Shown: positions 1 to 64,000 of the stretch, piece by piece
Layout: each line of letters begins with the position of its first letter
Position numbering within the stretch: the first letter of the stretch is position 1
From: Diphasiastrum complanatum
Taxonomy: Eukaryota > Streptophyta > Lycopodiopsida > Lycopodiales > Lycopodiaceae
Direction of reading: 5' to 3'
NCBI GenBank assembly: GCA_029204225.1
Contig: CM055106.1
Span: 3,587,147 to 3,651,146 of the forward strand
Length of the DNA stretch: 64,000 nucleotides
Notes under the pieces: model-generated
Databases searched by the model: none
The model's input: only the letters and a program-made list of their open reading frames with translations
Told to the model about the DNA's origin: nothing
Program-made: the position numbers and the translations under genes

Positions 1-1517
1 CCATAGAAAGATTTGTTAACTCTACAAGTATCTGTCAAACAATACTTGATCATATGCTTATGTTCACCGACTAGGTTAAGTGCAAATACTCTAGTAACTA
101 GGAATACACAGTAGATTCATACAAGATTAATCGTGCACATATATGAATAATCTCACTATGACTCAATACATAAACACATTCTTACCTGGAAGATTCCTCC
201 AGAACCCACATATGTTATTCACATATCTCACTAAGATCTTGTAACTTAGCTACAAAATATTTTCTATTTCTCATGAGTAAATAACATATTTGAAAATTTC
301 TAAGATGACTAACATTTACTCCCAACAGTTTTCCAATCCCACTTACCTCTAATTACATAATTTCTCCCATTAATCAAGCCCTCTCTGATCCTAGTACTTA
401 AACTAAGATTAGGTTGACCCAATACAGATTTCTCAGACTTAAATTCTGATCAAACTTACTTCTATTCCAATCAAAATGAAATTAGTAACCTTTGACCTTT
501 TACTGTACTACTTATAAATAATGATTCAAATTCCAAACTTGTTCCAGATTGTCCACACAATCCCGAGAATTTTTCTTATTCAAAAAGTTCCAATTAGGCA
601 TCTTACTCTAAATCTATTTGAAATTACTTTCAGACCAAACTTCATTTCTATACCACAGCTAGTTCTCTTCCGAAACTATGCAACCCATAGATTTCCAAAT
701 AGAATTTTATTACACCACTTCACCCTTCCTTTTAAAAAAAATTTAAATTTCAATAAAACTTAACTGGAAAGATGACATGTGAAAATATCTAAATCCAAGA
801 AAATTCAGTAATAAGTGTTGCCACTAAAGGATTCAATTCATTACAAACAAGACTTCTCCTTCAAATACTTTCAATCTGAGTGATAGAAGCTACTATTCCA
901 TCGAAATTCATTTATGCAACAGAGATATTCTAGGTTTAAGAAATTGAAATATTTTAACCTTAGAATTTATCTGAATTTTCCCATACCATTAGCTTTTCCT
1001 TTCAAAAAACCCTTAGCTGCCTTATTTGATATTCTAGAGATCCATTGATCATCTAGTTATCCTATAATCCATATAGGATATTCTCTTTTGTTTCCAAAAC
1101 ACTGGAGAATCCATTATTCGAATGACTGGCATGCCTATCAGATGGATACCACAAATCCACATCTGACCCTGTGATTTAAACAAAAGAATTAACATGGTTA
1201 AATATTACATCCTGATCCTTTCTGGTTACTAATAAGCTTCAAACCCCTACCAATGCATCAAATCTAGGGACAAGCTTCTGTCAACTAACAGATCCAATGT
1301 AATCCATGTATCAGATTTCACTTCTAACATCATAATTGACATCAAAACTGCGGATAACTCAATAGCTACAAAGACATCAGTTACCAATTCAACTGAATGA
1401 ATTCTATCCAGGAAATTAATAATCGGTATTAAGCAATTATTTACTGGGATTTACCTAAAATCCTAACTGTGAAATACATTTCATGATCACACTTACTACC
1501 TTTGATGTCCACTCTAC
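1..1517 (-). repeat. Dispersed repeat R1, minus-oriented copy
   Basis: AT-rich, stop-rich sequence with no credible gene. The first ~1000 bases are the diverged reverse complement of about 7250-8210, and a third plus-oriented copy lies at 50107-50945. It ends where the LTR of copia C1 begins. Nothing in it identifies the family; it may be LTR or internal sequence of an old retrotransposon. Confidence 0.7.
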
Positions 1518-2126
1518 TAAATTCACACGTGTGGGATGCCCTACACATGTAGTTTTTATCTTCTAAGCACAATAACACCATAAAGATCAGACTAGCATTG
1601 GTTGTCAATAGGAAAGCTGATCATACAAGCAATATTATTGTGTTACAAGCAAAATCTGTCAACAAAACATAAGACAAAGCATCATAAATGCCTCTACTCG
1701 GCTAGAGAGAGAAAATAGAAGGTACAAAACTCGTGGAGAGAGAGAGGGCACAAAGAGCTTGTCTCCAAATTTGCATTACACACAAATTTCATCATTTCTC
1801 AATGAGAGTACATCACATATATATAGATCCATGGACTCTTCTCCTACTTTGAGTTGAATTAGAGTTGTGGATCCACCTCTCAAGCTATCTAGACTTATCC
1901 AAGCCACCTCACTTTGTCTAATTGTGCCACATAGTCTTTTCATGCATTAAATGTGGCATGTAAAGTACAAATGGCAATTCCTATGCTAGCTCAAGTTTCT
2001 ACTTCTACCTACCTTGAATATTTTATTCTAAGATGGGTCTTTACTAAGCCAAAAGAGCTCAATTCATCTTTGGCATTTTTTGGACCCATACTCACAACAT
2101 TAGATAGATTTTTCAATATTTTGACA
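1518..2126 (-). mobile_element. 3' LTR of copia element C1
   Basis: About 609 bp, close by eye to the LTR at 9347-9959. On the minus strand it starts TGTCAAAATATTG directly after a purine tract (plus strand ctcctcct at 2127-2134), the expected PPT-LTR junction. The far end has lost the canonical terminal dinucleotide (TA here, TG in the other copy). A CACACGTGTG palindrome sits at 1524-1533. The partner 5' LTR is absent. Confidence 0.8.
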
Positions 2127-3282
2127 CTCCTCCTAAAAATGTATCTAATGTGGATCAAGCATTGATCTTGAGATAAGACCAAGATTAGACCTATGCTTTG
2201 AGAAGGCACTTTTGCAAAGTGGCTTTGTGAGAAGATCAGCAATACACGAAGATGTGTCGACATGTTCTAAGTTGATTTCACCTCCAATGAGCTTTTCCCT
2301 TACAAAATGGTGTGCCACTTCTATATGCTTGCTTCTTGCATGAAAAATAGGATTGTTTGCAAGAGCTTGTGCCGATATGTTGTCACATTTGATCAAGGGA
2401 AGATCATCCTCTTTGATGCAATTTAGCTCCACGATTAACCTCTTGATCCAAAGCACCTCTTTAGTTGTTGTAGTGAGTGCTTTGTACTCGGCCTCACAAG
2501 ATGATAAAGATATGGTATCCTGTTTCTTTGAAAGCCAAGACACAAGATTGCCTCCAAGAAAGATAGTATATGCATTAATGGACTTTCAATCCATTTTTTC
2601 ACTTGCAAAATCGGAATCCGAATAGCCAACAATGGTTAGATCTTCATTCTTGTACAATAAACCATAATCTTGAGTAGAAGATACATATCTTAGAACTCTC
2701 TTGGCCATCTTCCAATGTTGGATCTTGGGATCTTGCATAAATTGACTCAATTTGTGCACACAAAAGCTCAAATCGGGTCTAGTGATAGTAAGCCAAATTA
2801 AAGAGCCTATAAGACTCCTATAAAGTGTGATGTCCTCAAAGGATCTTTCATCACCTTTAATAGGATCTTTTACATGTTGCTTCATAGGAGTATCTATGCC
2901 TTTACAATTTTGCATATTGAATTTTCTCAACATAGAAAAGACATATCTAGATTGACACATAAAAGCATACTCTTCATGAAAATCAATCTCAAGGCCCAAA
3001 ATGTAATGGATCTCTCCTAGATCTTGCATTTTAAATTCTTTTCCTAATGCATCTTTGGTTTCTTGAACTAGCATCAAACAACTTCCACTAAGAATAATGT
3101 CATCTACATAGATTAGGAGAATGACAATATTACTACCATCAAATTTTAAGTACATAGAAGGATCATAGTCACTAAGCACAAATCCTAATGAAAGTAGAAA
3201 GTTGTTGAGTTTTGAATACCATGATCTAGGTGCTTGCTTTAAGCCATAAAGACTTCTATATAGAAAACACACCTTAGATTTA
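2127..3282 (-). pseudogene. Copia C1 pol remnant: RT 3' part and RNase H
   Basis: Ty1/copia polyprotein C-terminus in two overlapping frames. The piece ending at 3282 begins inside RT with SLYGLKQAPRSWY and carries the RT active-site motif YVDD. It passes through the connection region (RSLIGSLIWLTITRPDLSF) into RNase H. A second frame (2145-2543) gives the RNase H end, including DTISLSSCEAEYKAL and HARSKHIEVAHHFVREK. A frameshift lies near 2560-2620. Homology to copy C2 stops abruptly at about 3282, so integrase, protease, gag and the 5' LTR are missing and unrelated sequence follows. It is dead, with PPT and 3' LTR immediately downstream. The reaction would have been reverse transcription of the element RNA in virus-like particles. 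Confidence 0.9.
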
Positions 3283-4379
3283 TTTTGTGCCAAAAAGCAT
3301 GAAAAACCAAGCAATTTTGACCAAAACATAGCCTAGAATCATAAATCATTGGAAAGAACTGGCATGCATCATTAATTTTCTCATTAATAAACCCTAAAAC
3401 AAAAGTACACTTGCTAGAAATCTGATCTACACAAGAAAATGTGAAAAATGCAAAAATTATGCTTGGTCAAGGCCAAATCCATGTATATAGGATGATTACA
3501 CATGTGTGGAGCCTGTTCTCACATGTGAAGTTAGTGTACTTGTCATGTACCATAATCATATAGGTTGTACATATGATTTAATTCAAGTTCTAGTGGCTAA
3601 AAAGGCCAAAAACTAGTTTTCTAATCATATGACAAATGGCATCAATCTATTGATTGCATGAGTCACATCCTTAGGTTAGGTGTCATATCCCATGTGTAGA
3701 GGACTGCTCACACGTGTGGAATAAGCTGAAGTAGGCGAATTTTGACTTCTAGAAGGTTTCCAAGTAGATCTCCATATAGTAGGAAAATGGACCAAAAGTG
3801 CTCAAAATAGAAAGTTTGATCCAAGTGTCAATTTTGCATGATGATTCACCATATGACAAAGCATCCTCACATATGTGAGATTTGATGCATGATCAGTACC
3901 TCGAGCTCCAAGAAGTGTATATATAGAGGCATATTTGGCCATAATCAACATGAAACATCAATCTTGATTTTGGAAGCAATTTTGTGTCAATCTCTCCATT
4001 TGTCTTCATTTGTTTTGAATGTTTTGAGTTTCTATCACAGTGTACTTTGTTTTCAGGTTGGAGTCCGTACTCTGACAGGTTTTCAAATGTGTGAAACCAA
4101 CAAGTACATTTACCTTCATTAATGATTATTCTTGTTAGATTTCCATGTCTAGAATTGATCTAGATGACTAAATCTTGTGTAGATTGATACATCAATTGTA
4201 TCTAACATCCAATCCCTCTTGTGGATCAGTTTAGGATCCATTATTGGTGCTATTTTGCAGATTTCCACAGAAAAAACTCCAAAAAAGTATGACAAATTGG
4301 CCTTCAAGGACAATTCTCCATAAAACCACAAAGAATCCCAAGAGTAATGGATCTTAGCAACATGTAAATTGACTTAGAA
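3283..4379. other. LTR-like non-coding sequence with TATA box
   Basis: No supportable gene. The stretch has paired palindromes typical of LTRs in this window (cacatgtgtgg near 3501, CACACGTGTG at 3709-3718, cacatatgtg near 3870) and a TATA-like tatatatag near 3918-3926 in plus orientation. This fits a decayed plus-oriented LTR, but no partner copy or boundary could be found here. Confidence 0.4.
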
Positions 4380-4626
4380 TTTGCTTTGAACAGGAACACA
4401 GACAGAAAACACTCTCCACAGCAAGCTCACATAGCAACTGTATTTCTTAAAATGAAATTACAATTTTATATATAGTTGTTCACTCAGGCAACCCATGAAG
4501 ACCCAGGTTGTCGTTGGCGAGATGTGTGTCCCGTCGACTTGCCTCGTGGCGAGGCCAACTGATCCTTATCAACTGATAGGACCCACAGTACAGTAGCACA
4601 GTGATTCTACTTTAATTCTAACTCTC
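4380..4626 (-). mobile_element. Probable LTR fragment of copia E
   Basis: Lies directly 3' (minus strand) of the RNase H end of copia E, beyond a purine-rich aataggagagag tract. It contains a minus-oriented TATA-like ctatatataaaa around 4463-4475. Boundaries are uncertain because no second copy is present. Confidence 0.4.
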
Positions 4627-4678
4627 TCCTATTAAAGTAGAGTCTACTTTTTATACAATCATATACATAGCTTTAAAG

Positions 4679-7012
4679 TCAACAAACTTTAAGTACAGAA
4701 AGCTTTGATCTAAACTTATCAAACTTTTCTCCAACAAGTGGCTTAGTGAAAATATCAACTAGTTGGTCTTCCGTACTACAATGAACAGCATGAATTTCAC
4801 GACTTAGCAGCCTCTCATGTATAAAAAAATACTGAATCTCAATGTGTTTGGTTCTCGCATGGAACACTGGATTCTTTGCTAGCTGAATGTCACTCTGATT
4901 GTTGCTATGTAACGTCATGGGATTTTTCTGCCTCATGCCAACTTCTTCCAAGATTTGTCTCAACCATATAGCTTCATGTGCTGCACTACACATTGCCTTA
5001 TACTTTGCTTCTATAGTGGATAGAGCAATTGTACTTTGTTTCTTACTAGATCAGAAAAAGCAACTGCCGCAAAACTGGAATACGTACCTTGTGGTGGATC
5101 TATGATCATCATAGTCACCTCCCCAATCCGCATCCACATAGCCACACAACTCAGGTAAACCATCATGCTTCTTGTAAATCAAGCCATAATCTGAAGTGCC
5201 TTTTACATAACGCAGAATGCGCTTAGCTGCCTTCCAATGCGTTTCTGTAGGTGCTGCCATAAACTGACTTACAATACCAACAACATAGCATATATGTGGT
5301 CTAGTCGTGATAAGGTAAATCAAGCTCCCTACTAACTACCTATACAGTGTAGCATCAAATGACTGTGACTCATCAAGCTTAGAAAGTTGTTTACCTGGTT
5401 CAATAGGAGTATTCACTGGTTTGCAATCCTGCAACCTAAACTTGTGCAGCAACTCTTTGACATACTTCACCTGTGTTAAACCCACTTCGTGTCCTTTTTT
5501 GCCACACCTCTACTCCAAGGCAATAATGCATCAGGCTGAGATCTGTCATCTCGAATTGTTCCATGAGGTCTTTCTTGATCATGTCTATCATCTCTTGATT
5601 ATTTCCCATATTTTTCAAGTCATCAACATAAAGAGCAATCAAAGCAACCATACCATCAAAGCATAGGACATATAGATTTGGATCAGAATGTGTTCTCACC
5701 AACCCCTTTGAACGAAAGTAGGCATCAATCCTGCTATACTACGCACGTGGTGCCTGTTTAAGACCATAAAGCACTTTCTTCAAGTGACATATTTTATTCT
5801 ACTGTCCTTTCGCCACAAAGCCTTCGGGTTGATCCATGAACACCTCTTCTTCTAACTCACCATTTAGAAAAACAGATTTCACATCCATCTGATGCAAAGG
5901 CCAACCAAAATGTGAAGCTAAAGCAAGTAGACGTAAAGTATTCCACTTACATACTAGCACAAAGGTCTCCTCATAGTCAATGCCTTTACTTTGTGCATAC
6001 CCTTTGATCACCAATCTTGCCTTGTGCTTTGCTATGCTTCCATCTGCATGGTACTTAGTCCTGTATACCCATTTGCAACCAATGGGTTTCTTGCCAACTG
6101 GTGGTTCTACTAAGTTCCATGTGCTATGCTTAGCAATTTACTCCATCTCCTCTCCCATGACCTTGACCCAAATGTCATCATCCTTCGCTTCACCATAAGT
6201 CAAAGGTTCTTTGCTTTAAATAATGCTAGATAAGAGAGCATAATTTGTTTCATAACTTTCAGGTTGTGTCTTCTCTCTTGTTGATCTTCGTAGCTCTCCC
6301 TGGCTAGATGATCTTGGAAAGTCATCCATGTCGCGGCTCTCCAACAATCTCTCAAACCACTTAGAGAGCCTCCTATCAGGTGATCGGCTTCCTGGTGAAA
6401 ATGTATACCATGGTACATCCTTCTCTTTGTGTTTGTCACCTACAACTTCAATCCTTCTTGCACCAAAAGGTTCGTCTCTACCTCTCCAACCTGTCTCTAG
6501 AGGTTGAGTAGTAGTATTTTGAGATGTATTCTCATGTTCATCACTGGGAAGGTCAATGAATGGATCATCATCAGGATGTATTCTCATTATACCATCTTTC
6601 CCACTGGATGTGTCTATCTTCTCAGCATCCTCGTCTTCATACATCTTGGATTCATCAAAGATAACATCACGGCTTACATGGATTTTGTTTTCCACTGGAT
6701 CGCTTGCGTAAATTGTCTTTTGATCCCACATCAATCACAAAGACCATTAAACTCATTAGACTTGTACTCACCTCCACTATCTGATCTTAGGACTTTGATC
6801 TTGCTACCTGTAGATTTTCGACCAATGCCTTGAAGCTCTTGAGATTGTCAAATGCATCCAATTTCTTCTTTAAGAAGTAGATCCACATCTTACGTGACAT
6901 ATCATCAATAAAGGTCATGAAATAGAAGGCTTTACCTAAGGACATAGTCCTCATGGGCCCACATAAATCTGCGTGGATCAAATCCAGGATGTTCTTTGCC
7001 CTTGCAACACCA
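4679..7012 (-). pseudogene. Copia element E pol remnant (integrase core, linker, RT, RNase H)
   Basis: Minus-strand Ty1/copia pol read in order from high to low coordinates. Integrase core (6981-6740) has HADLCGP, TFIDDMSRK and DSGGEY, then an internal deletion removes the integrase C-terminus. The integrase-RT linker follows (6734-6216: VSRDVIFDESKM, acidic and Ser-rich). RT N-terminal and palm parts (6200-5436) include GYAQSKGIDYEETF and ALYVDD. RNase H (5323-4679) includes YLITTRPHICYVVG, ADWGGDYDDHRSTT and HARTKHIEIQYFF. There are at least five frame breaks and stops. It is a family distinct from C, B and A. It is truncated on the right at about 7050, where repeat R1 begins. Non-functional. 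Confidence 0.9.
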
Positions 7013-7059
7013 CCTTTTATAGATCCGGATCTCTCAATGGTATCTCATAAATTCCAAAT

Positions 7060-9346
7060 CGGAAACCCATGAAAGCTATTTCTCTTATAATTTAAACCTC
7101 TACTTTTTAGTAATTTTTTATATAGAGACAATTGGATTAAGATTCATATAATTCCTTCTAGTGTAGAACTAGGTTCTAAAGGACTGTTGAAGTTATATAA
7201 ATTCATGCTTTCATTCCAAGTTTGTGAATATAGCTCAGAATCAATTGATGTTTTCAAATAAATAAGTGAAAATCAAACTTCCAAATGATTATCTCTATTT
7301 GACAGTTGATTATTGAGAGTAATGTTTCTATCACTCGGGATAAGATATTCTACGATTTTAAGGAAAAAGTCCAATTTGTAATAATATTGAATACTCATTA
7401 TTGACTTTTTCAAATCTTTAATATCTTATACGTTGTCTCCTGGGAACTTTTTAATCAAAATTATGGAATTTCTTTTAAAAGGGGGGGAAGAAAATGATAG
7501 GAATAAGACTTTCATGGGATCAACCAGTTGCATAGATTTCTTTGGTGGAATCCAGTTTGTGTGCAATGGAACTATCCAGTGTGAATAGAGAAAATCTCTA
7601 GTGATTATTTTGAATAATCTGGAACTAGAGAAGATTGGGGGTTTTTGAGCTATGAGATATTCATGAATATGGGAAGATTGAATCAAGGTTCACTGATTGG
7701 CTACCGAATACCATTTAGTTATGGATTGGATCAGTGGAATAAAGCTTTAATCTGAACCTTTTGTCTGAAGATGTATGTATAAGTCAGCCTAATCTTAGTT
7801 TGTGCACTAAGATTTGAAGTAGGTTGATAGGTTGCAGGAATTTTGTGGATAAAAGTATGATGGTTGGAAAACTTGTGATGTGGAATTATTTACTTTAGAG
7901 ATTTCCCAGATATGTTATTTACTCATGAGAAATAGAATTTTATGTAACTAAGTTACAAGATTCTCAGTGAGATATGTGAGTAACATATGTAGGTTTTGGA
8001 GGGATCTGCCAGTTAATGATATATGTGTTTATGTACTGGGTCATAGTGAGATTATTCTCATATGTGCACGATTAATCTTGTTTGGATTTACTATGTATTC
8101 CTGGTTACTAAGGTTATCTGGTGCACTTAACCTAGTTGTTGAACATAGACATGTGATCAAGTATTGTGTTGGACAATTACTTGCAGAGTTAACGTATCTG
8201 TTCTAATAGATCTATTGGTTAACTTAAAATGATTTAGATAATGATCTAAATGGGATGTTGTACATGTACAATTAAGAGCTGCACTTGGACATTTAAGATT
8301 TCTAAATCATGAACAATTAACTTGTGTAGTTGATTAACTCCTGTGTGAAGTTAATTGGTAAAACGGACAGTTTGAAGAGAATTCACTGAAAACTGTTTGT
8401 TTTGTGTGTATTGCTTGTAAGACACATAATTTATGAGTCACTCAGATTCATTAAGGAATGTGTGCATAGGATACTGATTTCTTGGATGAGTATTTCTCAG
8501 TTGAGAAATAGACTTGATTCATTAGTGATAGTATCCTAGAGAGCTCAATTGGATACCAGATCCTAATGGTGCCAAGAATGGTAAACTGAAGTTTGGGAAT
8601 TCAGTAGAACTTTGAAATCTCTAGATGTTGTTCTAGGAGATTGTATAAAGTTTATATTGTTAAAGATGAATGTTATAATAGTCTTTAATTACTTGGATGA
8701 TTGTAGAATTTGGAACTCATAATAGAAAAATATTTTTGGAATCCAGTGATTTTCTTGATAGAAAAGATTTCAGAATGATTCCTATATTTCTTGAGTTGTA
8801 TGTTGTACATATACTTCAGTATTTTCCAGTAATTAAGTATGGTTTTGAAATCCTTTAAATTATGATTGACGAATCATAAGATTCTAAATGTTTATGACGA
8901 TGGATCATAAACTGATACTTAAAGATCATTTGAAGATTATAAGGAAATGTGAAATTTTTAAGATAATGAGTAATTCTTGATCAATATGGGAGAGTCAAGG
9001 ATTTAGATCTGTTGGTTGAACTCTAAATTCCTTTATCGAGCACATACTTGAGATTGTGTGGATCTCACAGGCCTTTCCATTAAGTAATTGTTTACTTATG
9101 AGAAATTTCTTTCTTTATAGACTGTAGTCTATAAGTGCTTGTGTACAAAGTTCAATCTAAATCTCCAGTTTTGTAGGAGACAGATAAATTTATTAAGATA
9201 CGGATAGATGCTGATTTCTTGCATATGATGCTAGAAATGGGGCTGTTAACTCATTAAAGTAACTGAAGTACTCTCGTTTGAGTTATATTTATCCGGGACT
9301 TGATGGATCTCCTAGAGATTTTAGATGACTGAATTGTGGTATTTGC
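7060..9346 (+). repeat. Dispersed repeat R1, plus-oriented copy
   Basis: About 2.3 kb without a credible gene. Bases ~7250-8210 are the reverse complement, diverged, of 1-1000; ~7290-8200 also matches 50250-50940. It separates copia E from copia C2. The small ORFs in it show no family signatures. Bases 8210-9346 have no second copy in the window. Confidence 0.65.
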
Positions 9347-9959
9347 TGAATTCACACGTGTGGGACGCCCTACACATGTACTTTTGATCTCCTAAGCCCA
9401 ATAATAGCATAAAGATTAGACTAGCATTGGTTGTCAATAGGAAAGCTGATCATACAAGAAATATTATTGTGTTACAAGCAAGATCTGTCAACAAAACATG
9501 AGACTAAGCATAATAAATACCTCAACTCAACTAGAGAGAGAAAATAGAATCAACAAAACTCGTGTAGAAAGAGAGAGAGCACAAAGAGCTTGTCTCCAAA
9601 TTTCCATTACACACAAATTTCATCATTTTCTCAATGAGAGTACATCACATATATATAGATCCATGGACTCTCCTCCTACTTTGGGTTGAATTGGAGTTGT
9701 GAATCCACCTCTCAAGCTAGCTAGACTTATTCAAGCCACCTCACTATGTCTAATTGTGCCACCTAGCCTTTTCATGCATTAAATGTGGCATGTAAAGTAC
9801 AAATGGCAATTCCTATGGTAGCTCGAGTTTCTACTTCTACCTACCTTGAATATTTTATTCTAAGATGGGTCTTTACTAAGCCAAAAGAGCTTAATTCATG
9901 TTTGGCATTTTTAGGACCCCTACTCACAACATTAGATGGATTTTTCCAATATTTTGACA
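9347..9959 (-). mobile_element. 3' LTR of copia element C2
   Basis: About 613 bp, direct-repeat partner of 1518-2126. On the plus strand it starts TGAATTCACACGTGTGG and ends ttttgaca before a ctcctcct purine-complement tract (9960-9967), giving TG...CA ends and a PPT. It carries a gagagagaaaatag motif and a CACACGTGTG palindrome (9353-9362). No 5' LTR is present. Confidence 0.82.
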
Positions 9960-11620
9960 CTCCTCCTAAAAAAGTATCTAATGTGGATCAAGCATCGATT
10001 TTGAGATAAGACCAAGATTAGACCTATGCTTTGAGAAGGCACTTTTGCAAAGTGGCTTTGTGAGAAGATCAGCAATACATGAAGATGTGTTGACGTGTTC
10101 CAAGTTGATTTCACCTCCAATGAGCTTTTCCCTTACAAAATGATGTGCCACTTCTATATGCTTGCTTCATGCATGAAAAATAGGACTGTTTGCAAGAGCT
10201 TGTTCCGATTTGTTGTCACATTTGATCAAGGGAAGATCATCCTCTTTGATGCACTTTAGCTCCATGATTAACCTCTTGATCCAGAGCACCTCTTTAGTTG
10301 TTGTAGTGAGTGCTTTGTACTCGGTCTCACAAGATGATAGAGATATGGTATCTTGCTTCTTTGAAAGCCAAGACACAAGATTGCCTCCAAGAAAGATAGT
10401 ATATGCATTAATGGACTTTCAATCCATTTTTTCACTTGCAAAATCGGAATCCGAATAGCCAACAATGGTTAGATCTTCATTCTTGTACAATAAACCATAA
10501 TCTTGAGTAGAAGATATATATTAGAACTCTCTTGGCCATCTTCCAATGTTGGATCTTGGGATCTTGCATAAATTGACTCAATTTGTGCACACAATAGCTC
10601 AAATCGGGTCTAGTGATAGTAAGCCAAATTAAAGAGCCTATAAGACTCCTATAAAGTGTGATGTCCTTGAAGGATCTTTCATCACCTTTAATAGGATCGT
10701 TTACATGTTGTTCCATGGGAGTATCTATGCCTTTACAATTTTGCATATTGAATTTTCTCAACATAGAAAAGACATATCTAGATTGACAAATAAAATCATA
10801 TTGTTCATGAAAATCAATTTCAAGGCCTAAAATGTAATGGATCTCTCCTAGGTCTTGCATTTTGAATTCTTTTCCTAATGCATCTTTGGTTTCTTGAACT
10901 AGCATCAAACAACTTCCACTAAGAATAATGTCATCTACATAGATTAGAAGAATGACAATATTACTACCATCAAACTTTAAGTACATAGAAGGATCATAGT
11001 CACTAAGCACAAATCCTAATGAAAGTAGAAAGTTGTTGAGTCTTGAATACCTTGATCTAGGTGCTTGCTTCAAGCCATAAAGACTTCTAAATAGCAAACA
11101 CACCTTAGATTTATCCTTGATAAATCCTTGAGGTTGTTCCATGTATATCTCCTCCTCAAGATAGCCATTCAGAAAAGCATTGGAGACATCAAGTTGAAAC
11201 AGTTTCCACTTAAAAAATAAGACAAGAGAGATTATGATTCTTATTGTCACCATCTTTGCTACAGGAGAGAAGGTTTCTTCATAGTCAAGGCCATATATTT
11301 GTGCAAAGCCTTTAGCACATAATCTTGCCTTGTACTTGTTGATGGAGCCATCATGATTGTACTTGATCTTGAACACCCACTTGCATCCAATGACATGCAT
11401 GTCAGGTGGTTGATCCACTAGCTCCCATGTGTGGTTGGTGATCAAGGCATCATATTCAATCTTCATGGCCTAATACCACTCCTTGGTATTGAGGGCTTCT
11501 TGGACATCTTTGGGCTCCTCATGAGAAACAAAATAAGCATAAGTGGAATCAAGATCCACTTGTTTTCCTTTGTCATCATAAGTAGCCTCTTAGGCCAGCC
11601 TCTTGATTGTTCCTATTCTG
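9960..11620 (-). pseudogene. Copia element C2 pol remnant: RT and RNase H
   Basis: Longest copia RT in the window (11466-10477, 329 codons). It starts in the N-terminal RT region (MKIEYDALITNHTWELV, KARLCAKGFAQIYGLDYEET), has FLNGYLEEEIYMEQPQGF, SLYGLKQAPRS and LLIYVDDIILSG, and reaches the RNase H connection. RNase H continues in shifted frames to about 10010. Upstream, the same reading frame extends to about 11600 (linker residues DLDSTYAYFVSHEEPKDV) behind a single TAG that replaces a likely CAG. A frameshift at about 10520 separates RT from RNase H. gag, protease, integrase and the 5' LTR are missing. It shares the family of C1. Confidence 0.92.
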
Positions 11621-12678
11621 GTTGCACCAGATGTTGCACCAACAGTCGAAGTGACAGCTACCACTGCTATGGAGATTGATGCCATGCCATCCCAACCAGA
11701 TATAGTTCCAGTTGGGGCCATGGATACAGATGATGCTACTGCTGATTCTTCAAAGCTAGCATCTACTTCCACATCTTAGAAGCAGTGGAGTGCATCCATC
11801 TTTGATGATGATGCAACCCAGTCCGACACATCAGGCAAAGGACGAACAGCTGCTGAAGGCGACCCTGGGGGCACCTATTGAAGATGAAGGTGAACTAGAC
11901 AACTAGCCCCAGTGGTTTCACACCATGACAGAGAAAGCCAAAAATCTAGTGGTTGAAGTGTACGAGTTGGACAAATACCATCAGAAGATTACCATGGAGT
12001 TTGTTAACTCAGAAAGGAGATGCCAAGAGGAACTTAAGGCATCCCATGAGAAGATCGATTCTCTCGAATTAGACAACATGAAGCTGATCGAACAAAATCT
12101 TTCTCTTGAAACACAGCTTCAGACTCTTAATAAAAGAAGCTGATTCTTTGAAAAAGATGAATAAGACAATTCCGGCCAAGTCTGACAATTTTCAGACTCA
12201 AAATGATTCTTTGAAGCAACAACTCTTGGCTGTGAATCAACATAACGTCGCCCTTCAGAAATATTTGCAGGAGGAGCGAATGACGCGAATAAAGACAAAT
12301 GCTGCTCTTTTTGTGTGCACCAATGCAGGGTCAGTCATAGTAGACCTCACGAAGCTGAACCAGCTCCAAGACCAGATGCTCAAAAAGTTTTGAGTCGAGT
12401 TCTTGCAACCCCTCGAGGATGCAAAGACACTTGTCGAGGAAGAGTTGGCTGAGCTGAAGGAGCTCTCGAGTGAAGCCATCCCATCTTGCAGCGGGCCCGA
12501 TTCACACGATGAATATCTTCAGGCCCTATTTCACATTGATGACCTCACACAGAAGCTTCAAGTTGTGCCATCCTGTTTCGGAGTCTCAAACCATCCTGAG
12601 TATTTGGATGCTGTCGCAAATCTCGACGAGCTTAAACAGGAGCGAACGCTTCTGGAAATGGTGTCCACATGCATTTAA
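11610..12678 (+). pseudogene. Coiled-coil protein reading frame, broken
   Basis: Plus-strand coding-like sequence in three successive frames. First comes a low-complexity acidic/Ala/Thr region (MEIDAMPSQPDIVPVGAMDT) ending at a TAG near 11778. Next is a 72-codon frame from 11925 (KYHQKITMEFVNSERRCQEE), shifting at about 12110-12130 into a frame running to 12393 and on to 12678 (LAELKELSSEAIPSC, NLDELKQERTLLEM). The Leu/Glu/Lys/Gln heptad pattern indicates long coiled coils. A stop (TGA at about 12391) interrupts it. It lies 3' of, and antisense to, the gypsy G1 pol. Tat-lineage gypsy elements of plants can carry an extra ORF there, some antisense, which is one possible origin. A captured host gene fragment is the alternative. 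No catalytic motif is seen. Confidence 0.5.
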
Positions 12679-12842
12679 TGTTCAGTTGCAATGGCGTGTG
12701 GATTACATGATGCTACCAGGTGCAGTAGACATCACCTTCGACAATTGGAAGAGACCTTGGGAGAAGGACAACTTTTTTTAGTTATGGGCCCAACTCTTTA
12801 TCGAACAAAAAGGATGTCTCTGGTGATAGTGAAGAATTGGCC

Positions 12843-13046
12843 TCACACATGAACTTTGAAGTCCACCTTAGAAATTGAGTGGATGGAGTTCACAAATTTT
12901 GTGCTGACTTTAGAAAGGATGATTGAGGGGTCCACTTTCAGATCACCCAACCTGCATCGATCCAAATAAGACTGGATGAATGTCAGGCGGATTTCTGCAC
13001 GTGCTTTCCAAATGATGGTAGAACTAGAACTTGATCCGGAAGCCAT
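12843..13046 (-). CDS. Small hypothetical protein
   Basis: A 67-codon ATG-initiated frame on the minus strand with an N-terminal Ser run (MASGSSSSSTIIW) followed by a mixed, possibly helical segment (IRLTFIQSYLDRCRLGDLKV). It lies between the coiled-coil frame and the left end of gypsy G1. I do not recognise it. It could be the start of a longer broken frame or chance. Confidence 0.25.
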   Translation of the reverse strand: MASGSSSSSTIIWKARAEIRLTFIQSYLDRCRLGDLKVDPSIILSKVSTKFVNSIHSISKVDFKVHV

Positions 13047-13429
13047 TGGTCAAATGTTTGTAGACAGCTCCGTAGATCACAATAGTTCGTGTGATTGATC
13101 ACAAAGAGAATAAGCACAGGAAAGCATAAACTCGCAGGCCGAAAGTGTAAGGAAGAAAATGGAAAATAACTCTGATATGCAGTAGCGGTGTGGAAGGGAT
13201 GATGATGTGGCATGGTGACATGACATCTGTCACTTCCATTTATGGAGGACGTGCATGGCTCAGTGTTTGAAACTATAATTTGACAGATCGATCTTTAATG
13301 ACGAAAGATCATTTGTGAAAAGAAAAAATATTAAAAAAAAAACAATATCTGTTTTGATATGTGAGCGTACACACGTGTAAAAAAAATGATAATCACTTGG
13401 CCATCGTCTTTAATGGAGGAATACAAAAA

Positions 13430-13670
13430 GTAGGTCGAGAGATTCTCGAAAATATGCTAGAAAGATTGTAGAAAGTTTTGCGAAACTTTCTCGTAGGATC
13501 CTAAAAACAAAATACAGAAACTCGCAAAAATTTCTTGAAAATTTTAGCAACATACTAGAAAATTTCTCGAAAAACTGGAGAAAATGCTAGGAAGATTCTA
13601 GAAAAATTCTCGAAAAATGTTAGAAGGTTGTAAAAAATTTCACAAATTTTTTTAGAAAAGATAAAAGAAA
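13430..13670. repeat. Degenerate short repeats rich in ctcgaaaaa / ctagaaag
   Basis: Imprecise reiterations of a 10-16 bp theme (for example gattctcgaaaat, gattctagaaaaa, attctcgaaaaatg, aatgctaggaag). A perfect 9-bp inverted repeat with a TGCG loop lies at 13470-13491 (agaaagttt / aaactttct). It sits immediately 3' of the gypsy G1 pol stop, in what would be the element's 3' untranslated part. Confidence 0.55.
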
Positions 13671-13698
13671 AGTCACGAAAACAATAAATTTTTTTTGG

Positions 13699-14660
13699 TC
13701 AAAGGTGATATTTCTTCAGTCTGGACCCATTAATACGTGTAGGTAATAGTTCACCTTCAAGTGATTGATGTTGCACAGAACCATTGTCAAACACCTCTAT
13801 AACTTTATACGGTCCAAGCCATCTCATATGGAGTTTTCCGGAAAACTTTTGATGTCGACTGTCATATATTAGTACAAAGTCATCAGCTTTTAGATCACAT
13901 TTCCTGATATGACTGTCATACTTCTTCTTTCTTTGTTCCTGGATTTCCTTCGTTAATTTTTGTGAAGTCACACGAGCTTCAACTAGTTCTTCAATATCAG
14001 TCAACCTTTCATTTATACATTCTGCATCTATTCGTTGAGCTTGAATACAAAAAGTTTTCACCTCAAATTCAATTGGCAAAATAGGATGCATACCATACGT
14101 AAGGAAATATGGTGTCTACTTCGTCGTTATTTTCTCTGTGTTGCGATAAGCCCAGAGAACTGATGGTAATTTTTGATCCCAATCCGTTGCATGTGCAATA
14201 GTAATTTTGTTCATGATCTTACATAAAATTCCATTAGCTCTTTCTGTCAACCTGTTTGCTTTTGGATTATACGGTGTAGTTTTTTTGTGTTTGATTAGAA
14301 AATAGGTTGTCAGCAACCGTATCATGTCATTTAGAAAATGTGTACCTCGGTCACTTACTAGTTCAAGTGGACAACCATATCTTGTGATTATACTTTTGAA
14401 TAAGAACATCGCGACAGTTTTCGCATCCTTATGGTGCAAGAGGCAGGATTGGTGTCAACGGCCAATTCATTGCTTTTGTAGGCTTACCAGATCTCTGGGA
14501 TGGATCACATGAACGAATAAAATTTAATACATCCTTGAACATTGTTGGCCACCAATACTTGCAATCAATATCTTATTAACAGAATTTTTCAAAGCAAAAT
14601 GTCCACCAGCATCTTCTGAGTGTAAGGCTTTAACGACCTTTTTAATGTCTTCAGTTTTGA
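13699..14660 (-). pseudogene. Gypsy G1 integrase
   Basis: Integrase domain, N to C from high to low coordinates. A degraded HHCC-like zinc region (about 14640-14520: HSEDAGGHFALKN) is followed by core residues in the 14439-14116 frame: SDRGTHF with a catalytic Asp and NRLTERANGIL with the catalytic Glu. A C-terminal SH3-like segment follows (14091-13699: YDSHIRKCDLKADDFVLIYD, MRWLGPYKVIEVFDNGS) and ends KKYHL then stop. The first catalytic Asp region is disrupted. At least three frame breaks separate the pieces. It would insert element cDNA into chromosomal DNA. No chromodomain follows, consistent with a non-chromovirus lineage. Confidence 0.85.
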
Positions 14661-14667
14661 GACATCT

Positions 14668-15337
14668 TCAAAGCTGATGATCTGCACCAAGCTTGTACAA
14701 GATATTGTTAATAATCGTATAAGGTGCTACCTTATATTGAAAAACTGTCTTTTGCTCCAAATTGTAACCATCCGGATATATCTTATCTTTGAGATAAATA
14801 ATAATATCAGAATATAACGAATTTGTAGATGAAATCTCGAATAAATGTTCGTCTAAAAAATCATCATTGATAGGTTCTTCAATATTTCCTGTGCTGAGTC
14901 CTGAAAGATAATTAATATTTGTATGATACTTTCCTTGGCGAACTTCTACTTTATAAGTGAATTCTTGTAGAAGTAGAACCCATCGAGCAATTCGTCCTGA
15001 TAGATTTGGTTTATTTACAAGATACTTAAGAGCATAGTGATCAACATGAAAAATAAATGCATATCCCAACAAATAATGCCGAAATTTCTTAACAATGAAA
15101 ATCATTCCAAGAGCTTCCCTTTCTGTAGCCGAATAATTCTTCTCTGATGCACTGAGCTATCGACTCGCATAGTAAATGTGATGATCTTTCTTCTAGTCAT
15201 CCTTCTAGCTTAAACAAACGCCAATAGCAAATGCAGAAACATCCACATAACTATGAAATAAATTAGCCCAGTTGGGTGGTCTTAGAATAGGAGCATTGTT
15301 CAACCTTTGCTTAAGTTCTTCGAATGCTTTCTACTGT
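14668..15337 (-). pseudogene. Gypsy G1 RNase H
   Basis: Minus-strand RNase H-like region between RT and integrase. The frame 15105-14668 carries the family pattern KFRHYLLGYAFIFHVDHYAL followed by LSGRIARWVLLLQEF. The upstream part (15337-15106) is in other frames and includes the YASR-type and EREALG-like blocks, visible after correction only in fragments. The domain would degrade RNA in RNA-DNA hybrids during reverse transcription. Interrupted and non-functional. Confidence 0.8.
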
Positions 15338-16273
15338 TCATTCATCCACAAGTAATCCACTTGTTTCTTCAGTAGATGTGTAAGAGAGACAGCAATAGAA
15401 GCATGATTTTGAATAAATCTTCGGTAATAGCCGACATGTTCTAAAAAAAGCTCTTAGTTCACGTAAATTGGTTGGTATCTGGAGATTCTTTATAAGCTCG
15501 ACTTTATCTTTGTCAACTTCTATTCCTCTGTTAGATCTTCTGTGTCCGAGTAATATCCCTTCTTTCATACCAAAAAAACATTTCTCTAGATGAAGGGATA
15601 AACAAGTATCTCTACAGCGTTGCAATGTTAATTTCAGCTTCTGCAGGTGCGTCTTTATATCACTATATACACAGAAATTATCAATAAATATTTTGAGAAA
15701 AGTTCTTAGGAAGGTAGCGAAAATTAACATCATGATTCGCTGAAATTTCACTGTAGCGTTACAAAGACCAAAGGGCATTTTGTTGTAGGCATAAGTGCCC
15801 CAATCCGTAGTGAATTTAGTATTTGAACGATCCTCCTTCTGCACTCCAACCTGATTATAACTAGAAAAACTGTCACAGAAACTGTAACGCTCCTGACCAG
15901 CAACCTGATCTAAGATGAAATCAGTGAAGGGTAGAGGATGATGATCCTTCCTTGTGGCAGCATTGAGTTTGCGAAAATCCTGGCATATTCGTATCTTGCT
16001 AGTCTTCTTCTTTGGGATGACAACAATGGGTGAAACCCATTCACTGCTTAAGACGGGATAGATTATACCTGCCTTAAGGTGTTTGTTGAGTTCTTCCTTA
16101 ACCATGAGAGAGTACTTAGGATTGAGACAATACTGTCTCTGTCGAATAGGTACAACATCTTCCTTAAGATTGATATGGTGCTCTCCGAATTCTGCAGGTA
16201 TACCCTTCAAATCGTCGAGCGACCAGACAAAAACATCTTGATACTCCTTCAATAGTTCAGTGAATTCCACCAA
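15338..16273 (-). pseudogene. Gypsy G1 reverse transcriptase
   Basis: A 311-codon open stretch with a typical plant Athila/Tat-like RT. It contains GIIYPVLSSEWVSPIVVIPKK, then RICQDFRKLNAATRKDHHPL, the palm motif YSFCDSFSSYNQV and MPFGLCNATVKFQRIM. The usual F-x-D-D box reads FIDNF, so the second catalytic Asp is Asn here. The thumb (KCFFGMKEGILLGHRRSNRGI) is followed by a frameshift near 15435. With the altered active site and later frame breaks it is inactive, though it is the longest intact ORF of the element. Confidence 0.88.
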
Positions 16274-16352
16274 TTTAGTTCTCCAAGTGACACAAATCTG
16301 CTAGGTGCAAGTTCAATTAGTTCAGTAGAATCTAGTAAAATGATACCTTTTG

Positions 16353-17294
16353 TCATATTGGCCTTGGTATGGCCATGAATTTCACGCTGGTTGACTCCAT
16401 AGATGTTTTCTTGTCGTCAACCTGGTTCTTGTTACCAAATTTGTGTTCGGATTCGTCACTCGAATCATCAGACTCTTTCGAGTTCGTGTCTGCAACATTA
16501 ACTTCTTTATACAAAACATCCACTTCAGTGTTGCAGGCATCGAAGAATTCTTCTTTGTCAGCATTCTCATAACATTCGAAATATTGAACTTCAATGTCAG
16601 ATGCGTTAGAAAAAATATGTAAGGCATAAGAAGATTCTTCTGAGGTAAAATTGGTGTCAGACAAAGGAGTTTCACCTTCATATTTGTCACGACTCCAGGT
16701 AATTATTTGTTCTGCCTGCTTACCACGATTATTGGTCTCACCAATTTGAAATCTTAGCTCTTTGGATTTCCAATGAATACTTGCGTTTGATTGATAAAGC
16801 CAAGGTCGTCCAATCAGCACAAAATAGGATGACAAACCGAGTGGTTTGATAACTATGAAATTCATTGTGAATGGCTTGGCTTGAATGTAAACAGTGACAT
16901 CTTTCAGTTCTCCAACAAGTTTTCATCGTGTCGAATCAGCTAACTTGATGTTTCGCTATGTCGGTTGAATGTAAGTCAGCCCCAAAGCTTGAGCTATGTC
17001 TTCTGTTATTATGTTCATGCTGGAACCAGAGTCAATTGGCACTTTTTTAATCAGACATCCCGCAATGGTAATATCAATTTCAGGTGCACCGAGATCACCT
17101 AAATCAATAGACAGAACACCGACATCTGGCAAAAAAACTTTTTTCTTTTTTTTTTTCGGTGCAGAAAGACCTTTTAGTTGCTTCTGGTAATAAGTGTTAT
17201 CTGCCAACAGCTGCTCAAAAGTAATATTTGAACGAAGTGTCGATGTCATAGTCTTTTGTCTTCGATTTTGAGATTGGCAAATCAATAACAACAC
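16353..17294 (-). pseudogene. Gypsy G1 aspartic protease region
   Basis: Retropepsin-like domain. The frame 17294-16956 contains GDLGAPEIDITIAGCLIKKV followed by the active-site IDSGSSMNIITEDIAQALG, with the DSG signature. A short break follows, and the frame 16865-16353 continues with GLSSYFVLIGRPWLYQSNAS, the ILGRPWL-like block typical of plant gypsy proteases. An acidic spacer then leads to RT. A poly-Lys run (AAG/AAA) near 17147 reflects an A-rich slip site. It would mature the gag-pol polyprotein. Confidence 0.85.
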
Positions 17295-19098
17295 TAGACA
17301 ATTTCGTCTTCGTGATTTCGTTGTCCCCTTCCTCGAAAGACCATCTTCTCTGCAGCAGTTGACTGAAGTTCAGCGTTGATAATTTCTTTCGCCTCTGTTG
17401 AGATATCTTTTGCAAGTAACTTCGCAACATCCCAGTCATAGTCAGGGTCATCTTTGAGATCTTCTTTAGTCGTAGATTTATTCATTGTCTTGCTAGAAGA
17501 TTTTCTCTTTGAGGATTTTTTACGCTTCGTTGAAGATTTTTGGTCAGGTTTCGAGGAGCTTTTGCTTTTCGTTGTGACTTTGAATATCTTGTCCATGCCA
17601 CTTGGCCAGGACTGATCTTTTGTCTTTGCCAATTTTTCTTCAATAACGTCAATTCTCTGCACAACAGCATCAATCGAAGCTTTCGCCTTCGAGTCTGCAG
17701 CAGCTGGTGTTGCTACATACTGATATTTGGGTCGCGGCTTCTGCGGCTGAGGGCAGTCAGAATACTTATGGCTAGGCTCTCTGCAGTTTGAGCATAACGG
17801 TACATAACCAATCGGCTTTCACAGCTAAGGATAGTCAGGTGAAAAATGTTCCGGCTCTCCATAGTTATAGCAGTTGTTCGACACTGGTTTAGTCACGGTT
17901 TGAGACTTCGTTGGTCCAACAAATTCAGGAGGATTATGTCTTCTTGGTGCAAACTTGGGTCTGTCTTGCTGGGCTGATGCTACAATACCCTGAACATAGT
18001 TAGTAGTCGCATCATTTTGGAAGGAAAAAAAGTACCTCCTGGGTAGGATCTTCAATGTATTTGACATTCACAGTGGTGCAGTCTTCCTTAGTGTGTCCTG
18101 AAGTTCCACATTTCGTACACCACATTCTTGAGTTGAAAGAAGACGCTTTCAACCTTTTATCTGCAACTTCAGAGATCTGCACTTTCAAGTCATTAAACTT
18201 TTTATTAAGGTCAGCCATATTACTCTTCCAAAGCTTTTCAACTTTAGAAGTTGACGACTTATCTTTGACAACTTTCGTGTCATCCTTTCGTTTGGATCGT
18301 CGTTTATTCTTTCTCTCTCCTTTGTCAGCTTCTGATTATGATGAATCGCTGCTTCTTGAAGAACTGGTACTTGAATCAAAATCTGAATCATCCTCGCTGT
18401 CACTAGAATCAATCTTCGACTTTCGAGATTTCTTAGTTGATCGTCGCTTTCATGCTAGTTTCGAGGTCTCGAAATTTTTGGCACTAGCTATTATTGCTGC
18501 TAAGGAGGTCATGTCCCCTTGTCTGCAATACCGATCAATCTTTGGCGGTAAACTAGCCAAAAACCATTCGATTTGCATATCAACAGGATATACACCGATT
18601 AGTTTTCCTATGAGTTTTTTAACCTTTTGTGTATATTTGTGAAGGGATTCTTTACTCTTCTTCTGAACATTACAATTCTCGATTTGTAACCAATTTCTTT
18701 GAACTGGTTCGGAAACGCATCTTTCAACAAGTACCAGGTTCCTACACGGCCTGGTTCAACTTGACTGTACTAGATGCGCGCCTGTTCTTTTAGCAGACCA
18801 GAGAAGATTCGTAGTTTGTCTATGTCAGTACCTTCGTTATTCGCATTAGCGATTGACTCGAATTGTGAGACATAGCTATCTGCATCGTTGGAAGAAGTCT
18901 CTTTAAAATAATCGTATTTACTTTTTGATATAGAAGTGAAACGTGCAACAAGACCCTCCATACCGAAGCTAATTAGGAGTTCAAGTAACTGGGCAGTAAT
19001 TTCGTCTAGATTTCTTCGACTGTATTCTCACTTTGTCTTTGTAAAAATTCTTCTCTAAGCTTACGGTATCGTTCTAATTTGGATTCTCTATCTGACAT
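17295..19098 (-). pseudogene. Gypsy G1 gag with three CCHC zinc knuckles
   Basis: Starts at ATG 19098 (MSDRESKLERYRKLREEF) 53 bases after the PBS. A capsid-like segment (18961-18770: MEGLVARFTSISKSKYDYF) is followed by frames broken about every 200 bases. Nucleocapsid knuckles are visible at about 18125 (CTKCGTSGHTKEDC, intact), about 17870 (CYNYGEPEHFSPDY, second and last Cys lost) and about 17780 (CSNCREPSHKYSDC, intact). A Lys/Ser-rich basic tail follows (17560-17480). gag would package element RNA in virus-like particles. Broken in at least six places. Confidence 0.82.
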
Positions 19099-19150
19099 AC
19101 ACTAGAGATGGAGATGGATTTGTCAGATTGCTTATAACTTTCCTAAACTA

Positions 19151-19170
19151 TCCCCGACAATGGTGCCAAA
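19151..19170 (-). promoter_or_regulatory. Primer-binding site of gypsy G1 (tRNA-Asp type)
   Basis: The minus strand reads TTTGGCACCATTGTCGGGGA, close to the TGGCGCCGTTGTCGGGGA type used by plant Athila/Tat elements. It sits 3 bases inside the LTR end at 19174 and upstream of the gag ATG, as expected for minus-strand cDNA priming. Confidence 0.8.
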
Positions 19171-19173
19171 AAT

Positions 19174-20560
19174 TGGTATATGTCATACTATACCAACAAG
19201 GTTAATATAGATTTTTGTAGCAAATAGTGTCGTTCCCACAAAGGACAATGTTAGAAACTTATGTTTTTGGCACAATTTATGACAAGTGGTGCCGAGTGTT
19301 ATTCTGGTTGTTGACAGACATTAAAAAGTAACTAGTATTACTTATATTTGGGTGTGTGGTGTTGATAATTTTCAGAACAACAATCTGGCCTCTATCAAAT
19401 CGAATGAAACGCATTCTACAGATGAGATGTTATCAGAGTAGTACAATAGTACTACACTCTGGCTGATTAAGGTGTCAACAGAGAGTAAAAAATTGTTCGA
19501 TGTATTTGCGATTGTACAAACAACTAATTAATCGCGTTCACGAACTATTCGTTTCTAGACAGAAGTCCTCAACAACTAAAGTCCATATTAATGGTTAAAG
19601 AACATCAATGGTTTTAGAGCACGTTAGAAACTATGTCAATGCCAATCAGGAAAACAGATCAAAGACTCAATTCCTCAGACAGGGACTGTCATCTCATATG
19701 TATACATACAACTTTATTCAATGATCGTGCTAGACTGTACCAAAGATAGTCGTTATTCGAGTGCCGAAAAGAAAGTATTCGCGATAGACGAATAAGATAG
19801 TTTTAAGACGGTTATTTAGAACATGCTTTACGGATACACAACAAACGACTGTAATGCACTAGAGAGCCTGTCTGATCAGAGAGTAATTCATGTAATGCGT
19901 TAGAGTCCCAGAAGTCAAAGTGCTCGACATCGAAGTGACTAACAAGTCCGAAGTCGAAGTCACCGAAGTCGAACTACCCAAAGTGCTGAAGGCAGACCTC
20001 GTGCAAAAACCAAAAGTCGGACAAGTCGAGTTAGCGGACTTCAGCTTGACGAGCGTGGAGGCATTGCACTATAACGCTCAGCTTCCAAAGCAACATTACA
20101 AGAGAGATGACTAACAAATAGTTTAGCTTAAACCTCTCTTTTAATACTTAGTTAATCTATCTTGTAATCACATGGTGAGACATAAGTGTAGGTTAGAATT
20201 CGAGAATGCAACATAGAATGCATGCAATGTGTGCAATAACATAGATATCTGCAGAGAAGCAGATACATCATTGTAAGAGGAGCTTCAGGTCGCCAACAAG
20301 TGAGACACTGAATGACTCACTCTCAAACAAATCAAAATACAAAATACTTCATGTTTTTCCAATTTTGATTGTTGTGCTACATTTCTTGCTGTCTGATTAA
20401 TTGCTGCAATGTCTGTGATCTATAGTCGAGTATCTAGGTCCTACTAATCCAACGCATTCTTGTAGTGCTTCTGCACATTCAGTGCTTCTGCACATTCCAA
20501 TTTGAATTCTCATACATGCATCAATCCAAATTTGTGATCTAATTGCCTATTACCTACGTT
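19174..20560 (-). mobile_element. 5' LTR (and flank) of gypsy G1
   Basis: The LTR terminus on the plus strand starts TGGTATA and forms a palindrome with TATACCA eight bases later (19174-19195). The remainder includes gtcgttcccaca near 19229, often seen in plant gypsy LTRs. The outer boundary cannot be fixed without a second copy; 20560 is only the point where a different gypsy remnant begins. Confidence 0.55.
19920..20114 (+). CDS. Short Val/Glu/Lys-rich reading frame
   Basis: About 60 codons with reiterated gaagtcgaagtc coding for alternating Glu-Val, then SLTSVEALHYNAQLPKQHYK. It is within the presumed G1 LTR region and antisense to the element. I recognise no family. Codon-level repetition suggests a fragment of a low-complexity protein or a chance frame. 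Confidence 0.2.
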   Translation: MLDIEVTNKSEVEVTEVELPKVLKADLVQKPKVGQVELADFSLTSVEALHYNAQLPKQHYKRDD

Positions 20561-20574
20561 GCGACAGACAAGCA

Positions 20575-20778
20575 AAATCGTCAAATAAGATTCTCTTCAG
20601 AATTATTATGAAGATGGTTGAAACTTCGCGCTCGGATTGGCAATACAAACTTCACGCAACTTTATGGGCATTCAAGAATCACCTTTAAGGTGAACTCCAT
20701 TTCAAATGGTGTATGGACATGAAGCCATAATGCTTGCTAAATTTGTCATTCCATATTTAAAACCATGTATGGAAGTTT
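20575..20778 (+). pseudogene. Ty3/gypsy integrase remnant
   Basis: Plus-strand fragment matching the end of a plant gypsy integrase core: SDWQYKLHATLWAF, then after a frameshift PFQMVYGHEAIMLAKFVIPY. The pattern DW-LWA(Y/F)-TPFQLVYG-EAV-P is diagnostic of the family. Only about 65 codons remain. It is opposite in orientation to G1, so it derives from another insertion. Confidence 0.8.
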
Positions 20779-21564
20779 TTCTATAGAAATTTGTTCTCAC
20801 AAATGTGCATGTCTTACTAAAATTTATCAACTTGCATTGGAGGTGAATAAAAATATATTTGTTTTTGCCGTCCTTATTGGCTTTGTCCAAGTTAAGGATT
20901 TTGGCTATTTCTGCAATGTTTTTGGGAGTCCTCCATTCCAGTCTGTTGTAGGCCTTTGCGCCATCATCAATTTTTCACAGGATTGATGCTTCCAATTAGA
21001 GCTAGATGACATGCATGAACCCCCCCCCCCCTTTGTCCCCCCCCACTCTTTGTTCCACCCCCGTTCATCCCTTCATCTTCACAACACACATAGGTATGCG
21101 CCAGAGTACAAGCCAACAATAGAAGTTCACAAAAAGCATTAAAGGACTCGCTTTTATTTTTCTGTTTTTCACCGTTTGTCCATTTTTTTTCCTTTTAATT
21201 CCTCCATCTAATTGTATATATGCTTTCTCTGTTTTCCCCTTCTATAGCCAATTTTGTTGCCCCTAAATGTTTCACATTTATTTCTGTCAGTAACAAAGAA
21301 GAGCAGAACTGCCTTAGATGCCTAATCATTCGCATTCTCTTTATGGTTGTCTACAACATCTATACTGACATTTAACCAAATCAGAACTGATCTCTCATTC
21401 CGTTCTCTAAGTAATCCAGATCCTATTACATCGTATTATTGTACTTGTTGGGATAACGACCTTCATTTTCACAATGGCCTTAGGAACCTGTTTCCATTCC
21501 ATCAGAGTAATATCAGCGTATCATACCATATCCTCAACATATTGGTATTAGAGAGTCAAGCTAT
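20779..21564. other. No gene; C-rich low-complexity stretch
   Basis: No credible ORF. Bases about 21019-21065 are a C-rich tract with runs of 8 to 12 C. The rest is unremarkable AT-rich DNA. Confidence 0.6.
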
Positions 21565-21710
21565 GTTATAATAGCATTATACGTTGATGATTCTTTAATT
21601 ATCAGCAACTCAAATTACTTACTGTATGAAACAAAATATTCGCTTTCAACAGAATGTGAGATGATTGATTTAGGCCCAGTTCATTACAGATATTTTGCGG
21701 ATAATTGCGG
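21565..21710 (+). pseudogene. Copia reverse transcriptase remnant (YVDD)
   Basis: A short plus-strand frame reads IIALYVDDSLIISNSN, then YSLSTECEMIDLGPVHY, the RT active-site box and the following conserved block (F-M-DLG-xHY) of Ty1/copia. No other pol parts adjoin it except possibly decayed sequence to about 21840. Dead fragment. Confidence 0.85.
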
Positions 21711-22081
21711 CCTGGTGGCATTTTTGGCAGAACTCAAGGGTTATTGGAATCGAGGGCTACCACCAATAGCCATTGATATCAATAAACCACTGCGAACGCA
21801 AGACGACCACATCAACATTGCACAACTTAATTATTGAGCAGCCCTAACTTCGGCCCTGCACGTTGATATGATGGAGATATGGAAAACCCATAACTTTCTA
21901 CAAGGTATGCTCCATTACTACAAACCAATGCCCTTCCTTAACAAATCAAATGATGGAGGGCATCAACAACAAAATTTTCCAATCTCGACAACAACAATCT
22001 CGCCTCCAAGGAGCTCAAAACATCTAGGACGAAAAAGCTTCGATTGGTATGGGACCACCAATCCAATAAGGAGGGGGATAA
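21711..22081 (+). other. Decayed retroelement 3' coding tail and PPT
   Basis: Codon-like sequence without a clear family, ending in a purine tract aaggagggggataa (22068-22081) directly before an LTR start. By position it is the internal 3' end of the element whose LTR follows, but pol homology is no longer readable. Confidence 0.4.
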
Positions 22082-22650
22082 TGTTAGCAATTGTGCAAAC
22101 ACAAAAGTCCTCACTATGAGAGATAATGATTAGAAATAGTTCTAAGTGCTCACTATGGGAAAAATAGGCTCTCGAGTAGAGAGAGAATATGAAGACCAAA
22201 ATCTCGAATAGAGAGAGAATGAGTCAAAATCACCAAAATCTCAATATTCACAATATGGCAAAACAAGCCAAAATCATTCTACATCAATGAGGCTCGAGTT
22301 CCTATACTGGATTTGCATGTAATGTCCACATCTTCTACTTAGCTCTACTATCATAGATCCACATGTGAAATTGCATGCATGGATATTGCATGGATTGCAT
22401 GTCAGCTCCCTAAACTACCTAGACATATGTAGATCATATAAACTGATTTGCATGTTGCATGCACTGATTGCATGTTGCATCCATGCACTTTGAATGACAA
22501 TGCATGCTATTTAATTTTTTGCATGACATCATAAATGGATCTACCTAATTCAAACTCGACCTATTCTAGAAGGATATGTGCTCAATTCACATTCCTCTAT
22601 GTACAATAAAATATTTACAAGAAATAAGGTGAGCATAGCCCCCAAAGTCA
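22082..22650 (+). mobile_element. 3' LTR, plus-oriented
   Basis: Starts TGTTAGCAATTGTGC immediately after a PPT-like aaggagggggataa and contains two tctcgaatagagagagaat-type repeats. The end near 22650 (gtcaaca) is a guess from the CA rule, and the partner LTR is not in the window. The TGTTAGCA start is shared with the LTR of element H at 40718. Confidence 0.5.
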
Positions 22651-23148
22651 ACACAGGAAGATATATTTTACCATTTTTCACAATGCCGATAGGGCCGCTG
22701 GTCCAAGGAAGGTGCAGATGAGGATAGCCAAGGAACTAATCATGAAATCAATGATAAAAGAAAGACCGAATGAATTGTGAGACAATGGAGACCTAGAACT
22801 TGCAAATTTTCTAAAAGAGCTCATACCCTTGGTAGAAAATAAAATGTATGTCTTTGCCATCTCAAATTTATATTGTATATTTGCTCATGGTGACATCTAA
22901 GTATTTTTGCCTTGAACTTAATTTTTGGACTACGGAGGATGGTTAGGACGGCTCATAATAATGCATTGCAATTAAGAGATGGCCTTGATAGTTTGTTGTT
23001 GCTAAAAAGAAATTCCATGTACGAATTGATGCAAAATGTGCATTTAGAAAATGCAAATTTCAGCCAAAACTCTAGTGACAAACTGATAAAAATCTCTCGA
23101 ACGATTCGCGAAACTCGAGTTATTTCTGTTTGAGAATAATTTAATTTG
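22651..23148. other. No assignable gene
   Basis: Short codon-like stretches occur on the plus strand (for example GDLELAKFLKELIPLVENKM near 22780-22840), but no family is recognised and frames are short. It may be a decayed host or TE exon. Confidence 0.4.
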
Positions 23149-23895
23149 TGTTGGATCAATCAAGCTCTGTAACGAGACCGAAACGAAACAAGACAAAACG
23201 AAGCGAAACGAAACGAAACTTAAGTGAGCTCTGGAATTAATGTATGCTTATAGCCAAGTGATCGCGAAGCGAAATGAAACAAAACATGAAGCAAAAGCAT
23301 TTGCGAACAAAATCAGTTTGTCAGGAATTCAGATATGATTGTTGGTCACTGCCGGCTATATCATTCCTACAATCCTTCAGAGTGTAGACAGACACTGCTG
23401 ATCTACATTAATAAATTAATATAGCATTCAAGAAAATCAAACCAATGTGCGAAATTGAATAAACAAGTGAATCAGACACACGAATAGTAGCAGACAAATA
23501 TTCATTCGAGATCATACAATCATAAGAATAATATGTGCATAACAGCTACAATATTATCTATTGATTTTCTTGACTTCTAGCACTGCATGACAGATCCACG
23601 CAGAGTGCATTGATCGTGAGAGAAATACAGTTCTCCCACGATTCGTGTCTTGCTTACTAGCGGACTACTGGATCTACAGATCCTCTACAAAATTGTCTTG
23701 CCCATAGGTGGCATATATTCTGTATTTTCGTCTTACAATATTATGCATCAAGCAAAAAGTATATAGTTTGCAGAATTTTTTGTGTCACGTCGTGTAACTT
23801 TCAAATCAGAAAGATTAAACATCTACAACTAATCACGAATTACAAGAGTGGCAGATTAGCCATGATCTAAAGTACCTCTACTGATGTCATGATAT
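23149..23895 (-). mobile_element. 3' LTR of copia element D1
   Basis: Diverged copy of the LTR at 63385-64000, with shared blocks such as gatatgattg(t/c)tggtcactgcc, the gtagacagacactg stretch and tgtgcataacagcta. It begins TGTTGG on the plus strand. The end next to pol is approximate. A purine-rich acgaaacgaaacgaaac microrepeat sits near 23190-23220. Confidence 0.75.
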
Positions 23896-24694
23896 CTGAT
23901 CAAATACTTGTATCCCATGGTACTTGGCTGATATTCTTGGTCCTTTGAGGAGCACGACTGATTTCGTGTCGTGTCGTGTCGTCTTTTGTCAAAAGTTCAG
24001 GATTGAAAGCTAGCAAAGCTTTGGTGATAGAAACATTTTGTTTTTTCAGCTCCCTCTCAAAGCATGATAGCTTGACGACTCCAAGACTGTTCCTCTGTTT
24101 CCCTTTGTCTAAGGTCTTTGTGAAAATGTCAATAACCAATGTATTTTGTTCCAATGAAAGTAGTCTGCAACATTTTCTTCCCGATCAGATCCCTTATCAA
24201 CTGGTATTTGATTGCAATGTATTTCATCCTTGAGTGAAACACATGGTCTTTTGTCAGATGTATTGTAGATGTGTTGTCCATCTACAAAACCAAAGGTTCA
24301 TTCCTCGTTTCACCCAATTTGTCAAGGAACTGTTTGAGCCAAATTATTTTATTGGCCATCTTTGCTGCTGCAATGTACTATGCTTCATAGGATGACTGAG
24401 CCACAATGGTCTGCTTCTTGCTGACCCAAAGAATTGCTACTCCTGATACGATGGTGCATCATCCTGAGACACTTTTACAGTCATCCTTGAGAGATGCCCA
24501 GTTAGCATCACTATAGGAAAGCATCTGGAAGCCTGTATCACGACCATAGCACAAACCAAAATCTTTTGTTAATTGAAGATATTGCAAAATTTATTTTGCA
24601 ATCTTCCAATGAGTCGAGCCTGGATTTGTACAAAATTGGCTCATCCTGAACACGACATAGGCAATGTTAGGACGTGTGTTATCTACAAGGTACA
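23896..24694 (-). pseudogene. Copia D1 RNase H and connection region
   Basis: Minus-strand copia pol end with recognisable blocks: DNTRPNIAYVVFRMSQF, SYSDANWASLKDDCKSVSG, ILWVSKKQTIVAQSSYEA, MDNTSTIHLTKDHVFHSR and VIDIFTKTLDKG. Several in-frame stops replace Arg, Gln or Glu codons. It is joined at about 24700 straight to the integrase C-terminus, so the whole RT palm, including the YVDD box, has been deleted. Closely related to the RNase H of copia A. Confidence 0.88.
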
Positions 24695-25917
24695 TCAACG
24701 ATCCAATTCAAGCTTCTTTCGAAGCTTATCAGGAACACACGCATAAGCTGCACAACCAAAGATACGGATGTGAGTCAGATTGGGTTTTCTACCCCACCAT
24801 AATTCGTGTGGTGTCATGTGAGGAACACCAGACTTTCCTGTCCTGTTTTGAATGTAAGCAGCTGTAGCTACTGCTTCAGCCCACAACACTTTTGGAGCTT
24901 TCTAGTAGGTCATCATGCATTTGGCAGCTTCCATCAGAGTCTTATTCTTTCTTTCTGCAATACCGTGTGCTGTGGTATGTAAGATGCAGTCCTTCTGTGA
25001 ATGATACCACGATCATTGCAAAAGTCAGTGAATCGATTCGAGATGTATTTTCCACCTCGATCTGTTTTGATCTACTTCACTTTATTACCAATGCATCTCT
25101 CTGTCCAATTCACATACTCTATGAATTTGTCAAATGCTTTTAATTTATTGTGAATAAAATAGACTCTGACAAATTTACTGTAATCATCAATGAAGGTAGT
25201 ATAATATTCCGAGCCTCCTACTGAGATCACATTGAGAGGTCCACAAATGTTAGAGTGCAGTAACTCCAGAATCTTGGCCGTTCTGTAGGAGTCTTTGACA
25301 AAAGGAGTGTGTGACATCTTACCCTTCAGACATGCATCACAGGTCGTCGAACTGGTTGCATTCGAGATGCTCACTCCTGTGATTGCTCCATGATGGCTTG
25401 TTTGATGTAGTGCCATTGAATTCATATGGCATAGTCTCCTGTGCCATAAAGTATCTAGCGAATCATCACGAGTCTGATGAACTTGATTTGTAGGAAAGCA
25501 TACCTTCAAGTGATACAGATTGCCTTTTCTTCTACCTTGAGTGATCAGAGTACTGGTACTTGAATCAACAACGTTGCATGCTTCGTCTGAGAATGTCACA
25601 CGCATCCCTGCATCAGTTATTCTTGCCACACATAGCAAGTCCTGCTGTAGTGTAGGCACAAACATAACATCTTCGAGTCGTCTATCTCTGCCATTCATGT
25701 TGAGCCATACTGAACCAATACCATTCACTTGATGTCTTGATCCATTTCCAAGAATTGATGTAATGAAGTGTGAGGTAGCTCCAGATTGCCTTGCTGATCT
25801 ACTCACTAAAGCCTTGCCAAAGGCTTCATTTATCAAGTTAAGATCAGCCTTAGGTGTTGTAGATAGATGTACTATAGTTGTATCATGTAAAAATTGAGGA
25901 GTGTTAGAATTTAACAA
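24695..25917 (-). pseudogene. Copia D1 protease end and integrase
   Basis: The frame 25917-25072 runs 281 codons. The protease motif appears as QSGATSHFI in place of DSGATSH, so the catalytic Asp is lost. The GAG-pre-integrase zinc region has LWHRRLCHMNSMAL and CDACLKGKM. The integrase core has LLHSNICGPL (first catalytic Asp to Asn) and TFIDDYSKF. After frame breaks the C-terminal part (24889-24695) reads AEAVATAAYIQNRTGKSGVP and LTHIRIFGCAAYACVPDK. gag and the 5' LTR are missing. Altered active sites and broken frames show it is inactive. Confidence 0.9.
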
Positions 25918-26557
25918 TTTTCACATGGTTTTTGATGAATATTAGACATCTATGTGGATCCACACGTGTGAGGACGTGTCCACATGTGTGAAATGACACT
26001 TGTAATATTCAGATCCATTCTGAATAGCTTTCATTTGAGTCTAATATGACATCTCCTAAATTATAGGAGTTAGGTCCTAGATTGTAGGAATCTAGAAAGT
26101 CAACACAAACCACCAATGGATGATGTGGCAAAATTTTTATCCAAAGTGGATATGGATAAGTACAATGAGCTATCCTACACGTGTTGGATGCAGCTTAGCG
26201 AGAGATTATGATGATTTTGTACTTGATCCATGATGGATCCATTTTTTAGCTAATGATGAGAAATCTTGGTTTGTGTAGCTATCATTGTGTTTTGACTTTC
26301 TTAAGCATTTTCTTTGTGGATGAATGCTTTGTAAATGATAAGAAAACTATTTCTCTGTTATCAGGCCATAAAATAGCTGTACTTCACACGTGTGAATCCA
26401 TGGATCATCTCTTTTTTATTGTTCTTGCTTGGAATCACAAAGATTGTCAAGTAGAAGCTAGATTTGGAAGCTAGTCTTGATATAGATCAATATCCCAAGC
26501 TACCAATCACTCTTTGTGATCATTTGTAGATCAATTTCAGTCCATAAACTCTGAAAT
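25918..26557. other. LTR-like non-coding segment with CACACGTGTG motifs
   Basis: No gene. CACACGTGTG occurs at 25961-25970 and 26385-26394, with cacatgtgtg between them. The layout (palindrome pair, agtcaacacaaacc, AT-rich) recalls 3480-3720 and 54090-54200, so this is probably an LTR of another family, without a defined boundary. Confidence 0.4.
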
Positions 26558-26857
26558 TTGACAAAAAAGTTCCTTGACGGACTAAGAGATAACCCCAACC
26601 AGCCGCTGCTACTGTTCATGGATAACACATCTACCATTCATCTGACGAAAGATCCAGTGTTTCATTCCAGAATGAAACACATTGTTATCAGATATCATCT
26701 GATAAGAGATCTAGTTGAGAAAGATAGACTGAAGACCGAGTTTGTGCCAACGAAACAGATGGTGGCTGATATCTTCACAAAGGTTCTTGACAAGACAATT
26801 TTTGAGAAGCAGTGTGCAAGCTTAGGAATAAAAAAAATACCAATTTTGAAAGAGAAT
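26558..26857 (+). pseudogene. Copia A-type RNase H end upstream of LTR1
   Basis: A 100-codon frame with PLLLFMDNTSTIHLTKDPVF, HIVIRYHLIRDLVEKDRLK and MVADIFTKVLDK. It is a near copy of 36880-37160 and runs directly into LTR1 exactly as the RNase H of copia A runs into LTR2. LTR1 therefore served as the 3' LTR of an upstream element whose other parts are gone. Confidence 0.9.
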
Positions 26858-27763
26858 TGAAGAAACCAAACGTTTCTATCTTTCAAAGCCTTAGCATTTT
26901 TTCTTAGTTTTGTCCTTTGCTATTTTTTGCGACTGTGTATTTTGAACTATGTTTCGCATAGTTTGCATTTTTGTACTATTTCTCACACCATTTGCATTTT
27001 TGGGTCATGAGGAAAATGCACCACTAGGCCTAAAATACTTCGAAAATAACTCTGACAACTTTTCCCAAAACTGTCGCATTTTTTGCATTTTTGCAAAAAA
27101 AGGTGACATTGTCTTTAAAATGCCTTAGAAATTATTGTCAGCTTTTTCATCTTTCTGAAAAAAAAAAAAATGACACTGCCCTTAAAAAATTGCGAAAGTG
27201 TCTTTTAGCAAAATGCGAAGGTCTGCAACGTGAAAGAAGGGTGTAACAGACGGAAGGCGGTTAATGAATGCATGACAGCGATGGAAAACTAGAATCAGTT
27301 TGATAAAGCCTAATGCATTTCTTTTCATTAGAGCTTTTAACTTAATGAGTTCCTTGAATTGATCACGTAAGAAGGAGATCACAGATACAGAGTTATATAG
27401 TCAGACAAACAGATACAAACAGAACTATAAGAGTTTGATATAGCGATCAACAGTAGTTAGTCGCATTATTCGTGAGAGAGAACATCTCTCTTGCACCAAT
27501 GTGCTGATCTGGAAAACAGACAATGCTCAAGAAAATCTTTGTATATTCAGTTCTGATAATAGAAGCGATTTTTGCAATATTGTGTTCTGTAATGTGCATG
27601 ATCTGTAATATTGGAATGCATGCTAGTAGTAGATATCTTTTCGCTGTTGTTTTATTAAACATTATCTATTGTGTACAGGTTTAATACTACAACAAATCTG
27701 TAGTAGCAATCTGGGGCTTGGAAGATAATTGACCGTAGTTAGTAGCAATAGCTACTCCTGCCA
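26858..27763 (+). mobile_element. LTR1 (5' LTR) of copia A
   Basis: Begins TGAAGAAACC at the RNase H stop codon, as LTR2 does, and contains repeated cgcatttttgcatttt motifs. Its 3' end is deleted: cctgcca joins tacttcatctgattcc, so about 75 bp including the PBS are lost relative to the copies at 38070-38151 and 47940-48040. Confidence 0.85.
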
Positions 27764-27787
27764 TACTTCATCTGATTCCTTCAGGCT

Positions 27788-28800
27788 ATGGCATCCATTA
27801 GCAATATTCAATCAAAGATCTGCAAAATCCTTGACTCTTCAGGATCAAACTTCCTAGCATGGAAGGTGAAGACTTCTCTCATACTGAAAGGAGAAGGTCT
27901 ATGACCTTGGCTTGATGACACAAAAGAAATGCCCACAGCCACTGGCAAGGAGCTACAGGAATGGAGAGAAAGAAACGAAAAGGTAGTAGCCATCCTATCT
28001 TCTTCCATCGATGACAGCTTGACACTTGATCTAGCCACACTCTCCAACGCAAGAGAAATGTGGGATACTTTGCTGACCAGATTTCAAATGAAGTCATGAA
28101 GCCAAATTATGCTTCTTGAAGATCAAATGACCAATCTGAGATGGGATGGTAAAGATTTCACCTCCTTCATCAGAAGAATGAAGGACATGTTCCTCTCACT
28201 ATACAATTCCGGAGCAGAGAATGCAGTCTCAGCAGAGAAGTAGCTCAGATACCTGCTGCGAGCTCTACCAAGATCGTTTCAGACAACCCAAACATTGCTT
28301 GCCAAAGATCCACAGATGACCCTTGAGAAGACTGTAATCAAGATCAGAGAAGAGGTGGAAGCCCGAGAACACATTGATGAGAAGGATAGCTCTGATCAAG
28401 CTCTCTACAACAAAAAAGAGAAGCTGAAGAAGAATTTCAAGCCTAAGAGGGAGTCAGACCAAAGACAAGATCAAAAGCAGCAGTCAGAGAGAGTGAAAGA
28501 AGGCAAATGGAAGAGCAGAAGTAAACTGAGACAACAGAAAGGTGACAAGAAGACATGCACGTGATGCACACGAGAAGGTCACACTATTGACAAGTGTTGA
28601 TCAACTTAAAGATAGAATGCATGTACTCTCATAGAACGGGCCATGCAACTGTTGATTGCTACCAAAATCCCAAAAACCATAAAGCTCAAAACAAACGGGA
28701 GAGCGACAATAGCTCATCCTACGTGGAGGATTCCAAGTTCTCCAAGATGGCCACAGACAAAGCCAACAACGACAAGAACCTGGCAGCTTACTTGTGTGAT
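27788..28800 (+). pseudogene. Copia A gag with two zinc knuckles
   Basis: ATG at 27788 (MASISNIQSKICKILDSSGS) opens a UBN2-type copia gag, interrupted by TGA after LKGEGL and by several other stops and shifts. A segment at 28295-28564 (TLEKTVIKIREEVEAREHID) leads to a basic region. Two tandem CCHC knuckles follow. One near 28556-28605 has two stops in it (CTxCTREGHTIDKC). The other near 28618-28660 has its second Cys changed to Ser (CMYSHRTGHATVDC). The related element D2 has both knuckles intact in sequence. It would form the particle shell and bind RNA. Confidence 0.85.
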
Positions 28801-30256
28801 GATGCCTGAGTGACATAACTTCAGATACACAAGAAATAATTCTTGATTGAGGTGCAACGTCACACTTCGTGGCAACATGACACATGATCACTTATTATCA
28901 AAAATCAGAGTCTTCTAGATATATAATCTCAGGAGATGGTTCCAGACACAAAGTTAGTGGTTCTGGAGCGTTGTTGTGGATAAGCACCAAAGGAAAAGAT
29001 AGAAGGCTCAATGATACTCTATACATGCACACTCTTTGGAAGGACCTAATATTTGTTGCCAAGTTGATAGACGCAAGACTGACAATCACGTTTGAAGGCG
29101 ATACCTGCAAAGTGGTTGAATCCACAACCACTTAGCTTGTCACCATAGGAAAGCGGAAGGGGAATCTGTATCAAATTAGGATCCGAGTACCTTCAAAACA
29201 AGCTCACCAGATCAACGAAATATTGTATGGCATAGAAGACCATATCACATGAATACAATTGCTCTATACAACGCTAGCTAGAGCGGAGTATTTATTGGAG
29301 TCAATATCAAAGATGCGGCATGCTTGAAGTCCTGTGATGCCTGTAACAAAGGCAAGATGTCACGTATACCATTCACCAAGGATTCTTTCATAATGAAAGA
29401 GCTCCTAGAACTGGTACACTCTGACATCTGCGGACCATTTGATGTAGTCTCCTTGGGAGGTTCAAAATACTACATCACTTTAATTGACAACTTCAGCAAG
29501 TTTGCAGTCATCTACTTTATCCACAACAAGTCAGAGGCCTTGGACAAATTCATAGAGTTTGTGAATTGGGCTGAGAAATGGACTAAGAAGAAGGTGAAGC
29601 AGCTGAGAACGAACAGAGGAGGAGAATATATCTCCAAACGTTTGCAGAATACTATACCAGTAAAGGCATACTTTACTTGAAAACTGCAGCCTACACACCA
29701 CAACACAATGGTGTGGTAGAGAGGAGAAATCGGACTCTCATGGAAGCTTTGAGATCAATGATGGCCTATTCAAAGACATCAAAATTGTTATGGGCTGAAG
29801 CAGTAGCTATAGCCAACTACCTATAGAACAGGACAAGTACATCCAGTGTTGCACATACCATGCCACACGAGATTTGGTGGGGCAACAAACCAAGTATGAC
29901 ACATGTGCGTATTTTTGGATGTGTCGCACATGCCCACATTTTAGATCAATAAAGAAAGAAGCTGGATAAAAAGGTGGAACAGGAATTCCTCGTAGGATAT
30001 GATGTTCACTCATCATACTATAGGATCTACATGTTGACAACAAACAGATCAAGATTGTCAAAGACGTCAGATTTGATGAGTCAAAGACAATGGCTGATCC
30101 AATCGGCTACAAAATCCTGACCAAAGGCTACTATGATCTGCCAACATCTACAGAGGGAGTAGAATAGACCCTGAGCATTCAGAAGCAGATGTTCAAATTT
30201 CAGATGGATAGAGTGACTATTTAGACGACGAGCAGGAAGACGTGCTACCTGTATCC
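28801..30256 (+). pseudogene. Copia A protease, integrase and linker (5' half of pol)
   Basis: The protease site is visible as ILDxGATSHF, where the Ser of DSG is a TGA stop (about 28848-28877). A beta-rich segment (28884-29135) is followed by the pre-integrase and integrase frame 29324-29680 with CDACNKGKM, LVHSDICGPF, TLIDNFSKF and a frameshift near 29640. It continues out of frame with NGVVERRNRTLMEALR (catalytic Glu), LLWAEAVAIANYL and RIFGCVAHAH. The sequence stops at 30256, where element B is inserted, and resumes at 35417. Confidence 0.9.
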
Positions 30257-31088
30257 TGTTTAATTTCACACATGTGGATTTTCCACTACATGTACTTGTG
30301 ATCTCCTAAGGTGTGTAGATGCACCAAGATCAAGACTAGATTGAGATTCAAGATCTATCTTTGATTCTATGGCAAAAACACACTACTACATGCATTCAAT
30401 CACTTCCAACTCTCACTCACACGTGTGGAAAGTGTTCCAAAACTATTCTAAGTAAAAACAAGCTGCTCTCCTTGGATAGAGAGAGAAAAACCATCATGAG
30501 CTCTCGGGTAGAGAGAGAAAGCTAGAAATTCAATGACACTCAAAATCCACTCAATCTCAAAATCAATTAGATCCAAATGAGGAGTACAATGATACTAGTA
30601 GATCCACAAGCTATCACTATGCTTAACTATGATTGGATCACACTTTTCCACCTCTTAATCCTATTGGACCATTGATCCATGCACCTCTTAATTCTATTGG
30701 ACTATATTCAAGCACACCTCAAATTCCTATTGGACCACACATGATTCCACCTCTAAATCCTATTGGACCTCTTAAACTTCATCAAACAATAGCATTACAC
30801 TTGTCTACACTCTAATTGGCACAAGTTTGGCCTCCTACTCTATTTTGGCTCAATAGTGGCATTACAAGTGGAAATGGATAATTTGCCATCTATGCCAAAT
30901 TTGACCCTATCAACATCCTACACCTAAATGCTTGACTATGAAATTCTATGAGACCCCTATCTCAAACATTTTTATTTACTTTACAATTCTCTACACGTGG
31001 GAACATCCTCCTTCTCCACACATGTGAGATTCATTTACAAACTTCTATCATAAAAAATACCAAGCTAGATTTTTGCCAATTTCTCACA
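30257..31088 (-). mobile_element. 3' LTR of copia B
   Basis: 832 bp, TG...CA bounded. On the minus strand it begins TGTGAGAAATTGG after the PPT. It contains a CACACGTGTG palindrome (30418-30427), two gggtagagagaga-type motifs and four imperfect plus-strand repeats of (a/t)atcctattggacc between 30650 and 30770. Confidence 0.93.
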
Positions 31089-31097
31089 CTCCTCCTC
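31089..31097 (-). promoter_or_regulatory. Polypurine tract of copia B
   Basis: Minus strand GAGGAGGAG directly abuts the 3' LTR start TGTGAG. This is the expected plus-strand cDNA priming site. Confidence 0.85.
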
Positions 31098-31214
31098 AAA
31101 AAATAGCTTTGAAAGGTACTAGATCACTTGAGAAGTTTGTAAATCTTTTTGAGTGGATCCTTTGGTATACATAAGAAGTGAAGATCAGCCAAGGGATCCA
31201 TCATAGCAGCACCC

Positions 31215-31862
31215 TCACCATATCCACGATAAGATCTCTTTGGTAGAGATCTCTTGCCAATGCCTTTGAAGAGTGCTCCACCAATATGCCACTATAATCA
31301 TGGGCTTCCTCCATGCTTGATGATGATCTTTGCTTTGAAAGTTCCACTTGCATGATGGATGCACCATAAATAGAGAAATCTGAGGCTTCCAAGCCTCATA
31401 AGGATCATGGAGATCAAGATCATAAGATGTGAAACATTGATGATTATCAAGATTATGCTTTCTAGCTTGACTAGTCCACATACAATTAACTATATCCATG
31501 ATGGATCTAATCTTGATATCAAAGACTATCTTGATCTTTTTTAGGCTAGTTACTCTCTCAAGGATGTAAGTGTCCACTTTGGATGCTTCACTTAATCTCA
31601 AGAGGAGTTTACAATTTGCCTCAAAACATGTGAAAACATGATTTTCAAAAAAGTGAGTACCAAGCTCAATCTTGTTCTTACTAGAACCAAGAGCATACTT
31701 TTGACAATACAATATCTTGCTTTCAAAAAGTACTGGAAACACATCTAAGTCAATAATGACAAGAAACATGTCCATACCATAAGCATCATTCAAAACTAGT
31801 ATAGCTTTTCTTGAACTTTGAGATCCAAAAAATTCAATGAAGCAAGATAGCATTTCAAGCAA
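31215..31862 (-). CDS. Unidentified ORF occupying the RT position in element B
   Basis: About 212 codons open (first ATG near 31853) where a copia element would carry RT and RNase H. It has hydrophobic strand-like segments (AILVLNDAYGMDMFLVIIDL) and a basic middle (LLRLSEASKVDTYILERVTS). Its last part (YEAWKPQISLFMVHPSCKWN, HHQAWRKPMIIV) has no RT, RNase H or integrase signature. I do not recognise the family. It could be a captured host fragment, a lineage-specific element ORF, or decayed pol in shifted frame. Both LTRs of B are nearly identical, so this content arrived before the last transposition. Confidence 0.35.
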   Translation of the reverse strand: MLEMLSCFIEFFGSQSSRKAILVLNDAYGMDMFLVIIDLDVFPVLFESKILYCQKYALGSSKNKIELGTHFFENHVFTCFEANCKLLLRLSEASKVDTYILERVTSLKKIKIVFDIKIRSIMDIVNCMWTSQARKHNLDNHQCFTSYDLDLHDPYEAWKPQISLFMVHPSCKWNFQSKDHHQAWRKPMIIVAYWWSTLQRHWQEISTKEILSWIW

Positions 31863-32003
31863 AGGAAGAGAAGCATATATGAATGTGTTGTAGTAGACAC
31901 AACATGAAAGATGCCCCTCTTTGCCTTGTTAGGTGATCCATAAGGAGTCGGCCATGCATCTTGAATATCTGAAGAAGAAACTCCTCCTCACACCTTGGCC
32001 CCA

Positions 32004-32830
32004 TCATAACTTGAATACCTTCAAAAAAAATACTTGTGATGCTTCTTGAGAAGCCTTGATCTCGGCCACTTCCAAGATTGAATCTTCATGCAATATGACA
32101 TCTCTATTCACAATCACTTTTAAAATAGAGAGTGTAAAGACACTAAAGGCCTCCTTGATGGATGAGTATGCAATCATGATCCATGAGCTTGGATCATCCT
32201 TCCTCCTCGTTTCCAAGGGAATATGTGCAAAGCAAGCACTACCAAGTTCACTAAGGTGATCAACCTTAGGCTTCATCTTGAATAAAACTTCATATGGTGC
32301 TATTCCTTCAAGAGCTCCAATACTCCTCAAAGCTTTGATCTTCAATGAGAATTTCTTCTCAACATATGCTTTGAATAATAAGGAATAATCATACACCATC
32401 ATACTTGAAGAGATAAGATATGTGCAACTTGTGTGATCATCCTCCTTTGATATATTGGACATATACGAAACATCAAGAGAGTTTGCACTCTCACTTGGAT
32501 ACAATTTGTAGATGCCTTCAAATCTTGATCCATATGCAAGGATCTCACCATCCTTCTTGATCACACAATTGTCAATATTGAAATTGACATCAAAGCCATT
32601 ATCAAGAAGCTGGCCAACACTTAAGATGTTCTTTGTAAGCTTTGGGACAAAAAGAACATTGTTGAGAAAGAGATCTTTAGAAGATGCAAGCTTCAAGGGA
32701 ATAATCCCTACTCCTTCAATATTGCACTCATGCTTACTTGCAAAGTATATGGTCTTCTTGACTCCACCATAAGGCAAAATAGATGGAAGAGGAGAAGCTT
32801 GATGCCATAAGAAATCCTTCTCCATCACTA
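32004..32830 (-). pseudogene. Copia B protease-side and integrase remnants
   Basis: Open on the minus strand. The protease C-terminal and pre-integrase pattern is present (NVLFVPKLTKNILSVGQLLD, NCVIKKDGEILAYGSRFEGI) but there is no DSGAS active site; the GGVKK segment replaces it. The integrase catalytic core is deleted. What remains is the C-terminal integrase block (GIAPYEVLFKMKPKVDHLSE, VIVNRDVILHEDSILEVAEI). An internal deletion therefore fuses pre-integrase to the integrase tail in an open frame. It cannot encode a working protease or integrase. Confidence 0.85.
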
Positions 32831-33832
32831 GCAATATAGTCTTCTTTCTCATTGGTGATGTTGGCTTGATTGAGTTGATTCTTCTTCTTGAAGCAATTGG
32901 TGGCATAATGGCCTTTCTTGCCACAATAAAAGCACTTGATCTTCTTCTTCTTGAGATTTGAATTAGAAGCATGAGAGGTATCCTCCTCCTCTCCATCTTG
33001 GTCTTTAGCTTTGTCCTTAGAGAAGTGATGGTGTTGCTTCTTACTCCTCTCTTTGTGCTTGGCACAAAGATTCGGTGGATGAAGCTGCCCACTTCTTAAG
33101 CAACTGTTTCGTACCCACGAAGGGGTACAAAATCTATGATCTGAGATACAACATTCAAGTTGTTTTGTAAATATGCAAACCAAGCAATCTTTTTGACGGA
33201 TGCGGAACTTTGCCATCATCATGCTTGAGAGATAGCTTGTCCATCCTCAAGAGTTTGTACTCTTGTCTTGATTCTTCAGAAATAAGCACACTTTGAAGGG
33301 CCTCCAAACTTGGTAGCTCTTCCTTAATGGCATAGGATTGGACAAGGTTGTCATATTCATCTCTCAAGCCATTGAGAATGACTTGGACTAGCTCACTTTG
33401 ATTGATTGAGTCACCAATACATGCAAACTCCCTATGAATATCCTTGACTCTCAAAACATAATTACATGCACTCTCATCACTCTTTTGACTACTTTGGAAG
33501 ATTTGATTTCTAAGAGTGAGGATCCTAGAGGTGTTCTTAGCCTCATAGATGGACTTGAGACAATCCCAAGCTTCCTTGGATGTAGAACAATCACCAATCT
33601 CCCTCAATATCTCATTAGAGACATTCATCTTAATGTAGTGGAGAGCCATCCTAGCTCTCTTCTTGTATTTTTGTACTTCTTGAAGGACTTGAGGGTCCTC
33701 CTCAATCCCAAGTACAATGTCCATCACATCTTGGAGTATCAAGATGGACTCCATCCTCAACTTCCATATTGAATAATTGGAAGTAGACAGTCTCTCACTT
33801 GGTTGCAACAAGTATGAACTCATTGAAGTCAT
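32831..33832 (-). CDS. Copia B gag with CCHC knuckle
   Basis: ATG at 33832 opens a 225-codon frame with a DUF4219/UBN2-type copia gag: LSTSNYSIWKLRMESILILQ, EAWDCLKSIYEAKNTSRILT and VQVILNGLRDEYDNLVQSYA. A frameshift near 33160-33220 moves to the frame carrying a basic Lys-rich stretch and one intact zinc knuckle, CFYCGKKGHYATNC (about 32940-32896). The capsid part looks well preserved and may be translatable, which is typical when a defective element retains packaging functions. It lies 742 bases from the PBS. Confidence 0.85.
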
Positions 33833-34573
33833 GTAAAGTGGAGATAAATAAAAGTGATGAACAAAAAATGTTGCTTCTCTCTCACTATAGGATCCAATAA
33901 TGGTGTGCTACCATCTCCTATGCAAGATCTTGCAACAAACTGTGAGATGATTCTCACTAGCTATCTCAATCTCTCCAAAACTAGATCTACTTCACATCAA
34001 ATGATGGAGTATGGGCAAAGTTAGGATCAAACACTCTTAGCACGTGTGAAATACACTAAGGAACCAAATTTGACTCAAATACAATGATATTGCATGAAAC
34101 AAAATGGCTAAGATCTCAAAACAGTGCCTAGATCACATATAGATGAGATTGGTAAGCATTCAACTGTGATTTTGGATCAAACAAGCAATCTCTTGACCAA
34201 ACCAAATGTGTCCACCCAGGTCTAGGTGCCCTACCTAACCCTCTTCAAAATATTATAAATTTTGATTGGCACAACCAAATGGAATAAAACTGATTGCATA
34301 AAAAACTAGACAAAAATAGGCTTCAAAACAAGCTATCTAGCAAGATTTTTGGATCAACCATGAAAGAGAACTCCCAAACTAAAATTGGATGTTCCTCACA
34401 CATGTCTGAGCACCTGATTCCGTACAGTACTAGGTCAGACCCAATCAATGCCGTATTGATCTCTTTTGATCCAAAATTGGACAAGATAGCTAGGAAAATG
34501 GATCTTGACAATTTCTAGCTCAAGATCGATGAATACTTTTCACTCAAATGGATCAAAATGTATGGTAACCTTA
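33833..34573 (-). other. Leader between PBS and gag of copia B
   Basis: Untranslated leader of about 740 bases. The short ORFs in it show no family. Its location between PBS and gag would put RNA packaging signals here, which is an inference. Confidence 0.6.
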
Positions 34574-34590
34574 GGTAGGCTCTGATGCCA
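34574..34590 (-). promoter_or_regulatory. Primer-binding site of copia B (tRNA-iMet type)
   Basis: Minus strand TGGCATCAGAGCCTACC starts right at the LTR edge. It matches the plant copia consensus TGGTATCAGAGC with one T-to-C change. Confidence 0.85.
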
Positions 34591-35416
34591 TGTTGAATTT
34601 CACACGTGTGGATTGTCCACTACATGTACTTGTGATCTCCTAAGGTGTGTAGATGCACCAAGATCAAGACTAGATTGAGATTCAAGATCTATCTTTGATT
34701 CTATTGCAAAAACACACTACTACATGCATTCAATCACTTCCAACTCTCACTCACACGTGTGGGAAGTGTTCCAAAAGTATTCTAAGTAAAAACAGGCTGC
34801 TCTCCTTGGGTAGAGAGAGAAAAACCATCATGAGCTCTTGGGTAGAGAGAGAAAGCTAGAAATTCAATGACACTCAAAATCCACTCAATCTCAAAATCAA
34901 TCAGATCCAAATGAGGAGTACAATGATACTAGTAGATCCACAAGCTATCACTATGCTTAACTATGATTGGATCACACTTTGCCACCTCTTAATCCTATTG
35001 GACCATTGATCCATGCACCTCTTAATTCTATTGGACTATATTCAAGCACACCTCAAATTCCTATTGGACCACACATGGTTCCACCTCTAAATCCTATTGG
35101 ACCTCTTAAACTTCATCAAACAAAAGCATTACACTTGTCTACACTCTAATTGGCACAAGTTTGGCCTCCTACTCTATTTTGGCTCAATAGTGGCATTACA
35201 AGTGGAAATGGATAATTTGCCATCTATGCCAAATTTGACCCTATCAACATCCTACACCTAAATGCTTGACTATGAAATTCTATGAGACCCCTATATCAAA
35301 CATTTTTATTTACTTTACAATTCTCCACACGTGGGAACATCCTCCACACATGTGAGATTCACTTACAAACTTCTATTATAAAAAATACCAAGCTAGATTT
35401 TTGCCAATTTCTCACA
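34591..35416 (-). mobile_element. 5' LTR of copia B
   Basis: 826 bp, starting TGTTGAATTTCACACG and ending ttctcaca on the plus strand. It carries CACACGTGTG at 34601-34610 and 34753-34762. A 6-bp block (ttctcc) present in the 3' LTR is missing here, giving the length difference. Confidence 0.93.
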
Positions 35417-36630
35417 TACCCACCCCCCAAGACACCTACTACTCACTACAGTTCAGCAGTCAGCAAAGACTTGATAAAGACAAGGCCATCGATCTGACTG
35501 TAGACACTCCAAGAAGATCCATGCGAGAAAGAAGAGCACCAATTATATATGTGTTTGATAGCTCAACCTCTATATCAGAGAGTTCTGCGGATTTGGAGGG
35601 GGACCTCAAATATATGAGAAAGCTATCAACTATCCAGATAAGGACAAGTGGATTAAAGCGATGGAAGACGAGATGAATTCCATGGTGTTTGAAATCTGGA
35701 GCCATTACCAGCAGACAGGAAGACTGTGAAGTGCAAATGGGTTTTCAAATACAGGTATGGACCTGATGGCAACATATCAAAGTACAATGCCATATTGGTA
35801 GCAAAAGGTTTCTCTCAGAAGTATGGTGTTGATTACGTTGAGACCTTTTCTCCAGTTGTAAAGCATTCATCCTTACGTCTACTCTTTGCATATGCAGCAG
35901 CGTACAGTCTGAAGATGCACATAGTAGATGAAAAGACCGCCTTCCTTCTTGGCAAGTTGAATGAGGAGCTCTATATGGACCAACCACCAGGATACATTTG
36001 CTCACGCTTTGCCAGCTACCTCTGCCAAATGCAAGGAAGCATATACAAACTGAAGCAGTTTTCTAGGTAGTGGTATAAGAAGAAGGATCACACCCTCAAT
36101 CCTTAGGATTTCAACCATTGATGGCCGACTATAATGTCTATAAAAAGTTCAAAGATGGAGAGACCATAATCATTGTTGTCTATGTTGATGACACTTTGAT
36201 TTTGTTCAGAAGAGAAGACTTGATTGCTCAAGTAAAACATGATATTTCACAGTACTTTGAAATATCAGATCTAGGAGAAGCAAGATACTACCTAGGATTG
36301 TAGATTGACAGAGATCTTGACGAAGGGAATCTGTATCTTCACCAATCAAGATACATCCAAAAAATCATTAATGATTTTCATATGACAGATTGCAAGGGAA
36401 CTAATATGTCGATGGTAGCTTGAACAATTCTGACCAAGCAAGACTGTCCCTAGAATGCAGAAGAGCAGGAAGCCATGCAGAACGTGCCCTACAGGAGGCT
36501 GATCGGATCACTCATGTACATGGCAAACAATACACACCCTGACATTGCCTATGCAATTTTAAGGATGAGCTAGTTCAATATCAATCCAGACCCTACGCAC
36601 TCGCCAAAAAAATTCTCCAATACCTTCAAC
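35417..36630 (+). pseudogene. Copia A reverse transcriptase (3' half of pol)
   Basis: Resumes after element B with the linker (STSISESSADLEGDLKYMRK), then RT frames. 35726-36070 reads CKWVFKYRYGPDGNISKYN, GFSQKYGVDYVETFSP and NEELYMDQPPGYI. After a stop, 36118-36303 carries IIVVYVDDTLILF with the YVDD box, then FEISDLGEARYYLGL and a stop where Gln or Lys is expected. The connection region follows (LIGSLMYMANNTHPDIAYAI). Multiple stops and shifts. It is the same family as the A' and D fragments. Confidence 0.9.
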
Positions 36631-36632
36631 AG

Positions 36633-37163
36633 ATGAAGGATTATGGGCTGTATTTCTCTCAGCATGAAGGATTACAGATCAAATCCTATAGCGATGCAAG
36701 CTGGGCATTCTTGAAAGATGACTGCAAGAGCGTCTCAGGAGGATGCACAATAGCAGCCAGAGCAGTTGTGATATGGATCAGCAGGAAGCAGACCATAACT
36801 ATGCAATCATCTTGCGAAGCAGAGTATGTTGTAGCAACCAAAATGGCGAATGAGCTTGCATGGCTCACACAGTTCCTTGACGGAATGGGAGAGAACTCCA
36901 ACGAGCCACTGCTACTGTTCATGGATAACACATCTGCCATTCATCTGACGAAGGATCAAGTGTTTCATTCCAGAACGAAACACATTGCTTTCAGATATCA
37001 TCTGATAAGAGATCTATTTGAAAAAGACAGGCTGAAGATCAAATTTGTTCCAACAAAACAAATGGTGGCTAATATCTTCACAAAGCCTCTTGACAAGGCA
37101 ATTTTTGAAAAGCAGTGTGCAAGCTTAGGAATCAGAAAAATACCAGCTTTGAGAGGGAGCTGA
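36633..37163 (+). pseudogene. Copia A RNase H
   Basis: An uninterrupted 176-codon frame with SYSDASWAFLKDDCKSVSGG, VIWISRKQTITMQSSCEAEY, FMDNTSAIHLTKDQVFHSRT and FVPTKQMVANIFTKPLDKAI. It ends at a TGA that is also the first bases of LTR2, just after a purine tract (gagagggagc). The catalytic acidic residues (D in SYSDASW, E in CEAEY, D in MDNTS) are present. Upstream RT is broken, so no functional polyprotein is made. Confidence 0.9.
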
Positions 37164-38151
37164 AGAAACCAAGAGTTTCTATCTTTCAAAGCCTTATCAT
37201 TTTTTCTTAGTTTTTTCCTTTGTTGTTTTTTGTGACTGTGCATTTTGAACTATGTTTCGCACAGTCTGCATTTTTGAACTGTTTCGTCACACAGTTCGCA
37301 TTTTTGAGTCATGAGAAAAATGCATCATTAGGTCTAAAACACTTTGAAAATAACTCTGACAGCTTTTCCAGACACTGTCACATTTTTTGCATTTTTGCAA
37401 AAAAGACGACACTGTCCTTAAAACGCCTTAGAAAAATTTTTAGACCTATTGTCGGCTTTTTCGACTTTCGGGGAAAAAAAAAGTGACTCTGCCCTTGAAA
37501 AATCGCAAAAGTGACTTTTAGTAAAATGCGAAGGTCTGCAATGTGAAGGCATGGTGTAACGGACAGAAGGTGGCTAATGAACGGAGGACATTGAAGGAAA
37601 ACTAGATTCAATTTTGATTAAGCCTAATGCATTTCTTTTCATTAGAATTTTTTTAACTTAATCAGTTTTCTGGATTGATCACATAAGAAGGAGATCATAG
37701 ATACAGAGTTATATAGTTAGACAGACAGAACTATAAGAGTCTGATATAGCGATCAACAGTAGCTAGTCGCATTATTCGTGAGAGAGAACATCTCTCTTGC
37801 GCCAACACGCTGATTTGGGAAATAGACAGCGGTCAAGAGAATCATTGTATATTCAGTTCCAATAATAGAAGCGATTTTCACAATATTGTGTTCTATAATG
37901 TGTACGATCTGTAATATCGGAATGCATGCTAGCAGTAGATATCTTTTCGCTGTTGTTTTATTCAACATTATCTGTTGTGTACAAGTTTAATTTTACAACA
38001 AATCTGTAGTAGCGATCTGGGGCTGGAAGAGAATTGACCGTAGTCAGTAGTAGTAGCGACTCCTGCCAAGTCGGTTGTATCAGGCCTTTATCCCCGAGAA
38101 TTTCCATCAGTGGTATTAGAGCGTTCTGACGCTTCCGGACTCTTCTCATCA
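37161..38151 (+). mobile_element. LTR2 (3' LTR) of copia A
   Basis: About 991 bp from TGAAGAAACC to tctcatca. Bases 38111-38122 inside the LTR read TGGTATTAGAGC, one mismatch from a PBS, 30 bases before the LTR end. The minus copy at 47957-48040 has the same internal relic plus a true PBS beyond the LTR end. Confidence 0.85.
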
Positions 38152-38153
38152 AA

Positions 38154-38824
<671 letters not shown>

Positions 38825-38861
38825 TAGAATGTTGTAAGTAGAGATGTGATAGAATGCAAAA

Positions 38862-39275
38862 TTTATATCAATAGTTTGTATCAATTTATAAAATTGATAT
38901 AAATAGTTTATATTAATAGTTTATAGAATGCAAGCAAGAGAGCACTCTCAGTGGTGTAGAAATTGATAGGGGGATTAGGTGTTAGCATATTGTACAAACA
39001 AGTAGATTAGCTTATGCTTCTACAATGCTAAAAACAAGTTTTTTGGGTTCAGGTTGTGAATGGCGAGTCCAAAATAGTATATTAAACATCAATGAATTTT
39101 CCATTGTAAAAAGTCACATGCACATTGAAGACCAATATTGGTTTCCTTTAGTAACAAGAAATAAAATCCATGAGAGCATTATGCAAGAGAGAAAACTTCA
39201 AACAAATGCATACTTAAATATTTAGAAAACTTGGAGGCCCTTACATCTATTTTTCCTTTATTTGGACCTATACTT
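38862..39275 (+). repeat. Dispersed repeat R2, copy 1
   Basis: Direct repeat of 49770-50106, about nine-tenths identical by eye, with a ~34-bp segment (near 39073-39108) missing from the second copy. It contains gtgttagcatattgtacaaac and aaacttggaggccctta blocks. No coding capacity is recognised. Confidence 0.85.
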
Positions 39276-39849
39276 AACATTCACTCAATTTGCTAGCGGC
39301 AACCACTCAATCGTATTTCTTATCCAAGCAGCACACAGTCCATTTAGCATATACATGCAGCAATTCGACTCTTCCTTTACCAATGTAACAATAACACTAC
39401 TGTAGACGGTATTGACATACATGCAATAATCAACCAAACACCTCAGACAGTAAAATCTACTACATTTTGCAGAAAACTTCCTTGTATTCTAGAACGATTC
39501 ACTGAACAACTTAGCTAACCTGAGTATTCCATTCAAATTCCAAGATCTCCTTAGGTTCATCTTTAATGTCGGATGAATCTTGACTTGTGTCAGTATCAGA
39601 AATCTCCTCCCATCCTATTGAGGATTGTTCACAGATTCACTGCCTCTGTGAACACGACTTTTTCTCTTTTCTTTCTTTTATTGCTTCTGACATTACAGTT
39701 CGTTATGGATTATCTTCTTGTTAGAACAGTCAACAGTAGAAGCGTTTCTCAGTTTCAATGTATTTCCCAGTCTGTCAATGGGAGAACGGGTTTGATACTC
39801 AGCTACATGCATACACTAGTCATGTAACCATCTACAACTCAAGAGGATC
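39276..39849. other. No assignable gene
   Basis: One 84-codon plus-strand ORF (39573-39827) with a Leu/Phe-rich segment, but no family signature. No RNA gene or repeat partner seen. Confidence 0.5.
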
Positions 39850-40718
39850 AACGTTTCAAAGCAGGGAGCAAACCTACACTAACTACTGAATCAAAGAACA
39901 ATCAAGAACTAGATTAGCTACTGAAAACAAGATTCAAGAAACAAGAAACAAGATTCCTAGCAGCATTTTAACAATCTAAGAATCAAGAAACACTCATCAC
40001 TTGATGCTTAGATTACTCAAGAACAATCAAGAACTGGATTGTAAGGAAATGTGCAAGATCTATGCCACAAACCAGCCTATCTAGTTTACTTGAATGCTGA
40101 ATCCTACTTTAATCCACAACAAGAACTGAATCCTAATCCACAACTAAGCAAGAAACAAAGAAACCAGATCCTAGTTAATCCACAATGTAAGGGAATCAAA
40201 CATGCTCATAGAAACCTCACTCAAGAGCATTGCCATGAACAAGGAGCTTAGTGTTCTTCAAGAACTCGTGGAGGATACTCTTTATTTCAAGAGAACTTGA
40301 AATACAATCAAAAGCTCCCTCACAAGAGAGGGGGGCCCTTAAATAAGCAAGAAGGCTGCCCATGTGGAGCCCAAGTGGCAATTCCACCAAACTAGAAATT
40401 ACATGTGGAATTTGCCCTTCCACTAGAGGTCACCATCAAAAGGTGGCTCACTCTTACTATTTTAAGAGGGGTCTACATTTATTACAATTATTCAAGAAAA
40501 TGTTATTAGCTCCTACATGGTCATTCCTTCTTTGGGATACACCATGTAGGCTCATATAGTTAATCACTATCTTCCTAACTAGTATTTCCTCGGCTCTCAT
40601 GCTCGGCTCTCAGCTTCTTCTGCTCTCTTCCTTTTGAGACCTCCTCGATCATGGGTGAGAGATAACTTGTGTCTTCATCTTGGCTCGGCATCTAAGGATT
40701 CTCTAAAATCTGCTAACA
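39850..40718 (-). mobile_element. 3' LTR of element H
   Basis: On the minus strand an LTR start TGTTAGCAGATTTTAGAG lies 10 bases after the stop codon of the H reading frame, separated by the purine-rich ggggtgaataa. The LTR body has reiterated caagaac/aagaaacaag motifs (39890-40200). The outer end is approximate because no second copy is present. Confidence 0.55.
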
Positions 40719-40728
40719 TTATTCACCC

Positions 40729-43700
40729 CTAATCTGTTGTAGGACCCACTACAACACCGATGATGTCTTCTACTTGGTACTTGGAAAAGCATGGATCTTT
40801 GTTTGCTTTCGTAAAACCAGGTGCTTATTATCCGCAAAATTTATTTGCCAAATTTGGAATTCTCTCAACTGGCCAGTACATACCAGCCCGCTTGAGAACT
40901 TCCTGCAAGTTCTGCTCGCCTCGTCGTTGTGCCATCTGCTTCCACTCGCTCATTTTTCGTCCTAGGGCTTCAAAAACCTGGAAGCGGAGCTTACTTCCGA
41001 AACTGAGGGGCCCCAGATATTCCCTTATATTCTCTACGAAGCCCATCTCCTACCAGTCTTCCACCATGGTCACATAGCGTGACGACATGAAAGCCACTAT
41101 GTAGTATAGCCTAGCCATCATTTCATGGTCTTCTTCCAAATGGAGGGCCGTATTTGGGTTGATCCTAATGGGATCCAAGCCTCGATCCCAAAAACACTCA
41201 TGCTGCATAAGAAAGGCCATGGATCTGCAATACTCAGCACTTTCCTACACGCAGATATTGGCACTTGTTTTGTATTTGTGTCCGAAGTCGAGGTAGCTGC
41301 AACCTTAGATCATCCAGGGTGGTTCCCTCTGAAATTCTCGGGATGATAGGCCATGAGTTTCTACGTTTGAGTGGCATGTAGTAGGGATCCACTCGCTTCT
41401 ATGTCGGGGCCTTCAAATACTCTTGAAGACGTCTGCTCTCTTTCAGGACCTTGTTCCACCAATCTGGTTGCGGTTCTAGTGCGGCAATGATCTCGGCCCT
41501 GGTGGAGTATTGGCTTTGATCGATGTCTTCCTTGCCTCCCCTAATGTTGGAAGGGTACTTTCTTTCAAATCTCTCTAATTCCCTTGTATCAACCAACTTA
41601 CTTCTAGGCCGGGTAGGGGAAGTTGTCCTATGCGACTAGGATGGCCTTGCCAGATAATCATCAAGGGCCTTGGTGCCCGTGTCTTTCTCTTTTGCTCGCT
41701 CGCTTGTCGACGGCTCATCTGCACCCATGTCTGGCCTGGGCGAGAATCTTCTTGTCTCTGGTTGGTCAGCCAGGAAGTCATCATCGGCTCCAATGTCTGT
41801 GTTAGTTTCTGGAAGGTCGGGGATGGAATGATCTAGGGAGAGGGGTGCGGGGGTAAGTTATACGCAGCACCGAGGGAGTGGAGTGGTTGGAGGAACTCGT
41901 CCCGTCGGGCTTTGTAAGTGTCAACTGGACCTTTGGATGGGCCCATTATTTGGCTAGGAGGTGATGAAGAGAGAGGAGATGGAAGAATTGGGTAAGTTGG
42001 AATGAATGTTTCAGAAAAATTAAATGCAAAGTAGGAAGAAGAGTTAAAGGTGGGAGGGGGTCGAGAAAAAGTTTTAGAAGCAGCGTCGGCTCTCTGGCCA
42101 CCCGATCCCGAGCTACCGGCTGAAGGGTGGGTTTGCTCGTCCTGATTCCCTGCTCCATCATTCCCATCACTGTCCCGTGGCTTCGTTACGTGAGCACCTG
42201 CTTGGGCCTTGCACGCGGTGTCCCATAATTGGTTCACCTTGTCCAAGACTTGCTGCAGGGTCTTCGTTGTTTCTTCCAGCTGCTTCTGGGACTCCAGGAT
42301 GATCTTCTCTTGTTTCGCCAAATGTTTTCAAAAGTCTTCTTATCGGCCTCTCGCTCTTGGATCAGCCTTATGTATTTCTCCATCCGGATGGCTGAGGCCT
42401 GTGGGGCCTGGATTTGAATGTCCTCGGGCTTGATGGGAGGAGCATCTGTCATTGCACCCGATGATCCCTCTCGTATTTGGTCGATTTGGACCATCTGGTG
42501 CTTCAGTTGTTGTTGGACTATTTTTTTTTTCGTTGGCTAGCCTTTGATATCGCGCAAACTCTTGGTCTTGATGTTGGACCTTGCTCTCTAGAACTTGATG
42601 CTGGCTCACCAACCAATGCATGTGGAAGCTCGTTTCGGATAGGCCAATCATTGAGCGTTTGGATGCTTCAGTGAGCTTTTCAGGGTTAGACAGGGTTGGA
42701 AATTGATCTGGGGTGTGGGATGGTGAGGCTAAACCAAAAAATAGGCATGGTGTTAGAATTCAAGATGGAGGTAGAGGTGGAGGTGGTGGAGGGGTGGTTA
42801 GTGGAGGTTTCTGACTTCTTCTTGGCTACGTCCCCTTTGCTGGCTCCTCGTCGCTTATCTCCATTAGGTCCGCAGCATCAAAATATTGAAATGTGTCCAA
42901 TTTGTGGACTTGCTGGGCCTGTGATTGTTGATCTTGTGACTGTTGGACTGCTCCCGTGTCTTGGGGACTGGATATCCCCACTCCTCCTCCTCCCCCCCCC
43001 CCCAATAATTGTGCCGATAGTGATGTTGTTGGCATTGGCGTCGTAAGGGATATGGGTGGGGTGATGGCTGCATCTGGTGGTTGAGTAGCAGAGTGTGATG
43101 TAATGATGGGTTGGGCTACTGCTGATGTGGTTGCTCCATCACCCCCACATGGACATGTGAGGGTGACGAGTGTTGTTGTGATGTCGTCGAGGAATTGCTA
43201 TGATCTGAGGTGGAGCCATCGGAAGCTGATCTCATGGGTGATGTACTGCCAACAAGAAGCTTCTTTTGCATGCATTGTTGCCGGGTGTCAGGTAACTGGG
43301 CCTTGGAGGTGTCGGCCGCTTGAGAGTCAGATGTTGTTGTCGCTTGTGGATCCGGTTGTGGGCTTGTTTGTCTCTGTACCAGTGGTAGGATGCTGGTGTT
43401 GACTCGTTTAGGCTGTGTTCCCGATGGGGAGGTGGCTCGTGACCGTGCACACTTGGACTTTTGTTGATCGATGGGGATGTCCCATGCCTTGTCCGCAAGC
43501 TGCAGGCTTTGTTGAAGCTTTAGTCCGTTATGTACCTGTTGAAGGGTGATATCTGTCAAGAGATACCCGAGCACTGTTGTCTGGTGCTTGTTCTTAATGC
43601 ATTCATGAAGACAGTTCAAGACAAACTGTTTTTTCAGTGTCCTCGTCATAGCATTGGGTCCTCGTGGAAACCCAAAAGGTTGCAGGTCTGCCGGTGCAAA

Positions 43701-43964
43701 GGAGAGGTTGTACACATAGGTCCTCACAGGGGGAACTATTAAGCTGCAGGACCTTGCTGTGGCATTGTAGTTTGCATAGACCATATGCACGAGATAGGGG
43801 CTTTGATACCCCGTGAGTACAGGTATTTGAAATTCAATTGCTTGAAAGAATGCGGCTGCCTGTTGATACCAGTGTTGCATTTCTATCAGATCCAGTTGGG
43901 ACAATTGGATGTCGAGCTTATGAGCTTCACTGTCATCAGAGCTGGTTGTAGGATTGGTGGACAT
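40729..43964 (-). pseudogene. Element H large ORF, unknown protein, frameshifted
   Basis: A long minus-strand coding region ending right before a PPT and LTR. From ATG 43964 a 282-codon frame runs to 43116. An N-terminal globular part (LDIQLSQLDLIEMQHWYQQA, NAMTRTLKKQFVLNCLHECI) is followed by Ser/Thr/Gln/Pro-rich linker. The sequence continues in other frames through a poly-Gly/poly-C slip site (about 42991) and coiled coils (MAKQEKIILESQKQLEETTK). A more conserved-looking C-terminal part follows (41596-40729: DQSQYSTRAEIIAALEPQPD, ECFWDRGLDPIRI, MSEWKQMAQRRGEQNLQEVL, KRAGMYWPVERIPNLANKFC). I do not recognise the family. It is not gag or pol, and may be an accessory ORF of a large retrotransposon or a non-autonomous element. 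Confidence 0.5.
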
Positions 43965-44011
43965 GATGAAAAAACTAGAAAAGAAGGATCTGGAAAAACA
44001 CTGTCGGTTGA

Positions 44012-44235
44012 GATGGAAGTGGGGGGTGTCGGTTGAGACGGAGTGTATGGCGTCGGCTGAGATGGGAGTGTATGGCGTCGGCTGAGATGGAAGTGGGGGG
44101 TGTCGATTGAAATGGAAGTGGGGGTTGTCGATTGAGATGGAAGTGTATGGCGTCGGCTGAGATGGAAGTGGGGGGTGTCGGTTGAGATGGAAGTGTATGG
44201 CGTCGGCTGAGATGGGGTGTTGAGATGGGAGTGTG
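44012..44235. repeat. Minisatellite, ~24-bp units in two alternating forms
   Basis: About nine head-to-tail units alternating between gtgtatggcgtcggctgaga and gtggggggtgtcggttgaga types, each ending gatgga or gatggg. It starts 48 bp upstream of the ATG of the H reading frame and would lie in its leader or promoter. In the translated frame it gives His/Pro/Ser repeats, but translation is not implied. Confidence 0.9.
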
Positions 44236-44879
44236 ATAGATTGACGGGAAGGAGCGATGGTGGGGAAGAGGTAACTGGGGGAACTGTGGATGGAAAGTGG
44301 AGGTGCTGTGGGAAGGTAAGTAGGGCGTGTAGAATGGGTTTTAGGAGTGGCAAAAAGAGGACTTTTGGTATTTGGGTGTAACGAAGTGGAAGAGATGAAG
44401 AAATATAAAGAAGGTGACTGGCGGTTAAGGCGGGTGTTTGGATAGGGTAAAACAGTGGGATATGCAGAATAACTGGTGATGATTAATAGTGTCACGGAAG
44501 TGTTCTGAGAGCTTGCATGACACTACCCCTCAGCGTGAAAATATATAAAACGATGTGGTGCTCCTCTGGCAATCTGAAGTTCAAATATTGTCTGTGATGG
44601 CGCTCTTTGTGGAACTCGGATGAGGTTTGCTGAAAACGGGTGGGGATGGTGTAGACACGGTGATGGATGCACTGGATGAAAGAGTGCCAAAATCGTGGAG
44701 GGTGTTTGCAAAATCGCCAGAGTTTTCTTTCGCCAGGAGCTCCAAGGTCGCACGTCGCTGAGGTGAAAAAGTGTTTAAAGTGGGAGGATTTATGGACGCC
44801 GTCGGGTCGGCACGGTCGCAATGGGACGTGTGTGTAGCGTCGGTTGAGATTTAAAGGGCGTCACATGCAAAGCGTGAGC
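44236..44879 (-). other. Upstream region of H reading frame
   Basis: No recognisable domain. A TATA-like TTTTATATATTTTC on the minus strand near 44551-44538 could drive the H frame, about 570 bases from its ATG. Overlapping ORFs (44492-44821) are Arg/His/Pro-rich and look like chance frames in GC-richer DNA. Confidence 0.35.
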
Positions 44880-45402
44880 AGATGAATCCTGGTGGTTGGT
44901 CCATATAGAGCTCCTTCCATGAGAGTCTGATTTCTCATCTCTGCCACACCATTGTGTTGTGGTGTGTAGGCTGCAGTTTTCAAGTGAAGTATGCCTTCTG
45001 GTATAGTGTTCTGCAAAATGTTTGGAGACATATTCTCCTCCTCTGTCTGTTCTCAGTTGTTTCACCTTCTTGTCAGTCCATTTCTCAGTCCAATTCACAA
45101 ACTCTATGAATTTGTCCAAGGCCTCTAACTTGTTGTGGATAAAGTACATCACTGCAAACTTGCTGAAGTCGTCAATTAAAGTGATGTAGTATTTTGAACC
45201 TCCCAGGGAGACTACATCGAATGGTCCGCAGATGTCAGAGTGTACCAGTTCTAGAAGTTCTTTCGTTCTGAAAGAATACTTGGTGAATGGTATACGTGAC
45301 ATCTTGCCTTTGTTACAGGCATCACATGACTTCAAGCATGCTGCATCTTTGATATTGACTCCAGTAAATGCTCCGCTCTAGCCAGCGTTGTATAGAACCT
45401 AT
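44880..45402 (-). pseudogene. Copia A' integrase fragment
   Basis: Minus-strand copy of the 29250-29780 part of copia A: CDACNKGKMSRIPFTKYS, LVHSDICGPFDVVSLGGSKY, TLIDDFSKFAV and QLRTDRGGEYVSKHF, frameshifting at about 45010. The first two catalytic Asp residues are retained. It ends at 45402, where a fragment of repeat R1 is joined. Probably part of the same insertion as 47807-49035, now separated by F and R1 sequence. Confidence 0.88.
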
Positions 45403-45666
45403 TTTATTTGATAGAATATGTGCTATCCAAAGATGGAACTATCCAAGTAAAATAGATGAACTCTCTAGGGATTATTGAACTAGTGGAGGTTTGGAAATTG
45501 AACAGTGAGCTATTCATAATTATGGATAGTAGAGCTAAAGATTAAATTAAGGTTCCACTAATCGGTTTTACCAAATAAAGCTCTAATCTTAAACTTGTAG
45601 CCAAAGATGTCTGTATAAGTCGACCTAAGCTCAGTAGAAAGACTAAGTTCTATGGTATGCTAAGCT
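45403..45666 (+). repeat. R1 fragment, near-identical to 50328-50583
   Basis: About 260 bp almost identical to 50328-50583 and a diverged match to 7560-7830. It is sandwiched between A' integrase and F-family RT. Confidence 0.88.
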
Positions 45667-46734
45667 CAATACTTTTTTACTCTCTCAAGGCTTTGTTATG
45701 AGTGAGTATGATCATTCACTTTATTATAGGTTTGCTGGAAATGATGTTACCATCTTGCTAATCTATGTGGATGATATCATCTTGAGTGGTGGAGACAATC
45801 AAGATGTGGAGGATATCAAGAATGCTCTTAAGAAGGAGTTTGAGGTGCATGATCTTGGTAATTTGCATTACATTTTAGGAATAGAAGTCATTAGATCTTC
45901 TCAATATACTTTCATTTTTCAAGAGAAGTATGCTAATTCTATTCTAAAAATATTTCATATGGTAGATGCAAAATCTATTGACACACCTATGGAGTCTCTT
46001 GTAAAGCTAACTATAAGAGGTAATGAAAGATCCTTCGAGGACATTACTCTATATAGGAAGCTAGTTGGTTCACTCATCTATCTAACTAATACTAGACCTG
46101 ATCTAAGCCATTGTGTTGGAAGATTGAGTCAATTCATGCAAGATCCTAGTGAGGAGCATTGGAAGCTAGGAAAGCGAGTTTTGAGGTACATCATTGGAAC
46201 TCGAGATTTTGGCATATTGTATGAGGGATCATCACCTAATCTTTTTGGATTTTCAGATTCAGACTATGCTAGAGATGTAATGGATAGGAAATCCATTAGA
46301 CCTTATTGTATTTCCATAGGTGATGGAGCTATATCATGGATGTCAAAGAAACAAGCCACTATCTCATTGTCATCTAGTGAGGCCACAAAGCTCTTACACA
46401 TTGCACAAAGGAGATGGTATGGATCAAGAGGATGATCAAGGATCTTCACTTGCTACATTTTTCAGAGAGCCCAATCATCTTTTGTGACAATCAATCTTCC
46501 CAAAGAATGGCATCCAATCCTATCTTTCATGCTAGGAGCAAGCATATTGAGATACAATATCATTTTGTGAGGGAGCGAGTCATTGCAAAGGAGGTGGAGC
46601 TTCAACATGTGTCTTCAAGGGAATGTGTAGCTGATATCTTCACCAAAGCATTGGGAAAAGATTTGTTCATGAAGCATAGGACTTCACTTGGAGTATTATC
46701 AAAGTCTATGCTAAAACTAGTTGAAGAGGGAGTG
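45667..46734 (+). pseudogene. Copia F reverse transcriptase/RNase H
   Basis: Plus-strand Ty1/copia pol end. The frame 45698-46435 contains MSEYDHSLYYRF, ILLIYVDDIILSGG (YVDD box), LGNLHYILGIEVIRSSQY, TLYRKLVGSLIYLTNTRPDL and SDSDYARDVMDRKSI. A small deletion in the SSSEA(E)YKAL block shifts frame, and RNase H continues at 46414-46737 with FCDNQSSQRMASNPIFHAR and CVADIFTKALGKD. The PPT GAAGAGGGAGTG (46723-46734) and LTR follow. Everything upstream of the RT palm is missing. Only a single frameshift is seen over 1 kb, so this is among the younger remnants. Confidence 0.92.
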
Positions 46735-47380
46735 TGAAAGATTCAACTAGTTTCATCACATTTTGCAATATTTCCATATTTGGCATATTGAGGCCAAAAC
46801 TTGTTTTAGACTTAGAGGTTGAATTTTCAAAGTTCATTAGTCTAAATTTCATTTGAATAAACACTTTTTGAAAGTGTGGGAAAGATAGAATGCGAGTTTG
46901 AGTAGATTCAATTTGAATAAGTTGGATACATTGAATCTAGACCCAAAATTAGTAGGGTTAGCATTTTGGTGGGAAAGCCAAGTGGCCAAATAGGGTTTAG
47001 ACCTACTATAAAAGGATGTAACTCCTGAAGAGAGTGATCTTCTCTCTTCTCTATCTCATTTCATGCTTATACATGGTTCTCTTGGGTTCTACTATCCATT
47101 GGTGCACTATATTGGTGATTGCTTGCAATTCTATGTGTAGAATGATCTATATTTGCTATTTTTGGATCCACACGTGTGAAATATAGTAGCTTGCTGGTTT
47201 TGTATGGACAGCAACAGTACACAATCATTTCATTCAAGGCTAATCAAGTTCTATTAGTGTTTGCATCTCAAATTGTGTGTAGATGTTGATTTTTCTACAT
47301 TGGTGAGATTGGTAGTGTATTTCTCTTTCTAACCAAAGATCATTCAAGTAGATTGGATCTTAAGGATCTGAAATCTTTCA
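46735..47380 (+). mobile_element. 3' LTR of copia F
   Basis: 646 bp bounded by a 9-bp inverted repeat, TGAAAGATT at the start and AATCTTTCA at the end, right after the PPT. It contains CACACGTGTG (47169-47178). An inverted copy is at 38154-38824 and a 43-bp start fragment at 47764-47806. Confidence 0.92.
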
Positions 47381-47763
47381 CACCCCTTACGTTGATCCAT
47401 CTGAATAGTATCCCAAATCACCTGGGTCTTCTAGTAGCACAAACGTAAACCCAACAAATAGACCCAGGTATAGAAATCAAAGGGCATTGTACCAACACCT
47501 TGAATATTAAGAATGCATCAAGTGACATCCTCCACTTGCTTTCCTCTCTCCACATATGTGAGCCTACTTGTCTCGGATCTTTCTCTTGTGAATGTTCTAG
47601 GTACAGGTGCTTGAAGTTGCACCTCCTCAAACCTCAACCCCAACATGTCTTGAACAACATTAAGCTTGATTATGGTAGATCCTACATGAGATTCCTTGAT
47701 CTTTGCCTCATCCAATTCATAGTTTTGATCTTCATGGAAGATCACATCTCTACTTACAACATT
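47381..47763 (-). pseudogene. Copia integrase-RT linker fragment
   Basis: The minus-strand frame 47745-47518 reads DQNYELDEAKIKESHVGST and LQAPVPRTFTRERSETSRL, preceded by VIFHED. This corresponds to the SRDVIFDE... linker found between integrase and RT in copia elements (compare 6690 and 32080). No further pol parts adjoin. An F-family LTR start is inserted at its edge (47764). Confidence 0.65.
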
Positions 47764-47806
47764 CTGAGAAATTCAACTAGTTTAGTCATATTTGCTACAT
47801 TTGTTC
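47764..47806 (+). mobile_element. F-family LTR start fragment
   Basis: TGAGAAATTCAACTAG followed by about 27 bases, identical over ~40 bp to the reverse complement of 38785-38824. It marks a vanished F insertion. Confidence 0.85.
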
Positions 47807-49035
47807 CATAGACCTTCTCCTTTCAGTATGAGAGAAGTCTTCACCTTCCATGCTAGGAAGTTTGATCCTGAAGATTCAAGGATCATGCGGATCTTTGATT
47901 GAATATTGCTAATGGATGCCATAGCCTGAAGGAATCAGACGAAGCTCTGATACCACTGATGGAAAGAGTCCGGAAACATCAAAATGCTCTAATAGCGCTG
48001 ATGGAAATTCTCAAGGATGAAGGCCAAATACAGCCGACTTGGCAGGAATAGCTATTGCTACTAACCACAGTCAATTCTCTTCCAAGCCCCAGATCGCTAC
48101 TACAAATTTGTTGTAGAATTAAACTTGTACACAGCAGATAATATTGAGTAAAACAACAACGGAAAGATATCTACTGCTAGCATGCATTCCAATATTACAG
48201 CTCATACACATTACAAAACACCGTATTGCAAAAATCGCTTATATTATCACAACTGAATATACAATGATTTTCTTGAGCAGTGTCTGTTTCCCAGATCAGC
48301 GTGTTGGTGCAAGATAATGCAACTAGCTACTGTTGATCGCTATATCAGACTCTTATAGTTATGTCTGTATCTGTTTGTCTGACTATATAACTCTATATCT
48401 GTGATCTCCTTCTTATGTGATCAATCTAGCTGCACAATGCATTGTGCACCAGCTCCACATCATGTATGTGCTCACCAACAGAGTGCAGTTCATCCCTCAG
48501 TGTCTTGATTCTATCTTAGCTGCTGCAACATACTCTACTTCGCAAGATGATTGCGCAATTATGGTCTGCTTCTTGCTAATCCATATCACAGCTGCTCCGG
48601 CTGCTATTGTGCATCCTCTTGAGATGCTCTTGCAGTCATCTTTCAGGGAAACCCAGCTTGCATCGCTATAAGATTTGATCTGTAATCCTTCATGCTGAGA
48701 GAAACACAGCCCATAATCCTTTGTTTGTTGAAGGTATTGGAGAATTCTTTTGGCGAGCTTCCAGTGCGTAGGGCCTGGATTGATATTGAACTGGCTCATC
48801 TTGAAAACTACATCATTGTCAGGGTGTGTATTATCTGCCAAGCACGTGAGTGATCCAATCAGCCTCTTGTAGGGCACGTTTTGCATGGCTTCCTACTCTT
48901 CTACATTCTACGGACAGTCCTGCTTGGTCAAAGTCAAAGTGTCATCAACGTAGACATCAATGATTATGATTTCTCCATCTGTGAACTTTTTATAAATGTG
49001 AGCTGCTTCTCTGTTGAGACTGCATTCTCTGCTTT
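47807..49035 (-). pseudogene. Copia A' deletion derivative (gag-RT fusion, RNase H, LTR, gag start)
   Basis: Minus strand, high to low. A gag scrap (LHNSKAENAVSTEKQLT, ~49035-48985) is fused to RT (DVYVDDTLTL), then RNase H (48886-48497: LIGSLTCLADNTHPDNDVVF, SYSDASWVSLKDDCKSISRG). The LTR follows (about 48416-47957, with its start deleted), then the PBS TGGTATCAGAGCTTC (47955-47941), then gag again from ATG near 47922 to 47807. This RNase H-LTR-PBS-gag order repeats the tandem-like arrangement at 26558-28000. Deletions and stops make it inert. Confidence 0.85.
47941..47955 (-). promoter_or_regulatory. Primer-binding site of copia A' (tRNA-iMet type)
   Basis: The minus strand TGGTATCAGAGCTTC is a perfect match to the 12-base plant copia PBS. 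It lies one base from the LTR end CCATCA at 47957. Confidence 0.88.
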
Positions 49036-49273
49036 AGAATTATGTAGCGAGGTATACTTATACCCTCCAAGGCCCATGCACCACTAGTAGTGCACTATGA
49101 CACCTCACTGGACACCTATGTAGCCTATTTGGGCCACATCATCCAATTCCCCTATGACTCGCTGATAGACCCATAATAGTCCACCATCTTGAGTCAACCG
49201 TTAATTATGACCATATGCACATGAGGGCCCCGAACCTCTCATAATCATAATTAATTTACAGGTTGAGATAGGC
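49036..49273. other. No gene seen
   Basis: Short intergenic stretch. The only notable motif is a self-complementary gcaccactagtagtgc at about 49078-49093. Confidence 0.5.
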
Positions 49274-49768
49274 CTATTGACCTCTAGCGGAATACGCTAT
49301 TTGAGACCAGTTGTGGGCATGACAATCCCCATCAATGTTGTGAAAGTTCTCAGTTACACCAGTATGTTTGATTGGCTTCTTGCTGGAATTGTCCTTTTTG
49401 TTGGTGATAAGCACATAATGAGTTGAGAATGATTCTTCACATATGTATTGTTCACTGAGGGAGGTGCTATCATTGTTGAATTCAATCACTACACTAATGT
49501 CTGTAAAGAACAAATCACTTGCTAATTTTAACTCCATAAACCTCTTGCTCACAATTAACTTCCCTCCAACAAAGCGAAATAATAAGGGAGGAACTATGAT
49601 GGTGCATTCAAAAGAAATCGGGGCTTCTATTTTGTCTGCCAAAATGGAACGCTTCATTATGTCATTTAGGTTTAGAATGAACTTAAATTCAAGTGGTTGA
49701 AACATCATCGAAAAGATCATATAAAATAACAAAAAGGTGAGTGATTTGATGAATAGATTTCTCTCCAC
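49274..49768 (-). CDS. Hypothetical protein with hydrophobic N-terminus
   Basis: A 164-codon open stretch. Its first codon is GTG, and the first ATG lies about 16 codons in, so the true start is unclear. The N-terminus (FIKSLTFLLFYMIFSMMFQP) is strongly hydrophobic, like a signal peptide or membrane segment. The body has a beta-like pattern (APISFECTIIVPPLLFRF, DISVVIEFNNDSTSLSEQYI). I do not recognise it. The sequence upstream on its strand is repeat R2. It could be a real secreted protein, part of the R2 repeat unit, or chance. Confidence 0.35.
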   Translation of the reverse strand: MERNLFIKSLTFLLFYMIFSMMFQPLEFKFILNLNDIMKRSILADKIEAPISFECTIIVPPLLFRFVGGKLIVSKRFMELKLASDLFFTDISVVIEFNNDSTSLSEQYICEESFSTHYVLITNKKDNSSKKPIKHTGVTENFHNIDGDCHAHNWSQIAYSARGQ

Positions 49769-49769
49769 A

Positions 49770-50106
49770 ATTTATATCAATAGTTTATAGAATGCAAGCA
49801 AGAGAGCACCCTTAGTGGTGCACAAATTGATAGGGGGATTAGGTGTTAGCATATTGTACAAACAAGTAGATTAGCTTCTGCTTCTGCAATGCTAAAAACA
49901 AGTTTTTTGGGTTCAGGTTGTGAATGGCGAGTCCAATTGTAAAAAGTCACATGCACATTTGAAGACCAATAATGGTTTCCTTTAGTAACAAGAAATAAAA
50001 TCAGCTTTTATGCAAGAGAGAAAACTTCAAACAAACGCATACTTAAATATTTAGAAAACTTGGAGGCCCTTAAATCTATCTTTCCTTTATTTGAACCTAT
50101 ACTTTT
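49770..50106 (+). repeat. Dispersed repeat R2, copy 2
   Basis: Direct repeat of 38862-39275 with a ~34-bp deletion. It abuts an R1 copy at 50107. Confidence 0.85.
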
Positions 50107-50945
50107 AAGAGATTTCTTGAATATGGGACAAATGGTTTAAGTTTCGGATAAATCATTTCAGTGGTGAACTATGTTCTCATGGACTGAGATTCATTGAAGG
50201 AATGACTAGATTCATGGAATTTAGACAACCCAAATTCAAATGCTTACTATTTTTTGAAGTTGAGTATTAAGAGTAATATTTCAGTCACTCAGGGTAAGAT
50301 ATTTTAATGATCTAGTATATGTCTCCTATTTTATTTCATAGAATATGTGCTATCCAAAGATGGAACTATCCAAGTAAAATAGATGAACTCTCTAGGGATT
50401 ATTGAACTAGTGGAGGTTTGGAAATTGAACAGTGAGCTATTCATAATTATGGATAGTAGAGCTAAAGATTAAATTAAGGTTCCACTAATCGGTTTTACCA
50501 AATAAAGCTCTAATCTTAAACTTGTAGCCAAAGATGTCTGTATAAGTCGACCTAAGCTCAGTAGAAAGACTAAGTTCTATGGTACGTTGACTGAGTTGAA
50601 TACATTTTTTTTTATTAAAAGTTCTCAAATGGTTAGAAAATTTGTGCATGTGAAATTATTCACTTCAAAGATTTCTCGGATATGTTGGTAGTTGAGTTAC
50701 AAGATTCTCAGTGAGTTATGTGAGTAACATATGCGGATTTTGGGAGAAATCTATGGGATTATAGTGTATGTTTATGTATTGGATCATAGTGGAATATTTT
50801 GGTTACATACATCTCAATCTTTTGGATCTACTATGTGTTTTGTAAGTACTGAGTCTATATCGTCTTATACTTAAACTAATCAGTGAACATAGACATATGA
50901 ACAAGTAATGTTTGAAACAGTTACTTGCAGGTTAATGGTTCTTTC
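50107..50945 (+). repeat. Dispersed repeat R1, third copy
   Basis: Matches 7250-8210 (plus) and 1-1000 (minus). Bases 50328-50583 are nearly identical to 45403-45666. No coding content. Confidence 0.8.
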
Positions 50946-50967
50946 TGTGTAAAAGGATGATTGTTGG

Positions 50968-51455
50968 TGAGCACAAAACTAGAGATATCGCTCGCTCTGC
51001 CAATCTATGTGAATGCATTGACCTTTGGAAATGAAGCTTATCGCCTGTACGACAGAGCCAACGAAAGGAGATAATTTTTGCTTGAGCACAGAATCGTAGA
51101 TTTTTTTTACTCACTCTTCCAAATCATGTGAATGTGCCAACCTTTGGAGATAATGGTTAACAGCTCTACGAGAGAGAGCCAAGGAAAGGATAGGTGCTAG
51201 TGAGTACAGAACCACCCGCTCGTCCAATATAGGCGAATGTGCCAAGTTTTGGAAATAAAAAAGAGAGCCAACAAAAGGAGGTATTGGGGCCAGTGAAGAA
51301 TCGCGTATTTTACTCAGTCTTCTTATCAATGCGAACGTGTCAACCTTGGGAGATGACGACGAGAGAGCCAACGAAAGGAGGTAGGTGTTGGTGAGCACAT
51401 AATTAGAGATATGAACTCGGTCTTATTCGAATGTGTTGACCTTTGGGGGGGAGAG
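50968..51455. repeat. Degenerate tandem repeat, ~93-117 bp units, about 4.5 copies
   Basis: Five successive units each contain (g)gagcaca(g/a)aa, gaatg(t/c)(g/a)(t/c)(c/t)aac(c)tttgg and gagagccaacgaaaggag. Unit lengths vary from about 93 to 117 bp. It lies between repeat R1 and the U6 gene. Confidence 0.8.
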
Positions 51456-51726
51456 CCCAAGTTATAAAAAGTCCAAATTTATAAAGGCTTCTAAAATTAT
51501 GTCGGGCCTATTATCTTTTTTGATTGTTTTCAAGACCATCAGCATTGATGCCTCTAATTCTATCTCTATTAGGCTCTACGGGCATTGTGGAACACACGGC
51601 CCGCGGCAGCCAGACACACAAATAAAAAGGTTTGTTTGTTGACGCTCATCATGAATGTTGTCTTCTGAAATAAAACAAAACACTCTTTCTCTGTTTTTTT
51701 TTGTGGGCACCAGCCCCGGCAGAAAG

Positions 51727-51735
51727 AAAAAAAAA
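51727..51735 (-). terminator. Pol III terminator of U6
   Basis: Run of nine T on the minus strand directly after the U6 3' end. Confidence 0.85.
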
Positions 51736-51781
51736 TTTGGACCATTTCTCGATTTGTGCGTGTCATCCTTGCGCAGGGGCC

Positions 51782-51813
<32 letters not shown>

Positions 51814-51833
51814 TCGGATGTCTCCGAAGAGAC
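51732..51833 (-). ncRNA. U6: U6 spliceosomal snRNA gene
   Basis: A full-length 102-nt U6 on the minus strand. The 5' stem-loop is GTCTCTTCGGAGAC, followed by the universally conserved ACAGAGA box (in gatacagagaagattagca), the AGC triad region, CCCCTGCGCAAGGATGACAC and the 3' end AAATGGTCCAAATTTT. It runs into a Pol III terminator of nine T. U6 base-pairs with the 5' splice site and U2 in the spliceosome. The usual plant stem GTCCC/GGGAC is changed at both members of one pair (C-G to U-A), keeping the stem intact. Upstream TATA and USE elements with Pol III spacing support a functional gene rather than a pseudogene. Confidence 0.96.
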
Positions 51834-51855
51834 AATAGAAAGGGTGCATCGCAGC

Positions 51856-51861
51856 TATATA
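51856..51861 (-). promoter_or_regulatory. U6 TATA box
   Basis: TATATA centred about 25 bases upstream of the U6 start, as in plant U6 genes. Confidence 0.8.
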
Positions 51862-51887
51862 CGCAGCTTTCATCAATTCTCGATTGG

Positions 51888-51898
51888 CGTTATGGGAT
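51888..51898 (-). promoter_or_regulatory. U6 upstream sequence element (USE)
   Basis: Minus strand ATCCCATAACG matches the plant USE RTCCCACATCG at 9 of 11 positions. It lies 26 bases from the TATA box, the spacing that directs Pol III in plants. Confidence 0.7.
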
Positions 51899-52059
51899 AC
51901 ATCATAGCGGACGCCGACCCACGCATTTTCCTTCTTCATCAGTAGTTCAGAATATAGTACTGACTGTATCCTTTTCTCTGTCTTCCATCTCCCTCACTGA
52001 ATGAATATTTCCATCCTCGACTCAGTTTGTTTCATCATTCGGAATGATTGAGTCAGCTG

Positions 52060-52260
52060 CATTCGTGCGTGCGCCCGCGCCCTGCCTGCCCTCCCTGCTT
52101 CTGCTCCTCAATCTACTCTTCAACGTTCGGATCATCCATATTTCTTGAATAGCAAACGATCTTTCAGGATCACTCTTTACCTCACAAGTTCGACTCTCGC
52201 CCCGCCTGCTGGCTCGCTCGCTCGCTCGCTCGGGGGGAAATCCGAGAGAGAGGACCGCCA
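52060..52260. other. GC-rich stretch with (CTCG)n microsatellite
   Basis: No supported gene. ctcg is repeated about five times at 52212-52232, with CCCGCGCCC-rich sequence around 52070-52100. Confidence 0.6.
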
Positions 52261-52264
52261 AACT

Positions 52265-52447
52265 TTACTTTGGGTTAAAACAAGCAATTGATTTCAAAAA
52301 CCGTGAGGCTGTAAATTCAAAAAGCAATTTCTTCACATTTAAGAAACCATACAATTTGTTTCTCTGCACCTCGTTATAGCTGGCCTTCCGATGCCCGAAG
52401 AGCTGAAGTTGCTGATTTGATTCATCTAACCAAGCACCAAAAACCAT
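52265..52447 (-). CDS. Hypothetical short ORF
   Basis: ATG-started 60-codon minus-strand frame (MVFGAWLDESNQQLQLFGHR, YNEVQRNKLYGFLNVKKLLF). The composition looks protein-like rather than low-complexity, but I recognise no family, and it may be a single exon or chance. Confidence 0.25.
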   Translation of the reverse strand: MVFGAWLDESNQQLQLFGHRKASYNEVQRNKLYGFLNVKKLLFEFTASRFLKSIACFNPK

Positions 52448-52974
52448 ACCCTAATTGAAACAAACAATTCTTATCATAACCGCTCATCTAAATCTAGAAT
52501 ACACGCAAATTAGAGTGTAATGTAGACATTCTTTGAGGGATCTACCCCACTTGTTCACAACTCTACTCTCTTTGCCACATTACGCCCAATGACTAGGGTT
52601 CAAACTTTAATTACGGGTGTGGTGTTGCTAGGTTCATTTTGGAGTCAAGAAGTTTCATTTCACTGTTTATGAACCTCAAAAGCTGAGTAGAACCTAAATC
52701 CTTGAAGTGGTACCAGATTAGAAAGTGATACGGAGGAGTGGAGAATTGCATGTCCAACGACGCTCTCCCATGAAAGTGGTTTACCAAAATGTTATAGAGA
52801 TTCTTCGCCTAAAGTTGGTAGACTCATCACCTCCAAAAACGTCTTGTCTTCACTCTTACGAATGAGTCGTATTCATAGGTACCAAAGTGTCTAATAACCC
52901 TACCCTAGAAGTTTCGGCAAACTCACCTCCCTCCTCTTCAATCTTTGGCAAGAAACTATTCCCTCCCTCCCTCC

Positions 52975-53290
52975 CTCTTCCAAATTCCAACGTTACTTCA
53001 TCCACATAGCTCTTAGCTCGAGTTTCAGCCTACTTCATGTTTTCATCGATTAGCAACAAGGTTTCTTGCAACTCTGTCAGATATAATGCCCCAACACTTT
53101 CCACCCTATCAGTAGCAAGACCCACATGGATTGCAGCCCATGGCTCAAGTTCATACATTTCCATGAAAGGACTCATACCGATGGCTGAATGAATGATTGC
53201 TATTGTTGTAAACAAACTCCAAAAATTAAAATATATCTTTTCCAATCCTTGTTTTCTAGGACAAAAAGCATCAAACATATCCTCAACCAC
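52975..53290 (-). pseudogene. Ty3/gypsy integrase remnant
   Basis: Minus-strand frame ending in the region after the integrase core: YNFWSLFTT-like, then IIHSAIGMSPFMEMYELEPW, followed by GLATDRVESVGALYLTELQE and KQAETRAKSYVD. The IHSSTGMSPF..MYG.(E/K)P block is typical of gypsy integrases. It is a different lineage from G1. About 100 codons remain. Confidence 0.85.
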
Positions 53291-53552
53291 TTAGTTCTCT
53301 TGCTCAACTTCCTCATTTGACTTTGGATGATCTCCACTACTTATTTTCTCCTCTTCTCTCTGACAAAAGTCACACTCTAAAATCTATCGGTGAACTTTGC
53401 ATCTCAATCATTCACAATCCATTAAACCAAAAAGAAGGACATTTGCTATTTTTGGAGCTTTGATCATAGTATATATAAAAATGAAATGTGTCATTTTTGT
53501 GAGATGATTCATAAGGCATCATGTTTTCTATGTCAATGGGAGATGAGTAATA

Positions 53553-53895
53553 CACTAAAAGAGATGTACGTAGAAAGGGTGACAAAAAACTACCCTTTGA
53601 ATTGATTTGAAGGGTGGTTTTTGTTCTTTGTCCTTTAAACAATTGGCCTCCACTTCAAGGCCACCTTTTAAGCCACTACTCCGGGGTGGCTTTCGGTTGC
53701 CCTATAAACTTTGTTGAAGGTCGGCTTTTGACCATTGGAATTATTTATAGAAAAAAATTTTATTGGTAGCTTTGGAAGCAGCCCAATAGGCATATTAAAG
53801 GGCTGTCTTTGGCCGCAATTTATTCATAGAAAATGAGCTAAAGAAGAAAACCACTTCCAAGGTAGTTGCAAGCATGATCTTTGGCTATCTTTTTG
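53553..53895. mobile_element. Candidate MITE or CACTA-type fragment
   Basis: 343 bp bounded by CACTAAAAGAGAT and the imperfect inverse tatctttttgtg (about 10 of 12 positions). Inside are reiterated, alternately oriented ggtggctttnggtt-like motifs resembling subterminal repeats. The flanking trinucleotides do not match, so the boundaries are tentative. Confidence 0.3.
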
Positions 53896-54322
53896 TGTCA
53901 AGATGTTGATGGGAGAAACAAAAGTTGTTTTGTAAATCAACATTGAAAAGCATTTCAATGGATGAATTTTTCATAAAGAGAACATTACCAATGGAGGATT
54001 CTACATAAAGATATGTCAACATTAAATCTCTAATGTTAAAATTGGCAAATTCTAGCTTGATAAACCATGTAAATTATGTACATAATAGATTCCACACGTG
54101 TGAGATCATGTTCCCACATGTGAAGAATAAGCCTATGTTTAGATGTGAATCATAGGTGTTAGGTAGATCATTTGGTCAACTAAAATCTAAGACCTAACTC
54201 CTTAAATCAAAGAGTTACGGTGGTTGGCATACCTATTGATTAGGTATATTAGAGATGATTAGGTAGATCTACTGAAGACATGGCACTTCACTTGACGTGA
54301 GCCACACCTACTTAGCCAATCC
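53896..54322. other. LTR-like non-coding segment
   Basis: No gene. CACACGTGTG at 54093-54102 with cacatgtg 15 bases later, and a layout like 25940-26110, suggest a decayed LTR. Confidence 0.4.
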
Positions 54323-54394
54323 CAATGATGATTTTTGATGGATTTCAGCAATGCTTCAATGATGATTTTTGATGGATTTCAGCAATGCTTCAAT
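54323..54394. repeat. Perfect 34-bp tandem duplication
   Basis: Two identical copies of caatgatgatttttgatgga followed by tttcagcaatgctt, with a 4-base third start. It is a young local duplication. Confidence 0.97.
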
Positions 54395-55158
54395 CCCTAA
54401 TCTAATCCAGATCCATTCAGTTTGAATATCGAGACTTGTATTGCTAGATTACATGAATAATTGATTGAGAAAATGCAAAAAATCAAAATTTTTACAAAGG
54501 GTCAAAATTATTAATATTGACAGTGAGTTATTCTGATACAAAGTCAATATATCATTTCGACCCGACAAGATCGATCCGATTTGATCCATCGACCCAGGTC
54601 AAGATCAAAATCTATTTTTATCTAGAACAATTTCTTGACCCTGACACAAATTCAATCCTACATCTTATTTTGAACCAACATACAAAATTATTTAATGTAG
54701 AGCAAAAAATCTCAACGAAATCAAATTCGATATGCTAACGACTAAAATAGCGGGATGTTTTGCTAGAATCCATCTTGTAAATATTTGCATTGAGTGGTGA
54801 TTCTTTTTATTAAAATTAAGAAACTACTTTTTTAGCTACTAATCTATATCAGAGTGTATATTAACATGATACATAGACAATTTTACATTGAAAAAGAGAT
54901 TGCACTCTTGCACTCAGCTATGATACACTCTTGTGTTCAATTGAATCTGTTTCCAAGAAATACTGATCAGTTTCACATAGTAGTAACTGTAGTGCATTCT
55001 CTTCTTGACTTGGTGTCATGTAGATTGATCATTTGTAGATTGTATGAATGACAGAATATGAATGTTGATTGTTATTACTTTTGATAGTATTGCCTCTGAA
55101 AAATATCGCTTCTACACACTCACTTCCACACAGTTTTTGTTTTTTGTATGTCTAGATT

Positions 55159-55245
55159 GCCTTGTCAAAAGAATGGTAGACCTAGGCCTTCTTCATTTCA
55201 TTCTCGGCTTAGAGATCACTAGAGGTGTAAAGACCCTCAAGGATT
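55159..55245 (+). pseudogene. Copia RT scrap
   Basis: KRMVDLGLLHFILGLEITRG corresponds to the F-M-DLG-LHYFLGLEI block that follows YVDD in copia RT. Nothing else of the element is readable. Confidence 0.75.
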
Positions 55246-55774
55246 GCCGATAAGATGAGGATAGGAGAACACAATAGGAGAGACAAGGGAGCCAAACCGC
55301 CCAACCAATCCTAGATCAAAACTGGATCTAGCCCCCAAGCCATGCCATGTGAAGCAAGAGGAGAAGAGAGAAACTGGTAACCTAAACCCAATATGTCGAC
55401 GGGAGAATCCTCCTTATATAGAGAGTAGAGTCCTGTGTATGTAACCATGCAATCCCCATGCAGGTCAACTATAAATAGATCACAACTCTTCATGCAGTCT
55501 GTCACACAGACGTGCAATACTCCATATGTCTCAATTAGAGTGTCTGGGTCCTCTCAAGATAATTAGTCACAAACAGGCCTTGACATGGAATTAAATCTTG
55601 GCGTGACCAATAATTTGATCAAGTTCTAGCATGATTATGTGTTGTATTGTTGATCAAATCTTACTAACCTTTGTTTGTTGAGTTGAACTTGTGGATCAAA
55701 AGCATATTTCAATTCAATACTAATAATGTTCTGTTCAATCTATTGTTGAAAATCTCCACTTTTACAGATCATAA

Positions 55775-55835
55775 CACTCTCCTTTGTGGATGAACACTCT
55801 CCTTAAGTGGAGGAACCTTCTCCTTAAGTGGATGA
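55775..55835. repeat. Short minisatellite, three ~20-bp units
   Basis: Three successive imperfect units of (a)ctctccttaagtggatgaac type. Confidence 0.8.
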
Positions 55836-56378
55836 CAAATACTCTTTGAGCCAAAAGGCTGAGCAAAGCTCCCACTTGGATTGAAGATCCCCTTTTGGAT
55901 GAACATAGTGTCAACAATCTTTTGCATAAATTTTGGTGTACTTTGTTGAGCATGTAAGTAACTCTCCTTACGTAATTTGATTGGAGCATTTGCTGGAAGG
56001 TTTTAACCATTATGCAAATGTGTTTTCAGGATCTTAACAGGTTGAGGAACATTCTCATTTGAAGTGATCTTAGATCTGCATCTAAACGCCAAGATTTGAC
56101 AAGCTAGTGAAGCTAGTCTTGTGATTCACTAAGTGTGCTCTTTCATTCACCTCTAAAGCTTGTATTTATCATTTTTTGGAGTTTATAAGCTTTTAGAAGT
56201 GTGGTTTGCATGTGGTTTTACAGGTTGAATCAATATCTTAGTGTGTTGATAATATGTTGATCAAGTTTGTTCAATTCCAGGTATTCTTGGCAGCCTAGTC
56301 TTGTGTATTTTCTAAAAATGCAAGTAACTCTTCACGTCATAATTTGATTTCATCAATGGAGGTGATAAAAACTCTTCT
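55836..56378. other. Intergenic with a diverged duplicated block
   Basis: No gene. A block near 55950-55990 (gcatgtaagtaactctcctt) recurs near 56316-56360 in diverged form. Confidence 0.4.
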
Positions 56379-56384
56379 TTGGAA

Positions 56385-56822
56385 ATGGTTGTTGCTAATG
56401 ACTCATGTACTCATTTGGAAAAAGATGGTGCTTTGAGCATGTTTGAAGAAAAAGTTTCTTTTGCATCTTTATGTGATGTGTCCCAGAAAGTCATTTGTGC
56501 AACAAGTGGTGTCACATGTATTTATAAAGAAAGTAGATTAAAAGGTTCTATCATGAGACTTGGTGAGGAATATCTCAAGTCAAAAGTGAGAGAAGTGTTC
56601 AAAGTAGGATGTACTTTGAATGATGCTTTTGTGAATGATAGTGAGGGTTCATTATCATTACCTATATCATTGATTAGAAGTCTAGGTTTGACAATAAAAA
56701 GTACTTCAATCATTCTTATGTTGAAGGGACTATGTATTCTTTTTATGGCTTCTAATGTTCGAGATTCTTCCATTTCTTATGATGCAACTATCAAGAGGAG
56801 ATTGCTAACTTTTGTGGTGTGA
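56385..56822 (+). CDS. Hypothetical protein, 145 codons
   Basis: Plus-strand ORF from ATG 56385 to a TGA ending at 56822. It is Ser/Val/Leu-rich (GTFHLEKD-like start, then VSFASLCDVSQKVICATSGV, FKVGCTLNDAFVNDSEGSLS, LPISLIRSLGLTIKSTSIIL). No family is recognised and no retroelement signature is visible. It overlaps by 4 bases the next ORF, which continues in another frame, so the two may be one broken coding sequence. Confidence 0.35.
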   Translation: MVVANDSCTHLEKDGALSMFEEKVSFASLCDVSQKVICATSGVTCIYKESRLKGSIMRLGEEYLKSKVREVFKVGCTLNDAFVNDSEGSLSLPISLIRSLGLTIKSTSIILMLKGLCILFMASNVRDSSISYDATIKRRLLTFVV

Positions 56823-57196
56823 TCATTAAGAGGGAGTCTTGTGAAGGAAAGGGACAAGGAAGAGTGACTCTTGGGAAGATCCAAGGTATGGATCTTACAT
56901 CTATTCATCGACTCAGAGGATGCTATGATTGTGGTGGAGTGTTCATTCATCAAGATGGCAAAAGGTTGGATGAAGAAGACTACATGGAGCAAATCAAGTG
57001 GCAATTTCTTCAAGGCAAGGAAGATCTCATTGGTGAGCTCATTGAGGTTTGGTTTGAATTCAAATGGGCTAGTTTGATTAAGTTTGATACTCAACTTCAT
57101 CTACTCTACTTCATGTTGGATAGAATTGTAGAAATTTATCTTTTGGTTTATGATGGTGACACTGTTTTCACTAACTATCAATTGTCTTCGATTTAA
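56819..57196 (+). CDS. Hypothetical protein, 125 codons
   Basis: Plus-strand ORF with KGQGRVTLGKIQGMDLTSIH, GCYDCGGVFIHQDGKRLDEE and LIGELIEVWFEFKWASLIKF. The composition is that of a globular protein with acidic and aromatic residues. It overlaps the preceding ORF by 4 bases in a different frame. It lies about 350 bp upstream of the ACGTG-rich promoter array. Unrecognised; it could be the 3' end of a gene or a TE ORF. Confidence 0.4.
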   Translation: MIIKRESCEGKGQGRVTLGKIQGMDLTSIHRLRGCYDCGGVFIHQDGKRLDEEDYMEQIKWQFLQGKEDLIGELIEVWFEFKWASLIKFDTQLHLLYFMLDRIVEIYLLVYDGDTVFTNYQLSSI

Positions 57197-57552
57197 GCTT
57201 TGCCTTTTTCTACGATGAGTACTTTCGGTCTCGTTGTCTGTCGGGGGATTGGTCTCATTGGAAGATTCCCAATGGGGGAAAGTCCCACACTTGCCCTTAC
57301 GCGAGTGATCAGGGTAACGCCATTTCCAATTCCGAGGGCCATCCTAATCACCCCGTACTCCCAAATCAATGAGAGTTTTCTAGGCCCTCAGAGGTATGAC
57401 CGCTTGGGAGATGAACTGATTATCGACCTGGGATGTTGTTTTTTGTCACTTCTACCCTTTCAGATCTTAGCAAGCAACATTTATATAGGTAAAACCAAGA
57501 AAATCCAAGCCGTACACTCGTCGATCCAACAGCGGATCAGATCTATGACGCG
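57197..57552. other. Spacer with a possible TATA box
   Basis: A ttatatagg motif near 57481-57489 could be a second TATA element. No ORF with recognisable content. Confidence 0.3.
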
Positions 57553-57945
57553 TAGTACAACCATCCACACGTGCGAGACCACACGTGCTACAATACGCGT
57601 CAATCTGCCATTCGCCCACGAGCCCACACGTGCAAGATCACACGTGCCAGAACACACGTCACTAAACCATTGGACCACGTGGACACACGTGCAAGTTTCA
57701 CACGTGCGGATACAAAGGTGTAGGTCCCACACGTCAGGTACTGATTGGCCACGTGACCACACATGCGAGTCTATAAGTGCGAGAACACATGTCACTGATC
57801 CATTCGGCCACATGTACCCACGTGGGTTTCCCACACTGTTGATCCAGACGTGCAGTTTCACACGTGCATATACAAATGTGTGGTTCCACATGTCAGCTAT
57901 TGACTGGGCCATGTGTCACTGGTATTCACACGTGCCAATTTTTCT
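57553..57945 (+). promoter_or_regulatory. Dense ACGTG (G-box/ABRE-like) array, internally duplicated
   Basis: About 14 ACGT cores in under 400 bp, most as CACACGTGC or CCACGTGG, interspersed with CACATGTC/CATGTG variants. The part around 57648-57755 recurs, diverged, at about 57784-57917, with the shared order cac(a/g)tcact, ccatt, gtttcacacgtgc, atacaaa and tattgactgg. CACGTG/ACGTG are known cores for plant bZIP (ABF/ABI5, HY5) and bHLH factors. The array ends 10 bases upstream of a TATA box. Function is inferred. Confidence 0.65.
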
Positions 57946-57949
57946 CTCC

Positions 57950-57957
57950 TATATAAG
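57950..57957 (+). promoter_or_regulatory. TATA box upstream of H3-Ulp1 locus
   Basis: CTATATAA just after the ACGTG array. Transcription would start near 57985, leaving a ~265-nt leader before the ATG at 58251. Confidence 0.6.
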
Positions 57958-58080
57958 TCCATTCCCGAGGATTGTACAGGGTTTTCGCATAATTTGCTGG
58001 CACGTTTGATTGCATCCATACGAAATGCATTCGTGATAGTCACGCGAGCGACCTTCTCCCCATGCCATTCCTTACACCCT

Positions 58081-58183
58081 CTCGCGTCGTAGCGATATTA
58101 GCTTGACTTCCCCAATATCGCCATCACGCGAGCCCCTGCCTCTCCCCGCCTGACTCTACCACTCTCTCGCGTCGTAGCGATAT
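58081..58183 (+). repeat. Leader hairpin and direct repeat
   Basis: Arm ctcgcgtcgtagcgatatt (58081-58099) pairs with aatatcgccatcacgcgag (58114-58132), 16 of 19 positions, with a 14-nt loop. The first arm recurs exactly over 18 bp at 58166-58183. Both lie in the presumed 5' leader. Confidence 0.75.
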
Positions 58184-59321
58184 CACAATTAGAGTTCTCA
58201 GTGTCTCTTCTGTTGTGTCTCTATCCTCGCATAGTATAGATTTGGCCTCAATGTCTCGGACGAAGCAAACCGCTAGGCTTACCAGTTTCATTCATCCATC
58301 CCGTCCCTAGACATCTAAATCCGTACGTCCGCAAAGACGCGGTAGACCTAGTCGTCCATGGTTGAGGGACATCAGGGCCTTGCAGAGGAGCATCAAACTT
58401 CTGATTTCAAAAGCAACCTTCTACCGGGGCTGTGAGAGAGGTTACACAAGACATGACCACCCATCTACCCTATGCGGTGAGGTGGAATATCACTGCATTG
58501 GAGGCTCTCCATACTGCATATGAGGATTTCCAGACAGAATTGCTTGAGGATTCGATGTTGTGCTCCATTCATGGCAAGAGGGTGACACTGATGCCCAAGG
58601 ACATGCTTCTTGTCATGAGGCTTCGAAACACCTATGACAGCATTTTTAAGTCTGGATTCACACAGAGGCAAGTTCCTCTCGAAAGGGGGCCTGTCCCACC
58701 CCACAAAAAGAGAAAGCAAGCACAGCCCAAGCGTTCGCAACCCAAGCCCAGGTCTCCCAGCTCTTCACCCTCACCTCCTCCCATTAGAAAAGATCTGGCT
58801 AGTACGTCCGCAATTCCACTAGTTGAGAGTCCTCCCATAACCCTTGATCTTCAACTGCATGATTCTCCTTCTATACATAAGGATGACCTCAATACAGTGG
58901 TAGACATGATTGTTTCTGATGTTGATGCAATTGATAAAGAGTTGCACATCAGACTTCCGAATGAACCTAAAGACACATTTTTTGATTCTAAGAGGTACAT
59001 TGATTTTGACCTGTATATAGCCAGGAAAATAGATGATCTCAGAGGGGGAGTTTATGTTTTGTATAGACGATATTAATTTTGCAATGCGTATCAAAGACCC
59101 GCATTGTAGGGAGCTAAAGAGAAGACCTCATATATCTCAGACACAGTAGTTGAATCTGCTTGTGCATACTATCCACATAATATAACATATACAGTCACGA
59201 AGGAGATTTTTGTTGTATCTCCATTTTTTGGGCATTTGTTGAATAAAGAGAGGAAAGTCAGAAGGCTTTTCAGGCACACCAGCAAAGAGGCATCAATGTT
59301 CATCATCCCATACTGTTCAAA

Positions 59322-59420
59322 GTAAGATAGTTTCTTCTTGTAATATCTGTTTTCTATAAGATTTTTCTTTTGGAAACTCTTATAGATTCTAGTAATTCAT
59401 TGCTTGTCTCTTTCTGGCAG
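59322..59420 (+). other. Intron within the Ulp1-like domain
   Basis: 99-bp GTAAGATAG...TTTCTGGCAG intron. Splicing joins CSN to KHW in frame (phase 2) and restores the catalytic-His block. Confidence 0.8.
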
Positions 59421-59612
59421 CAAACATTGGAGTGTGCACGTCATATCCATGAAAGTGGATTCGACTAGAAGCTGCACACCTATGTGCATGACAATGAATT
59501 CTTTGCATGCCACCATTCCATGATTAAATCCATGTACAAAAGGATGGTGGAGCTATTGCCAAGGCCAGATGGGTTGGTTGTAAATACCAACATAGAGGTT
59601 GTTGATGCAAAG

Positions 59613-59710
59613 GTAAAAGGAATCTTTTTACGTATTTTATTTGCATGATGACATGTAGTTTAGAATTATATAAAATTATACTTTAACAATTCTTCACTGT
59701 GATTTCTCAG
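59613..59710 (+). other. Intron within the Ulp1-like domain
   Basis: 98-bp GTAAAAGG...TTTCTCAG intron between EVVDAK and the exon with the catalytic Cys. The frame is off by one base across the junction. Confidence 0.7.
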
Positions 59711-59817
59711 TCTTGCAACAAGACGATGCTTTCAACTGCGGATGGTATTCAATCTGGAATGTTAAATCGTTCTTGGATTGGTATATGGTGCAACCTCCAG
59801 ATGCTAGTATCCGTGAG

Positions 59818-59927
59818 GTCTTTTTTTAAATGTTCCAGTATCCTGATGATATATTGTTAACTTTGTAAATTTATATATTTTAAAACATTGGCTAATACAT
59901 ACATACACTTGATTTTTTTTTTTGCAG
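59818..59927 (+). other. Probable intron near the Ulp1 C-terminus
   Basis: GT...TTTTTTTTTTTGCAG, 110 bp. The donor GTCTTT is weak but the join SIRE/FQCPEV keeps frame. Confidence 0.6.
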
Positions 59928-60110
59928 TTCCAATGTCCTGAGGTATCAAGAAATGCGATTCATCAATATCGGCATGAAATTGTTGAAAATTTTACTATCA
60001 TGTGCAAGGGCCCTACAAGCATGAAGGTGCCTCGGATGAACCTGCCAAGGGATCCGTGGATGAGGTTACAGTGCTCGAGGATATGCCTCAGGGCACCTTT
60101 GATTGAAATG

Positions 60111-62229
60111 TAAATATAGTTCTGACAGACACATAGAAATATATCATCATATGATGATCCATAGAACAATAGATAGGCAAATAGAAAGTGGGCTATTACT
60201 GAATGCCACAAATATATTATATCGATTTCAAAAACAATGTACATTTTTCAAAATACTAAATACAAATTGCTTGATGAAATCTTGAAGTCATTTGAGACTT
60301 CTTTGTATTCCTTTTTTTTTTTGAAAAAGTACATTGATGTTGCTCGTCTATCATCCCAATGTTTATGCGGTTTCAACAGTTTCTACGCTTCTATTTAAGT
60401 CCTTGCACTCTATGCGACTTTCTTGTCTTGGTCTTACCTGTACATCAAAGAAACTTGTTAAACAATATCAACATTGAGATTATGTCAAATGAAATATTGC
60501 AATACCGAAAACACTGAAACATGTTTAAATAAAATCATTGAAAGTCATTTCAAATGTGTACAGGAATAAATACACATACACCTACCAATCTCTCGTTGAC
60601 TCGAAAACATAAGTGTTTAGGAATATCATATTGCAGCAATGTAAGCTCTGATCGAAATGTGATCGAGTGTCCAATCTTTTTCCACCTCAATTGTTGTAAG
60701 AGTAGAATTATTTTTTCCTCACTTGAATTTCTATTTGATCTTGATGATTCGCTGTAAAATTTTAATCCAATGCTTTCCATCCGTTGCCAACTTTGGACCA
60801 TCTTCTATAATAAAATGTTAAAGAAAGGCACTTGTTTTTTCTATAAGATATCTAAATTTCATTGACGATCTATTAACTATGCACTCAATATTGCCATTAC
60901 TCTTTTTATCCCAATGATCATCAAGGAGGCTTGATAACATATTGTCTGTTAATTTACTACAAATAAACATTGTCACTGTTTTACAAATATTACATTCAAC
61001 AAAAATTGCACTAGGCAAAAACCAGTGCAATCTATTGTTTTTTGAACCTGTGCTACATTTCATACAGTTTTGAATGTCCATAGAAAACCTTGATCAGAAG
61101 CTCTCTGCTATGGTGGAATCTGGAGGAATCCATTCTTTGCTTGAAAAATAGGGTAATGATATCGCCTCTAATTTTCCACCTAAACTGGATGGTGTGTAAA
61201 ATGAATCATAGAAGAAAATACAAGAATCCAAAAGTGATCTCGTGGAGCGGTTCTTGTATTGCAGAAGACCAATATCAGAAGAATAACGTCCATGATGCCG
61301 ACAAGGGATTGTATAGGTTGTCATTCGATTATGCTTGATGGATACAAATCTGCACAAATCCATAAAACTATATGTCATTTAAATACTCAGATACACGTCT
61401 AAAAGATTAATGCAAAGCTCAAAGCAAAAAATTCTCCAAAACTTACAATTGTATTTGAGTCTGTCATTTGAACTTATGCCTTCCGCTCTAATTTCCTTAT
61501 GCATGTAGACATGTTGAATCAAGACCTCTGAAACGGATCGACCACCGCGGTGAGACTTTGAAGTCCAAAATCTACCCTTTCCAAAAATTCCTATAATCCA
61601 TATTTGATTTTCCTCTTTTTATCAAAAACACCTCTTGAGAGGGATGCATGAGGAACCCAATTAAATTTTCTATAGATACGTGGTATCCAAGAGCATCAGA
61701 GTCTTTTCATTACAAACAAAAACTGAGACAATATTGCTTTGTGGTCTACGGCTTCCGGAAGCCATTGCCAAGCTAAAAGAAGATGAACAACATAGTCTGA
61801 AACAAAATAGAGTTGAATCAGTATGAAAATAATAACCAAATTTGTAATAAATGTTGGCGGTCTTTCGTAAATCATACATTGTTAGTCTAACTATGGTTAG
61901 ATTCAAATAGACTTACTTTAACCACAAGTGTTAGGTCCCGGGCACTTAGGAAACTCACGGGCAACAATTACGGTCCAATCACAAGTCAGGACCCTGCCGG
62001 GCGGGGGTTTTGAATTGTATAAAAATATGACCGAAAGTTCCAAAAAAAGAAACCGACCACCAACAACGTTACGATCTTTCACAGATGTAAATATATAACT
62101 GGGCCAAGTGTATGTCAAATAGTTGAAAAGTCAAAAAACAGCATCTTGACAAAAGGCCCTTTTGGTGCTCAAAACTCCTCTAATGAGGTTACATCTCGGC
62201 CACCAGAATTTTGGCATTTTATGTGATGG
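60111..62229. other. No confidently assigned gene
   Basis: Minus-strand frames at 60550-60801, 60818-61081 and 61094-61378 look partly protein-like; one has paired Cys (QNCMKC and ECNIC). A CTTTGATGTACAG/GTAAGACC donor-like site on the minus strand at about 60437 hints at a spliced gene. No family could be recognised. Confidence 0.3.
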
Positions 62230-63384
62230 ATCTAATTTTTGAGCTCTCTGGCTCCTCGACATAGGACGAATTATTATTGTTCTCCTGTCTGTTTTGTGTT
62301 GATTTGTTTCTTGGGTTCAGACAACAGTCCATGGTTGCATGACCTTTCTTGTGGCAGTGGATACACTCAATTTTTGGATTGAGTCCAACACGAACCGATA
62401 GTGTGTCCTTCGCGTTTGCATCTCACACAGGCCTTCTTATCTCCACTTTGCAGTTTCGACCTTCCTTTGTTCTTCCATTTGCCTTTACTGATTCCCTCTG
62501 CTTGTTGATCACGATTTCTGCTTTTGATCTGACTCCCTCTTAGGCTTGAGTTATTTCTATGTCTTCTCCTTGTTGCTGTAGAGGGCTTGGTCAGAAGCAT
62601 CCTTGTGATCAAGGTGCTCTCAAGCCTCGGCTTCTTCTTGAATCTCGACAATTGTCTTTTTGAGTGTCATTTTAGGATCCTTTGCTAGTATTGTTCTAGT
62701 TGTTTGGAAGGATCTTGGTAAGGCTCTCAACAGATAAGTGAGCTGCTTCGAGTGTCATTGTAGATCTTTTGCTAGCAGCATTCTGGTTGTCTGGGAAAGA
62801 TCTTGTTAAAGCTCTCAACAGATAAGTGAGCTGCTTCTCTGTTGACACTGCATTTTTTGCTCCAGAATTGTGTAGTGAAAGGAAAAGGTCCTTCATCTTT
62901 CTAATGAAGGAAGTGAGGTCTTTACCATCCCACTGCAGGTTTTGTCCAGCTGATCTTTGAGCAGCATGAATCTGATTGTGTGATTTCGTCTGAAATCTTG
63001 GTGAGTCTTTAAAGTAATCCACATGAGATTGTAGCCAGGTCAAGAGCTAGGCTATCCTCGATGGATGAAGTATAACACGACTACTACTTGTCATTCTTCT
63101 CCCTCCATTCAACGTAGGCTCCTTGCCTATAGTTGTAGCTCGGTGCCATCTACCCAAGGAATAATCTTCTCCCTTTAGTATCAGCAAGGTCTGAAACCTT
63201 CCATGCTAGGAAGTTAGATCCTGATGAATCAAGGATTGTACAGATCTTGGATTGTATGCTGTTTATTGAAGCCTTTGCTGTGAATTGTGTTCTCACGTGT
63301 TGATGGTTCTTTGTTTGTTGCTTAGCCTCCTGGATCCATAGTTTTGCAGCTATTCAGACTATGACAGGGGTGCTCTGATACCAC
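62230..63384 (-). pseudogene. Copia D2 gag with two zinc knuckles
   Basis: Minus-strand UBN2-type gag beginning about 63285, where the start ATG has become AAG (KASINSIQSKICTILDSSGS). The capsid part (63043-62696: WDGKDLTSFIRKMKDLFLSL, NAVSTEKQLTYLLRALTRSF) is followed by an 88-bp tandem duplication (62662-62837) and basic sequence. Two intact CCHC knuckles follow: CVRCKREGHTIGSC (~62430-62390) and CIHCHKKGHATMDC (~62375-62330). Coding similarity ends near 62230. Same family as D1 (shared LTR) and related to A. It lacks protease and pol. Confidence 0.87.
63372..63383 (-). promoter_or_regulatory. Primer-binding site of copia D2 (tRNA-iMet type)
   Basis: Minus strand TGGTATCAGAGC, an exact match to the plant copia PBS, one base from the LTR. 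Confidence 0.9.
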
Positions 63385-64000
63385 TGTTGCAAAAAAAATG
63401 AACGGTGGATCACAAATTTGCAAATATCAATCAGGCACTGCAACAAAACGAAACAAAACTTGAACGAGCTCTGATATTGACATTGCTAAAGAAAACAAAA
63501 TCAAATTAATTGCAAACAAAATAAATTCAGATGGATTTTAGATATGATTGCTGGTCACTGCCTGCTATATCATTCCTACAAATCCTCCAAAAAAGTAGAC
63601 AGACACTGTTGATCTACGTTATAAATTTAATACAACATTCAACAAAGCTGAACTAGTATGCAGAATTGATAAAGACAAGTGAATGAGATACACAAGCGAT
63701 AGCAGATAGTAATTCATTCAAGATCAGGCAAAACTGATAGTGAAGATGTGCGTAATAGCTATAGTATCATCTAGGGATCCTCTTGAATTCGAGCGCTATA
63801 TGACAGATTTCACACAGCGCATTGGCGTGAGAGAAAATAGTATTCTCTCACGAGTCTTGTCTCGCGTAATAGCGTACTTCTTGGATCTCTGTGGATCCTG
63901 CTTACCAAATTGTCTCGCTCACCGAGGCGGACTTCTATTCTATATTATGTATCATCTATCTGCTACTTGTCATGTGCATGTAATTAGCCCATGAGCTTAC
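63385..64000 (-). mobile_element. 5' LTR of copia D2 (runs off the window)
   Basis: Starts TGTTGCAAAAAAAATG on the plus strand and matches the D1 LTR (23149-23895) throughout with many substitutions. The far end lies beyond base 64000. Confidence 0.88.

Follow-up and report, generated by a model that had tools for sequence, protein, structure and literature searches.

A decayed H3-type histone locus with a C48-like protease part, likely once a single chimeric gene, in the clubmoss Diphasiastrum complanatum

The plus strand of Diphasiastrum complanatum DNA at positions 58251-60110 carries an H3-type histone part, a linker and a C48-like part, in this order. All positions are those of the window, which is the whole stretch of 64,000 nucleotides that was analysed. 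The features of the locus and of the sequence immediately upstream are the following.

57565..57935, no strand: CACGTG array of degenerate 59-bp repeats, with 11 CACGTG motifs between 57568 and 57929
57950..57956, plus strand: TATATAA, TATA-box-like, about 295 bp 5' of the ATG, read in the sequence
58251..58430, plus strand: H3 N-terminus MSRTKQTAR, divergent tail, alpha-N and start of alpha-1, with an in-frame stop at 58308-58310
58432..58662, plus strand: remainder of the H3 fold in a different frame, comprising the end of alpha-1, a loop 1 with four extra residues, RW opening alpha-2, and HGKRVTLMPKDM
58663..59043, plus strand: linker, a basic Pro/Ser part (PPHKKRKQAQPKRSQPKPRSP) followed by an acidic part, in the frame of the H3 fold
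59045..59321, plus strand: C48-like exon 1 (...YISDTVVESAC...SMFIIPYCS), which contains frame breaks
59322..59420, plus strand: intron 1 (GTAAG...CAG), whose in-frame join gives IIPYCSNKHW
59421..59612, plus strand: C48-like exon 2 with KHW and YVHDN and a frame break near 59467
59613..59710, plus strand: intron 2 (GTAAAAG...CAG), whose join is out of frame in the present copy
59711..59817, plus strand: C48-like exon 3 with QQDDAFNCGWYS, a candidate Gln and a candidate catalytic Cys at 59737-59739
59818..59927, plus strand: intron 3 (GT...CAG), phase 0 and in frame
59928..60110, plus strand: final exon with the C-terminal tail (FQCPEVSRNAIHQYRHEIVENF...), running to the stop

The copy is dead. 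It is disabled by one stop (58308-58310) and five frame breaks, which lie near 58431, 59043, 59120 and 59467 and between 59612 and 59713, and no protein is possible from it in its present form. The initial annotation had recognized that this copy carries stops and frameshifts, and all the short strings it had read were recovered: MSRTKQTAR at 58251, TALEALHTAYEDFQTELLED and HGKRVTLMPKD downstream of it, IIPYCSNKHW upon removal of the GT-AG intron, and QQDDAFNCGWYS in the protease part from 59716. Its description of the locus as a single plus-strand coding region did not survive, as the H3 part is split over two frames and the stop and the frame breaks interrupt the remainder. The GT-AG introns it had placed in the protease part are indeed present, three in number, but only the first and the third are in frame here, whereas the second is not.

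The CACGTG array lies immediately 5' of the TATATAA and of the ATG of the presumed fusion. Of the 31 CACGTG motifs in the whole window, 11 are found inside this array of about 360 bp. These G-box-like motifs may form a putative upstream control region, and the TATATAA could serve as its TATA box. A stop-free frame of 270 codons directly upstream (57197-58006, plus strand) crosses the array and has no Pfam match, as is the case for the upstream frames at 56343-58006 in general; it is probably a by-product of the repeats. Elsewhere, the window contains a full-length U6 spliceosomal snRNA at 51731-51833 on the minus strand (112.4 bits with a gathering threshold of 44), which is followed by a T run and looks intact, and a perfect (GA)57 microsatellite at 38415-38528. 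It also carries Copia-type and other retroelement pieces. Two direct repeats of about 830 bp (30257-31088 and 34591-35416) are 97% identical and enclose stop-free frames of 120-363 codons; with about 3.5 kb inside, this pair looks like an LTR element, the limits of which are not clean LTR ends.

The histone identity of the H3 part is certain. Pfam Histone (PF00125) scored 80.4 bits on the read-through (E 1.6e-22, cut-off 26.4), which identifies a core histone fold, and 50.5 bits when the unbroken piece 58435-59076 was taken by itself; the 42-residue piece after the stop (58311-58436) gave 17.6 bits, which is under the same cut-off. A match to CENP-T_C of 20.5 bits was below its cut-off of 28.1 and was discounted.

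The initial annotation had described this part as an H3-type tail with the complete H3 histone fold. The profile score bears out the histone fold, but the H3 itself is non-canonical. Compared to H3.3, its loop 1 is four residues longer, and alpha-2 starts with RW instead of RF. The conserved glutamine of alpha-1 is gone, with FQR of H3 being replaced by FYR (Q to Y) both in the H3 part and in the relative P0003 described below. The first nine residues of the tail, MSRTKQTAR, are kept and the remainder is unrelated to H3.3. In PMC7052976, cenH3 candidates were recognized by at least one residue inserted in loop 1, absence of the conserved glutamine in alpha-1, a divergent tail and a divergent fold, and the H3 part displays all four of these features. 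The reading of this part as a canonical H3 was set aside because loop 1 differs and the alpha-1 glutamine is lost.

A firm assignment to CENH3 was rejected as well, because fold identity, PDB ranking and the tree do not support it. Fold identity was 42/86 to H3.3, 41/88 to Arabidopsis CENH3, 39/87 to rice CENH3 and 39/88 to human CENP-A. In a PDB search with the whole H3 part canonical H3 chains ranked before CENP-A chains, whereas with the downstream H3 piece alone cnp1 and CENP-A chimeras ranked first. A 14-row tree left the H3 part unplaced: after P0003, its nearest rows were H3.3 and P0001, each at 1.31. With plant CENH3 of the cenH3/CENP-A family the H3 part shares the loop-1 insertion, the lost alpha-1 glutamine, the W that opens alpha-2 and the divergent tail. 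It differs from plant CENH3 in its canonical-H3-type N-terminus (MARTKQTAR in P0003) and in the protease-like C-terminus of the locus, and neither sequence similarity nor the tree places it among CENH3. Furthermore, carrot and rice CENH3 genes have seven exons according to the portion of PMC4041860 available, whereas the H3 part has no intron. As judged from its sequence, the H3 part is cenH3-like, and we take its classification no further than that.

A protein search with the H3 part returned 4 matches among 18 candidates, and the only close relative found was P0003 (O6H91_14G014700), a 137-residue protein of Diphasiastrum complanatum annotated as a hypothetical protein. It is 85% identical to the H3 part across 100% of the 132-residue query, has a Pfam Histone score of 81.3 bits, and shares with the H3 part the start of the tail (M-A/S-RTKQTARLTSF) and the loop-1 insertion. 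P0003 is unfused and ends at the H3/linker border. It may have been cut short from the same fusion, or H3 alone may be the older form, and the fusion need not ever have become fixed as a gene. The initial annotation had named homologues with separate H3 and Ulp1 parts as the finding that would refute the fusion; P0003, being the H3 part alone, goes some way towards this. A structure prediction for P0003 from four aligned rows was of low quality, with a mean pLDDT of 46.2, and NCBIfam gave no match for either P0003 or P0001.

In the tree, the stem that carries the H3 part and P0003 measures 0.84 changes per column, whereas the two tips are only 0.07-0.08 long. The ancestor of the two had thus diverged far from the other H3s compared while its fold was kept, as expected of a lasting protein, and the long stem says that it had been a separate protein for a long time. 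The H3 part and P0003 differ at 20/136 residues. In the fold region, the differences affect 6/44 of the positions shared with H3 and 7/57 of the other positions, so that there is no sign of constraint since the two split.

No fused relative of about 285-908 residues was found in the protein database with the full read-through as the query (3313 candidates). This search gave two matches, P0001 and P0002, with Histone as the sole Pfam family above cut-off. Both are unnamed proteins (835 and 819 residues) that carry their H3 fold near the C-terminus, behind some 640-660 residues that match no Pfam family. Loop 1 of this fold is very long, and the two represent a different large H3 protein. With the protease part as the query, none of 146 candidates was a homologue at an E of 10 or below, and the 20 pattern matches obtained in viral contigs contained no relative.

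The H3 fold continues into the linker without interruption. A stop-free frame of 223 codons (58405-59073) spans the remainder of H3 and the linker up to the first C48-like residues. Base composition predicts 0.003 such stretches for the window, but this value is a guide only: the window has 46 stop-free frames of 110 codons or more, and 11 of them, this one included, reach at least 223 codons. Some of these 11 are retroelement genes (RVT_1, RVT_2), and another is the 270-codon frame directly upstream. Over the linker, two overlapping segments of 300 nt gave period-3 values of 3.65 and 4.23, which are the highest within 57.0-61.05 kb (the 95th and 99th percentiles for the whole 64,000 nucleotides are 3.84 and 5.88). 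Together, the open frame and these values suggest that the linker was translated with H3. Its 127 residues include 18 Pro, 13 Ser and 21 Lys/Arg and contain KKRK, which we take to resemble a nuclear localisation signal. The basic Pro/Ser linker described in the initial annotation is real and its frame is open to the edge of the C48-like part; a frame break lies between the two.

The pieces and the three introns of 59045-60110 read ...YISDTVVESAC...IIPYCSNKHWSVHVISMK...YVHDN...LQQDDAFNCGWYS... and present the residues of a C48 protease in the catalytic-type order: KHW (His), YVHDN (Asp), QQ and NCG (Cys). These are candidate residues that the alignment points to. The candidate catalytic His is encoded at 59425-59427 and the candidate Asp at 59490-59492, the latter being one residue after the residue aligned to the Ulp1 Asp and three columns off. 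In a three-way alignment with Ulp1 and SENP1, HW, QQ and CG are conserved. Like the Ulp1/SENP enzymes (Peptidase_C48, for example yeast Ulp1 and Arabidopsis ULP1d), this C-terminal part has the H, D, Q, C order and a WLND-like start; it differs from them in being very divergent, in scoring at the threshold level and in its association with a histone.

An alternative explanation is that the C-terminal part derives from an unrelated plant coding region, in which HW...QQ...CG occurs in this order by chance, and was never a C48 protease. The Peptidase_C48 profile (PF02902) gave 20.8 bits with a cut-off of 20.7 (E 3.8e-4), and this marginal score was obtained for one spliced protease reading without X only. 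The match was gone in two other readings, the 519-residue read-through and the 226-residue protease part, both with X, and it was not reported for single exon pieces. The two-domain profile assignment expected from the initial annotation holds for Histone with its 80.4 bits, and for C48 only just, in a single reading. PDB searches found no C48 chain, and hhalign gave an E of 0.035 with a probability of 1.45%. The Smith-Waterman alignment to SENP1 was no better than those of shuffled sequences (430/1000 as high), and an HMM built from the two sequences Ulp1 and SENP1 scored 0.7 bits, with neither real row among the best 12 of 2,002, so not above shuffles. Against the chance explanation stands the alignment to yeast Ulp1, which was 6.7 s.d. 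above shuffles (0/1000 as high) and collinear from the WLND-like start to CG. The PF02902 score, small as it is, is at the curated cut-off and was matched by 0/8 shuffles, and the catalytic-type residues are correctly ordered. We consider a chance origin quite improbable; going by its sequence, 59045-60110 is likely a divergent C48 protease.

With a certain H3 part, a likely C48 part and a frame that is open from H3 to the C48 edge, one chimeric gene is the best reading of the locus. The three parts are on the same strand and in order, and introns 1 and 3 are in frame; against one gene counts the frame break between the linker and the C48-like part. The H3-Ulp1 fusion of the initial annotation is thus retained as the best reading, but the only close relative found is the H3 part alone. 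The H3 part and the C48-like part could also be chance neighbours that never formed one protein. In that case a decayed H3-like gene or retrocopy, similar to P0003, would lie upstream of an independent Ulp1-like gene, or of a piece of a transposon, that has decayed as well. P0003 stops after 137 residues, exactly where the linker begins, and the frame is broken between the linker and the C48-like part. Furthermore, the H3 part is intronless and the protease part has three introns, and a retrocopied H3 that landed upstream of a Ulp1-like gene would explain both. The window also contains long stop-free frames without known domains as well as retroelement pieces. On the other hand, the H3 frame has no stop anywhere in the linker and remains open roughly as far as the first C48-like residues, the period-3 values of the linker are the highest at the locus and suggest its translation with H3, and no repeat of at least 20 nt is listed between 58251 and 60110. 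In our judgement chance neighbourhood is unlikely. With moderate confidence, we read the locus as one degenerate copy of a chimeric gene from a clubmoss-like plant, with an H3-type fold, a linker and a Ulp1/SENP-type protease that would formerly have been parts of one protein.

The presumed fusion could also be the gene of a mobile element, for example a Mutator-like element (MULE), that took up an H3 and a Ulp1 domain and turned the two against silencing, much as the VANC/KIU genes of Vandal MULEs carry a Ulp1 domain. PMC13317346 reports that Ulp1 domains have been acquired by MULEs and that Vandals with KIU cause related elements to become hypomethylated. The VANC/KIU (Kaonashi) genes of Vandal-type Mutator-like elements resemble the locus as plant chimeric genes with a captured Ulp1, and they are linked to the chromatin state of related elements (PMC13317346, same text). 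The decay of the locus and the presence of a homologous H3 part in a clubmoss genome record are what a multi-copy family would show. However, the available text of PMC13317346 has 0 occurrences of histones, and neither MULE ends nor a transposase were found at the locus. A scan for terminal repeats, in which 50.0-58.25 kb was compared with 60.1-64.0 kb and the reach of which is limited by the end of the window at 64000, gave a best inverted match flanking the locus of 25.6 bits, which is within the null of 20 shuffles (24.7-35.6), so no inverted repeats exceed the shuffle null in 50-64 kb. The best direct match flanking the locus was 26.5 bits, a score with no null of its own. No transposase was found among the 10 of the 46 longer stop-free frames that were scanned. 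We regard an origin in a transposable element as rather unlikely.

If the locus is the remnant of one chimeric gene, its intact ancestor would have been a protein of about 520 residues with an H3-type fold carrying cenH3-like features, a basic, Pro/Ser-rich and nuclear-localisation-like linker, and a C-terminal cysteine protease of the Ulp1/SENP type. The histone part would pair with H4 and be delivered to chromatin, which could be centromeric or silenced, and the tethered protease would strip SUMO from nearby chromatin or kinetochore-assembly proteins. The SUMO substrate, the tethering to chromatin and any link to the centromere are what we infer from the domains. Most plausibly, the intact ancestor would have acted as a SUMO protease tethered to chromatin, in which the histone served as the anchor and the C48 part as the enzyme.

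No H3-Ulp1 fusion is described among the literature matches listed, which comprised open-licence papers and were judged by the title and the start of the abstract. Fusions of histone folds to other domains are known from macroH2A and from histones of giant-virus metagenomes that are joined to unknown proteins (PMC9145170, portion available). These resemble the presumed ancestor in having a histone fold and another domain in one chain, but the same portion of PMC9145170 contains no pairing of H3 with a C48 protease. For the enzyme, the available text of PMC12903445 reports that Arabidopsis ULP1d deSUMOylates alphaKNL2 and thereby enables its centromere targeting. In human cells, SENP6 activity maintains CENP-A chromatin, and removal of SUMO is needed for stable centromeres (available part of PMC6981222). 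With these two precedents, a cenH3-like anchor on a SUMO protease would be biologically sensible.

The presumed fusion is known from one dead copy, and what follows should be read with this caution. One could go further and propose a clubmoss gene family, past or present, in which a centromere-type H3 and a SUMO protease of its own form one fusion protein. Such a self-tethering deSUMOylase would license its own deposition or protect its chromatin from SUMO-dependent removal, and intact members may persist, possibly spread by mobile elements. We consider this proposal improbable as it stands. If it is true, a protein of the H3-Ulp1 type would combine targeting and enzyme in one chain, and the link between SUMO and the centromere would become testable in an early vascular-plant lineage. 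Carriage of the gene by a transposon would make it one more recruitment of Ulp1 by such elements, beside VANC/KIU, here with a histone as the chromatin anchor.
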